In this document: in pieces, positions 1-64,000 of the stretch
How positions within the stretch are numbered: the first letter of the stretch is position 1
Layout of the letters: every line of letters begins with the position of its first letter
Notes under the pieces: generated by a model
Told to the model about the DNA's origin: nothing
The model's database searches: none
Seen by the model: the letters and a program-made list of their open reading frames with translations, nothing else
From: Hysterangium stoloniferum
Taxonomy: Eukaryota > Basidiomycota > Agaricomycetes > Hysterangiales > Hysterangiaceae
Assembly (NCBI GenBank): GCA_015178975.1
Contig: WHVD01000037.1
Location: 496,001 to 560,000, forward strand
Length of the DNA: 64,000 nucleotides
Reading direction: 5' to 3'
Program-made: the position numbers and the translations under genes

Positions 1-2
1 TC

Positions 3-1787
3 TTATCTTTATATGCCGTTCTTTCCATCGCAGTCGCAATACCGTATATTGTCACGCATGTTGTAAGAACTATTTACCTTTGTCTTTACTTGACTTCATA
101 TCGGTGGTCTTTATCATAGAAAAATGAATCAAGTTCACCTACTCCTTACCAACGCATGCGACCGCCAGATAGTGGGATGGATCCCAGTGATGCCGGCACT
201 ATACCTGTTATTCCAGTAGGTGTTCCAGTAGCTGACGGCAAGGTCCTCGGCTGCAACATATGGGATTACACATACCCATATGGATATCCCGATAACTTAA
301 AATATTCAAGGTGCGTCGATCCTTATTCACCTCCCATCTCGTTTACCTGAATGACCACAGATTAACGTATTGCATCCCTCACACTGCCACTGATATATGG
401 TTCCATGCCCTTAACGGACCAGAAGGACTTGTTTCGGGCCAGTTTACTGTCATGCTTAACCCCGATGATGACGAGTTGGATTATATGGTAGATGTTATGG
501 TCACATACCCCATGGATGATTATCAGGCTAGAAATAGTACTGCCGTTTGCTTGATGCAGGCGAGCGATACATGGGGCATAGGATTTTATGTGAGTAGCAA
601 CATGCGTTCGCGTTTGAAATTAGCTGATCAGATTACCCAAAGACACCCCCAAATACACCACACCATGACGTTACCTATCAAATCACATTTTATGTGCCGC
701 ACGCCAGCAACCCACTGAACCTACTACAATTCACTACCTTTTTACCTCACTTTGAACACTCGTTTCGAGACCTCAACAAATCTCTCATATTCGGCGACGT
801 TGAAATCGGTGGCGTTGCTTCTCCAGTTAATGGGGTATGTCGTTAAAAGCCCTTTTGCTTATTTCTGCTTTAATTGCTTTTGTATAGGCGATAGCAGGGA
901 CAACAGTAAACATCACTACCTCCCAAGCTCCAATCACAGGCGACTATCACGCTTCAAAATCCCTGGTGTTACAAACAAGTTCCGCGTGAGTATCCCCATA
1001 GTGTTTTGAACTTCATGTATCAATAAACCTGTTCAAAGGAAAATCGACACCAATATTACGTTGGGCAGCATTATGGGACAGGACTTTCCTACAAGCCTGT
1101 TCATGAATTCTGATGGAGGGTAGATGACAAGCTTCATAGACAACTAGGCTTGTTCTAACCAAGTGCCTGCAGGACATTTTCAGCGACCATCAATCTGACT
1201 GCATCGGCCGGAACTGGCAGCCCGGGCTTTCTAGCTGATACTGGTACACGGCCACAATTCAAGACTCAGTTTGTTGGCCAGGATAGCCCAGTGTATGTAG
1301 TTGAGTTTGGTTTTGTAGAAAACGAACCACTGAAACCACTTCCAGAACACTCATCTTCCACCATGATGATAGTGTTGAATTTTCCGATCTCACTATCCAG
1401 ATCAATACAACGCTAAACCGTGCCATTATCATACTTGACGATAAGTTTGAGGGCCAGTTCTTTCTTGATTCAACCAATGGCACAGTCTTAGTGTCTGACC
1501 TAGACGGGGATGCTCGCATCCATGGACCGACCTTCCATGAAGTATTCCCAGATTCCAATCCAGGCCAAAATCCAGACCAAGATCCATATCGTCGAAGCCT
1601 AAAATTTGAACATCTTTCAACTTCGCATGCCAGAGGCATTGTAAAAAGAGGCAGCTTACCTCCGTTGCCACCAGATAATGGCAAGGTGAATCTCCAAATA
1701 CAGAACCATTTGGCCTTGATCGCACTAGGTTTCGTCTCTTCTGGGCAAACAAGCCCACCCAGTTTTGCTTCATTCGGTGTACCGTAG
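3..1787 (+). CDS. Membrane-anchored beta-rich repeat protein (basidiomycete family), 5' end outside window
   Basis: I reconstructed eight exons: <3-62, 120-310, 361-589, 643-834, 888-985, 1039-1119, 1173-1292 and 1346-1787. All junctions are GT-AG and the frame is kept throughout, giving at least 470 aa. The first exon encodes the end of a hydrophobic helix, so the protein is probably anchored by a single N-terminal membrane span. A proline-rich linker follows, then a domain with paired aspartates (PDDDELD), then repeated beta-strand units of the 'TSxAPI / TLGSI / TNGTV' kind. Basidiomycete proteins of unknown function share this layout, and I matched it from memory of that family. The C-terminus (short beta strand, then GFVSSGQ) has its own stop, so the gene looks intact. 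The role is unknown; a cell-surface or adhesin-like role is only an inference from the repeats. Confidence 0.7.
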
Positions 1788-2564
1788 CCGTCGAGAGGAT
1801 GTTGCATTTCAGGAGATGGATGGAGTGTACATTCGCGGTTTGGAAGAGGACGTTATATCGCTTTTATTTGCTTTCAGGGATCTCGGCTGTATTTGTAGTT
1901 TTTATGACATGAAAGATTGATCGCGCAGTACCCAGGGGGAGCTGCGTTGTTGTAATCTAAGGTGATGCTGACGGCGCAGCTTGCCGCAGCAAAAGTACTG
2001 TTCTCAGGCGTTTGGCAGCCGAATCTCGATATCGATCTAGTTCAGTATTGACATTATACATGAATTGGGTATGGCCGACGAGCGGCGTTAACAAAGCTCC
2101 TTCAGGCAATTAACAAAGTCTATCATCCTCCGAATTTCAAAATCATGTGGAACGGCCCTGGCAAACCCAGAGAACAAGGGCAGGAAGCACTCAGGGCGGA
2201 ACTTTGAATATCGTACGCAAGGCAGTATTATGGGATTTTTAATAGGAATGCTTATTAAACAAATTCTTCAAAAATCCCAGCGAAAACATAATATTATGTT
2301 TTTGTCGGCACACTGAAAAATTTATGGTTTATTCCGAACTTCAGAATTTGATGAGGTAATTTTTTTCCTGAGGCTTTCACGGCGCTGGGCTCGAATTTTC
2401 AATCAATATGAATTTGAATTTGTTAGAATATATAATATCCCATACAAACACAAATATTATAAATTCCATGAATTTTAGAACATATTCTGAGATTGAAAAT
2501 TTGGACCCCAGCATTGTGTTTTTTTGACACACGCAGCAATTGCTTCCTCGCGCCTGGAGGGCGT
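1788..2564. other. Intergenic, nothing recognised
   Basis: AT-rich stretch between two plus-strand genes. I see no coding frame, repeat or RNA gene in it. It should contain the terminator of the upstream gene and the promoter of the BolA gene, but no single motif can be pointed to. Confidence 0.5.
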
Positions 2565-3133
2565 ATGCGGTTCCTGAGTTTCCCAAGATCCCTGCATTCC
2601 TTTCGCTTTATCATGTCTTCCGCAAGTTCACCAGGTCCAGTAGAATTGTCTATCAGGACTAAAGTACGTCCTGGCTTCTTTGTATCACGTTAGCCAATAC
2701 CAATCTTCCATGGCAATTCTCGACATTCCAGTTAACAACCCTTTTAAGCCCATCGAGTCTAACGATTAAGAATGATTCGTGGCAACACCGGCATCATGAA
2801 GCAATGCGTGAGTCCCAAGAAAGCGGAGAAACCCGTAAGTATTTTGCGTTTATCTGTCAGGGGAGGGGTGTGAAAATGGGTGTCTTTTTTCAGATTTTTC
2901 AGTGAATGTTATTTCCGACGTATTTAAAGGAAAGGTGCTATAGACCCATGCACCTTCCCGTTGCACATCATTCACACAGCCGACATTTACAGACAACCAT
3001 GCAGCGGCACCGCCTGATATACGGGGCACTCTCAGAAGAGTTATCTAACGGCCTCCATGCTCTCTCGCTAAAGACAAAGACGCCGGAGGAAGCGGAGGCT
3101 ATTGCAGAACCGGGGAATACCCTAGTATCTTAA
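2565..3133 (+). CDS. BolA family protein (Bol1/Uvi31-like)
   Basis: Exons 2565-2663, 2732-2834, 2894-2934 and 2993-3133 join in frame with GT-AG introns of 58-68 bp. The product is 127 aa from the first methionine, or 111 aa from the methionine at 2613. The BolA fold is clear: a helix (VELSIRTK), a strand and loop with paired histidines (RHHEAMRESQESGETHFSV), then the signature RHRLIYGALSEEL and a helix ending LHALSLKTKTP. BolA proteins work with monothiol glutaredoxins in Fe-S cluster handling. The upstream start adds MRFLSFPRSLHSFRF, which is basic, hydroxylated and lacks acidic residues, as expected of a mitochondrial presequence. That favours a mitochondrial Bol1-like protein. I am sure of the family but not of the start. 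Confidence 0.88.
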
Positions 3134-3857
3134 TTACAGGAAATCTAGAGATGTGACTGCTATGTGCGACATATCCGTTTTACTCTCTGGGGCTGCTATG
3201 AGGACGAAACCTTGAAAAGATAATAATTTTGACACAGTGCTGAGGCTCAAATTCTCAATCTCGGAATATCCTCTAAAATTTGGAAAAAAAATGAAGTTTT
3301 AAAGAGTATGTTTGAAATTTTGAAACTGTGGCAAATTTTATATATGCTAAAGAATTTTTTGGGCATTTTCCAAATTGAACTGGGATGACTAGCATGTAAA
3401 TAACACAGCTACATGTGTACCTTCTATTTGTCACCTAATTGGCTTCCAGTATGGGTTATTTCATCCCATTCTAGTGCTAGTGACTTCTGTCAGTGAGTAC
3501 CTAGTACTCCCTGCATAGTTTCCCAGAGAAAGGCTCTATTGTTGGTATTTCCTTTGAGTTGTCTAGATAAGGTAATCCCAAGTTGGGAATTCATGGAGTC
3601 TGTAACCTTTGAGAGACTCTTGACATCCAGGATGTTTTCCACAGCTTTCAATTGTGCTCCATCGTGTGCTAATATCAAGACCCATTCCCAGGAACTCCAC
3701 AGAGTATCCTTTGGATATTATATGAGGTTCTGAACCATCTTCCAGACCAGTATAAAGATCTGGAATCCACTGGAACCTGACCTTCATCCCTCAAGTCCCC
3801 TTTGACTCACATCCCATTCTGTCATTCTGCCCCCAACTAGACACCTTCTGTTATGAC
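3134..3857. other. Intergenic, degenerate AT-rich sequence
   Basis: No credible gene is visible. Short reading frames on both strands overlap one another and lack any family signature. The stretch borders the LTR cluster and is probably old repeat debris. Confidence 0.4.
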
Positions 3858-4600
3858 TGTTAAGAACTGAAAACTGACTAATGTCGGTAGGCCAATGGGG
3901 ACCAATTGGAAGGACTTGGTTTCAGCTTATGTGCTGTGCCCTCACAATTATCTGTTGGGTGTCCTTAAATTTTGGACGGGCGAAGACTAGTCCTAACGAA
4001 TTCCTCTTGGTGAGTTACTGATTGGGACTGAAGGATAAGTTGAGTGTTGGGCCAAGGGGTTGGAAACTGAGTGTGGGTGAGTGCATGTGAAGGTGGATAG
4101 CGGAGTACTTAGTATGAGGCTTCTAGAGGTGTAAGAGGGTATTCTGAGTTGATATTCTGATTGCCTAGTAACTACAATTACAGTGGGTTCATATACAAAT
4201 ATTCGGCATCTAGGAAAATACTAACTAGGAGAAGAGCAGAAAGCGGTATTGACAAATAAGCTTGACTAGGAATGAGAAGGTTACGATTAGTTCGGAGGCC
4301 ATGAAATAACTGAGAGTAGAATTACAAGAAAAGGAAATAGTCTGAGGGTTACAAGTATATATAGACATATGTGAAACACAGAGTAGAACAGATCATCATA
4401 ATAAAAGGGATGTATCAGAGTTTAACCAGATAGTACAAGTATATTTTGACGTGGGCATAAACAAAGTTTGATCATCATGAAAGCATATGTCAGCATCGGG
4501 GGACCGACGGTTTCCGATGTGATAACTTGAACGATGACTTGAATCATCGATAGGTGGCGATAATCTCAGGGACTGTCAGGTTGCGACACAATCAGGGGTA
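3858..4600 (-). repeat. LTR (family 1), minus orientation, left arm of a large inverted repeat
   Basis: The sequence starts TGTTAAGAACTG and is the reverse complement, with scattered mismatches, of 5093-5812. It carries the shared hairpin motif at 3923-3936 and a TATATATA stretch near 4358. The distal end (about 4590-4604) has drifted, so the far boundary is approximate. Outside its 3' end (in LTR orientation) lies the pentamer GTCAT (ATGAC on the plus strand, 3853-3857). That same pentamer precedes the right-hand arm. Confidence 0.8.
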
Positions 4601-5092
4601 TAACTTGTTTGAGATTCAAACTGGATTCTAAGTACATGAATATAGGAGACTTATATAGACTGTGAAATATAATAATACCAAATCTGGTATTAATGAGGGG
4701 CAGAACTATTAAATATAAAACAAAACAAGTAAATACCAAACTAGGTATTAGGGATGGAACAGAATGGGAGTGGGGTTTGAAACATGACAGGTCATTAGAC
4801 CATAATGGGAGCAGGATTCTATGCTCTGTTAGAGGAGTCCAGTGACAGGCACAGACAGTTGGGTATAAACAGGTTGATTTGCAGGTCCGGCGGAGTCTGA
4901 GGACTGGTGCATGAGACACAGACAAATCATGACAGGTCATGGGACCATAATGGGAGCAGGGTTCTACAGTATGCTCTGTTAGAGGGGTTCTGGGAATCTG
5001 GTCAGAGTCCAGTGACTGGTCCATGAGATACAGAGTGTTGAGTGTATATAGGGTGAAGTCCAGAGTGGGTTTTCTGGGTCATTGTTACGACC
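4601..5092 (-). repeat. Remnant of an LTR related to family 3, minus orientation
   Basis: This spacer between the two inverted LTR arms resembles the U3 half of the LTR at 15947-16759. Shared blocks include the 'ccagtgactg' segment and a run with 'ccataatgggag'. Within the spacer, a segment with 'gacaggtca..accataatgggagcagg' occurs twice (about 4787-4816 and 4931-4960). It looks like part of an older LTR into which other copies were inserted. Confidence 0.5.
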
Positions 5093-5812
5093 GTGTCGCA
5101 ACCTGATGGTCCCTGAGATTATCGCCACCTATTGATGATTCAAGTCATCACATTGGAAACCGTCGATCCCCCGATGCTGATGTATGCTTTCAGGGTGATC
5201 AAACTCTGTTTACGCCCATGTCAAAATATACTTGTACTATCTGGTTAAACTCTGATATGTCCCTTTTATTATGATGATCTGTTCTACTCTGTGTTTCACA
5301 TATGTCTATATATACTTGTAACCCTCGGACTATTTCCTTTTCTCGTAATTCCACTCTCAGTTATTTCACGGCCTCCGAACTAATTGTAACCTTCCTGTTC
5401 CTAGTCAAGCTTATTTGTCAATACTGCTTTCTGCTCTTCTCCTAGTTAGTATTTTCCTAGACGCCGAATATTTGTATATGAACCCGCTGTAGTTGTAGTT
5501 ACTAGGCAATCAGAATATCAACTCAGAATACCCTCTTACACCTCTAGAAGCCTCATACTAAGTACTCCGCTATCCACCTTCACGTGCACTCACCCACACT
5601 CGGTTTCCGACCCCTTGGCCCAACACTCGACTTATCCTTCGGTCCCGATCAGTAACTCACCAAGAGGAATTCATTAGAACTAGTCTTTGCCCGTCCAAAT
5701 TTTAAGGACACCCAACGGATAATTGCGAGGGCACAGCACATAAGCTGAAGCCAAGTTCTTCCGATCGGTCCTCGTTGGCCTACTGACATTAGTCAGTTTT
5801 CAGTTCTTAACA
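5093..5812 (+). repeat. LTR (family 1), plus orientation, right arm of inverted repeat
   Basis: It runs from TGTTACGACC to TTCTTAACA, about 720 bp, the TG..CA ends of a retrotransposon LTR. A TATA-like run lies near 5305 and the conserved hairpin motif at 5734-5747. Further copies of the same family sit at 13886-14785 and 17901-18641. No internal retrotransposon genes are attached. Confidence 0.85.
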
Positions 5813-5861
5813 CTCCCTTACAATATATGTATGTATTACAAGTGGGGTTCTTGTTACGACC

Positions 5862-6415
5862 CGTTCCCGGATGTTTCAATATCCGACTTCCGATTTCCCA
5901 CTTTCGATATCCGATATCCGACTACGGAACATCATAGTTACCGTATCATCCGCGTTCTTCGTTTGTTCCGCATTTGGTAATTTGTCCGTTGACAAGTATT
6001 CACTCGTTTGTTGTTGTATTCCCGTCTCGGAATATTGTCTTCCTAATATGTCTTATTGTATTTCCGTTTTAAGAATACTTCCGTTTCCGTCTTATTATGG
6101 TCTCAGTTTGTAGTACAATAACGAGTAGACTTATATTAGTTTCCGCGAATTTGTACTTTACTTTAGATCTGATATCGACTTAGTTTCTTATTCCTCCTCC
6201 CGTCTTTCTGTACGCTCAATATTCAGAACTCTTCGGAACTCTGAATATCCATATCTTCCGTCGTTAAGTTCACTTCCGAAATTAAGGACATTGAGCGTTT
6301 GCGTAGAGGCGCAGCACATAAGCTGAAGCCGACGTCCTGACCCTATCCACGAGTTTCCGACTTCCCAGTGACTTCCTGATAGTTCCGGAATAAGTTCCCA
6401 ACACGGCACTTAACA
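5862..6415 (+). repeat. Solo LTR (family 2) with perfect 5-bp target duplication GTTCT
   Basis: It runs from TGTTACGACCCG to CTTAACA. The five bases before it (5857-5861) and after it (6416-6420) are both GTTCT, the mark of an integrase-mediated insertion. With no internal region, it is a solo LTR left by recombination. Its body differs from family 1 but shares the terminal bases and the hairpin motif (6312-6325). Confidence 0.88.
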
Positions 6416-6590
6416 GTTCTTTTAACAACAGTGTGTTTTCTTCACATGATCTGCAACATCCACAAACAAACAAACAAAAGTACACAATACAAAATGAAAT
6501 ACACTTTAGCAAAATAAATTAGCTGGCCATTTTGGAAAATGCTAGTCTGTCAGGCAAGCCAGGCCCTGCCATGACTCTACAACATTATTA

Positions 6591-7430
6591 CAGCTGTTCT
6601 GAGTACCTAAAGTGGAATTCAATTTTTTATAAAACATTCCACTTTTGACTCACAGACAAATTGTGCCATATCTCAGGAAAGGAACCCAATAAGACAATAA
6701 TTTAGGGTGTATATGATATGGTATACTGTATATTTATATATTTATGGCCTTATGATGTGCTATTTAATATTCAGTCAAATATGAGTGCAATGGTTCCCCT
6801 GTATTCAATTCTAGATTTGCATATAAGCTTGTGTAGTTAATATTATGTATGTAAATATGCCCTGAGTTGTGAGGCTTAATACCACCTGTTGAACAAGTTG
6901 TACTACTTACTGTATGCACTCTTGATAGTGAGTATAACTTGTTCAACAGGTAGCATCATGACTCAGGGGATATTTAAAAAATCCTACATAGGGTTAATTT
7001 CACAAGGTTAGATTCAAATATGACAAAAATTGAATGCAGGGGAACCACTGCACTAATATTTGACTCAATATTAAATACCTTATTATAAGGCCAAGTGTAA
7101 CAAATACGCTCAGTCGACACAAGTAAGTGATTCGACTGAGGTATAAGTACCGAAGACTAAATAGATAAGGTCAATATGAGACTGAGACAATGACAATAAG
7201 GCATGGTATATGAAGACAGGTACGATACGGCGTGATGTGGCCGTTTAGGCTTGGTAAAGGTTAGAGTGCGAGAGCCTAATTCAACACCAGGTATATACAT
7301 ATATCTATATACATATCATACACATTCCAAATTATTGTGTCTTAATTGCGCCTCATTCTTGAGTTATGGCATAATTTGTCTGGATTTTTTTCAAATCTTG
7401 AACTCCGCCTTAGGTACCTGGGAACCAGAA
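6591..7430. mobile_element. Long-TIR MITE, diverged copy
   Basis: The left end reads TA then CAGCTGTTCTGAG, the same end as the element at 35099-35778. The right arm (about 7000-7428) is its diverged reverse complement. Both arms share the 'ggttcccctg' and 'gacaaattgtg' blocks and the 'ttatttaatattcagtc'-like run. The middle holds an unrelated insert of about 190 bp (7095-7285). There is no coding capacity. TA flanking suggests mobilisation by a Tc1/mariner-type transposase; the right boundary is approximate. Confidence 0.65.
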
Positions 7431-7515
7431 AACGCGGTGTGACAAACGCGTGACATCATGTGTAGGACTATTAATACTTATCAACAAGTACTCGCCTATT
7501 TCAACAATTTCAAGG

Positions 7516-9589
7516 ATGTCTGCTAAACCTCCAACAGGTCAGTATGAAAGCCCTTTATGATATATTGACCGATCCTTATGATATACAGTGCAATGTCCTG
7601 TCTGTAATGCTCTTGTCGTGGAGCTAGAAATAAATCGGCATTTGGATTCAGACTGCAAAATTGGCAGTACAGCCGCCTTCTCTTCCAAAAAGTCTCTGAC
7701 CTCAAGGAAAATGGATGACTTAAAGTCCATTGCGCCAATATTTAGCCAAAAGAAACGGCCAGTTGAACTATCTTCCAGTTCTTCCCAAATGCTTGCTGTT
7801 GCTAGTGATTCGGCACCAATGCAACTTTCAACTGCGCATGCTTCTAAACGACAGAAGACCAGCGCCATTAATACCAGCGCCATACCACTGGCAGAACGCC
7901 TTCGTCCCAAAGAATTTTCAGAGTTCATAGGACAGGAACATCTTATCGGACCTGATTCTCTCTTAGTGCATTTACTTCAAGGCATGAATGGATCCGCGGG
8001 CAGTATGATCCTATGGGGTCCTAGTGGTTGTGGAAAGACAACTTTGGCGCGATTATTAGCTAGGCAGACTAATGCCACTTTAAAGGAAGTTTCGGCGACG
8101 AGTTCGGGAGCGAATGAGGTCCGGAATTTGCTAGAGGAAGCTAAAGGAGTATTATCTCTAACGGGAAGGTGATTTTTGTCACCAGCTCCTTTTGACTATT
8201 GCACAATTGCCGCTTCGTACAGAAAAACCATCCTGTTCTTGGACGAGATTCACCGTTTTAACAAGGCCCAGCAGGTGAGTTCTTTCAATGCTTGATTTTC
8301 AGTCAGCTCACTCCACTGTCAGGACATTTTCCTACCATATGTCGAGCAAGGACATGTACAGGTACCTATGCTATGAGCTATGAACCAAGTTTGCCTAGCT
8401 TAGTTTGGATCAGTTAATAGGTGCGACAACAGAAAACCCGTCCTTCAAAATAAACTCTGCACTTCTCAGTCGATGCCGGTAAGTAACTCACCATTCAATG
8501 AAAAGACCCGTTTGAAGGTAGAGGAAGCGTTTTTGTGCTGGAGCGACTTACTAACGAGAATGTGATGGAAATACTTGATCGTGCAATCGAGAAGCTTGCT
8601 CCTCACCAACCTCCTGTAACTCCTTCGTCATCTCCACAAGAGATATTTGTGTCTTCAACTAGTTTTGCAGCTACTTCGTCGTTACCTCAACTCACACTCA
8701 AAGTCAAACGCTCTATAGCCTCCTTGAGCGATGGGGATGCTCGAACAGCACTATCGCTGCTTGAGCTCGTAGTCTCTTTGCCACCAATGGCTTCTGAGGA
8801 ATCTCTGCTCTCGAGCTTGCGACGCAGTGTCTCCACCCGGTATGACCGTACAGGAGACTCACATTATGACATGATTTCCGCGCTACATAAGTCAGTGCGT
8901 GGTAGCGATGGTAGCGCGGCATTATACTGGCTGGCGCGGATGATTACAGCTGGCGAAGATCCGCTCTATATAGCACGTCGTTTAATTGTCATGGCTAGCG
9001 AAGATATAGGTCTCGCTAATAACCATGCTTTACCTCTTGTAAGAGTTCACGCTGTCACTGTTACAGGAACAGTTTGCTAATGCAGACCAATAGGCGACTG
9101 CAACACTCATAGCGTGTCAAAATGTGGGCATGCCAGAGTGCCGCATCAATTTAGCACATTGTGTTGCATATCTAGCCGAATCACCGAAATCGACACGTTC
9201 ATATGAAGCGTATAATCGCGCAGAAGAGGCTGCAAAGGCGGAGACTACAGCACCTGTTCCTGTTCATCTGCGAAATGCGCCCACCAAATTAATGAAAGAC
9301 CTAGGATATGGGAGCGAATATGTTTATAATCCTTCATATGCGTAAGTGCCACTCACTGTATCGTTCGATATTTGATAAGTATAACAATTGGAAAAGACAT
9401 CCGGTGCAGCAGGAATATCTCCCGCCACACTTATATGGCAAAGAATTCTTAAAAAAGGAGGGTGATGTCGGTGACAAGGTTTGGGATGAAAAGATGCTGA
9501 GGCGATGGGAAAGAGAGTGCAATGATGATCAACCATGGAGTGGCAGGAGGGAGTTGAATACGTTACAGACTCTGGAACCTAGTCTTTGA
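7516..9589 (+). CDS. MGS1: Mgs1/WRNIP1 AAA+ ATPase (clamp-loader-like, DNA damage tolerance)
   Basis: Eight exons (7516-7537, 7589-8168, 8223-8274, 8323-8361, 8414-8478, 8528-9038, 9094-9341, 9397-9589) give 569 aa. An N-terminal UBZ-type zinc finger (CPVC..H..C, residues 10-30) binds ubiquitin in this family. Then come Walker A (GPSGCGKTT, near 151), Walker B (ILFLDEIHRF, near 205), sensor 1 (GATTENPSF), and the arginine-finger region (LLSRCRVFVL). The C-terminal MgsA tetramerisation domain follows (MASEDIGLAN to the conserved HPVQQEYLP). Mgs1 acts at stalled forks with ubiquitylated PCNA. The first exon is only 22 bp; it is the start that keeps frame with the zinc finger. All key residues are present. 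Confidence 0.95.
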
Positions 9590-9836
9590 TTTTTTCCATG
9601 ATACTTTAGTTTCAATTATGGTTGTGGTCCATTAGACAGGTATCTTATCTTGAAAGCTTGGTTCTAGCCTGGTCACTTACGGAACAGTGCTACCCACAAT
9701 TAAAAAAACGAGTGTATTCGAAATGAGCGTTGCAATCCAAACTTGCAATAACCAACCAAGTATATAAAAAGAAAGAAAAAAAACTGAATGCAGTTAGAGG
9801 CGGCCAAATTGGTTTCAATGTTTGTGTCCTTGAGAT

Positions 9837-11103
9837 TTAGTTGCATACGTCCAGGTTGAAGTATTTGCCGATACGAGGCCATCCACCATAGACATTCTTG
9901 TTCTGCAACCACCCATTCAAGAATTGCTGGAGACTATAGGAATCGTCAATGATAGGAGTCACTATGATGGACAAGAAAACCTACTAATCCACATTTTTCT
10001 GGCAGCGACAGCATGGGCCGTAGGCAGCTGCAGTTGCTTGTCCCTAACACATGTAAGGAGCTCAGTGAATGGGAAGAATGGCCACAAGTCCAAAAGACAC
10101 ACGTAAGTAAATCCTTTGACCCAGCCATTATATCGTCCAATAGACACAAGGACGTCGCCGCCATTGCTGGCGAGGGTATCTGCGAAGAATTGCGCGCCAG
10201 TCTTCACATTATAATCCTGAAAAAATAACGAAATTATTTTCGACAGGTATGTCTTATGGAGAGAAAATATACAGGATCTCTGCAATTTCCTCCCGGAGCA
10301 TTACCACATTTGTCCTTGGTAAGCTGCATAAGTCCCTGCTCTCCAGCGCCGCCAACGGTGTCAGGCTTGCAGCTGGATTCCTGCAAAGCAAACGATGCGA
10401 TCATTATGGGGGGTACTGACGGATATCGCTTCATGTTCACTATTCGGTAATGACAAATCGGATCAACGTTCACCTACTGCCGTGTTGATTTCCATATTTC
10501 TTGAAAAGATAAATGTAATCACTGCATTGCTTGAAAGGGCTACCGTCCGAATTAATGGCTTGATCAAGATCCATCGCAATGACTGAGAGTAACTTAGTCG
10601 CCTTGCAACATTGTATGACGGAATGTGCTCGCCTTGTTTGATTGTAATGTATGGCGGAGACCAGCCTCCGTCATGCAACCCACAATTTAACCAATCCTCA
10701 CGACCATTAGGTCCGCTTGTTGCAGTAGGCTCCTCTAATAGATGGCATTCCTTTAAAGGCTAGGTCATAAGAAACAAAGCGTACCCGTTGCTCCGCTAGG
10801 GCCACAATTAGACTGTATGTTCAACAAACCGCTAATGGGACCATTGTTGGAGGGATTATTATTGGCAGGCACTGGTGTAGAAGGTGGGGCATCGTTTGAA
10901 CTAGTTTTCTCAGGACTCGGACTGGGGTATACTTTCTTATCTGGCCTCGCGCGAGTTTTGCATCTTTTGCTCGGGGAACTCACAACCATACGGTGGGCAA
11001 GCTGAGAATGGTCGCGGTGGGTAAGGACGCCATGGAAATGATTAATGAATGAGGCATGTGCAACGAGGGATAGAGTAAGAAAAACCAGGAGGACAGGTTT
11101 CAT
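9837..11103 (-). CDS. Secreted lysozyme-like protein, GH23/SLT fold (one frame break)
   Basis: The product begins with a signal peptide (MKPVLLVFLTLSLVAHA) and a basic, Ser/Pro-rich linker. A domain follows with NCGLHDGGWSPP, then the lysozyme-like core with catalytic glutamate in ASFALQESSC and the GGAGEQGLMQLT motif, then NGGDVLVSIGRYNGW and a Cys-rich tail (PCCRCQ). Agaricomycetes carry related secreted proteins resembling bacterial soluble lytic transglycosylases. Exons are 11103-10785, 10734-10478, 10415-10273, 10216-10103, 10043-9985 and 9933-9837. Exon 2 changes frame at about 10600-10635, and no intron with normal borders repairs it. The gene may be newly broken, have an unusual intron, or contain a sequence error. 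The rest, about 328 aa, is intact. Confidence 0.82.
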
Positions 11104-12366
11104 GGTGGGAAGGGGTAAAGGGTATGGAGAGATGTCAGTCGGACATATCTAAATAGGAAAATGTCAGTAGTACATATTTAGATGGGAAAATGCCTGGGTA
11201 CGGCCATTGGGGCACGCGTAGGAGATCGCCAAACCCAATAAAACGAGACTGTAATTGAGACTAGTGTCGAGTGTCGCACGATCCCTCGCTTGCCGGGAAA
11301 AGTGCGAACACTCAACGTCCAGCTGAGCGTATGGAGGACTCCCACGCTTTCTGCGACGATCAATTCACAGTCATTATAAATTTTCGCTCATTACACATTA
11401 TCATTCCTTTAAAATTTCTGAATAAGTTTACCCATCCACCCTTGCCCTGATGCCAAGGACAGTATTAAGTGTCAATTTTAAAGGACCGAAAGAAATTGGA
11501 TTTGTTTTATCGGATTAATATTGCGAAGTTATACCGTAAATGCAAAGATGAGCGTGAGTAATTAGAATTAAGTTCGACTGAATCGCTAAAGTTCCGCATA
11601 GTAAATCATCTAGTACGAAACCATGGCACTCGGTTCTTAGCACTTCAGTCTTGAGGGACCTGTAACCTGTCAATTATTACCCCTTGGCTTGTCTGCTGTC
11701 AGATCTGGACATCTGCCGGGATGTGAAAGTGTTCTATGGTCCTTCTTCAATACCAGCAATTGAAAAAAAGGTAATGGGCAAAGAATCCACATGTGGTTGG
11801 ATCTGTGCGACTATTGTTAGAAAGATAAATGGAAGGGGCTGAGTACACTAGAAGTGCACAGACACGAACGCAGACACAGACACCGGAGTTTAACTATGGA
11901 CACATGTAGGTACACATGCTGTAACTAATGTGACGAGGCACAACATCTAACAGGGCCAGCTGAAACTTTCGGAACAGCAAGTAAAAGCTCAAGCATTGCT
12001 CTTAGAAGATCAATGTCTGAAAGTGACAGACTTTGCTAGATAATTTACCCAGACAAAAATCACAATGCATAGTGAGATCTACTCCACCTGATGGATGAGA
12101 TGAAGCATGTGATCAACATCTTCAAGCATCTGCACTCCGATAAAGTTGTCTGACTCTTCAACTGCTCCTCAGCCCACAAAGCCGTGAGAGATAGGGCTAA
12201 GTTTCTAAGAACTTGCACCACTAATATAATTTCTGATTTTATTATATTTTTTAACATATTTTATTTCCTTTTATATTTCCGAGATATTCATTGAATATCT
12301 CCTATTAATAGTTTGAAGGTCTATGTAGGCATGTGGATGCTCATGGACACATAAACACATGTACAG
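11104..12366. other. Intergenic, nothing recognised
   Basis: It probably holds the lysozyme promoter near 11104-11400. The remainder shows no coding signature or repeat I can name; short frames at 11178-11363 and 12060-12257 have no support. Confidence 0.4.
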
Positions 12367-13608
12367 TATACTATAGTAGACACCCTATGTAAGTGTCAAA
12401 TCAGACATTTTTACCCAGAAACCACAACTTGCTAGATATCCTTTAAAGTGTCCATTGCAAGTTGTAATTAGGGTGCCATCTCAAATGGGCAAAGAAGTGC
12501 AAATAAAAATCATGTGACCTGTCAAAATTAGATATATATATAGCTGTTCACTTTCTAGTTCAACAACATCCTCACAACTCAACATTCTACACCATGAAAG
12601 CTCTTACTCCTCCTCAGGTTAGCCACATTTTCATTTTGCTCAATAAGGGCAACTCTGCTTCTCAGATCTCTGCAATCACTGGCAGAGGTCAATTTACTAT
12701 ATCCAGAATTCACTTTACTCATTGCCCATCACTTTCCAAAGCACCTGGTGGCCATCCATGCAAGCTTTCTCCCTCAGATATTCATTATTCCCTCTAACAA
12801 ATCACTTCTCAGAAGGCAGAACATGCCACTGAGGTCACCAAAATCCTTCAAAATATGACTGGAGAGTTTATTTCAGTGAAGAATTTTCATAGAGCACTCA
12901 AGAAAGCTGGAATGAGAGCTGTGGTGAAGAGAAAAAAGCCTTTACTCACTAAGAGGCATAGGAAGGCAAGGATGGGCTTTGCTCTGGGACACAAGGACTG
13001 GACTGTGGATGATTGGAAGAGGTTTGTTTGGTTAGATGAGACAAAAATCAATTGTTTGGGGTCAGATGGGAGGAAGTAGATATGGAAAAGGGCAGGAGAG
13101 GGGCTCAGTGATAGGGTGGTTGAGGGTACAGTCAGGTTTGGAGGAGGAAATCTGATGTTGTGAAGCTGTATGTTGTGGGAAGGACCAGAATATTCCACCA
13201 AAATTAATGGAAGGATGGATGCTGACCTTTATGTTAGCATTCTGGAAGATGAACTTCAAGTAATCATGAAGTATTATGGCAAGAACACAGAAGATGTGGT
13301 CTTTCAGCAAGATAATGATCCCAAACACAAGAGCAAGAAGGCCACCAATTGGTTTAAAGATAATGGATTTGTGGTCATGATATGACCACCTCAGTCTGCT
13401 GACCTTATCCAATTGAACACCTCTGGTATTATCTCAAAAAGAGGCTGGGAGAGTATGAAGTGGCACCTAAGAGTATTCATGAGTTGTGGGAGGGGTTTAG
13501 ACAGAGTGGGAGAAGATCCCTGCCTCTACTTGTCAGAATTTGATAGAGAGTATGCCTAGAAGAGTTGAGGCTGTTTTGAAGGCCAATGGAAGCTATATCA
13601 AGTACTAG
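12367..13608 (+). pseudogene. Tc1/mariner transposase, inactivated
   Basis: From the methionine at 12594 the reading matches a fungal Tc1-type transposase. It has an N-terminal helix-turn-helix (LTPPQVSHI..LL), then the DDE core with WLDETKIN, a glycine-rich GGGN, QQDNDPKHKSKKA, and the tail ending GSYIKY at 13608. In-frame stops or frame changes occur near 12797, 13079, 13162, 13385 and later, so it cannot encode a full protein. One of the stops (13079) falls where a Trp codon is expected (GRKW), consistent with single-base decay. The upstream 170 bp resemble leader sequences at 20530 and 19745, so relatives of this element are nearby. Confidence 0.85.
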
Positions 13609-13635
13609 ATTGTTTGATTTGTATTCTTTTTATAC

Positions 13636-13848
13636 CAGGGACAAAACCCTTCCAATGTGATTTTATTATTATTTTATTTATAGCATGGAAAATACCAGTG
13701 CTTATGTCATAATATTTTAATGGCATATAGATAACATATAGACCTAACCAACCACCAAATTTCAGGTCTGTATCTACAGTGGTTCTTGAGTTATTCAAGA
13801 ATCTTTGTATAACTAAAAATTATTGGAAGGGTTTTGTCTCTCACTGTA
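13636..13848. repeat. Short inverted-repeat element beside the Tc1 remnant
   Basis: GGGACAAAACCCTTCCAAT near 13638 is repeated in reverse complement at about 13824-13842. The ends are about 200 bp apart, with AT-rich sequence between. It may be the 3' end of the Tc1 element or a separate small MITE inserted there. Confidence 0.55.
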
Positions 13849-13885
13849 CATATAAGGTCAATACTCTTTGTATATGTTACAACTG

Positions 13886-14785
13886 TGTCATAACCATGTC
13901 GCAATCCGACAGTCCCTGAGAATACTACAGTCTATTGATGTTCCAAGTTATTGATCAAGTCATCATTTCGGCAACCTTCGGAACACCGACACTGACGTAT
14001 ACCTTCACAGTGATCAAACCCCATTTATGCCCCTGTCAAAATATACTTGTACCATCTGGTTATGCTTTGATACATCCCTTTTCATTATGATGATCCGTTT
14101 TACTCTATGTTTCACATGTCCCCATATATACTTATAGCCCATGGACTATTCCCTTTTCTTGTAATTCCACTCTCAGCTAAATCTTGGCTTCCGATCTTAT
14201 CGTAACCTTCTGGTTTCTAGTCAAGTTTATTTGTCAATCGTGTTTCTGCTCTTCCCTTAGTTAGTAGTTTCTAGATGCCGACAACTCATATATAAACCCA
14301 CTGTAAATGTAGTTATTGGACAATCAGAATATCGACTTAGATCGACTTAGATACCCCCCTAATTTCTGACTCCATTATCTATTCATGACCACCACATTCC
14401 GACTCCATCCGATTTACGATTCAACCTACATTTATGACTTCAACCTTTAATCTCTGACTCTCAGTCTCCAACTCTCTCAGTCTCCAACTCTCTCAGTCTC
14501 CAACTCTCTCAGTCTCCAACTCTCTCAGTCTCCAACTCTCTCAGTCTCCAACTCTCTCAGTCTCCGACTCTTGGGTTCCGACCCCTCAGCCCAACCCTCG
14601 ACTTATCCTTCAGTTTCTGATTGGTAGTTTACCAAGAGGTTTACTTGACAGGACTAGTTTCTGCCTACCTGAAATTTAAGGATACCCAACAGTAACTTGC
14701 TAGGGTGCAGCACATAAGCTGAAGCCAAGTCCTTCCGATCGGTCCCCATCGGCCTACCAACATCCATCAGTTTCTGTTCTTAACA
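13886..14785 (+). repeat. LTR (family 1), plus orientation, enlarged by a tandem repeat
   Basis: Its start (TGTCATAACC..GTCGCA) and end (TTCTTAACA) match the family 1 LTRs. It is about 900 bp rather than 720-740 bp, partly because a 16-bp unit is repeated at 14461-14570. It carries the hairpin motif at 14708-14721. No clear target duplication remains. Confidence 0.8.
14461..14575 (+). repeat. Tandem repeat, 16-bp unit, about 7 copies
   Basis: The unit actctctcagtctcca is repeated almost perfectly inside the LTR. Other family 1 copies have a single diverged equivalent here, so this is a local expansion. Confidence 0.9.
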
Positions 14786-14789
14786 ACTT

Positions 14790-15946
14790 CCCAGAAATAT
14801 GTCCATGGAGTTTTGGAGAATTAGTCTGGGAGTTTCCAGGGGTTAGTAATGGGAGTATCGGAATATTACCAGAGTACAGATGGACTTGGCTTTAGCTTAT
14901 GTGCTGCACCTTCATGCACTCACTCGGATGTCCATATTTCAGAGGATGGATAAATGCTGAAGAGTTTACAGATACTTGGAAGTTCCAGGAGTTCTGGACA
15001 CCTAGAGTCCAGAGAGTTCCAAAGATTGAGTATACAGAAAGACAGAAGAGATACAAACTAATTCAAGATTAAAACTAAAGAGTAAGTACATTACTATGGA
15101 AGACTATATAGATGTTCCAGTAATTGTACTACAAATCCAGAAGTATAATAAGACAGATTAGGATGAAGACTCTGAAACAGGAATACAACAATAAGTCAGA
15201 TAAATGGGGAAACAAGGATGGGGACAGATCAGGGTCTATAATACCTGCTAACATTTCAGAAGTGGGATCTTTGAGATGCAGTCATTCTGTGGTTGGGGGG
15301 TTTTCAACATCTTTACCCTTGTCAGGGGCAGCAGACTCCTTGTGCTTGGAGTCATCCAGATTTTCTACTTCTTTGAAACAGGATTCATCTGTGGTGTCTG
15401 GGTCGTTTCTGGATGTCTGGGTGGTATACAAGATGAGTGGTGACCAGAGTATAGAGCACTCCAGTTGTTCAGATGGTTTCTTTCCTGGAGGCATGATTGA
15501 GACAATCTGTGAGATTTGATCAAAAAATACTGTTAAATATGGAGCTCACAGGTGGGTCTCCAGAGGAAACCCATGGAAGTTCTGAGGAAGGACTTGGCTT
15601 CAGCTTATGTGCTGTGCTCTCACAAAATTGCATTGTTCAACTTCAGACAGGAGTGGACAGGAAACCTTTGGGTTCTGAGAATATGCTGAGACAGATACTC
15701 AGTCAAAGCTAAGTTGATTTTCCAATCAGATTGTAAGTACAGAGAGTAGCTGGACTATATAGACTAGTAGATTATTGTACTATATATCCAGAGAGACAAA
15801 AAGACATAACAAGCATACAATAAGACAATAAACCAGAGGTCAAATGGATTCAGAATAAGGGGCAGACTGAACCAGATATTCAAATGGGCAAAGACAGATT
15901 GGGAACAAGGGTCCAGAATGTCCAGGCAGAGTCCAGTGACTGGTTT
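14790..15946 (-). mobile_element. Decayed LTR retrotransposon remnant, minus orientation
   Basis: Two LTR-like blocks of similar build flank a short internal piece. Each has, in minus-strand order, a TATATAG-type box and the hairpin motif (14893-14906 and 15601-15614). The internal piece contains a minus-strand frame (15494-15282) starting MPPGKK followed by acidic, polar sequence, as at the start of a Gag protein. No RT or integrase is present. The right LTR is interrupted at 15947 by a later solo-LTR insertion and continues after 16760. Confidence 0.55.
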
Positions 15947-16759
15947 TGTTAGGATACGTACAGGGCGGGTTTCTGGAGAAACCTGTGGGATATCCAGTAG
16001 GACTTGGCTTCAGCTTATAGGCTGCACCCTCACTAGATCATGTTGTCCAATTTCAGATGGATGGATGGGAATCCCGGGGAGTCCGGGCAGGGGTTGTGGG
16101 TCAAGGGTCATAGTTCAGAGGTTGTGGGTCGTGAGTTGAGATTGGTGAGAGAGATAGATGCGCTGGAGCCCGTGGGCTCCGACTAGTGTGAGTGGTGTAA
16201 TTCAAGTAGGGTTTTAGAGCGGAAAATGTATTAGATTACTGGGGGGAATCTAAGCCAATTTTCTGACTGGATTGTATGTACAACATCTGCCAGTTTAAAT
16301 AGACCATGGAGTGAATGTCATACCAAATCCAGTAATAATGAAATGAAATGAGCAAAATATAAAATGGGAATAGTAAACACCAATTTGGTGTTGGAACGGG
16401 ATGGAACAGAGCAGAGTCCAAATAGTGACAAATCATAAACCATAATGGGAAACGGTGTGGAAGCGGAGTCCGAATCGTGACAGGTCATTTGACTAAAATG
16501 GGAATGGGGCTCAGTTAGAGGGATGACGGGTTTTCTGAGCGGGGTCCAGTGACTGATGCACAGGACGAGGTCAGAAATAGACATAGATGGAGTCCAGTGG
16601 GTTTTCCGGTGATTGAAACACAATGTAACAAAGACGAACGTAGACAAGTCTGACGTATGGAGTCCGGTGGGAATTCTGGTGAACTGATAATGGGTGTGTA
16701 TAGGGCGCAGGTGCGTATAAGTTAGTGCCCGGAGTCTGGCGGGATTTCCGGTCGTAACA
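15947..16759 (-). repeat. Solo LTR (family 3), perfect 5-bp target duplication GGTTT
   Basis: On the plus strand it reads TGTTAGGATACG ... GGTCGTAACA, about 813 bp. GGTTT occurs immediately on both sides (15942-15946 and 16760-16764). A TATA-like 'tttaaatag' lies near 16290 and the hairpin motif at 16011-16024. The 820-bp copy at 18913-19732 is its partner in the opposite orientation. No internal genes remain. Confidence 0.9.
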
Positions 16760-16764
16760 GGTTT

Positions 16765-17900
16765 GTACAATATAGAGAGTTGGATATCTATAGGATGGGT
16801 TGTGGGTTCTGGCAGGTTTCCTAGTCCCATTAGTATCTCGTCATTTCAGACTCCCACAACTTGTTTTTCACCAAGAAACCTTTGTTGTTTCATTGTCGGA
16901 CCCCCTGCCCATGCCATTATGCCTTACAGTGCCCCTGACACTTATGTGCACTGTACCCTAGTTCCTTAGCACCCTATTCTGTCTTTGTCCCATCTGCTCT
17001 TCCATCCCTGTCCCTACATACAATACATATGTACTGTATATACCTTACTTGCCACCTCACACCCTTTTAACACTGTTCCTTAGTACTATACATACACTAG
17101 TTTCCATTGCTTTCCACCTTGTCATCACTTCTCTATGATCCACTTTACACTTCACTTCTCTGATCAGCCTTCCAATCATCCATCTTGATATAGTATAAAG
17201 TTCTTTTCATGTATGCTACAGTTCCTCAGTTTGAATATCGACTTAGATTACCCTCTCTTAGTTCTCAGCCCTCTCCTCTCACCATTATACCCTTAGAAGT
17301 GGTCTTTGGCAAGCCACAACCCCTTATTATTTGACTCTTAGTGATTCAGCCCTCCAGTTGACTGAGCCAAGTGTTGATTTATATTTATATTGTACTATCC
17401 ACTCTTGTTATGAATGTCACGAATTGATTATTCTTTGATAAAGTCGAATAATATTCTATTAACCGAACTTGAAAGCCTCGTTCGACGAAGTATATATTCG
17501 CCCTGTCGATGAAGTAAGAGGCTATTACCAGTTGCGAGAACTCACGGAAGTATTTGTCGAAGAAGTTACGACAAGTTAGATTACTAATACCACTAATATA
17601 CAGATATTTCGACTGACTTCCCTCACTCCTTTCGTAGCCCTTTTATGCTTTTCGTCATATCGAAATGAGACATGTTGAAAGAGATTCGATGGTATCGAAT
17701 AATGTTCGGTTTTGTCGAGTTGAATTCGATAGGTCGAAGAGTTGTCGAAAGTTACCTTTGAATGTTTGTGACAATATGTGACATGTGACAGTTGTGACAA
17801 TGAACCTACAAGCTCAAATTTTGATAATATTCAATTCAACTTTCCTTCAACTTTCCAACTCAATTTCCAACTCAACTATTTTTTGAGATTCTTCAATTTG
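16765..17900. other. Repeat-derived intergenic sequence, no gene
   Basis: This holds the continuation of the interrupted older LTR, then AT-rich sequence. From 17430 to 17760 there are many copies of the tetramer TCGA and of 'gtcgaa' words, as in a worn palindromic repeat. No coding signal. Confidence 0.4.
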
Positions 17901-18641
17901 TGTTATGACCGTGTCACAGCCGTTCGGCCCCAACGTTATCGCCACCTATCGACGATTCAAGTTATCGCTCAAGTTACCACATTGGAAACCATCGCCCCCG
18001 ATGCTGACGTATGCTTTTGCGATGATCAAACTCCGTTTACACCCACATCAAAATATACTCATACTATCTGGTTAAACTTTTGATACGTCCCTTTTATTAT
18101 GATGATCTGTTCTACCCTATGTTTCACATATGCCTATATATACTTGTAACCCTCGAACTATTTCCTTTTCCCGTAATTACGCTCTCAGTTATCTCTTCAG
18201 CCTCCGAACTAATCATAAACTTCCCGTTCCTAGTCAAGCTTATTGTCAATACCCTATTCCACTCTTCTCCTAGTTAGTATTTTCTAGATGCCTGATACTT
18301 GTATATGAGCCCGCTGTAGTTGTAGTTACTAGGCAATCAGAATATCGACTCAGAATACCCTCTTACACCTCTAGCAGTCTTGTACTAAGAATCCCCTCAT
18401 CTGCCTTTGCGTGCACTCGTCCACTCTCGGTCGCGACCCTTGGCCCAGCACTTGACTTAATCTTCGGTCCCGATCGGTATCTCACCGAAAGGAACTCGTT
18501 AGGATTAGTCTTCGCCCACCCAAAATTTAAGGACACTCAACAGACATTTGCAAGGGCACAGCACATATGTAAGCTGAAGCCAAGTCCTTCCGATCGGTCC
18601 CTGTCGGCCAACTGACATCAGTCAGTTTTCAGTTCTTAACA
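17901..18641 (+). repeat. Solo LTR (family 1), perfect 5-bp target duplication ATTTG
   Basis: It runs TGTTATGACC ... TTCTTAACA, 741 bp, flanked on both sides by ATTTG (17896-17900 and 18642-18646). It has the family TATA region near 18133 and the hairpin motif at 18559-18576, with a 4-bp insertion in the loop. It is the best-preserved family 1 insertion here. Confidence 0.92.
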
Positions 18642-18912
18642 ATTTGTCTCAGTTTGACATCGTTGATGATTTCACTCTGATATCATATTATCATCATAGG
18701 TAAATGATAGATAGTATAAAAGGACAATGATAGGAACAAGGGAAATCAGTGTGAGGAGTATGCTTTTACCACAGTTTCATTGTGGTAAAACACTCCTTTT
18801 ATTTTATTTATATTTTACACATTTTATTCATATTTTTCTATCCTTTATATTCTTTGAATATTGCACCATTTCATTAGTTCGAAGCTTTGTGTATACTTGC
18901 GGGTGCACTCAC

Positions 18913-19732
18913 TGTTACGACCCGGACAAATCCCGCCGGACTCCGGGCACTAACTCGTACGCCCCCACGCGCTACAAGCACCAATCGTCTGTTTATAGGA
19001 TTTCCCGCCCGGACTCCGTTACGTCAAGACTCGTTACGTTCGACCTCATTAAGACACATATCAGTCACCGGACTTCCCCCGGACCCCGTCTCTGTCTATG
19101 TCCGTCTTCGTCCCACGCATCAGTCACCGGACCCGCTTAGAATCCCGTCACCGCTCTAATCGAGCCCCGTTCCCGTTTTAGTCAAATGACCTGTCACGAT
19201 TTAGGACTCCGCTCCCGCTCCGTTTCCCGTTATGGGTTATGCTTTGTCACGATTCGGACTCCGCTCCGTTCCGTCCCGTTCCTAACACCAATTTGGTGTT
19301 TACTATTCCCGTTTTATGTTTTGCTCGTCTCGTCTCATTATTACTGGATTCGGTATGTCATGCATTCCACGGTCTATATAAACTGGCAGATGTTGTACAT
19401 ACAATCCAGTCAGAAAATTAGCTTAGATTCCCCCCAGTAATCTAATACATTTTCCTCTCTAAAACCCTACTCTCATCAGACCGCTCGCACTAGTCGGAGC
19501 CCGCGGGCTCCGGCGCATCTATCTCTCTCGACTACCTCGACTCACGACTCTCGACTCACGACCTACGACTCACGACCCACGAACCCCCGCCCGGACTCCC
19601 CGGGATTCCCGTCCGCCTGTCTGAAATTGGACAACACGATCTAGCGAGGGCGCAGCCTATAAGCTGAAGCCAAGTCCTACCGGATATCCCGCGGGTTTCT
19701 CCGGAAACCCGGCCTGAGTGTGTATCCTAACA
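18913..19732 (+). repeat. LTR (family 3), plus orientation, inserted in a Tc1-like remnant
   Basis: It runs TGTTACGACCCGG ... GTATCCTAACA, about 820 bp, and is the reverse-orientation match of 15947-16759. A TATATAA box lies at about 19374 and the hairpin motif at 19653-19666. Flanks are CTCAC and CTCGG, a possible but worn duplication. The sequence right after it resembles the 5' leader of the Tc1-like element at 20520. Confidence 0.85.
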
Positions 19733-20320
19733 CTCGGCACCAAATAGAACTCAGCCACACTTTTACCCAAGCACCACCACTTGTAAGACACAAACTAGGT
19801 CTACAGTGAGCGGTGATCAGGGTAACATGTCAGCTACCACATAGGTAGCATTATCTGAGCTAGTGAACACTTCTGGCCTCAAACTATAGCAGTCAAGGCC
19901 TCCACTTGAATCATCTTTCTTCCCATTCTACTCATTTCTTCGTATATAGAATGGTCAGAACTTCCACCACTCTTCACAGTCAGTCAGAAAATCTGTACAA
20001 TAATTATATTATTAACTGTATTATATAATCATCAAACGTTTCCAAGACCTTCTTTGATTTAATTATTTGTGAGCCTCTGTGTCCTATCTTTGCCTCATGT
20101 TTTATCAACAGGACAAATTAATACTTTGTCAAATGAGGCATCTGTACTCAATATTGTTGAATATTCTTCAATTGTTTATTCAACTTTATTGAGTAAAATC
20201 TGATTCATGTCAGCTCTGTTTGAAATACCAGAGCACCCTGACAGTTTGTGTGAGGGTGCAACATATAAGTTAAAGCCAAGCTCCACTACAGTTATAGAGT
20301 TGGACCTCCCAACAGTATGA
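19733..20320 (+). mobile_element. Non-coding Tc1-like leader remnant joined to an LTR-type tail
   Basis: It begins with a block like that at 20529 and 12400 (TTTTACCC.. then a long hairpin). It also shares 'agaacttccaccactcttcac' (19960) with 20910. Near 20259-20272 lies a variant of the LTR hairpin motif in a 'gagggtgcaacatataag' context. No transposase frame remains. Confidence 0.45.
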
Positions 20321-20500
20321 TCTCTATTGTCAGCCCCTGTGAGAGGTATGGCGAAATATACTCAGGAAATATAGTCTGGATGAGCTCATACTATATTTCC
20401 ATTATTATTTCTACTTTCTCTCTATTTTATTATACACTTATATTTAGTTCGACAACCTATGTATGCGGTACATCGACTCTTGTGGGCGCATACACACCAG

Positions 20501-20945
20501 GCTTACAGTATGTATTCTAGTGCCCGTAATTAGAACTCAGACACTTTTTACCCTGCAACCACAACTTATCCAGACATCAGTTAGTGTCCTGTAAGTTGTG
20601 ATTGGGGTATCGTCTCAACTGTCACAGACAGGCTTTAACTATCTATGCAATTAGAGTTTCAAACTGTATCAGTCAAAACTCCATCTATATCTCAATTCAC
20701 GTGGACTACATCTGCGCTACTCTATTATTTGACTCTCTTGTTACTCTCTTCTACACTCGAGCAGTCATTTGGAATCACACTTAACAGTCAATTCCCTTTA
20801 TTTGTTTTAGCTTTCTACTCTACTTTAGATAGCTATTTCACTCAATTGTATTGAACTAAGTAGTCAATACATCTTCGTGTCGTACCTAAACGGTCGATAT
20901 TCTTCATATATAGAACGGTTAGAACTTCCACCACTCTTCACAGCC
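20501..20945 (+). mobile_element. Tc1-like element 5' remnant
   Basis: The start TACAGTATGTATTC..AGTGCCCG is typical of fungal Tc1-type terminal repeats. It is followed by the hairpin block at 20540-20625 and a leader that ends with the same 'agaacttccaccactcttcaca' as the previous copy. There is no transposase. Confidence 0.45.
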
Positions 20946-21727
20946 CCCCAATTAACTTGTTTCTTTTTATTGGCCCTCTGACTTAGAGCACTCTCCCCTT
21001 CCTGGCTTAGATCTTAACAGGTCCTAACAATTGATCTCAAAGCTTCTGAGAGAGGCTTGCCAACACCAGTTGTTGCAATATCCACCAAAAAGGAAAATCT
21101 CCCTTACCCATCCCTATCCTTGCCCTGTGTTAAAATACATATGTCTCTATCACATACTCAGGTAGCAGAAGACCCTTGCAATCATGCAGGAAATTATATT
21201 TGCATGTGGCTATATATATAAACTCTAAGAACAATAGAATGCTATATGGGGAAGACAATGGGAATGTGAGAAAAGGAGGGGGATAATGGAACAATAGGGG
21301 AAGGGAACAAAGGAACATGAGCTTGGATGATGTTCGAAATTCAACACCCTCTTCATCCCATCATCCCACCTCCGAGCCCTTCTACACACCACTCCCTCCT
21401 AAACTGGAGCCACCATCTTATAACAGTCATTTACCTTATCTCTAGTCCAGACTGTGCACCAATTCCGAGCCTGTGTTTCTACCTGCCCTGCCCTCCCAAT
21501 CTTGGTTCTAACCAGTAGCCATTTTAATTTTTTTATTGTCAGATTGTGAAGTACATAATATTTAATTTCTGTAATTATTTTAGTTCTTTTTAATATTTAG
21601 TTAATTATTCAAACTTCCTTAAAAGGACAAAACGACTTACAGATTTGCGCAGCCTCTTGAGAAACAGACAGACAATCGGGTTTCCTTACGTAATCGGGAC
21701 GTATTCATAACTTTTTTGCTGGTCAAA
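20946..21727. other. Intergenic, upstream of PPT1
   Basis: No repeat or gene recognised. The last 150 bases should contain the Ppt1 promoter and 5' leader. Confidence 0.4.
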
Positions 21728-24124
21728 ATGAGCGAGATTGCTTCATCTTCCTCTGTTCCTACGTCGCCTGATAACACCCCGCCGTCCTCAGTATCTTCAC
21801 CCATCTTAGACAAGGCAGCTTTTTCGTATGTCTCAGAAAATGACAAGTTGGAGGCTGCACATCTAAAGGCGGCTGCTAACAAGGCATTTCAAAGTATAGA
21901 TGAATAGTTCTATGAAATTGTGATAAAGCTGAACCCATTTTGTTTAGATCATGAATTTCCCAACGCCGCACATCTCTATTCTTTAGCAATAAACCGAAAT
22001 CCTATGGACCCCACCCTTTACTGCAATCGTGAGTCTTTAGTTCTCCATCGTTCTGATATTTCGATTATCCATTGTATACCAGGTGCATATGCCAGGATGA
22101 AGATTGAGGAACAGGGCTACGCTATTGATGATGCTAGTCTGTGGTTTGTTTGCTGCATTTCAGTTCTTCAACTAACAACCATCTTTAATGCAGCTAAAGC
22201 AATCGAGCTTGATCCAAAATATGTCAAAGCTTACTATCGGTGGGTAACGAGTTAAATATTCTTCTCTGTCAAAATCCTCTAAGGGTACGGACAGGCGCGC
22301 ACTCTGCCAACTGGCAATAGCTCGCCCGCAAAAAGCAGTCATAGACTTCAAGAAGGTTTTGGCACTTGAACCACAAAATAAACTCGCCCGACAACAACTC
22401 GATGCCACTCAAAAGTTGATCAGGAAAGCTGAGTTTGAGAAGGTGAGTGTCAAGAAATTTCGACCCCTTACCTCTGTATCTTGACTACACTTTTTTCAGG
22501 CTATTGAAGTGGAGGAAGAGCAGAATGCTGCGGAACGATGTGTGGACATCATCAAAGATGGTACATTTCCATTGTACATGGCCTTCATTCATCTAAATCT
22601 TGAGCAGGTGGCTGCGAGCTTGACAAATCATATGCTGGTCCACAACTGGAGATGACGGATGGCAAATATAGAATAACCCAAGAATTTGTCGATTCAATGC
22701 TTGGATGGTTCGAACAAGGCAAGACGCTACCTCGGCGTTACGTATGGGAGATCATTCTGGGTTGCTACAACGAACTTTTGAAGGAGGAGAGTCTCACGGA
22801 ACTAGTCTTAGAACAGGGAATTACCTGTGATGTGATAGGCGATATACACGGTGACTATATTTATATCCAGAGAGACACAGGCTAATGAAATATGTAGGAC
22901 AATATTATGACATGTTACATCTGCTATCTTTGACCGGTAAACCATCTAATACCCACTGTTTACTTTTTAATGGAGATTTCGTCGATCGTGGCTCGTGGTC
23001 TATTGAAGTAATTCTGACATTATTTTCATACAAATGTAAGCCTGCCCTGTTGTTCAACTTGCAGCAAGTAATTGGTTTTAGGGTTATATCCGCATCGAGT
23101 AAAGCTTAACCGTGGAAACCATGAAACAAAGTCCATGAACTCTGTTTATGTCAGTCTGAGTGTTCATTCGTAAAAGAGTGCCTATACTCATCAATTCCCA
23201 GGGTTTTGAAGGCGAAGCGAAGCACAAACATGGCGAATTGACTTACAAGGTATGTGTCTCGTCTTACATGTGCACAATCATTCTAATAGAAATTAGTTAT
23301 TCGCTCATGTCTTCACGGCATTGCCATTAGCGACCTTGATCTCGGCATCCCTTCCGCCTCTTCCATCACAATGCGCTATTCTGTCTCCAGAGGGTCGTAA
23401 GCGTTACTTTGTGGTGCATGGTGGATTGTTCAGTCATGATGGTGTCACACTGGATGATATCCGCAAAGTTCCACGACTCGGTCAACAACCTGGTAACGAT
23501 GGCCTCATGTGCGAGGTAGTAACTTGTTCGCCCCTAACGGGATGTCGTTGATTAACGCGCGGCTTGCGAATAGCTTTTATGGACAGATCCTCAAGAAATG
23601 CCTGGTCGAGGTCCCAGCAAACGAGTTGGTAAAAGTGTCGTATGAATGTAATATCACACTCACCTTCGTCTTTAGGGAGTAGGCATCGGTTTTGGTCCTG
23701 ACGTGACGAAGCGATGGTGTAAGGAAAATGGAATTACAGGCGTGATACGTTCACATGAGGTCCGGCAAGGTTAGTCGGTATATGTACATCTTATTTACTT
23801 TTACCTGATGTGATATTGGCATGACAGGAGGATACGCCATTGAGCACGAGGGCCTGTGCACCACGGTAACAACCAACCCCATCGATCTGTCCATTATTGA
23901 ATTCTTGTGACTAGGTTTTCTCTGCACCAAATTATGTCGATCAAGTTGGAAATAAGGGTGCATATGTACGTAACTCTTTGCTTTGTGTCAGATTTTTATT
24001 TACAATATCTCAGATCCGAATCGACGCGAACGGCACACAGTCGTATTTTACTTTTGAGGCGAAGGAACATCCACCAATGCGGCCCATGGCGTACGCCTCA
24101 AATATGGCGAATATGATTATGTAG
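21728..24124 (+). CDS. PPT1: Serine/threonine protein phosphatase 5 (TPR + PP2A-like catalytic domain)
   Basis: Sixteen exons join in frame to 543 aa: 21728-21893, 21948-22028, 22083-22136, 22194-22243, 22284-22442, 22500-22560, 22608-22850, 22898-23035, 23082-23149, 23202-23249, 23297-23515, 23574-23624, 23676-23769, 23828-23865, 23915-23965, 24014-24124. The N-terminal half holds three TPRs (ANKAFQ.., [24 protein letters not shown]) that bind the Hsp90 tail. The catalytic half has the metal motifs GDIHG, GDFVDRG and RGNHE, then HGGLF, RSHEV and SAPNYVD. PP5 is kept off by its TPRs and released by Hsp90 or lipids. Where most phosphatases have a C-terminal aromatic switch, the tail here ends SNMANMIM. 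The methionine at 21728 is preferred over 21716 because it matches the family's acidic, Ser-rich start. Confidence 0.95.
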
Positions 24125-24264
24125 AATTGAAATGAATTATCTTTAACCTTTTTCCATAAAAATATTAAAAGAAAATGTAATTGAAAGCGATCTACTGGCT
24201 CTTAGTGTTTCTTACGTAAAGGGTATGAAGCGCCCACCTTCTTCAAAGACAACTTCTCATTGAC

Positions 24265-27059
24265 ATGAACAGACCCAAGCTAGCAGCATTCTTTGACGAC
24301 GACGAGGATTCGCCTTTTCCAGTGCGATTGGATTGCATCTTCTTAACTCATAAGCTGTGGCTCACCCGTGACAATTCTTAGCAAAAGAGTGTCGACAATC
24401 AAAAGCTCTCACAGTATACGCAAGGTCACTACAATTACCTCTGAAGATTGTTTACAATATTCATCTATCTTTTTAGGAACTGTTCGTAAATCAAAAAGAG
24501 AGAAAGAAAGAGAAGCCGCAGAGGCAAAGAAGAGGTTCGCAAATGTTGTATACATTGCGCTTTATCTAATGCAAGTTCAGAGAGGAAGAACAAGAAGCGG
24601 CCAGAGCATACGCTGAATTCGTGGACGCCTTCGATACAGATGCTGCGTCAAAAGGGAAGCGAAATACTTTTGTGAAAGCTGGCGGAAGAGAGGAGGTTTA
24701 CGCGCCAAAACAACGCGAAGCGAAAGACGTAGAGGAGCAGGTGAGGGGTAAATTTTATCCCTTGTACACGTCATTACAAGCAGTGTTTGGATTCTAGGAT
24801 TTCCGTTCCTCAGAGCATGCCTCCCAGCCGTTGCCACCTCCCAAAGGAAAGGGAAAGCGGGCAATGGACACATTTCTGGAAGAATTAAAACGGTGGGTCC
24901 ATTAATCGCTCTGATCTATGTGAACTTATGCCACCATCGCTAGAGATCAAGCTGACAGAGAAGACCGATTGAAAAGACGAGCCGATGGCAAGTTTTATAC
25001 ACCGTGTTTTCCTCGTCATTTATTCTAATCCGTCTCATCAAACAAAGCCCACGGAAAATCCGTCAGCTCGCTTGCAGGTAACTAAATTACGAACGGATGA
25101 CCGATTGCACCTCCTGAATAGTTTTACAGCCTACGAGAATCAAACCGGTAGCAAAGACCGTGGTGACCCGGCTGTACGTATAAACTAACAAGCTTAAAGG
25201 AGTTTACACTGATATTCTGAAACAGACGTCAAACATATTTGTTGCGAATCTCCCACAGAATATCACCGAGGCTACACTAGGAAACTTTTTTGCTCGACTG
25301 GGTCCCGTGGCATCTGTAGGCAGCATTATTAATTGAAACGGCTAGTCTTTGACATCATTTTCAGGTTAAAATCATGTGGCCTCGAGCGGATGTTTCCGCT
25401 GGCCCTGGTGCTGACATCACTTCCTCGCGGCGCGCAAAGAGTGCTGGCCTTAGTGGTTTTGTTTCATACATGACGCGACGTGATGCAGAGGTTGCTGTCC
25501 GTGAAATGGATGGCTACGACTGGGGCGGATTTATTCTGAGAGTGGGTTGGAGCAAGGCTGTCCCTGTAGGCCCGAAGGCAGCATTTGGTACGTGCCTTTA
25601 ATATCGCAATATATGGATTATTTAATCCCTCAATTCAATAGGTGGCGAAAGGACTCGCTCTCGCTCTCGATCCCGCTCTCCTGAACGAAGGCGGCGCAGT
25701 CGAAGTCGTTCACGAGATCGTTACCGTTCCAGGAGCCATTCACGCGAATACTCTCGGAGGAATCGGAGTCGCTCATGGAGTCGTAGCAGAAGTAGATCTC
25801 GACATTATCGACATAGATCGTACTCCCCCCGAAGGACAATAAATGCAGAAGAAGAGCTTTTCATTCGCACCGTAGCACATAAAGTGCGCGAACAGGGCCA
25901 GCAATTTGAGGATGTTTTACGAGATCGTGAAAATGGTAGGCCGAAGTTTGCATTTTTGTGGGACCTGAAGGTGACGGGCATAGTTACTTATCAATATTTC
26001 TTACTCATGGCTTTCCTCCAGAGTCCAGAATTCCGATTTTATCGATCATTGCTAGAATCAAGTCGAAGTATTCACAGTGGGTTCGAAGATGAGGTAATTG
26101 ATTCAGTCCTGGGACAATTTTTCCGATGTTCATACTGTATAGGGGTATAATTCTATATACTCCACGGATTCTGCAGAAGAATCTGAGAAAGAACGTAGTC
26201 GTAAAGGTCAGCTCGGAAAATTGGCACGAAGACGTTTTCAAGCTATGCTCCGAGGAATGACTGGACGACGAGGAGAACTTGCACGGTGTATGGCATTTAG
26301 CCTTGAACATGCCGATGCTGCTTCGGAGGTTCGTTTATTGATTCGATCTTGGTAGTATTGCTGATCGTCGCCCTCCCTATTGGTCAGATTGTTGACATCA
26401 TTGTAGCGTCGCTCCTTGTGGATGGGACAGCTGTCCCTCGCAAAGTATCTCGACTTTATCTGATCTGCGATATTCTGCATAACTCGGCGGCGTCCATCCC
26501 TAATGCATGGAAGTTTCGACAGGAATTCCAATCCAGGTTAGGTCTTGTATTCGATCACTTATCGACCATATACCACTCTTTTCCGGGGAGAATCACCGCC
26601 GAGTCCTTCAAGGCTCAGATATTAGCAGTCGTGGAGGTGTGGGAAGACTGGATTGTCTTTCCTGCAGAGACTACGTCAGAACTGAGGACTCGTCTGGAAG
26701 GCTCACTGGAGCAACAACAACGGCAGAAAGAAGACGAAAATAAGAATTCCTCAACATCTGTCGAGCTCCCGTCACAATCATTTGCATCCCGATTTAAAGC
26801 CAGCTCATTCAAACCCGCTGAAGAACCTGCTGAGGCAGAGACCTCTCCAGCAGACCTTGATGGGGCACCGATAGCAGGTGCCGATATTGATGGGGAACCT
26901 TTAATAGGTGATGACGTCGATGGTGAACCGTTAGTCGAGAGCAATGTAGATGGAGACCCTATGGACGATGTTGATGGAGAACCGATGGTACTGGAAAGCA
27001 ATTCCGACGATGTTGACGGGGAACCCATGGATGATGTTGATGGTGATCCATTAGATTAA
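24265..27059 (+). CDS. SR140/U2SURP-type U2 snRNP-associated splicing factor
   Basis: The order of domains is that of human U2SURP. A short acidic/basic N-terminus (MNRPKLAAFFDDDED) and charged helices come first, then an RRM (NIFVANLPQNITEATL at about 25230, GFVSYMTRRDAEVAV at about 25455). An RS-rich block, a SURP module (EEELFIRTVAHKVREQG, FLWDL, PEFRFYR) and a CID-like helical domain (ILHNSAASIPNAW, VWEDW) follow. The C-terminus has 8 degenerate copies of an acidic DVDGEPL-type repeat (26845-27056), also seen in animal U2SURP. The protein binds U2 snRNP and takes part in splicing. Introns are numerous and I did not fix every border; the second intron in particular is uncertain. It starts 141 bp after PPT1 on the same strand. 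Confidence 0.88.
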
Positions 27060-27285
27060 TAATTTGCTGTTACTATTACCGAGGAATCTCTTGCTTTTTT
27101 TTGGACTGTAATTGCACCACCAAATTCCACATTGAACGAGGAATAACTACTAATATGTTTTCATGATTTTATGCGATATACAAGGGCTTGCAAGTGGACA
27201 ATAACAGTAAAAAGAATTAGTATCTTATATGTCCGTTCCACATGGATCTGGCTCTAAATAAATCCATCCAGATAGATATATAATC

Positions 27286-30200
27286 TTAATACCTGCGAGG
27301 CCTAGCCTCAGCGATCTGGAGCAAGGCAGCCTTGGCAGCTTGAAGAGCGGTTTCCGAGCCAATAATAGTTATCAAATTACCCTCCCGTCCTACCGTGATC
27401 TCCGCGCCAGTCTCCTGACGCAAACGAGTGACATTGGATCCTACGGTGACGATGATGAGGATAAAGCAACACATTGAAGGTATCGTGAAATTTCAATACC
27501 TTTTGTTCCTACAATCCTGGGGAAGACAGACCTGTCAGGAAGCGTGAGGAAGCCAACGTGAGTAGCCTTTTCTGCGTGCTCAATAGCTTCAGTAATAAGA
27601 GCCTTTGCCTTATCAAGTGCACCCTGGTCTTTGGCACGGAGTGTCCATTCGGACGTTCCTTCTTCAGCATCCTGATAGTTGGCAATGACCTGCCAGTGAA
27701 TGCCGTTGATTTCCGCGACACTCTCACTATCGTCAATACGGGATGTAGGGGCTTCGCCGGAAGGCTGCGGGGGAACAGCAGATTTAGTGGGACTGGTAGA
27801 TTGGTCGACGTTGACACCTAAGTTACGTAGATTCCTGAAGAAATTGCCTTGTTGGCTAATGACATGGTAGTACTTTAGAGGTACCACGACAACGTCTTTC
27901 AGCAACTCTGGTGCAGGTGCACGTACTTGCTTTTTGAGTTCCGCCACGACTGCTTGGACAACAGCTTTGGTACCGAGAACTTTGACGATATTGGCTGGTT
28001 CCTCATCCTTTAAGTCTGAGGCATTCTCAGGCTCGCCAACGTGGTGGTAAGACCTTGAACCAGGGAACTGCACTTGAGTCTTGGTACGAGTTTGCAATTC
28101 CTGTGCAGGAAGTATAAGTAACTGTAATCGTGATATCAAGTCAAACACACATTGAGATGCTGTCCCCCGCGTCCGATCATGGCCCTGTGCTGGGTAGCGG
28201 GTATAACAATACCCCAAATGACACGATCACGAAGTACATTGGCGGCCTTCTCCAGCTCAGCTTTCAGCTTGTTGACGAGCACGCGCTCGCCACGCAAACG
28301 GACCTCATCCGCCGACTCACCCTGTCTGGGGCTAAATTGCTCTCAATATTGTGAATGGGTTTTTAGACATTGTGAATCTCACAAGTGGACAAGTCCTGCC
28401 TGGACTTTGGGGTCTGGCGAGCCACCGCACCTAACCACAAGATCTCGGAGATCTTGACCGCCAGCACCAATCAAGGCACGATGGAATTTGCTCTCAATTT
28501 TTACCGTCACGGTCACTTCTTCGCTGACGCTGTCAGCAATGGCCATGATCGCGGCTTTCGCGGCAGCAACTGCCTTCTTTGTACCCCGGACAGTTATGTT
28601 CGCAACAGAGGTAGGCCCCGAATCTTCGGCTTTGTCAATGTCAATTAGTGCGTCGGTTTCGTTTTTAATCTCGTTAATAGATGCTCCTCCCTTGCCAAGA
28701 ATACGAGAAACCGCACGAGCAGGCACTGTGAACTTGAGGGTATTATTGGACTCTTTCTCATATTCCACAGCCTGTTCATATGTTTATAGAAAAAGTAGGT
28801 CGATAAAATGACGATACACGTACGTCCAAGATCTCGGCCTTCGCTCCCGCGACACCTTTCTTGCCACCCTTCACGAGGACTTCGTCGAACTTCAAGTTTT
28901 CACGTGTCTTCCCGCCTTCCGCATTTTCGTCACTCTCACGCGGGAAGGTAATCTTCACAGCATACTTGTCCTAAATCATAGCATTAGGATCAACGAACAT
29001 CAGACGCTGCTAGTGCGATTAAAGACTCACCTCCAACCGCATGACATATTTTCCATTTTGCCCAATAATAGACGAATGGTATTGACGAGGAACCTTGAGG
29101 ACCTCTGAGGTCTCGTCGGCAAGTTTCTCGATCTGACCTAGAATCCGGCGTTTTGCCTCCTCGACATTCTCCTTTCTGCCGATGATCTCCCCAACGAATA
29201 AGGCAACAGTAACAGAAACTATGAGCGTTCACACCTTGACTTTAGATTTCAAAGCAACAGGAGTTGTCTTCTTTTTCTTGCTTTCCTTCTCTTTCTCTTC
29301 TACCTCATCATTGAAGTCAAGCTTAACGTCCAGTTGTTCTCTGAGCCTATCGTTGAAAAAGGTAAGTACATCAATGATACATAGAAATGGTAGAGATGTA
29401 CCTGTTTACGCTGCTGCCATGCGCGCCAACAATTTTGCCAACGTATTCCCGACCAATTTCAAACTCAACGGACTGGAATAAACGTGAGCACAAAGGTAAT
29501 CATAGCCATGATAATAGCTAACGTGACTGTTGTCAATCTCATCGTTCTTCGCGTCTTCCACAATACGAAGAATTTCCTTTGAAGCACGGTCGACATCATC
29601 GCTTGAACCACGAATAACAATCACGTTCTCGTCTGCAGCGGTTCCGTTGAGTATCTTTACAGCTTCCGCACCTAGTTTGATGGCCAATGCCTTCTCTTCC
29701 CCGATGATAGCGTTCAAGGTCGTCCCGCCACGTCCGATAATAGCGCCATGCCACTTCTTGTCAACGAGGAGAGTTTCACTCTTGACATCGGCAGCGTCAG
29801 AAACAAGCTTCTTCAATTCCTTTTCCACCTCGTCCAGATGGTTGGCTTTCTCCGTTGGCAAAGGGGATGCTGAGGGAGAGGTGGGATCGTAAACCAGGAC
29901 GACGGAGGAAGACTCCGCGGACTCCGCCGGGAAATACATGATGACGTTGTGGGTATCATGAAGTTGCTTAAGCCTGATAAACCCAAATCAGTATGAACTT
30001 CAATATAACATTAAGGACCGTACTTCTTTGCAGATTTGCCTTGAATGATACGATGTAGAAGCCAGTCGATTTCAATCTCTCGGGTGGCACCAATGAGTTT
30101 TCCGATGAGACCAGAGAGCTTCCTGACGGCCGCATCTACATCAGCCTTCTCGCCAACGAAGTCGATGTTCACACTTCCTTGTTTATCCGCAGGAATGAAG

Positions 30201-31734
30201 GTGGGGGGATAAACAGCGACACTAGGATGTTCGCTTTCAACGGTTTTACTGAATGAGGTCCTATTGATATACGTCAGCAATTGCTTTGAAAGACTGATCG
30301 GCCCAGGTAGAGGATATTCGTGGATGTGCTGCGAGTTGGCTCTCTAGAGAATATTAAGCGGCTAACGCAAGCTATCAAATCAGCTCCAAGAGCGTACCTC
30401 CATAACTGCCTGTAAACCAGAAGACAAGTCAACAGGGAAACCCCAAATTTTGACATCTTCACCAGCTTCTTCAGGCTTGGGAACAACAACTGAGCACTTA
30501 GACCTGGTAAGTATTTCTTGGTTACCGGCGCCGACAAGAAGACGGTGTTGTCTCTTTGGCAGTTGGATAGACACGGATTGAAGACCAGTTTTCAGCTCTT
30601 CGATGGTGGCTTTGATGCGCTCAATGACACGACCAACAGCAGCGCGGTCTCCATTGACAACAATCTCCCTTTCCCTTTCAACCCAAGAGAGATGTACCTC
30701 CTCATCTTGTGCGACTGCTTCGAATTGACTTTTACGGGCCAGCACGAAGGGGATAAGATTCTGAGGTATATCCCGCACACGTTGGGTTGTCTTGGCGGTT
30801 TTCGTTGCAATGATAACGGAGATATGGCCACGAGCTTCTTCGGCAAGAGGAGCAGGTCCTTGAATAGTGATCGGAACCATAATGTCTTCTTCATCTCCAT
30901 CGGGCGTAGGGGTACTAGAGGCTGGTGTATGGCCGTTCAAACCGTTGGCCCCATTGATAGTAAACCCATCTTTACGCGGGATGTCGACCCTAACGCCAGT
31001 TTGGTCTCGAATCTGCTTCAAAATAGCGCCTAAGGCAGATGATGAAAATGGTATGCAGATAAAAGCAGAAACAATTGGTACCTTTAGGTCCGATGATAGC
31101 AGCAATTGTTGAACTAGGTGCATTGATGGTGAGAGTAACCTAAATGCTTAGGTGTATACATCAATTCAGCAAAAGTGAGTTGGCACGTACAACCGGGCTC
31201 AATGAAGAAACAAGCTGGCGCTTAGCCTTTTCCACTTCACGCTCGGATTCTCCTTTAACGAAGAATGTAGTTTGACCTGTTTTCCTCTGAGTTGAGGCCT
31301 CCACCTTGACCTTGAATTTTGCCATGGTGTTTTTCATTACATCACTCATGGTTCCCGCTTTGCCGTCTCTCCCAGCGCGCGACAAATTGACGGCACTTAG
31401 AGTGAACGACTCTGACATGAGCTTGTTCTTTGGGGCAGAAACCTTGATGCGAGGTCCAGTGGCGGCACCCCAAGCAGCAGCAGCAGGCCTGGGAGGAACG
31501 GAAGAGGCGAGGGATGGGAAAGCCACAGAAGAGTCTGTATCGAGGGCAGCCGGGGTACTAGTGCCACTTGAACGCTTGATCTTGGGCTCTTCCTTCCCAC
31601 CTAGAGATGGGAAAGGATCGGGAGCACCTTCCAACTCGTGTCTCCGCTAAAAAGACAAAAAAAAAGGTTAACGTTTCATGAGATGACGAAGCAGGTAAAA
31701 GTACCTGAAGATCAGCAGCAGAAAGAGTAGCCAT
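27286..31734 (-). CDS. SCP160: Scp160/vigilin multi-KH RNA-binding protein
   Basis: The start (ATG at 31734, MATLSAADLQ) is followed by a disordered segment with FPSL motifs. About eleven KH or KH-like units come next. Clear GxxG loops are GPKG, GRGG (twice), GAHG, GQNG, GKGG, GAGG and GTKG; others are degenerate (GAGN, SQQG, QGKS), as in yeast Scp160. The C-terminus ends AEARPRRY. The gene has many short introns; I checked the reading frame across most KH units but not every splice. Such proteins bind polysomal mRNA at the ER and affect translation and ploidy. It is convergent with the SR140 gene, with 226 bp between the stops. Confidence 0.9.
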
Positions 31735-32172
31735 AATATATTAGAGTACGATGTCCGAGAGACGATGAGCCAGTGACGGAGGGAGAGACCAGAGATGCGA
31801 TAGGTAGAAACTTGGGGAAGTCAGATAGTTAAAAAGACCTGGGCGTCGTGGCAAATTTGGGCGCCTAAAACAACTCTTATAATTAATGTTAAAGGTTTTA
31901 TTATGAATATGGAACAATAAAATAAAATATGACTATAAATATGACTAGTATTTAGTATGGGGTTCTTCTATTTTATGTACATGAGTTGTATACTTGGCTA
32001 TTGTGACAAACGCCAATGTCCCCATTTCCACTTCTCGCCACCTGAAACAAAAGACAGAAAGATTAAATGACGACGCGTTTAATGTCAAGCCGGACCTAAG
32101 TGCTGCAGACGTGCACGTGATGATGTTCGTCATTTGTACCGTTGTCCTTAGTATTTGGAGCTATCATCCTTC
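31735..32172. promoter_or_regulatory. Divergent intergenic region between SCP160 and vacuolar protease
   Basis: The two genes point away from each other across 438 bp, so this must hold both promoters. It is AT-rich; I see no motif clear enough to name. Confidence 0.5.
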
Positions 32173-35047
32173 ATGGATCTGAAAACTCGTCTGAAGAACA
32201 TAGCTTATTCTGCACTCTCCTTCACCGTTCCCGCCACAACTTGTCTCACTTTGTTATTCTATGCCGCCATCTTCATATCGTCCGTCGTGCAAGAAGAGCG
32301 TGTCCCTACACCTCCCCCACACTCTGATCAGCACGGTCTTGACTTACAGACTGCTCTACGCGACCTTCAAATAGTGAGTCTGGCGAAACGCCTCACACTA
32401 GTCCTAATATCTCTGTACCCGCCCAGATTGCCAGTGGACCCCATCCCTACAATTCTCATGCCAATGATGCTGTTCATTCTCACATCATCTCCCGCTTGAC
32501 CCAGGTTACTGGGCTTCACAATAACGTGCATATTGCGAATGATCTCCAGAGTAATGCGACTTGGTATTCTGGAAACGGCATATATTTTGAAGGAAATAAT
32601 GTCCTCGTTAAAATAGATGGCAGACAACCCGAACTAGATGCTGTCCTTTTCTCTGCTCACTTTGATTCAGTATCTACTGCACCTGGCGCGACTGATGACG
32701 GCATGGGTGTCGCGACGCTGCTACAACTTGTGGAATACTTTGCAAACAATACTCCTAGGCGTACGGTCGTCTTCAACATCAACAACGGTGAAGAGGATGG
32801 GTTACATGGCGCACATGCGTAATTATGATGCGTTCTTAGATATCGGATGATTGACAATCTCACATCATCTCTAGTTTCCTGGAGCATCCGTGGTCTTCAC
32901 TGCCGAAGACTTTTTTGAATCTCGAAGGCGCTGGTGCTGGCGGGTAGGCTGATATTCTTTAATTCATGTATTCAAGTGCTTAAATTGAACTGAAGGCGAG
33001 CGGTCCTCTTCCGGACATCGTCTACTAGCGTTACGAAGGCTTTCCGTGGCGTCCCACATCCTTTCGGCTCCGTTTTATCTGCTGACGGATTTTCTCTCGG
33101 TTTGATCAAGTCGGGCACGGATTATTCCGTTTATCAAGCTGGAGGCATGAGAGGTCTGGATCTAGCATTTTATAAGCGTAGGAGTCTATATCACACAAAC
33201 CGAGATTCCGTTCCCAGTCTTGAGGGGCCTAATCCTTTGTGGAACATGATGGAATCCGCTCTTTTTGCTGGTATCGCTCTGACTGAGGGCGACAGTTCAT
33301 CAGATGACAAAGGTTCTGCTGTGTACTTTGATCGTAAGTATCAGATCAAGTGGGTGTCGGTTTTGTTATATTGTGTTAACTGGCCTTGCTCAGTGTTCGG
33401 TGAAACGTTGGTTGTATTTTCATTGCGTACTGCTTTCATCATCAGCGTAGTTCTTCTTGTTGTCGGTCCATTGCTGGTGTCGGCCGGAATCGCCGCCGTC
33501 TACGTTCAAGGAAAACTTCACTGGTCTTTCAGAGGATGGCTCAGGTTCCCACTAACGATCGCAGTGGGACTGGGACTACTTCTCGGACTAGCCGCATTGT
33601 ACAATTACGTGAACCCAAATGTAAGATATTCCTGTTATGTTAGTTCACGCCTTTACTGAGTTTTTTTTTTTTCTGATGCAGATAGTGTATTCGTCCCATT
33701 ATACTGTTGCTATCTCCTTCATGGCGTTGGCTTTTGCTTCAGTCCACATTCCACTTTTAATTTTTTCCTCTTGGCATCCTGTTCCTCAACAGAAGTCAAT
33801 TATCTTGCTCGAGTCCTACATAATATGGTGGATACTTCTTGTCTACAATACAATCCTCATCAATCAGTACCAAATCGGGGGACTATATGTCATATTTTTC
33901 TTCCATATAAGCTATTTTCTCGCCCTTGTCGTTACCTTGGCAGAGCTCCTTCAGACCCCACCGACAGAGCACACACATTCTAGTAATATCCATCAACACA
34001 ACTCTCGCAACGGTGGTCAAATCAATGGTGATGACACCGAAACAACACCGCTTCTTCGCAGGCCAGAAAATTCGATCGAGCGTGACATCCAGGAAGGAGA
34101 GCACTTCGGGTTTTGGACAGCGGAATTTCTACTTCTGGTACCTTTCCCGGCTATCCTGGTGACTCAAATGGGCCTGATGTTGCTCGGAGCTCTTTCCCAA
34201 ACACTTGCTGATGGAAGCCCTGCGATAACCGGTAGATTTTTGGCAAATGAAATTTATATTCGTCTGACGGATTATTTTAGTATATGGAGCCATGGCGTTG
34301 CTAAGCTTCCTAATTGTGCTGCCCCTGTCGCCCTTCATTCACAAGTTGCACCGTTACGTTTCTGTGGGCTTCCTCAGTATCCTGATAATCACTGGTATAT
34401 ATTGCCTGGTCGCTTTCCCCTTCTCTCAGACATCTCCCTTGAAGGTCAAGTTTTCACAAGTGGTTGACCTTGACAATGGGTCGAATGTAGTTAACCTTGA
34501 CGGCCTCGCAGGTTATATGAAAGAAAGCATCGTCAGCAGCTTTCCGTCAACATGGAATCAGAAAGTAAATTGCACTGATGTGCCGGGCAGCCTACAACGT
34601 TGTCAATGGTCGGGACTGTCACCCTCGGTCGTCCCTCACAACTCCGAGGATTGGCTGTCCTTTAATGCCACTCTTGCGGGGCCGGGGGCAGCATTGATTA
34701 AAATTAAGGGGGAAAATACTCGGTCTTGTAGGATCTATTTTGATCATCCAGTCAACACTATTCGCATCGAAGACACAAGCGGGGAAGTACAAACAGACTA
34801 CCCTTTTCCTCGTGAAGGAATAAAGCGATTAAACCTTTGGAGCAGGAAATGGGGCAAAGAATTTGTGGTTACAGCCACCTGGAGCGGATCGCAGTCATTG
34901 TCTGGACGTGTGTCCTGTGGGTGGGCTGAGATCACGGAGGGGCGCATTCCGGCGTTTGCAGAGATTTTAGCATTTTTGCCCAATTGGGTAGGGGCCACCA
35001 AATCTAATGACGCATTAGTTGAGGCTTTTAAAGTCTTTTCTGTATAA
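32173..35047 (+). CDS. Vacuolar membrane protease, M28 family (Pff1-like)
   Basis: An N-terminal membrane span (TTCLTLLFYAAIFIS) is followed by an M28 metallopeptidase domain. Zinc-ligand motifs are AHFDSVSTAPGATDDG and the catalytic pair NNGEEDGLHGAHA; further ligand regions are LNLEGAGAG and the SGTDYSVY segment. The C-terminal half has about eight hydrophobic spans (for example ISVVLLVVGPLLVSAGI, IVLPLSPF) and a lumenal domain with DLDGLAGY, ending KVFSV. This matches the fungal vacuolar membrane protease family of about 900-1000 aa. The lumenal end has an N-glycan site (NCT). Two nearby methionines (32155, 32173) are possible starts. An intron near 34,270-34,330 changes frame. Confidence 0.92.
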
Positions 35048-35098
35048 TAGTCAAGTTTTTGGTTATTTCCTGGACGTTACGTGTGACATAACGCGTTA

Positions 35099-35778
35099 CA
35101 GCTGTTCCGAATATCTATGGCTGGGTTTCAAAATTCAAAAAAAGTCCCACTTTGGAATTCATGGACAAAGTGTGTGATATCTCACAAACAGAGTGCAATT
35201 AAGACCCAATATTTTAGGACATGTATTATATATAATAGAGGTATCTATCTATATATATATTTGGGCTTATGACGCCTTATTTAATATTCAGCTCAATATC
35301 ACTGCAATTGTTCTACATTGTCACATGCATGTCTAGGTTCTGAAAAATAATAATATATATTTATCCTAAATGTTCGTTGAGTTTTGAGGCTTAATACTGC
35401 CTTCTGAACCTGGTGACTAGGCACATTTCAAGCTAGCATATAGTGAGTAGTATGCTGTGTTCAACAAGGCACATTAAACCCCACAGCTCATAAAATATTT
35501 ATATACAATACATAACATTAATTCCCCAAGGCTAGAGGAAAATCTGATAATAATTGAAGGGTGGAGAGCCATTGAAGTGATATTGAGCTGAATATTAAAT
35601 AAGGTGTCATAAGACCAAATATATACATATATAGATACCTCTACACTATCAAATATATATCCTAAAATCCTGTGTCTTAACTCCACTCCGTTCGGGAGAT
35701 ATCACAAAATTTGTCTGTGAATCCAAAGCGGGACTTTTTTGAATTTTGAAACCCCACCATAGATATCCGGAACAGCTG
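35099..35778. mobile_element. 680-bp MITE with about 220-bp terminal inverted repeats, TA target site
   Basis: The ends are CAGCTGTTCCG and its reverse complement, with TA immediately outside both (35097-35098, 35779-35780). The two arms match for about 220 bp at roughly 85 percent by eye; the centre (about 35330-35560) is AT-rich and non-coding. It is the same family as 6591-7430. TA target and lack of genes point to a non-autonomous Tc1/mariner-type element. A paralogous empty site sits at about 35931-35987. Confidence 0.9.
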
Positions 35779-35930
35779 TAAATGTCACCATCACTTCCAA
35801 CATATGTGAAGAGCAGCTGCAGAAATGCAAGCATGCTGTAAGATTATGGTGGATGGGACAGAGACAGACAAAGAGTGCCACTGGCGAACAAAGGCCATGG
35901 TAGTCCTTACATAATGACAAAACCGTTTCA

Positions 35931-35987
35931 GGTGTGACATAACACGTTAGGTGTCACCATCACTTCCAGCATTTGTGTATCTCGCTA
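35931..35987. repeat. Paralogous empty site of the neighbouring MITE
   Basis: The sequence gtgtgacataacacgtta followed by ggtgtcaccatcacttcca equals the left and right flanks of the MITE at 35099-35778 joined at TA, with two or three mismatches. The locus therefore holds a small segmental duplication, one copy with and one without the insertion. Confidence 0.8.
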
Positions 35988-36044
35988 ACTGCCAATAGCT
36001 TTCTTTCATAGCAGATACTAAAGACCTTCACTCTATTAATACTC

Positions 36045-38580
36045 TTGCTTTTGGTTCAGCTGCATTCGATGGGTTGTAAGATCTACTCTGATGTCTCCAC
36101 ACAGACTTCCCCTTCCCGCAAACTGGATGAAGCTTCCCAACGAGACGCGGCAAAGCCACATTGCTCTTCTCCTAATCATTCTAATGAAAGTTCTCATTGT
36201 GATGCCACTTCAGAGATCGATAAAAGTATGCCTAGCTTGGGCCTTCCTATGTCTGGCAAACCGCGTCTCCCATTATCTTTGCCGTCTCAGTATCTCGCCT
36301 CCCGACTTCAAAATCGTACTACATCGCTGCCCGGTCGCATTTTGAATGAAGGACATCTTGAATCGTTGCCTCAGCCAATAGATCGGTCTGGTAACAGAAG
36401 TCATCCTCGTGTAGTGTCTCTTCCAGAGTCCATGAATATGCGCAGTCACGCCACAGACCAATCTGAAGCGTACCACTACAGCCAGGATTCATCTCCAGAC
36501 CAATACACCTATAGAAACGCAGACGCATATACTAACATTGCTTGCCATTCTGTCGGTTCATCTACTCCTAGCCTCAACACCACGTTAATGCACACACTCT
36601 CGTCTGAGCAGTGTGATTTGCCATCATCCCCTTCTTCGTCTTGCGACTCAGTTGAATTTACCCTTGACGATCCGGTGCAGCTATCTGATTCTTTTCTGCG
36701 CAACTCTTTTCCTCCGCCATGTTTTCAGTCTATAGTACATAGTAACAAGAATAACGAATTACTGGAAGACGACGGTATCAATCGACTTTCATCCATCCCT
36801 TAGTTGTACATTAATTACACTGAACTCGATTTAGGTTGGCTAACTTGGTCTAACTCACCTCCTCGCCCTATACCTGCCCTTCATGGGCCGTCTTCTCTCC
36901 CCTATGCTCGCTGCCCATCGTACGTGGCTGTATCGATCTTGTCTTCATGGCATTTAAACAGAAGTCATTGATAGGGGCGCAGAGGGCACCGTCATTGAAG
37001 AACCGTCGTCTTTGTCCCGTATGATCTGGGGTCTCGATCCTAATGATGTCGTCTCTTCTCACGTCAATCGACCGTACTCACCACAAGCTTCCCGAAATAT
37101 CGACACCCAGTATTCTTCCAACGGCAAAATGCAACAAAGAAATAATGTGAGTATGATGGCGATTGACGACGCACACAAGCATCATTCCCATGTTGGTCCG
37201 AGGTTTCGAAGTTCAAAGTTCAATGGCTTATTTGTTGGGGAATCTCGGGATTGGACAGGATCTTCTTTGACTGCAACCGGTGGAAAACCTCAAACCAATA
37301 AATTATCTCAGAGAAGGGGATTGGGAAGTGATCAAGCAAATGGTTCTCAAGCTGGGGATGAACAACTACGACGCTTGCGTGGACGGGAATACGATATTGT
37401 CATGCATGTCCCTCTTCAGACGCCCCCGACGAACGGTGGCGATTTGGGCTTCGAAACGCTGTCAGCCGGAGAATTGGGCACACAATCCTTCCTTTCGCAG
37501 TCTTTGTCTAATACCCAGCATGGCTCAACAAACTACGGATCTCAATCAAACTTAACTAGATCAGAAAAGGTTCATTCTCCAAAGTTGATCGAGCTTCTTC
37601 CTAGCCCCTTACAGCAGCTCGATCGCTTTGGTGACTTGCTTTCTCGAAATCTGCAGCAGAAATGCCGAACATTCCCTCCCATTGATTCTGCCCTCAATTA
37701 CCTTCCAACCCCACCCAATTCAGCTTCGCCCAGATGGTCTTCTGTGTTTTCTCCTATACATCGCTTTTCGGTCGTCTCTGAAGACGCTTCCCGATCTGAA
37801 AAGCGACACCCAAGCGATGCCGAAGGCAATGGATTGTCGGATGATCTGTGCTGCTTAGTATACGGCACTGTGACACCTGTTAGTACCCCTGTCAAAATCA
37901 GCGTTCCTCGTAGTGGCAAATCTCCCCTCGAGAAAGCCGCTTCTACTGTCTATGAGACGCCTAAATTCTCATCTCCCGTTATGTCTTCCATGCATCCACC
38001 AAATCTATCTGTTCCACAGCACATCGCGAGTTTAAAGCATGCTTTGTCGTCTCCGGACGCATTCTCTATGACGAATTCTTCTCCTGTGCTTTATGCTCGT
38101 AGCACACTCTCAAACCCAAGGTCTATCCCTCTCTCGCGTCTTCGACAAAAAAATGAGGCAGGCAAGCTTGCGCCTGTTCCCGAAGAAGAAGCTGTACCGT
38201 ATTTGCATGATGGGTTGCCTCAGCTGCCCCTCTGTACTTCGAGCCCGCCGGATCCCATGTTGCAACCTCAGACCATCGATGAGTCGTTCCCCTTCGGTGA
38301 AAATGCAGATTCCAAACAGCCACGCGTGAAGCTGCCTCCCAAGGTAATGGCTACTAAAAGAAACAATTCCGATGTGAGCCCCTCTTTGGTGCGAAGCGTT
38401 TCACCTTGTAAATCCCCTGCACAAAACGCATCACAGAAACAAATAAAGGCTATAAAACTGACAATAAACTCGCAGGCTGTACTCCCTCCTGTCGCAGAAA
38501 AGTTTGACTCGTTTAACTTGATGAATACCCCTGTGATATCTTCGACTTTTCGGAAAGTGACTAACGCTGTATCGTGCTGA
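36045..38580 (+). CDS. Large disordered protein with conserved PRPIPALHG / GAEGTVIEE core (unknown function)
   Basis: At least three exons: about 36069-36798, about 36834-36919 and about 36970-38580. Together they give roughly 800 aa of mostly Ser/Pro-rich, low-complexity sequence. The only strongly constrained part is WLTWSNSPPRPIPALHGP..LPYARCPS joined to GAEGTVIEE and a following MIWGLD. I recall this block from uncharacterised agaricomycete proteins. There is no membrane span or catalytic motif, and many Ser-Pro sites that could be phosphorylated. The start is uncertain: 36045 and 36069 are both in frame. Without a known domain I assign no function. Confidence 0.65.
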
Positions 38581-38769
38581 GGATTCCGACGATGTTTTTT
38601 ACGTATTTCAATTGTAGACTGCAAAAATTAGCGTGATCGTCACTAATTCAAGATTTTTCTGAAATCGAGTAATAACAAAAACGCTCGAGATGTCGCCTAT
38701 ATATCAAGGGGACCACCCCCGTAGTCATGTTAAATTCTTCTAAAAATAATTGTACATTATGACAACTCC

Positions 38770-40900
38770 CTATGCTTTCACGAAAAGATCAGTAAATTTG
38801 TCGACCGTCATCTTGGATAGCGTGGCACGGTCGGAAACAGTATCGATTATCCTGTAATTTGAAATGTGAGTACATGATACAACAATAACGGCTCAAAAAG
38901 CGCCCACTTCTTTTGGTGGGAGGCATCAAAGTGATGTGAAATATGTCTAGAAAGTTTATTATAATTAATGACATGGAATTCAACATGATTGGGAGGTGAT
39001 ATACCTTTTAAACTTGTTGATCAGGACTGGGGTTCCCTCGGCACGCTACATGATGCTCGATTTACACCATTCTAACAGAAATGAACAAATGACCACTCAC
39101 CCGCCTCTTGTGGCCAATAGGATATTCGACCACGACTTCGTCGAGAACGGTGCCGTCGTTAAGTTCAACAAGAAGTGCATTACCGATCGAGCGCCTTTCC
39201 GGGTCATGGTACTCGACGCTGAACTTCGGCTCCTCGATGCAATGGATCTTAGCCCTAAGAGCATCGATGCGAGGGTCGGCGGCGGAGGCATCCGTGCTAA
39301 GGAGTTGAACTTAGATGATTCTTAACATGAAAGGAGGCGCTTACTAGGATTCGCTGGTTAGTTCACCATGAATCAAAGGGAATGCCACCATGTAGTTGAT
39401 ATCGTGACTGTTGGAGGTTATGCTAAAGGGTAAGCTCGGTGCACAACATTTACTCACTCTCGGTCAGCAAAGTTGTGAAGAGGCCCCTTTTTATTAATAA
39501 TTCTGAGAAGAAAATTTAACATGGTAGTAAGGGAGGTTAAATTCGGGACTGACCTCATCGCAGCATCTTGAGTACGAATCCTGATGCTCTTGATGTCTTC
39601 TGCGGTCTTACCGAGACTCTTCAATTTATCATGTAAAGTGTGAGCGGCTTCCACAGCCGTCTGGGCATGGAACTCCGCAGGGTACGAGATCTTAAAGAGA
39701 ACATTTTCCATCACATATGAGCCATATGGACGTTGGAATTCAAACGGTTTTCCCTGCAAGCGGTCGACGTAGCCAAATGTATAATAAATAGAAAACGACT
39801 ATAAATGCCATGTCGCAAGCTTACTTTGAAGAGCACGTCGTAGAAACCCCAAGTCTGCGCTGTTAACACTGAAGGGAGACCCATTTGACCCTTCTTGACC
39901 AGGAGTGCAAGGTTAACCGCCCGAGAACAGGCATCTCCTGCAGCCCATGATTTACGGGACCCGGTGTTAGGAGCGTGACGATATGTGCGCAGCGCCTGGC
40001 CATCGACCCAAGCCTGGGAGATAGCATCGATCGTCTGGTCGCGTGTCAGGCCGCTTCCGAGTACGTCAGGTGGTCGTTCATCATACGGAGGAGAAAATAT
40101 ATTCCTACAGCATTTTGCTGACAACCGCGGTGCTAGCAACCTTCACTAGCACAACGTGGTCGAGCCCTACTTTGTTGAACGAGTTAAGGAGAGCAATCCC
40201 GCCCTGGATTTCATGGGCCTTGATCATTCCTTCAAGAATATCTTTAACGGTGAAGGTTTGGCCTTGACGCGACAAATGATCCGCAACCGCTAGGATGGCT
40301 CCCAAGTTGTCGGAAGGGTGGCCCCCTGCATATGTATGTATATTCAGTCATAAGACGCGACATCTGTATACAAGGAAGAGCGCACATTCGGCAGCGAGGA
40401 AGCAATCATTGAAGTCAAGCCATCGGATCATAGTGCCAATATTAAATGCACCTCGAATGGGATCCAGTTGGTAGTTTGTACCAGGGACCTTGGTTCCTGG
40501 TGATGGTTACGTCAAAGATGAACAGAAAATGTATCATATATGGAGTACCATTCGGTACGATAGTTCCCTCAACAACAGGCCCCAAGAGGCTGGCACACTC
40601 GGGAAACCTAAGGCCCTCCAATCCACATCCGATTGTATCAATCAAGCACAGCCTTGCGGTCTCAAAAGCAAGGTCAGATGTGACCTCATAATTGTGTACG
40701 TAGTCGGCGATATCTTGTAAAACTTTGTCAGGCTGGGGACGAACAGAGCTTTCTCCGTGCACCGACATCATGCGCGATTGCAGCAAGAAACGAGAAGAGA
40801 TAGAAGGGCGGAAAGGTCCGGAAGATCGGAATATGCGCGCGGAGTGGCTTTGAGGAAGGGAAAAACGTGATAAACGTACAGCAGCTCTAGAACCTAGCAT
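38770..40900 (-). CDS. 2-methylcitrate dehydratase, mitochondrial (PrpD family)
   Basis: The protein starts with a basic mitochondrial presequence ([17 protein letters not shown]..). PrpD follows: [32 protein letters not shown], then [63 protein letters not shown] and [24 protein letters not shown]. The tail holds [12 protein letters not shown] and [15 protein letters not shown]. It catalyses dehydration of 2-methylcitrate in propionyl-CoA breakdown. Around seven exons; the last one ([12 protein letters not shown]..) ends at a stop at 38770. The upstream methionine at 40918 is also possible. No neighbour belongs to the methylcitrate pathway. Confidence 0.93.
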
Positions 40901-40918
40901 TGTATAGCTTGCTATCAA

Positions 40919-41348
40919 TACGTTGAGAGAATAATAGTGTCCCTCACAAGGAAATAAGTGGTCGAGCTTGGAGTCATCTACATCGGTTGATCCGAATTCC
41001 CTAGGATTAGACGCCCCGCGTGATCAAGTTGTGAGACGCTGTCTCGCTTCCTGTGTATCTATCTTGAGAAACAAACAACTAATGAAGTCGTTTTTTTTTA
41101 TGCCTGCCTTTGCACCCATGATTCATTCTACTGGAGCGTTTGCGGCTAAGAAATATTACATAATCGTATTTATGTAAATGACGCTCCTGATAGTTTCTTT
41201 CAGAACTTTCTGGAACAAAATTATCATAAAGGTTTTATCCTGGTTGTTTATTTAATTTAAGAGAGTATTTGCACTAATGAAATATTAGCAAACTGAATTG
41301 GTTCCTGATATTCATATCAGGAACACCATTCAGTTTGCTGAGAAATGT
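40919..41348. other. Intergenic with a palindrome beside the Ngaro element
   Basis: It begins with the PrpD promoter region. At 41287-41340 lies a near-perfect hairpin: AGCAAACTGAAT..GGTTCCTGATAT against its reverse complement, with a few bases in the loop. At 41262-41278 lies a sequence inverted relative to 46432-46450. Confidence 0.6.
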
Positions 41349-41894
41349 CTAGCTTCGTCCATGTATCGTGATGAGAGCAGAGAGCTGTATGGTTGGTAGG
41401 GGGAGAGCTTAGCTCTCCGCGTATGTGTGGGAAGACTCGCCGCTCGGGAGGGCGGGTCCTCTCTCGCCGTACAACTCTCATTCTCACTTAACAATAGATT
41501 AAACAATCAATAATTATTAAACTTGATTCATTGATTAACCCAAATCCTCAATATGGGGGAAGGGTGGGTGGGAGAAATAAAAGAAAGAATTAATGAATGA
41601 TAATCCGTGAAAGGATGCGAAATTTTCAGATACTGTACTGACAGAGATGTCGTAGGAAACAAAAGGCGTGCGACTCCTTCATACGCTCGGCTGGACGTTG
41701 AGTGCTGAACTACTCCCGGCACGCAGGGATCGTGCGGCACTTGATACTATCTAGCTTCATCTATGTATCGTGATGAGAGCAGAGAGCTGTACGGTTGGGT
41801 AGGGGGAGAGCTTAGCTCTCCGCGTATGTGTGGGAAGACTCGCCGCTCACCCACAAAGAACAACTGCCTGCCAAACACGGCGAGGCTACGCCGC

Positions 41895-43082
41895 CTACCC
41901 AACCAAGGCAGTTGCATTCCTTGTTGAAAGGTTCTCCAAATGCCGTGATGCTATCTGTTCAAAGGCCCTGATGTATGTTTCATATGCTAATGACTTCCAT
42001 CTGCCTGCTAATCTCACGATTTCAGGATCAACTCCTTGCGCTAGAAAGAAAGATGTGCCGATACAAAATGAATGTCTGAAGGTTGTTCCCCATCCCCATG
42101 CGTTAAGAATGAGATTTATTCGTTTGAGTGCAGCTTTTTTGACTATTGGTCTTACAGCACCTCTGTTGTCTAGCCAGCAAAACAGTGGTTCTTCAGGCCC
42201 AGCTGGTATGACTTTCGATAAATTGACTAGTGCATCTATTGGGCATGTCCCTTGCTGATCTGTTAGGTATACCGCTTGGGTTACACCAGATTTGGCCGTT
42301 TTAGCCACAGGTAAGTCCAAACGTGCATACCTCCTGCCGTCATTGTCATGGCTAATTAGGACGTCCTTCCATTTCAAATGCTTTTTGCCATCAAACTGTG
42401 TTCTGGATGATACCGTGACCTCCCCGAAACGCATCAAACCCCAAAAGGCGCACATAGATATGGCCCATACACAGGCATCAAAGGAGTTGTTCAAATCCAA
42501 TGACGCCTTCAATGCGAATAGCATCCTCAATTTTATCGGTGGATGTGGGGGCCGCTTTCGTGTATTGCCCTGTAAGTTCTCCAGCCCCCTTAGTGACCAT
42601 TCGATTCTCGTTCGTTTGTCATCTGACAGGGGTGGCGGCCAACCTTGAGCTATGTGCCATGCTCTAACCACCGCCAGGTATTTCTGAGTAACCCCAACTG
42701 ACACAGTCTCAAATGCTGTCCCAGCGGTTAGCTCCTGACTGAGCAATGATGAGTCCACCGCCGCCCAAAGTGTGAAAGAATGTAAAATTGGGAAGGATGC
42801 CGGCAATCTTTCCGATTCAGCTACAGAGAAGATATCGCAAAATACATGGAACTTGCGGAGACCTGATCCGTAGCTATTTGCATCCCTCAGTGACACTTCA
42901 GAGGCTATGGATGCTAGTAACTGCAGTACCGGGTGCTGTACATTGGATGGAGGCGGTGTGTTGATTCCTTTCCACCTGAAGAGTCTCTCTTTAGCTCTAC
43001 ATGGAGGCCTCAGTACTGATGGAATGAGGTGCAATTGTCCAGCTGGTAATGTCTGCAATGATGAGGCGAAGGGTGCTGACAC
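41895..43082 (-). CDS. Tyrosine recombinase of Ngaro element
   Basis: A 395-aa open frame with the fold of phage-type integrases. It has an N-terminal SAM-like region (SYGSGLRKFHVFC) and a catalytic domain with the first Arg in FWGLMRFGEVT. The second box is RHSFCIGTSFFLAQGVDPE, followed by LAGRWKSLAYETYIR with the nucleophile tyrosine. In relatives the box reads HSFRIG; here the arginine is Cys (TGT in place of a CGN codon), a change that should cripple strand cleavage. It would have inserted the cDNA circle. The start is 12 bp below the stop of the RNase H frame. Confidence 0.85.
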   Translation of the reverse strand: MSAPFASSLQTLPAGQLHLIPSVLRPPCRAKERLFRWKGINTPPPSNVQHPVLQLLASIASEVSLRDANSYGSGLRKFHVFCDIFSVAESERLPASFPILHSFTLWAAVDSSLLSQELTAGTAFETVSVGVTQKYLAVVRAWHIAQGWPPPLSDDKRTRIEWSLRGLENLQGNTRKRPPHPPIKLRMLFALKASLDLNNSFDACVWAISMCAFWGLMRFGEVTVSSRTQFDGKKHLKWKDVLISHDNDGRRYARLDLPVAKTAKSGVTQAVYLTDQQGTCPIDALVNLSKVIPAGPEEPLFCWLDNRGAVRPIVKKAALKRINLILNAWGWGTTFRHSFCIGTSFFLAQGVDPEIVRLAGRWKSLAYETYIRAFEQIASRHLENLSTRNATALVG

Positions 43083-43093
43083 CCTTGCAGGTG

Positions 43094-44560
43094 CTACGGT
43101 GATTGGATCCGGTGTAACAAGTGATTGGGGATGTCTAATGTGGCCTGTGATTGTATTCCAGGGAAGCCTTTGAGGAAATCAGTGATATGGCCTTGGGAGA
43201 GGGCATCTGCTATGTTCTCCCTGGATGGTACAAATTCGGCTCTTAGTTGTATTCGATTCGTGGCTAACAGTTTGTAAATTTCTTTTAGAATCATGTTTGT
43301 CTCCTTGTTGCATGACCGGCCTTTGTTCACCACTGCGACGACACCACTGTTGTCCGAACGCACCAAGAAAACCGAATCAGACGGGTTGCGTCGATGCATC
43401 ACCCCAGACTGTAATGCCATCCTCAGCCCCAACTCTACGGCGACTGCTTCTGCCCATCCGATGTCGCATTGGCGATGTGGGCCCACTTCGAAGCCAGGGG
43501 CCCACTTCCACACTGCCCACTGGGTGCCGACTATGATGCCCAATCCGAATGATGTACTGGCGTCCCCCCACCATCCTATGTCGATCGGATCCGCTGCTAC
43601 GATGGGGAGCTCGTTTGGCAAGTGTTGCAATATGAAGTAAACCCATGACATATCTGCTTGCAATGCTGGGCTTGGGGGGAATGATGCTCTTCATGATGTG
43701 AAACCACGTGCGAATGCAGTTATAGAGCGTAGAAAGGGTTTTATCCATGGGAAGAAGGACGCCACGTGGACCAACTTCCCATGTAGCTTCTCTGCTTCGT
43801 TCGCTGAGAATTGATGCTCCTCCTGGGCCCATCGCTTGACTAGCTCCAGTGTCGCCTCGAGTTTCTCCTTCGGCATTGCTACGGTTTTGGCATCCAGGTC
43901 CCATATGAAGCCTATGTATTTCTGTACTGACGAAAAAGGTCTTGTTTTGCTCTCACTCCAGGGTACACCAAATTGCGCTGTCAATGTAATGAAGTCGTCT
44001 TCTGTCCAAACCTGCCCTGGCAAACGAATGGCCAGGAAATTGTCGACCCACTTTAGCAACCACCCGAAGCCTGCCTTTCGGTATAAGGCAATCAGCATGT
44101 CTGCAATACTCCCGAATACGCCTGCACTCGAGGCCAAGCCAAATGCGACCGCCCGATCAATATATACTAGGCCATCCCAGAAAACGCAGCATGCGTTCTG
44201 CTGATCTGGTCGTATGGGTGTCATACGGTAAGCTGCAGAAATGTCGAAGGTGGCGGCCATGGAACCTTCTGGCAGAGATAATATCAATGCTGCTGCGTCT
44301 GCAAAGGTACCCCATTCTGTTGGGAAGTCGTTGGGATTTATGCGACTGTTTATGGAGGAATGTATCGGGTCGTCTCAGGGAAATGATAGGTCCTGTATCA
44401 TGCGGTATGTGCTTGAATTCAGTTTTAGGATCAGCCCCAGGGGAGATGTTTGAAATGGTCCTATGGCTTGCTCCAGTTCCTCTGGCATAAAGCCCCTGGA
44501 GTAGCAGCCAATATTTTGTTCGCTTGCTATATACTTGGTTATAAATTCTGTGTCCACTAA
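43094..44560 (-). pseudogene. Ngaro reverse transcriptase and RNase H, frame-broken
   Basis: The RT part (about 44560-43691) runs from the 'ADAAALILSLPEGSMAATFDISAAYR' region to LLKWVDNFLAI. The usual polymerase box is WVDD; here the last Asp is Asn. It also has GFIWDLDAKTV and KLHGKLVHV. The RNase H part (43663-43094) has GDASTSFGLGI, RSDNSGVV and EFVPSRENIADALSQG. The two are in different frames, split near 43685, and another break lies near 44290-44360. An N-terminal stretch (GFMPEELEQAIGPF, SSTYRMIQDL) leads into the RT. This is a dead copy of pol. Confidence 0.85.
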
Positions 44561-44853
44561 GGAAGATCTGTGATTTTCGAAAAATGGCTGTACGTGATAT
44601 GTGCTCTTTCAGTCCGATGTCAAATCCATTATCCAAACCTGCTATAATATTCTGCCAGTCCTGCAATATACCATATTTACTCAATATACATGCTGTGCTG
44701 ACAGGGTCGAGCGGCGTTGTGACCCGTCTCGGGTCAGAGCTTCCTGCAGGCTCCTGCTCCGTGGGTATCCTCAAAGCAGATGCTACACATGTGGGTGTTG
44801 GTGCAGTTGGTGTCTCACCTGCACTGAGACTCAAGTGCCCAGCCAAAAAAAAA

Positions 44854-45702
44854 CTACTTGCCGTCAGGGGCTGTGAGGGCATGTTTATTTTTGGCTCCTC
44901 GTGCGATTGAGGCGGGATTCTTTCCTGTCGTAGTACGCTTTGACTGGCAGTCAGCGGGTAGGTGGCCTTGGATTCCACATCGAAAACAATGTGAGGAGTC
45001 CCTGTCAGTGTGCAGTCTCTTTCGCGGTGATCCAGCTGGGAAGGGGGACTCTGCTGGCCATGAGCGCTTGGGTGGTGCCATTGAGGTCTGGGACACCTTT
45101 GTTGACCGAAGTGCTGTTCGAGTCGATATGATCGTCAGCGCCTCGGGATCTAAACAGCCCAAGTCATGAGACAAGTTGCGGGCAGCCGCCTTCCGTTGTT
45201 GAACGTCATAGTCCATGGCAACATCTCAACTATGTGACTTCGCAATCGACGTCACAATCACATGGTGGGCTGCTAATGCATTGGCTCTTTGGACACCACC
45301 ATGGACTCGAGTGCGGTCAACTGCCGCCATTGCTGCTGCTAACCAGTCGATTATACTGATGCCCTTCTCATTCTCACGGTCCAGCCCTCTGGCAATGATG
45401 CCGCCAGATGGTGAAATGGTAAACTCCTCTGTTCCTTTCTCTGCTCTTCGCCGCACCTCGGAGGTGAGGGAGACATAAGGAACATAGTGAAGGTTCTTAA
45501 AGGCTTCCTCCATCTTGCGTGGAATTGCTGAAAAAAATAAAAAGGGAGGGGGAGTATGAGCATGATGATTGCATAGACACCACAGAATCAAAGCTGTCAC
45601 AATGCATGGCATGCATTCCACAATGCCGTCAAACTGCTGTAGCATATGGCATGCATTCCACAATGCCACTGCACTGTCCATGAACTGCGACATGCCTTCC
45701 AC
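44854..45702 (-). pseudogene. Ngaro Gag-like zinc-knuckle protein, broken
   Basis: Two adjacent minus-strand frames read as one Gag. The first (45702-45226) includes KMEEAFKNLHYVPYVSL. The second (45216-44854) has a DYDVQQRKAAARNLSH segment and a CCHC knuckle, CFRCGIQGHLPADC. A stop separates them. Upstream (45600-45720) an imperfect tandem repeat of about 55 bp ('catgcattccacaatgcc') is present. Confidence 0.75.
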
Positions 45703-46699
45703 AATGCCGTTGGACTGTCTGGACAGCCCACATGTGAAATCATGCGGACCGGCCGTCCATCTGTGAGATAAGGAAAGGGTGGACTTACGGATCTCTAAAG
45801 GGTTGGCCTTAAACCCAGGTATAATCTCAGGAATTGGGGCCTTCTTGTTGCCTCAGGACTTGCTAGTGGGTGAAGGTATGTTCCTGGCCCGTTGTAGTGC
45901 CTCTGGATCGAGGAACAACCTTGTCACAGCTGGCGCTGCTTCTGTTGCACCTCATCCATCAAGGTCACCAGGGCTAGCATCACTTGTTAGACTATGTTTG
46001 TGTGCCAATAGCCGGGCTAATCCAGTCACTCAATTTTGGAAGGTGGTGGGTGTTGGCCTGCCCTTTGTGATTCACAGCTGGTGCCAGCCCCTTCTGATAG
46101 CGGTAATGATGAAGGATCTGGCCCTGGATTCACGTCCACTGGGGCAGTCTCCACTTGTGCCCCTGTGGGAGGTGGGTTCGTCTGACCATTCAGATTTATA
46201 CCTAAGTGCGCAAACACCCCTTGTGGCAAGGCTCCAGATGTCATAAGTGCGAAGAGAAATAAAAGAAAGAATTAATGAATGATAATCCGTGAAAGGATGT
46301 GAAATTTTCAGATACTGTACTGACAGAGATGTCATAGGAAACAAAAGGCGTGCGACTCCTTCATACGCTCGGCTGGACGTTGAGTGCCGAACTACTCCCG
46401 GCACGCAGGGATCGTGCGGCACTCGATACTATTAGTTGCAAATACTCTCTAAAAGGAAACGGATACTAAATATTAAACGTAAGCCTCGCCACGTGCCGGT
46501 AGCAACATACAGTAATTATTACGCTTCCTTGGAGTGAGTGACATAACGTGACGTTTGTTTCTATTGAGTCTCCGATAAATTATGTGTCAATTGATTCTTC
46601 AGCAGTGATTTCACCACCAACCGGTTTTTTCATTTCGGGCCCAACTCACACGCCAACTATTAATATCCCCCTCTCTCTCAAATTATATGGTGACACCAA

Positions 46700-47513
46700 A
46701 TGTCCTCGACCGCTAATTATACAGTGACAGGAAATATAATCAGTATGTTCACGCGTTGTTCAAACAACTAATACTTACAAGTTGCAGCTTTGCATTGCAG
46801 CGATGGAGATAAGACGTTTCGACCAAGTCTCGAGGAGCTCACACTTGTTGTTCTGAAAGGCGGTCTTATTGATTACATGCATGAATGTACCAGAGATAGC
46901 CCGACGTTGAAGTTGTGGAAGGTACTCTCTCTCCATTTCCAAATCAGATCACAATGTTAAAGCAGAGAGTAGACCAAGATCGGATCGTTTCTCGCCCAAC
47001 ACGTCCTGAAGCTCCCAGGTGAGGCATGACATAGCATAGTCGTTCAGCTTATTAATCTCCCACTTTTGCAGATGCGAGACGCCGGAAATACATTCTTTCG
47101 TCGCTCCCTAGAGACTATGGCCTGTTCGATCACCGTAAGGGCGACAGATATAACCCAAGACACGACGCGTACTTGTAGTAAGCACTGAACATGCAGACGC
47201 TAGGAGACGGCTCATCTTGGTTTGATTTAGTGGATCGAAAGTTGGGGCCGTTTTTCGCTCCCCTGCTGAATTCTTCTTCCATGCCAAGTGGATTCTTCTT
47301 GGCTGTCCGACACCAGGCTCGGTGCCTGGACACAATGAAGAACTATGGGGCCCTGCACTTCCAGAAGAGATTACCGACCGTTGTGCATGCACGTACTGTG
47401 CTGGAACTAGTCAGGAGTATATTAGTATGAATTTTTCGAATTATAAACCGTCGAAGAGGGCCCACAAAGAGGAGGCCTCCGACAGAATCCATGTGAGGTT
47501 TGAAGGGAATTGA
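46700..47513 (+). CDS. Clr2 N-terminal-like (transcription-silencing) domain protein
   Basis: Exons 46801-46921, 46979-47018, 47072-47174 and 47231-47513 join cleanly. The protein has DGDKTFRPSLEEL, ..LAQHVLKLPD, then YGLFDHRKGDRYNPRHDAYFFGS, FRSPAEFFFHAKWIL and the zinc-like CACTYC. This is the layout of the N-terminal domain of the fission yeast silencing factor Clr2, which many agaricomycetes carry as short lone proteins. In S. pombe, Clr2 belongs to SHREC, which acts in heterochromatin. Here only the N-domain is present, about 195 aa. Exon 1 (46700-46745, a weak gttcac donor) is a guess. Confidence 0.75.
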
Positions 47514-48242
47514 TCTTGATGAATTGGTTGTATCGATTTGTTGTGTTTCGATTGTTCACCCCCCGAGCTACCCCCGAATAGTACCCTTTTTTCTCAAAGG
47601 AGATCTTGTAGATTAATTTGGTAGGAACTGCAAAAATTGATTTTTTTCTTTTCGATTTATGTCACTTGAGATGATGGATACGTGAATACATCCCATTTCC
47701 ATTTTTCTCTAAATTCCCTTCAATCTCCGCATACGCTTGTTGTTTGATACAAGAGCTTTTCCGTGCCTTTGTGAGGCGGGGAATATTTGACGTGTCGCCA
47801 TCTAGTATCCTGCTTCCAGTTTGTGCTACACTTTGTAACAAACACATAATAGAAGTGACAGGACTATATGACCGCACAGAACCAAAGCCATGGATAAGGA
47901 CTAACTACTATGGATACATGTGGGTACTTAGGGTTCCAAACACATTCCAACCACTCCTATCCGTCATTCTTCGTCCTACACTTTCCTCGAGTGTCAGGAC
48001 CGCGCTGCTCTTTCTTGGTATTGTCGAATAACTTCCCGGGTCAATCCCGTGTAAAAAAAAAGGTAACGCGGGGACTCCGCAAATTTTATCTTTTGTCGTC
48101 TGGACAGATCCCGGTATCATGGTTCCAGCTATCTGGGTTTCTTTCCTTAAGAGATGGGGAGGGTGGCGTCGTCTTTGGCTGCTGCTTTCTTGGCTTCGGC
48201 ATCCGCACGTTCGCTACCTAGTTGTTATCATTGCCGTCGCCG
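47514..48242. other. Intergenic, short unsupported frames
   Basis: Only isolated frames are seen, among them a minus-strand piece of Ala/Lys-rich coding-like sequence near 48143-48205 (AEAKKAAAKDDATLPIS). This could be the last exon of the next entry. Confidence 0.3.
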
Positions 48243-48584
48243 CTTGAATATCTCTTTTGTGGCATAACGTGTTAGCCAAACGCAACTTTTCCATCTGTCG
48301 ATGCCATAATAGCAGCGTGGCTGTCAATACCGGCCGTTGCCTTAGCTGCCCGCAAAACCCCTCTTGCTAGTGCATGTGGCCGCCAAGATTGCTCCACCAA
48401 CTCCGTCCCGTATACCGTGTGGCTGTTGGCTTTGCAAACAAGGATGTCTAACCGCACCTACCTCTACCCCATTGACAAACACTGCCCCCGCGTCACAAAC
48501 CAGTCCTCCTCCTATGCTCGAGCCCATCCGAAAAAAAATTGAACTCCGTGTTGTAGTTTCACGCAAGGGACCGTTGACGTCCAA
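48143..48584 (-). CDS. Possible small gene, unrecognised
   Basis: A minus-strand frame from 48584 begins MDVNGPLRETTTRSS and contains GGGLVCDAGAVFVNGVEVG. Another frame nearby runs to GIDSHAAIMASTDGKVAFG. A terminal exon near 48143-48205 (KKAAAKDDATLPIS) could be joined. The parts look more like protein than random DNA (few stops, Gly/Ala-rich), but I find no family and cannot fix the splices. Confidence 0.25.
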
Positions 48585-48689
48585 ATGTGACGGCTTGAAT
48601 TGTCTCTACCTGCTGCTGCGTGGACGGATTCTCCGTCTGCTTTCCGCTGGAACGTATCACTACAATTCTCCTGGTTTATCTTGATGCTG

Positions 48690-50266
48690 TAGTCATATTC
48701 ACATTCTTTTACTAATATTATGGGATCATCTTTTAGTCACAGAGGCGGCTGGCAAACTATAAGCCTCGATCGGGCGCTATTTTATTTTAAATAATGCCTT
48801 TGAATTAATATTCAACATTTATCAGCAACCTCCCGCTGGTCAAAAACATCAGTAAAATATAAAGTGTCGTCACCCTACCGGCGGCTGAGCCGTGACGGAG
48901 TTTCAGTTGGACCGGCACTTGAGTCGGAGTTTTGTTGGCCGTTTCTCGGCAACATTAGCCACCCATGACAAACTGTGATTGCGTAAGCGGCCTCATAGTA
49001 ATGGCGTAATGGCATATGGAGGCCCCTTGGGAATACTCAGCCCAAAATGTGATGACATTTCACATGTTAGTACAGACGTTTTGGAGATAGTTGCTGCGGA
49101 ACCAGAATGATGGAATAAATTCAGTTGAGTCAGAAATTGCTTAGAAAGCATCGTTTACATAATGCAGTAGGATATTATGGGAGGATACCTTATGGTACCA
49201 ACCTTCGGGAGGACTTTGGACAACAACAACCGGATTGATTCAATCAGCGGCATGTCTACAAAAAAGTACAATAAGTAGTATATCCGGATCATACCAGTTG
49301 AGTCTATTCGTTTTTTTTTTGAGCGAGGTCGTTACCCCTAGCTTGTGACTCGCACTGCTGGATCTATAATTATAGCGGCGCTGTGATAATTCACAGCCCG
49401 GATTATTCGGTCATAAAACTACAATACACTGTACAATATAATAGACACGGAATGACATCACGCCATGCGTGAGTACGGAGGAAAGAAAAAGAAAAAGAGC
49501 CGAAACACGAAGCTATGGAGTGACTATTCCCTTGGCTGTGGGCCATAGCTGGCATAGGAGAAAGATGTCACGGTCGAATCGGGCACCTGATCAGTGTTTT
49601 GCCCATTGAAACTCTAGGCTGTGTAAGTGTAACCACTCCAAGCGCCGGCGGTTGCCGGGAAGCGACTCACGGTGTTTGTCTCTATTTGTTTCCCCGACAG
49701 GTGACTCTTCTGACTTAGCCTACAAACCCAACGCACGCATTTATACGAGAAACACCACTCCCGCCTTACAGCTACTTTTCAGCTTTAACCAAATTTTCGG
49801 ATCCATTCCAAAGTCCACGAAGGACTAAGGAAAACCCAGATCGAACAGCATTGTTCGTTCTGATACGTTCTCACTCGCCACAAAGATGTACCAGATACCT
49901 ACTGGGACCCGTCCGATTCTATCCGCCCAAGCCCTCGCTTCTACCTCTTTTTCTGCGTTTTTTTCTCTTTTTGTTCTTTCTGCGACCAACAACAACATCA
50001 ACTGTATCAATGAAGCCGTGGGCAGTCTTACTCTCTATTAGATCTATATCCAACAAACACTTTTCTGCTTTTCTCTGTGTCAACATCATTGCCGCCACAC
50101 CTATCGAAATTATCTGACTCCGCTAAAAAACCATCCTCCAATACCCATTTTTGCTATCCACCTCTCGATCCTCTCTCTCTGAAACATTCCAACTTACTGA
50201 ATTCAGCCTCTCAACCGCCTCTCTTCTAAGCTAGCTTTCACCATCACTCTCGCCTCGTTTACTGAA
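48690..50266. promoter_or_regulatory. Long upstream region of the cyclin gene
   Basis: Over 1.5 kb without a gene. The last 350 bp are rich in pyrimidine tracts, for example 49941-49985 and 50160-50190, as is common in fungal core promoters. Several short upstream frames are present. A long 5' leader with translation control is possible but not shown. Confidence 0.45.
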
Positions 50267-52278
50267 ATGAGGACTGTAACACGAATTCCGCCTCGAGGGG
50301 GCGCCACGGGCGCTCCCCGCTGGCACCCCTACCATGCACCAAAGTCTACTCCTACCGCAACTACACAAACATGTGCTTCCCCGCCTTCTCCGATTATCAC
50401 CGCCCGGAGCAATTATCTCAATACCCCTGTATCAAGTCTCGTGTCGACATCTGACAGCTTCCGAAACACCCCAAGCAAACAAGCCAAGAGCTTCCAGAGC
50501 CCCGCCGCACATCATTATTTGAGCCACAAGGAACGTCACGACGCGAAGAAGGCCCAGAAGGAAAAATTCGAAAATGCGCTCAAAGGTATGTTTTTTTGCC
50601 GATTTGTGTGGCGGACTAGCGCTGGCGCTGTTGTTGTTGTGGGTGTTGCGGCTCAAGTCGCTCACAAAATTGAGATAGACAGGCCGTTTCAAGCCATCAT
50701 TAATGCGCCAGCATCTCCGACATGATCAATTGCCATCCTGATTCAAGCTAACGGTCACCTTTTGGTACAGAGCTCGCCGTTCAACGCATCGCAGACATAT
50801 GGAAAGAAACGTCTTATGTTATTCATTCAGGTGGTGGATCCACCCCTGTATCCAGCATGGATGAGGAGCCTTCTTCAAGGGCCTCAACAAGAGGCCAGCC
50901 TGCTGCATATCAACTCCCTTCTCCCTCTACGCCTTCTACCCAGACTTTTACTTCGCCGCCGTCTAATACAATGCACTTTAATGCACAATCGACCACCGCG
51001 CACCCTCCGCGAAGGATTCCACTGCGTGCCTTCGTCCATGAAGTCCTTCGACGCTCCAAAACCATGTGGCCCGCACTACAGATCGCATTATGTTATCTCG
51101 ATGCCGCCAAGTGCAAAGTTCCCACGGCGATTGCCGAGGCTCGACAGGGCGAGGGTCTACAAGCCGCTGAAGCCGCATTGGATAGCCTCTTTGGTTCCGC
51201 CAGTGCGAGTTCGATCAGTGAGGCTGTGAAGGCGGTTCCCCGTCCAGCTCAACAACCTCTGACACCAGAGTCCCATGTTGCCTCGCCAGGATCATCAAAA
51301 AATGATTCCGGATCTACCCAGCAGATGTTCTCTGGCGAAGCAATTGCTCCGGAAGACCACCCGGCCAGCATTCCCCATGCGCCTGCAGTCGCGCCTGTGG
51401 ATGCTCAAGGCCAAGGTGCCGGTGTTGCACCTCGGCGTCGCCGAACCCCGCCGGTTCCGGCGGAGCCACTTCCCCCGCGTCCCTCGCCACTTCTCTGCCC
51501 CAGACGTATGTTTGTTGCGGCTCTCATTCTCGCCACCAAGTTCACCCAGGACCGGGTGTACTCTAACCGGGCATGGGCCAAGATTTCGGGCCTCGACGCA
51601 CGAGAGGTATCTCGTTGCGAGCGAGCCTTAGGTGAGGCGCTGGAGTGGAGGTTATGGGTTGGAAAAGGGATTGCTGATGAGCCTACGGCATTCCTCCGCA
51701 ATTTCCTCCTCGCTGAGGAGAGTCTCGCTGCAAAGGGTAAGACGTCAGGGTTGGCTCGTTCGATGAGTGACGGCGCACTCTTAAACGATAATAATACGAC
51801 GAAGGATTTGAGTTCTGCCCTAAAACGATCGTCGTCTCTGAACAGTGCTGACCTCTTCAACACAAATAATAACATTTCGACACCTATGCTTAACGATCCG
51901 TCCACGTTGGTATTGACTCCTGCCAATGCGGATCTGGATGCGATGAATGTAGAACCAACACCCCCTCTGCACCATTCTTATTGCCCGTCGACGTCATCGT
52001 CGTCGTCGTCATACACGATGGATAGTACCCCGACTTGTTCCTTTACATCGAACGAATATTCCTTCACCCCAGCGACGAGAAATGGCATGCTGACGCCGCC
52101 GTTCTCACAATACTCGCCCAGTTTGCATGCTCTCGATTTTGGCGGCAAGCGAAATGTCATGTCATTTTCTAAGCTTGCACCGTCGTGGTCGGGACCATGT
52201 CCTGACCCGATTCTGAGATTTTCGCCTGGGGTAGAAGGGACGTTCGACATTATAGAAGGAATTGACCGACCGTTTTGA
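50267..52278 (+). CDS. Pho80/Pcl-type cyclin
   Basis: Two exons, 50267-50585 and 50771-52278 (184-bp intron, GT-AG, in frame), give 608 aa. The N-terminus is Pro/Thr-rich (MRTVTRIPPRGG..). A cyclin box is split by a long disordered insert. The first half has ELAVQRIADIWKETSYV, LRAFVHEVLRRSKTMWPALQIALCYLDAAK. The second half has CPRRMFVAALILATKFTQDRVYSNRAWAKISGL and ALEWRLWVG. These are marks of Pho85-partner cyclins. The C-terminal third is Ser/Thr-rich with many TP and SP sites, suggesting regulation by phosphorylation. Which Pcl subgroup it belongs to cannot be read from the sequence. Confidence 0.88.
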
Positions 52279-52686
52279 CACACAGTCAGTTTCGCTACTT
52301 TATTAGTCATTTAACACCGCTGATTGTGTGTGCTCGTTAGCTTGTACAACATTTCGTGACATGCATTTTGTACAATCTGTGCTGGGGTGCATTTACTCAA
52401 GTAAACTTTTGAACTCGGAATGCTTCTATGCCTTCTCACATGCCTTTTTCACACTGTCCCTTTGATGTTGTTGCTAGTCTTTCTCTCTTCGTTTCTTCTA
52501 GTTTTCTTCGTGACTGTGTTATATTCATTATGAATTTGCCTTTATGGCTGCTGCTTGTAAGCGTACGATGTGTTCAGTTTGTTCAGTATCTTTATCTTGG
52601 AGACTTTTCAATCTTTACGATTCGGGTGTGGCGGCAATATATTTCTCATTTGCTCTCGTACACTGTATACGTAAACTGTCGTGTGC
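52279..52686. other. Intergenic between convergent genes
   Basis: The cyclin gene ends at 52278 and the minus-strand gene ends at 52687. The region is T-rich on the plus strand; nothing else is recognised. Confidence 0.5.
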
Positions 52687-53656
52687 TTACTCATTGAAGA
52701 ATTCAAGAGGTCTGTCGCGGGTCTGAAGAGCCCTATATGTTGATGCATGCCCTGCCGGGTCACGAGCACCTTCATCGGTGAAAATGGAATGGAACATGAT
52801 GTCCTGGGTTCCCTGCATGAATGCAAATTTTTAGCGGACGGGCAGTCTAGCAACATTGACGAGCAGCGCTGCATACTCTGTTGGGGGGGTCATGGACGCT
52901 GCGGAACAGTGAGCAAAGCGGCACTGAACAACAACAGGGCGCAAGGGGCCCACAACGCACCGAACGTGCACGAAGCCTTCGCCCTCCGCATCCTGGACGG
53001 CGGGAATGCGCAGCTTGCCGAGCAGAATCGTGCCGTACGTCGTTATCCCTGCTCTGTGAGTGCGTGCCCATGTCGATGTGTGTGTGAGGAGCGCGAGCGC
53101 GAGCGCGGTGCGTACCTGATCACGACCAGATCCTGCAGAACTACATTAGCTACGGGCTCGCACACAGAGACAGGTGGACACGCACCTCCTCGAGATCAAA
53201 CGTCGTGAGCTGGTGGTTGGAGAGCGCGTGTGCGCGCGCCCACATGGCAGGCTCGTGCTAGGATGGATGGGTGCATATGCAGCAGCGGCAAGAGGCGTGT
53301 GTGTGTTTAGCGTACCTTGTCCCAGTGCTCGCGCGACGCCACGATCGCAGCCTTGATCTGGGGAAGGACGGCGGCGAACGCTGCGAGTGCGTTGGGGTGC
53401 GGCGCGTGTGCCGCGTTGAAGACGACGCTTTCCTCGGACGCTGCGGGAGAAAAACGATCACTATTTTTGCTTTCGGCAGACGCCGCCCTCGGAAAGCAAC
53501 GCGCACCCATTTTTTTAATTTTTCAAGAATGTATATGGAGGTGTGGGTGGGTAATAGAACGCAGTAAATTGAAAAAAAGTCGACGTCTTTGAGTGTGGGC
53601 GGGTGGTGGGTTACCGGGGATGCACCCTCGAGTTTAAAACTGAATCGGGGTTCCAT
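52687..53656 (-). CDS. Unrecognised 161-aa protein, seven exons, GC-rich
   Basis: I reconstructed 53656-53626, 53440-53316, 53257-53186, 53132-53116, 53053-52961, 52898-52877 and 52812-52687. All borders are GT-AG and the total is exactly divisible by three, which supports a real gene. The protein starts MEPRFSFKLEASEESVVFNAA, has helical stretches (ALAAFAAVLPQIKAAIVAS, MWARAHALSNHQLTTFDLEE), then a beta-type part (YGTILLGKLRIP, EGFVHVRVHDPPN) and ends TYRALQTRDRPLEFFNE. I recognise no family. Two exons are only 17 and 22 bp. Codons are strongly GC-ending, unlike most genes in this window. It shares that base bias with the Zn2Cys6 gene upstream. Confidence 0.6.
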
Positions 53657-54992
53657 TTTATCTCAGATATAACATTTTTTTTAATATGACATGATCGGTG
53701 AATTTAGTGCTAGTTTGCAAAATGAATAAATGGCAGTACTGAAAAAAAAACAACAGCAATACAAGGTTCAATTGCAATACAATGAAACTTGACCGTTCCT
53801 GCGAAATGGCACAAAAAAAAGAATGGCTACTGTGACAGAGCGCCAATCTATGCGAACCGATGCGATCGCCGTTTCGTGACCAAAACGCAAAGCAAAAGGG
53901 GGGAATCAGATAACGCCATGCCATTTTCCGTGTGGAAATGCGCGGCGGAAAAAGGCAGCCGCTGAGAAGCAGACTCCACCCATAGCAACCTGATATATTG
54001 CCCACCGAATCCACACTGCCGCCTTTTGCCATTAATAGTAAGTCGCTGCTTGCATATGCTGCAAATGTCAACACATGCCCGAACGAGCGCGCCACGAGAA
54101 CTCGCCCCATAAATCTCAATGCACGACGACCAGCCGCGAAAGGCTGAGCCCCCCATTCAGCGGCGAAGCGCAGCGAGCGCAGGTGCCAAGTGGCAAACCA
54201 TCGAAGGTCTCACTTTTGAATGCGCGCGAACTGCGTGCAGGCAGCCCGAGGCGTTTCTGCATTGCCCCCCCCGTCAATTTATCAATTTAGAAGCCCCCCC
54301 CAGCATCAAACTCTGGGTGTTTGTTTTACCCCGCAAAACACCCGTGCTGCTGCTAGCAGTGGTGGGATCAGACCGTTTCCAGGCAGACACGTTCAGATAA
54401 GCTTTTTTGCGTCGCGCAGCTCTCTTGTCCTGCATATGTCCTGGGGGGCACGCGTGCAAATGCGGTGGGAATCCTGTGTGACAGGGTGGTTTGAATTAAA
54501 GGAAGCACTCCCGGCTGGAACGAAAGACACACACTGAGCTCATCGATAGATAGACACGTTATGATCGGTACTCGTAGTCTAAAGTCTTAACGAGAGAAGG
54601 AGATCACTCCCACCGAGGATAAACGGACGGCTAGATTTCCAACAGCACCCACGATGGCGCAGTGCTCCCAGCCTCTCTCACACGATGACTCCGCTGTTTT
54701 CTCGCTAATTTGGGCACCAGCCGCTGTAGTGCTATCTGTCATGTCAATCTGCCCGAAAAAGAAGCCCGAATCCCACGCGCGCAAGCCGTACACACTTTTT
54801 CAAAACAGGTTTCATATCTAGGCGGCACGAACAAAAACTTCAATCCATCAGAACGCATGACCCCATCAGCTCACCTCCAGTTCCTTACCCACTTGTCAAC
54901 AATTCACATGATGATGAAAGCCACAACTCAAACAGACGTCCAAAATCCTAAAGTCCGAGTGCACAAAACCAGGGGGAAATGAATTCATGTTA
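53657..54992. other. Intergenic between two minus-strand genes, no gene supported
   Basis: Mixed composition, with A-tracts and a few CCCC runs. Frames at 54075-54537 on the plus strand lack any signature. This should hold the promoter of the 161-aa gene and the 3' end of the Zn2Cys6 gene. Confidence 0.4.
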
Positions 54993-56418
54993 TCAGAACA
55001 GCAGAGTAAATAAGATGTCTATATGTCCAGGCGGGCTGCAACAGTTTTGATGATGTCTACTAGGAAGCGTACGAAGCCGAAGAGCGTCCCACCAAATTTC
55101 TCTCTGGAACCATTCGATACTGTTTAGGTACTATAGTCAGACGACCGTTCATAATAATAAAAACCACTCACAAATGGCTCATTCGGATCAACTGACGAAT
55201 GCATCATCGAGTTCGAATGCCAGTTGCCGATATTGGATGGAGTCGTCTCGACAGAAAGATCTGCTAATCGCGACTGACGTGGCAGGTCGTGGCGATGAAT
55301 TTGAGCGTGACTATGTCCATTCACGGGCGAACCATTATAAGGCGAATATTCATGCGGGGACGTCGGACTATGATGATACGAGGCAGTGGAGACAGTAGGG
55401 GGTGTCATTGAATGATAGGCTTGCTGCGGCCGGAGCTGCTGAGAACTAGAGGCATACGGTACAGAAGAAGAACTATGAACGCTTTGCGGTAGACTGAAAA
55501 CATTCCAAAGATACATAAACTGTCACAACTAGACTGCCAGGAGTGATGTTACCTTGGGCGACGAGACACGGCAGACGACGGCTCCACGGGGGAAACCATC
55601 GGAGACCCAGCCGCTGTGGTAGGCTCACTGCAGAATCGCGACACGCGGTGAGTATATGCTGCGAAAACAAACGCAACGGCCATACCTATGCGGTCGCCGG
55701 CTCGAAACAGCGTCCTCGGAAGCACTCAAGCTCCCAAGGGGGCTCTTTCGAGCTGGGGACGCCTCACGCGCCGTCGGCGTGGCAGACGACGAGGCGGGTG
55801 ACGCGCTCTCTGGGCTCAATGCCGGGCTCTTGTCGTCCCCCTCCGCCTGCTTTTTCGGGACGGTCTTTTTCCGCGCAGGCACATTTTCGGGCCAGGTGCA
55901 CTGTGGAGGGGGCACGGTCAGCGCGCCGCTCACGGAACATGCACATACACAGAGAAACGCAGCGTACCTCGCGTTGGCCGTGCGCGCAGCGGGTGCACGT
56001 CGGCTTTGTCTCGTCGCACTGCAGACCTCTGTGAGTGGGATGGCGACACGCGACGCGCGCGCGCGCGTTTTGGGGCGTACCTTGATCTTTTTCACCCGGC
56101 AGGTCAAGCAGCCAGTCTTGCTGCGGGTGTACTTTGGACGCTTACGCGTCAGGGGCTCGGTGCGGATGGGCCCCGACAGGACGTGGGTCGGTGTGTGGTG
56201 GGGGTGGGCATGGTGTGGGTAGGCGGCATGCTGGGGCTGGTGGTGGGGATGGGGGTGGGACTGGTGGACCGAGTGGCCGTGCTGGGAGGCGGGGGCAGCA
56301 CTGAGATGGTGGTGGTATTGGGTAGAGATGTACTGCTGGGGGCTGGGAAGCGGTGAGGACGCGGTGAGGACGCAAAAAAAGCGGGGACATACTATGAGGG
56401 GAGATTAGTGATGGTCAT
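54993..56418 (-). CDS. Zn(2)Cys(6) binuclear-cluster transcription factor, short
   Basis: Exons 56418-56393, 56342-56081, 56018-55968, 55900-55686, 55627-55553, 55493-55172 and a likely last exon 55130-54993 give about 362 aa in one frame. A His/Pro-rich N-terminus precedes the DNA-binding cluster. The cysteines fall as C-x2-C-x6-C-x6-C-x2-C-x6-C (CLTCRVKKIK, CDETKPTCTRC, ECTW) and a basic linker follows. The rest is Ser/Pro-rich and ends PNEPF plus a weakly supported tail. The usual large fungal-specific regulatory domain is not found downstream, so this may be a truncated regulator. In another frame near 55090 the tail contains ERNLV, which resembles the start of that lost domain. Confidence 0.78.
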
Positions 56419-57056
56419 TGTGAGGATCGGCAGCGGGTATTCTGGGAGGTATTACTGTTTCTGTCGGATGGAAGAAAAGGGGGGTCGGTTCGAGAACCGA
56501 GGGGCTTTTAAAGGATGGAGGAGGAGGAGAATGAGGACGAAAAAAAGGAAAAACGGAGACAAAAAAAAAAGGCAGGGAGAAGTAACCACGGATCAGTGGA
56601 AACTCCGTTAGACGTTTCCCAGATTCGGAAATGGATATATTGGCTGGTGTGGGAAAACATTGGGAATTGAGATTAATTATTTTGGCCAGAATCGGGCGAA
56701 ATGTGCCTTGGTGATGAATCGTGATAAATTAGGTTTAGACTCTGTTTAGACTCATGGGCCAGCGCCCTCCTGCTATTCTCGAGTCTTCCCCCCCTGGCGT
56801 CATCATTTTTACGTCTTCAAATCCATCTCTTTTATTTTATTTTCTCACACTTGTCCAACCACCACTTCTTCCACCATTCTTCGGAAATTCCGCTGCCCTC
56901 CCATCAGAATGTCCATATACTTAGTCTGCGAATATTTTTTTCGTTTCTCGTGAACCAAGCTCTGATGTCGAGTCCTAATCTCGATCCACATCCTTCAGCC
57001 TCTTATGTAGATCCCTTTCTAGATCCTTGTCTACGCCACGCCACATCCCATATCTC
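56419..57056. promoter_or_regulatory. Upstream region of the Zn2Cys6 gene
   Basis: No gene. Purine-rich near 56510-56590 and pyrimidine-rich at 56780-56960 on the plus strand. It probably contains the promoter of the minus-strand regulator. Confidence 0.4.
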
Positions 57057-57170
57057 CGCTGTAGCATCCACTGTAGCATCCACCGTAGCGTCCACGTAGC
57101 GTCCACCGTAGCGTCCACGTAGCGTCCACGTAGCGTCCACCGTAGCGTCCACCGTAGCGTCCATATTCCA
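57057..57170 (+). repeat. Tandem repeat of a 10-12-bp unit, about 10 copies
   Basis: The unit gtagcgtccac(c) is repeated head to tail with small length changes and a few single-base variants. It is non-coding in context. Confidence 0.9.
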
Positions 57171-57260
57171 TGTCTACCATCCACCATCCCTCTCCCCCCT
57201 CCTAGCAACTCACATCAACTTGGGAGGAGTCTGAATTACCAGGCACTGTCCCGTCACTCA

Positions 57261-57461
57261 TCATATTCGCGCTCCGCTTCTCGCGTGATCTAATTCTAAC
57301 CCAGCCCCTCCGTATGTCAAATTACGAGCGCCCATGATGTGTTCTTTAGATTCAGTCAGATAGATGCCCCCCGTTGTCGTCGTGGAAAGTGTCTCCCACA
57401 GGAGGAAATCCTTCTCGGACATTTTCGGTGTCCTCCGGCGCTGCATAACGTGAGCATACAA
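57261..57461 (-). CDS. Possible exon of an unrecognised gene
   Basis: A 66-codon frame reading KMSEKDFLLWETLSTTTTGGIYLTESKEHIMGARN looks protein-like, but has no partner exons I can join and no family I recognise. Treat as tentative. Confidence 0.25.
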   Translation of the reverse strand: MYAHVMQRRRTPKMSEKDFLLWETLSTTTTGGIYLTESKEHIMGARNLTYGGAGLELDHARSGARI

Positions 57462-57469
57462 TGTACTAC

Positions 57470-60400
57470 TTGCTATCCATTAATTTTATCATATATTCCA
57501 CTCGTTGTATTTCCTCACTATTTATGTAAACTGCACGCGAAACGCCCAATTGCAACAAAATTCAACAAGGAACTTGATATCTCACAGCCTTCGCAGAACA
57601 GAACTTCTGCAGGAATACATCCAATTTTGGCACATGTATTTGCTGTGCCCATCAAACCAGTGGATACAGATCTCCCCCTTTAGGGATCTGTAAAGTAGCC
57701 ATTCTTGGATCGTCTCAGAGTCAGACGACGACAAGCTCAAACGTGTGGCGGACTGGTCTGAATACGTGCAAGTTGTCATTGGTCGCCCGAGCTTTGCAGT
57801 GGCTTCTCAATGAGATGCTTCAATTGAACTGAGCAAACGTCATCCACTCCTCCTCGAAATATCCGCCAGTTCCTGATGCCCCTACTACGTATATACGCCG
57901 GCTAGCTCTTACACAATGATCTGAAATGACTATGCGTCACTTCCCTTGCACTTCCGATTGGACCGCGAACACACGCACAAGGTTTGTCGCGTCACTCCCC
58001 CCACTTGTGTTTGTTTTATGATTTTCGCAAGCGCAGACGTCGTTGCACATCTCCAGGAAAGAGCAATGCGCTAACACAACGGCAGAGGCGTGCAGGCGAG
58101 AATCTGCTCAGTATATAGACTCGTCTGGCTACGCGGCATACATTCGTTGGGGGGATTCGAACATCTTTGACAGCATACCTTCTTTCAAACCCAACAACAT
58201 GATGATCACGACCTTAGCACACATTCGCACACCCCTCCGGCTCCGGAGCGGACGGTTCCGCAGTTGTCTTGTTTTCTTGTCTTTATAGTACACGATTTTA
58301 CACTTCGCCGTCAGGGAGGGTTGAGTGCCCGTATGGGCGTGTTTCACACCTGGCAGTAAAATATCATTTAGTCCGTTCCCTTGTGTGCGAGTTTGGGGAG
58401 AAATTTCATTTGTCCATTCAATGCGAGCCTTCAAGAACCGTTAGAATTTCTGACGAGGGCAGAAGTCCGGTGCATATACTTTTTGATATGGGCAGGAATA
58501 TGGGGACGTCGCCTGACCCGATGCGAGGCTCGGTTTACTAGAACGAGCTTTCCCCGTGACGTTGGTGACAAGGCCAGAGCATATAAATTTACGTATGGAA
58601 ATGGCACCAGAATCCCCCCCAAATAAATTGTGAAATTTAAAACAAGGAAGAGTTGTTGTTGTGTGCACACCATTCCCTCCCACCAATCACATACCGTCGG
58701 CCACAAAACTGGACGTCGCGCAAGGAGATCAATTCAATGCAGAAAACTATTACGATATATCTATCTTATTGTGTCAACTCACTTTGTGTGCGAAAAACCC
58801 AATCACACCAGGCGGGATTCCGCATCAAGGAAAAGTTATATCTGACCGTTTGATCACGGAAATGCTTTTCGCCCTCCCCCCTTGGATCGCCGTCTTAACC
58901 CCTGTTTGCTAGCATCAACTATAGTCAAGATGAGAACTGTGCCAGCCCCCCCCCGAATAGGACATTGTTGATTGATGGGGCATATTACATGTCATCACGG
59001 GAATAGATTCGCAATGACCGTCTGCTGACATGTGTTCGGGGTGGCTCCATTCGTAACTTTTTGGGCGCCATCACATCCAGCTTCGAGCAGCAGTCGAAAG
59101 ACTTGGGGGGAAAAAAAAAAAAAAAATTCATCATCCTCCGAGAGTGTGTGGTTGCCTCAACTGCTGCGCTTTTGTTGTTTGCAGACGGTGCGCAGTACTC
59201 CGTGCCGTACCGTAGCCCAATAAATTTTAATTTTTTAGTCACACCGGATTGGGACAGTTTCCTAGGGGATGATATACCCAGAAACAATCAAACGCACACC
59301 AGTGGGCTGCTATCAGAGCATTCTAAATGGGCCGTTCCTTGGATAGTGTTAATTAGTCATATATTGATAATTAACTTGGCTGGTCAGTTCCTGTACAATT
59401 CATTAGATAACTTCAACGTCACGGTGACAGTGGGGGGTGGCATATTAGGTTGTTTCCCTTAAACTTGCCTCTGACAGGAAGGATCATTTTTTGCGACACC
59501 TAGGAGGGAAGGGGGGAAACAAAGTAAACTTAAAACGTTGCTTCTGCTACGATCTCCGTCTTGGCTCGCGTGATATCAAACATACAAACTTGTGTGTGTG
59601 TGTGTGTGTGTTTAAAATAGCCTGATTGGTCGGCTATACACTCCTAAAGACTATTGTACGTTTGTTTTTCAGATCTGCCTCATAGTGACTAAACCCCCAC
59701 CGTGGAATTGTGTTGCTATGCTATTGTATTCAACACATTCGACTCCCGTTTGTTCCGACCCACGGGTTTCCCCATTTGTTTTGACAATGCTTCGCGAATA
59801 CTCTGAGTGTTCTTTCTCCTTGTGACCAACCCTGACGCACTTGCTGCCCAAAATCTGATTACTCCCCCACAGACTTGAAGCCGATGGTCCGTCCCCAGTC
59901 GCCTGCTGATCTGCATTTTTCCATGTCCACTTTGCAGTGGTACGGGGTGATTTTCGCCGAAGAATCGTGGCTTTGCAGCACCCCCCTGGCTTCTCCTCAA
60001 ATTTCTTGGAAAAATCGAAGGCGCCCCCAGCCTTGGTTGTGATCGGGGCCGTACACCGAGACCCACGATGTTTCCCGCCCAAAAAAGCAATATCGAACAC
60101 TCTCATTCCCGTATTTCCTGAGTCAGGCACGGCGCTGACAACACAGGCGTCCTTCGCAATTCAGTCGCAGTGCAAATTCAAGCTTTTCGCTGACAGGAAG
60201 GGCAGGAAGCTGTGGCTTTTTGGCCTGCTTCTCCTGTCTTTTTTTAGTTAGAGACGCGGTCTTCACTCGTATTGGATCCCGATATGTCTGCCCCCCCATA
60301 TGTATGAGGCGCATGAAAAAGACATCCCAGTGATTCCTAATCAGAGAGGAGTGTGCCTTTCTGTGCATTCTGTGCGACCCCCTGGATGGCGTCAGTGATG

Positions 60401-61047
60401 TCATGTGACAGGTAGCTTTTTAACGTTGCAGATGTTGACTTTGCCAAAAGCTGGACTTGCCAATCGGGCAGTGGCGTCTTGCAGGGTCTAGTTGGCAACC
60501 GATGGCAGGTCTGTCCTAAGAAGGCTAATGGCAGCGGTAGTTTATCGCAAGCACGCCTGATCGAAGACCTCCCTGCGCTATAAATATGCACGTGCATCTT
60601 TCCATCAGTGAGTGGTCTGTTCCGAATGGTGTGATTGGCGGTTCGCCTCGCAATTCTAATGTACGTTAATATACCCCCGCTCTCCTGCTCGCTGCAAAGC
60701 GTCGCTCGCAGCACATAGCCCTCCACGCAGATTAAGACAGCACTTTGGCAATTGCTGGCACGCAAACCAGTCTTCTGAGCACCGATTTGCAATGAGAATA
60801 CTGCGGCTCTTCACATGTGTGATTGGTAGCGGATAGCTATGCATGCTGTGTCCCCTTGTACCTTGTATTTACACTGAGGTCTGTTTCCCTTTGTCCTGTA
60901 CAGTTGCACTATACGCTCCGTCTTGGGTCTGCTTACCCTTGTTTTTTAAACCATACTGCACTCCAGCGTTGTTCTCGGCCTCTTCCCGTCGTCTTATATA
61001 GCAATAGTACACTCTTGCTGCCCTTGTATCTACCTATTATTTTGAGC
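57470..61047. other. Long region with no supported gene
   Basis: Frames are short, overlap in several frames and lack signatures. Homopolymer runs are frequent (a 10-base C run near 58949; G6A14 near 59105; a TG repeat at 59592-59610). This is probably old, unrecognised repeat or intergenic sequence plus the promoter of the kinase gene. Confidence 0.45.
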
Positions 61048-63224
61048 ATGTCGCTCCGAGCCACCTACAGCACCTCGACATCTCTGCTTAGTGCGACTCT
61101 CAACAGTGCTTACTTCGTTGCCCAGTTTACACCTATCCCTGCCCTCCAGCCGGCTCTCGGGGCAGTCATAGGGATCATTGACATATGTCAGCAGATAGTG
61201 TCTAATAGGTACTGTTGAGCACGTCAGTTGTCCGACCAAACTTTCCTCTGACAACTTACTGTTCATAAGAAAGGAGGCTCTTCAGTTACAAGAGCGATGC
61301 AAGCATCTAATTTTGGCCCTAAATGATCCATCCTATCAGGCCCGGGAGGGGAGCAATTTTGCACGAATTGTGGAGGGATCCACCGCGTGAGTCGTGCGTT
61401 CAGTGATTGTTTCCCAGTGCTAGACTGTCGGCGACACACAGCCACCTCCAAGAGGTGTTAAGGGTGATCTCTAGCTATGCCGATCTCTCACGATGGAACC
61501 AGGTCCTGCGCCATGCAAAACTATCCGAGGATATTGTGCGATGTCACCAGAAGCTCGACGCCTGCTGCACAGAATTCCAGGTGGGCTCCTGTCCTAGCAT
61601 ACCACGCGCCTCCGGCTGACCAGAAATGTCGATGCACAGATACGGTGCAATATGCAGCTGCTCCAGTGGTATGTCTGCTTCTCGCTGTGTAAAAAAATGT
61701 ATGTTTACCCAGTGCCTAATGTGCAGGCAGAACGAAAATGAAACGTCCCGGAAAGAGGACCAGGTAGAGGTGCTCCAGGCCCTGAAAGAGCTGGGTGAAG
61801 GACAGACCCAGCTCAGGGAGATGTTGAGCGACCTCAGCAGTACGAATCAAAGCCAAATATCTTCCCTGATGCAAATAATACAGGATTTCTTGGCAAAGGT
61901 GTGGCATTTTTGTGCAGCGTAGTCTGTGCTTTTTTTTTCACCGCGAAAATAATGCCTGCAGGCGGTATCGAATAGGTCTAGCACGGATGCCCAAGAGGAT
62001 TCCCAGGTTTATAGCGAGTTGGAACGGAGCCTCCACGCTGTGCAGAGAGGCTCAGGCCGTCTTCCTCCTGCGATTGCCCTGGAGGCGAAAGAGGGGCGGC
62101 GTGTTGGAAGCCACCCTGTCGGGGGCAATGCAGCGTTCGACATTTGGGAAGGCGTGTGGCTGAAGCGGGAAAAGGTCGCGCTGAAGACGATTCGGAGCAT
62201 TGACGTCTCCCCCGACACCATAAATGTGAGCATTCCTAGTCACATCCAGTGCGGCTCCTGTATCGACGACGACGGCTTCCAGCGATTTACGCGTCAAGCC
62301 GAGATCTGGAAGAAAATATGGGAACGGGACCAGGGGCACTATATCGTGCCGTTTTACGGGGTGGGCTATGATGATGGTCCCTATCCGTAAGCCATCTTCA
62401 AAGACTCGCGGAGGCCTCCGTCGCGATTTATCAGCTCGATAGGTACATCGTCAGCCCGTGGATGAACAACGGGACTGTGAACGAATACCTGGCAAAGTAT
62501 CCTCGCGTCAACAGGCGAGATATTGTATGGGCACGAGTTGCTTTATTGAATTGAATCTTATGTTTCTGCGACAGATCAAAGGCATCGCCGAGGGGCTGCG
62601 CCTGCTCCATAATCTCCAGCCAAACGCAGTAGCACATGGGGATATCAGAGGGGTATGTCTTTTTATCCTCGCCAGCCATGCAATATCAACAACCAACGTC
62701 GAAATACTTAGGCCAATATTATGATCAATGATATTGGACAGCCAATGCTAGCTGACTTTGGATTGTCAAAGGTGTGGGTTCCACGTTAGAGTTTGCTAGG
62801 TTGCCACTCATTCGTATACGCCAGATTCTGGAAGACGTGACAGGCGTTCCGTTTACGCAGAGCAAAGGCGTCTCTGAATCATTCAGGTGGTTCGCACCAG
62901 AAATGTGCCAGTCGCCTGGGATTATATCTACCCACACGGACGTGTTCGCATTCGCGATGACTATTATTGAGGTATCATAGCTTATTTGGGACGTCACGAC
63001 CGTTTTCTTACCGACACGCTGCGATTTAGATCTATACGGGATCGCCTCCGTATGACCATATCAGAATGCCTACCGAAGTCCTGATAAAGATGCCGGGCGG
63101 TGAAAGACCCAAGAGACCATCGGGCAGCGCCTTCAGTGATAATATGTGGAAGGTGACGACCGCGTGTTGGGCGCACAAATTAGAAGAAAGGCCGAAAATC
63201 GACTGGGTCCTTGAAAACATTTGA
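61048..63224 (+). CDS. Protein kinase with MLKL-like N-terminal helical domain
   Basis: Twelve exons give 523 aa in frame: 61048-61208, 61270-61386, 61418-61580, 61640-61668, 61727-61898, 61962-62225, 62283-62386, 62443-62524, 62575-62652, 62712-62771, 62825-62971, 63030-63224. The first 150 residues begin with a region like the fungal MLKL-N four-helix domain (FTPIPALQPALGAVIGIIDICQQI) and continue as helices. A coiled-coil-like linker follows (QVEVLQALKELGEGQTQLREML). The kinase has VALKTI (beta-3 Lys), HGDIRGAN in place of HRD-KxxN, ADFGLSK, and FRWFAPEM. HGD instead of HRD is usual in these fungal kinases. The catalytic residues K, D, N and DFG are kept. In animals MLKL carries this combination to permeabilise membranes in necroptosis; a similar role here is inference. 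Confidence 0.82.
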
Positions 63225-64000
63225 ATGTGCCATATACCACGACAATGTAATTCACCTCGTTGGAAATTGAATATTTAATACTCCTCGAGCGAGCGAGTGA
63301 GTTAGAAATGACAGCCTTGGAACATACCTCGTACTCGCTTTAATAGAGAAGTGTTTAACCTGGAAACTCTCTCGTAGGTAAAAATGCTGGCCTTGTGAAG
63401 GCGATTGACTGCTTATTGTGCTGGAAGTGACTGCTGCATTGGACCGGATCACCGTCACGATCGCTCCATCGCCACCCTTGAACAACTGGAGTCACACTCG
63501 CTCATTCTAAACGATTTTTTTGGGAAACAATCATATGCATCATGTGACAACAGTGCTACACAGAGTATATATCCAAAATTTCGTCGGTGTTGAGCGGGTG
63601 TAGCTCAAGTTGTGATCTGGTCCAATATGATATGCCCGGTTCTCGGTGTCAATCCCAGTATACAATTGATTCCCATGAATGATGCACTTTTCGGTGCCAT
63701 GGGCTGAGCTGGAATCACGCCGGGAGTAATGCGGTTCGCCGACGCTACGGGCAGGCCTGGAGACATGCCCGGAGACGGAGGCGAGACACCTCCATAACCA
63801 CCACCCCTGCTCAAACGAAGGCTCTCGTTCTCTGCCTTTCGGCCTTTTCAGGGAACACGAAACAAACAATGAAGTTTAGGTCATCCAAGCATGTAGTTAC
63901 AGTTGACTATAGGGCACAGCTCCTCACAGACTACAAAACTGACTTTATAATTGATCGTGATGGATATTTGATCGGAACCAGGAATTGCAGCACCAGTCGA
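63225..64000. other. Right edge, weak minus-strand frames
   Basis: A minus-strand Gly/Pro-rich frame at 63605-63814 (SRGGGYGGVSPPSPGMSPG) could be part of a gene that continues beyond the window, but no family or start is visible. Confidence 0.25.

Follow-up and report, generated by a model that had tools for sequence, protein, structure and literature searches.

A Hysterangium stoloniferum gene that probably joins an MLKL-like N-terminal region to a TK-like kinase with an unusual ATP site

Does a gene near the end of the analyzed 64,000-nucleotide stretch of Hysterangium stoloniferum contig WHVD01000037.1 (here called the window) encode a cell death protein that carries its own kinase? An earlier note, made from the letters of the sequence, had proposed that an MLKL/HeLo-like helical region is fused here to a complete kinase and that the protein may be an undescribed incompatibility or immunity factor. 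The extent that it gave for the gene proved exact: the ATG is at 61048, the TGA is at 63222-63224 (+ strand), and the spliced translation between them yields one open frame of 515 aa from 12 exons, which are separated by 11 GT-AG introns of 50 to 63 nt each. A chance reading frame is ruled out by the 12 same-frame exons, the GT-AG introns, and the match to Pfam kinase models. The protein consists of a helical N-terminal region (residues 1 to ~150), a linker (~150-255), and a kinase domain (~256-513). The peptide quoted in the earlier note corresponds to residues 24-48, within exon 1. The parts of the gene are as follows (hG, h1 to h4, and hM are helices of MLKL-like domains).

61048..63224, + strand: whole gene, 12 exons, 515 aa (spliced translation; introns all GT-AG)
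61048..61208, + strand: exon 1, residues 1-53, candidate hG and h1 (AlphaFold2 single-sequence model)
61270..61386, + strand: exon 2, residues 54-92, putative h2 region (covered by the sub-threshold MLKL_N match, which spans residues 43-140)
61442..61580, + strand: exon 3, residues 93-139, candidate h3, hM, and h4 (AlphaFold2 single-sequence model of residues 94-139)
61640..61898, + strand: exons 4-5, residues 140-206, polar linker (no Pfam family above its cut-off in residues 1-206)
61962..62225, + strand: exon 6, end of the linker and kinase N-lobe, with the glycine loop V259-G-G-N-A-A-F265 and K281
62283..62386, + strand: exon 7, kinase helix C, where Gln299 replaces the Glu
62443..63224, + strand: exons 8-12, remainder of the kinase, with HGDIRGAN (377-384), DFG (397-399), APE (426-428), GERP (475-478), and CW (497-498)

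The linker encoded by exons 4-5 occupies a position comparable to that of the brace in MLKL and in the wheat protein Pm13. Intron 6 (62226-62282) is 57 nt long and free of stop codons; its removal was therefore deduced from the kinase alignment. Retention of this intron could insert 19 residues ahead of helix C. Gln299 lies downstream of the intron and hence is unaffected by read-through.

The C-terminal half is a protein kinase. Residues 266-513 matched the Pfam model PK_Tyr_Ser-Thr (E = 4.4e-32), the Pkinase model matched as well (E = 5.6e-26), and the closest PDB sequences (among the best 60 of 312 matches) were Src-family kinases, with Lck at E = 5.5e-24 (4.5e-24 for a trimmed query). The lineage can be narrowed by motifs. 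In its account of the FslK kinases, PMC3937382 describes a fungi-specific, TK-related lineage that is expanded in Agaricomycetes, lacks AARN, lacks the first Pro of XP(I/V)(K/R)W, and has a P in the GxR(L/M) motif. The gene product displays all of these motif features (i.e., DIRGAN, ESFRWFAPE, and GERP) and thus fits that description; the likeness covers the GxRP motif, the missing P before FRW, the missing AARN, and PK_Tyr_Ser-Thr as the best Pfam model. It differs in its N terminus, since additional domains are rare in the FslK set as tallied in PMC3937382 (16 of 241 members), whereas an MLKL-like N-terminal domain (NTD) is likely here. Assignment of the kinase to the FslK/TK-like lineage fits its motif sequence.

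According to general kinase knowledge of the roles of ATP-site positions, an active protein kinase carries a beta3 Lys, a helix-C Glu, a GxGxxG loop, a catalytic Asp, an Asn, a DFG, and an APE. Alignment to Lck and to kinase relatives from the same genome showed that five of these seven elements are kept (K281 in VALK, D379 in HGD, N384, DFG 397-399, and APE 426-428) and that the helix-C Glu and the second Gly of the loop are replaced. The Glu position was assigned to Gln299 (codon CAA) because FLAEANLM of Lck aligns over FTRQAEIW, and Asn262 stands in place of the second loop Gly. The relatives came from a search of the whole genome assembly (111,116,353 bases in 554 contigs; the gene is on contig C301), in which the kinase gave 73 matches, including seven to the gene itself; among the rest, the top three were 30, 42, and 40% identical, and 20 stretches carrying such matches were examined further. 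At the position of N262, all eight relatives whose tblastn matches cover the glycine loop have Gly. At the position of F265, where the third Gly would stand, Gly is present in just one of the eight, so that only N262 counts as a change in the loop. Residue 299 was covered by 10 tblastn matches, of which six have Glu (L039, L052, L054, L055, L057, and L058), and the other four have Ala (L042), Tyr (L045 and L046), or Gln (L051). In L045, L046, and L051, this letter adjoins in-frame stops, as it would in an unspliced intron, and WREYLAW or WREYLVW follows slightly downstream; L042 has KREIITW shortly after the position. We therefore read the non-Glu letters in these four translations as probable read-through introns rather than genuine substitutions. 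A base error may lie behind the CAA codon of the gene itself.

Because of Gln299 and Asn262, "intact," the word that the earlier note had used of the catalytic residues, is too strong for this kinase, and its activity is uncertain; the presence of K281, D379, N384, and DFG was correctly seen. For the same reason, the kinase may be weak or may work chiefly by switching its conformation and not through strong catalysis. Animal MLKL, a pseudokinase, is without the catalytic Asp and the DFG. In the present protein, D379, N384, and DFG 397-399 are present, and the helix-C Glu and the glycine loop are altered. Retention of the Asp, Asn, and DFG together with loss of the Glu and the second loop Gly is also the basis of a reading that we consider improbable, namely, that the protein is an intermediate between enzyme and pseudokinase whose kinase half would mainly bind nucleotide and in this way switch an MLKL-like killer domain. 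If true, it would represent a convergence with animal MLKL and a test of how an active kinase becomes a death switch. TK-like kinase matches in this genome are clustered on contigs C509, C2, and C526. Their abundance, like that of the NACHT matches and the shortness of the introns, suits a mushroom-forming fungus.

The character of the N-terminal region was approached through profiles. When this region was isolated, Pfam MLKL_N (PF22215) was the top match out of 24,736 models in each of three cuts (E = 0.0019, 0.0017, and 0.0029 for residues 1-152, 23-142, and 1-139, respectively), and for the cut 1-152 the match placed residues 43-140 on profile positions 11-110. The scores (18.1, 18.3, and 17.6 bits, respectively) are below the curated cut-off of 27 bits. 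The match became visible only once the region had been cut out; Pfam scans of the full protein and of residues 1-206 reported no MLKL-type family at E values up to 10. The runner-up family for the cuts was DSHCT (E = 0.08 to 0.11). Shuffled versions of the region gave MLKL_N in 0 of 10 cases, and the best shuffle match to any family had an E value of 0.037. The HeLo-like model PigL_N (PF17111) gave no match in the Pfam scans of the protein. Thus, of the MLKL/HeLo-like character proposed for the N terminus, the MLKL part is favored by the ranking and by the shuffles, its ~18 bits falling short of the 27-bit cut-off; the HeLo-like part was not recovered. Searches of the genome with PigL_N and Goodbye (PF17109) gave no matches either; these negatives say little because the control genomes were likewise silent, indicating a weak search.

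Direct comparisons were less telling. A search of the genome with MLKL_N at an E value of 5 returned a single match, L001 (C104:54410), which scores above the curated cut-off (27.6 and 31.4 bits). The N-terminal region is collinear with L001 (residues 30-140 on 28-136; BLAST E = 0.12), and since 81 of 1,000 shuffles scored as high, this match alone is not significant. An hhalign comparison of two-row profiles (with L001/L060) was not significant either (probability, 0.7%), with a near-identical register over residues 95-138. MLKL did not appear when residues 1-206 or 23-142 were searched against PDB sequences. The best match was a taurine dioxygenase (E = 0.01 and 0.0017, respectively). The fold of that enzyme is a different one from the MLKL-like domain, and we judged the match to be due to chance; because its E value is as small as that of MLKL_N, E values of this size are not strong. 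A PDB search with the L001/L060 profile gave a tape-measure protein as the best match (E = 0.17). On the basis of the profile matches, homology of the N-terminal region to MLKL_N is likely, and we regard its membership in the MLKL_NTD superfamily as quite probable.

Exons 1 and 3 were modeled separately with AlphaFold2 in single-sequence mode, with no alignment. Exon 1 yielded helices at residues 3-27 and 30-52 (mean pLDDT, 78.6), and exon 3 (residues 94-139) yielded helices at ~95-106, 109-115, and 122-138 (mean pLDDT, 63.4). Among 19-residue segments of the protein, hydrophobicity peaks at 29-47 (Kyte-Doolittle mean, 1.56). PMC9815663 describes the core of basidiomycete MLKL-like domains as four helices, to which a further helix at the N-terminal end (hG) and a short one separating h3 from h4 (hM) are added. 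The modeled order fits this arrangement: exon 1 would supply hG and h1, exon 3 would supply h3, hM, and h4, and h2 would fall in exon 2. By analogy, the region may pack into a four-helix bundle. In HET-S, a hydrophobic helix is located at the free N terminus, whereas in the present protein a modeled helix of ~25 residues precedes the hydrophobic one, which consequently is not at the free N terminus.

How does this layout compare with systems already in print? The basidiomycete MLKL-like set (BaMLKL; CDD MLKL_NTD) resembles the gene product in the helical N terminus, in the order hG, h1 ... h3, hM, h4 of the single-exon models, and in the sub-threshold match, which the clustering described in PMC9815663 also reports for some clusters; it differs in being drawn from NLR N termini, whereas here the region is fused to a kinase and membership is below the curated cut-off. 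The legend of a figure in a 2025 review (PMC12881547) states that some fungal HELL domains occur in proteins with kinase or pseudokinase domains; since this legend gives no member names or sequences, our comparison with them is by description. Wheat Pm13, in the account of PMC10951266, consists of an MLKL_NTD, a brace, and a kinase with all key residues, and its loss-of-resistance mutations map to all three parts alike. The order NTD-brace-kinase is shared, but the kinase of Pm13 belongs to a plant RLK subfamily, while that of the fungal protein is FslK/TK-like and has Gln299. Animal MLKL shares the (probable) four-helix-type NTD, the brace, and the kinase-like domain, and it differs in being a pseudokinase (as summarized in PMC12881547), whereas the present protein keeps the catalytic Asp, Asn, and DFG and has an extra N-terminal helix. 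Judged by titles and abstract openings, the open-licence PMC papers listed in the literature searches included no characterization of a fungal member of this fusion. Nevertheless, the description of the architecture as "undescribed" fails, given the fungal form in the legend of PMC12881547 and the NTD with an intact-looking kinase in PMC10951266. With the architecture in print for both fungi and plants, the gene looks like one further member, and it is probable that it represents one more case of an MLKL-like NTD joined to a kinase, with an unusual ATP site.

The explanation that we prefer, with a probability of roughly 0.45, is that of an MLKL-architecture protein in which the kinase half acts as restraint and switch for a helical domain that, once released, oligomerizes at a membrane. 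Its parts would be a basidiomycete MLKL-like domain (hG plus four core helices), followed by a linker or brace and by an FslK/TK-like kinase. At rest, the N-terminal domain would be held in check by the kinase half. A signal from upstream, such as phosphorylation or the binding of a ligand or partner at the kinase or brace, would shift the conformation of the kinase; the protein would then oligomerize, and the helical domain would move to the membrane, where it would perturb the membrane or signal death or defense. We infer autoinhibition, oligomerization, membrane action, and any role in death or immunity. A cell death role is plausible by analogy, and our confidence in a death function as such is a little short of even. 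The explanation draws support from the gene model, the kinase match, the MLKL_N top match, the helix order, the collinearity with L001, the domain order of Pm13, and the fungal fusions mentioned in the legend of PMC12881547. Counted against it are the ~18-bit MLKL_N score, the weak L001 match, the lack of MLKL in the PDB search, the nonterminal hydrophobic helix, the codon-position identities with the partial copy (see below), and the lack of a NACHT partner on contig C301 among the at least 38 NACHT matches listed in the genome. If the N-terminal region kills under the control of the kinase, fungi would have a counterpart of the RIPK3-MLKL step within a single protein. The gene would then offer a practicable way to compare fungal necroptosis-like death with its animal and plant forms, which the 2025 review (PMC12881547) names as a task ahead. 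At present, the gene is one added member, with an unusual ATP site, of an architecture noted for fungi and plants.

The main rival to this MLKL-type switch, which is possible but clearly less likely, is that the MLKL-like fold serves as an adaptor or oligomerization module that clusters or docks the kinase, the output being phosphorylation and not membrane damage. This would suit the retention of K281, D379, N384, and DFG, as well as the extra helix before h1 in basidiomycete MLKL-like domains, whose N-terminally extended forms PMC9815663 leaves open as to their likeness to HeLo-like function. The authors of the Pm13 study (PMC10951266) likewise are undecided whether its NTD kills or perceives. 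However, Gln299 and Asn262 speak against a fully standard kinase, and the known relatives of the domain work at membranes in several kingdoms, as surveyed in PMC12881547 and PMC10197012.

A second rival, which we consider improbable, is that the helices of the N-terminal region are unrelated to MLKL and form an extension private to this gene, which would otherwise be one more FslK-type kinase. No Pfam family exceeds its cut-off there, helices are commonplace, and the chance dioxygenase match reached an equal E value. The kinase relatives provide a further point in its favor: no similar N terminus was seen upstream of nine of them, whose translations were read by eye. When the full protein was compared with the 20 stretches that carry relatives (tblastn; E up to 5), residues 1-150 were touched once, over 20 residues (E = 4.8; L051). 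Upstream of two relatives (L045 on C509 and L040 on C537), the translations contain TPR-like repeats, judged by eye. No relatives were found in viral contigs. Against an unrelated stretch, MLKL_N was specifically the best family, well ahead of DSHCT, and appeared in none of the 10 shuffles, and the modeled helix order fits an MLKL-like domain.

Within the genome, the N-terminal region (residues 1-206) gave six matches, four of which are the gene itself and two of which lie on contig C13; thus, one gene and one decayed copy were found. The copy (L008:3779-4449) matches window positions 60896-61190 and 61346-61711 with DNA identities of 90.6% and 89.4%, respectively. It is missing residues 48-76, has a non-GT donor at exon 4, and continues into retroelement-like sequence (judged by eye); these three features rule it out as a functional short form. 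Intron 1 is also absent from the copy. We read it, from its sequence, as a decayed partial duplicate of the 5' part of the gene. The two sequences are identical at 111 of 120, 110 of 120, and 107 of 119 sites at codon positions 1, 2, and 3, respectively; among noncoding sites, the 5' flank has 143 of 158 identities, and introns 2, 3, and 4 have 46 of 55, 53 of 59, and 31 of 47. The similar identities at the three codon positions give no positive sign of protein-level constraint. That the gene itself is losing function, as an orphaned, relaxed copy in which kinase decay has begun, is very improbable. This reading would suit the changes at two usually conserved ATP-site positions and the decayed state of the sole other N-terminal copy found. 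Against it, the reading frame is open throughout the 12 exons, every intron has GT-AG borders, and the remaining kinase motifs are retained.

Some further observations concern L001 and the window. L001:1348-3330 and L060:1369-3732 (C104:15810) are 68% identical over their N-terminal 246 residues, with no introns in the stretches examined; L060 was recognized by similarity, and the Pfam scan covered L001. Both start with an MLKL_N-type N terminus, continue with a Cys/His-containing stretch (by eye), and end in a long C-terminal region, which in L001 gave no Pfam match at E values up to 1. To judge from these layouts, the pair is another MLKL_N fusion, whose partner is not a kinase. The window contains 49 open frames of at least 140 aa, of which 10 were scanned with Pfam: four belong to ordinary families, and six gave no match at an E value of 0.01. 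The ordinary-gene exons encode an MgsA-type AAA ATPase (8502-9074, +), a KH domain (30386-31147, -), a vacuolar membrane protease transmembrane domain (33625-34461, +), and a cyclin (50752-52272, +). Between 41898 and 45852 (-), long open frames occur in a run that, read by eye, looks like a retroelement; for two of them, Pfam had no match at an E value of 0.01. At 57049-57163, there is a minisatellite-like array with an 11- to 12-nt unit around GTAGCGTCCAC.
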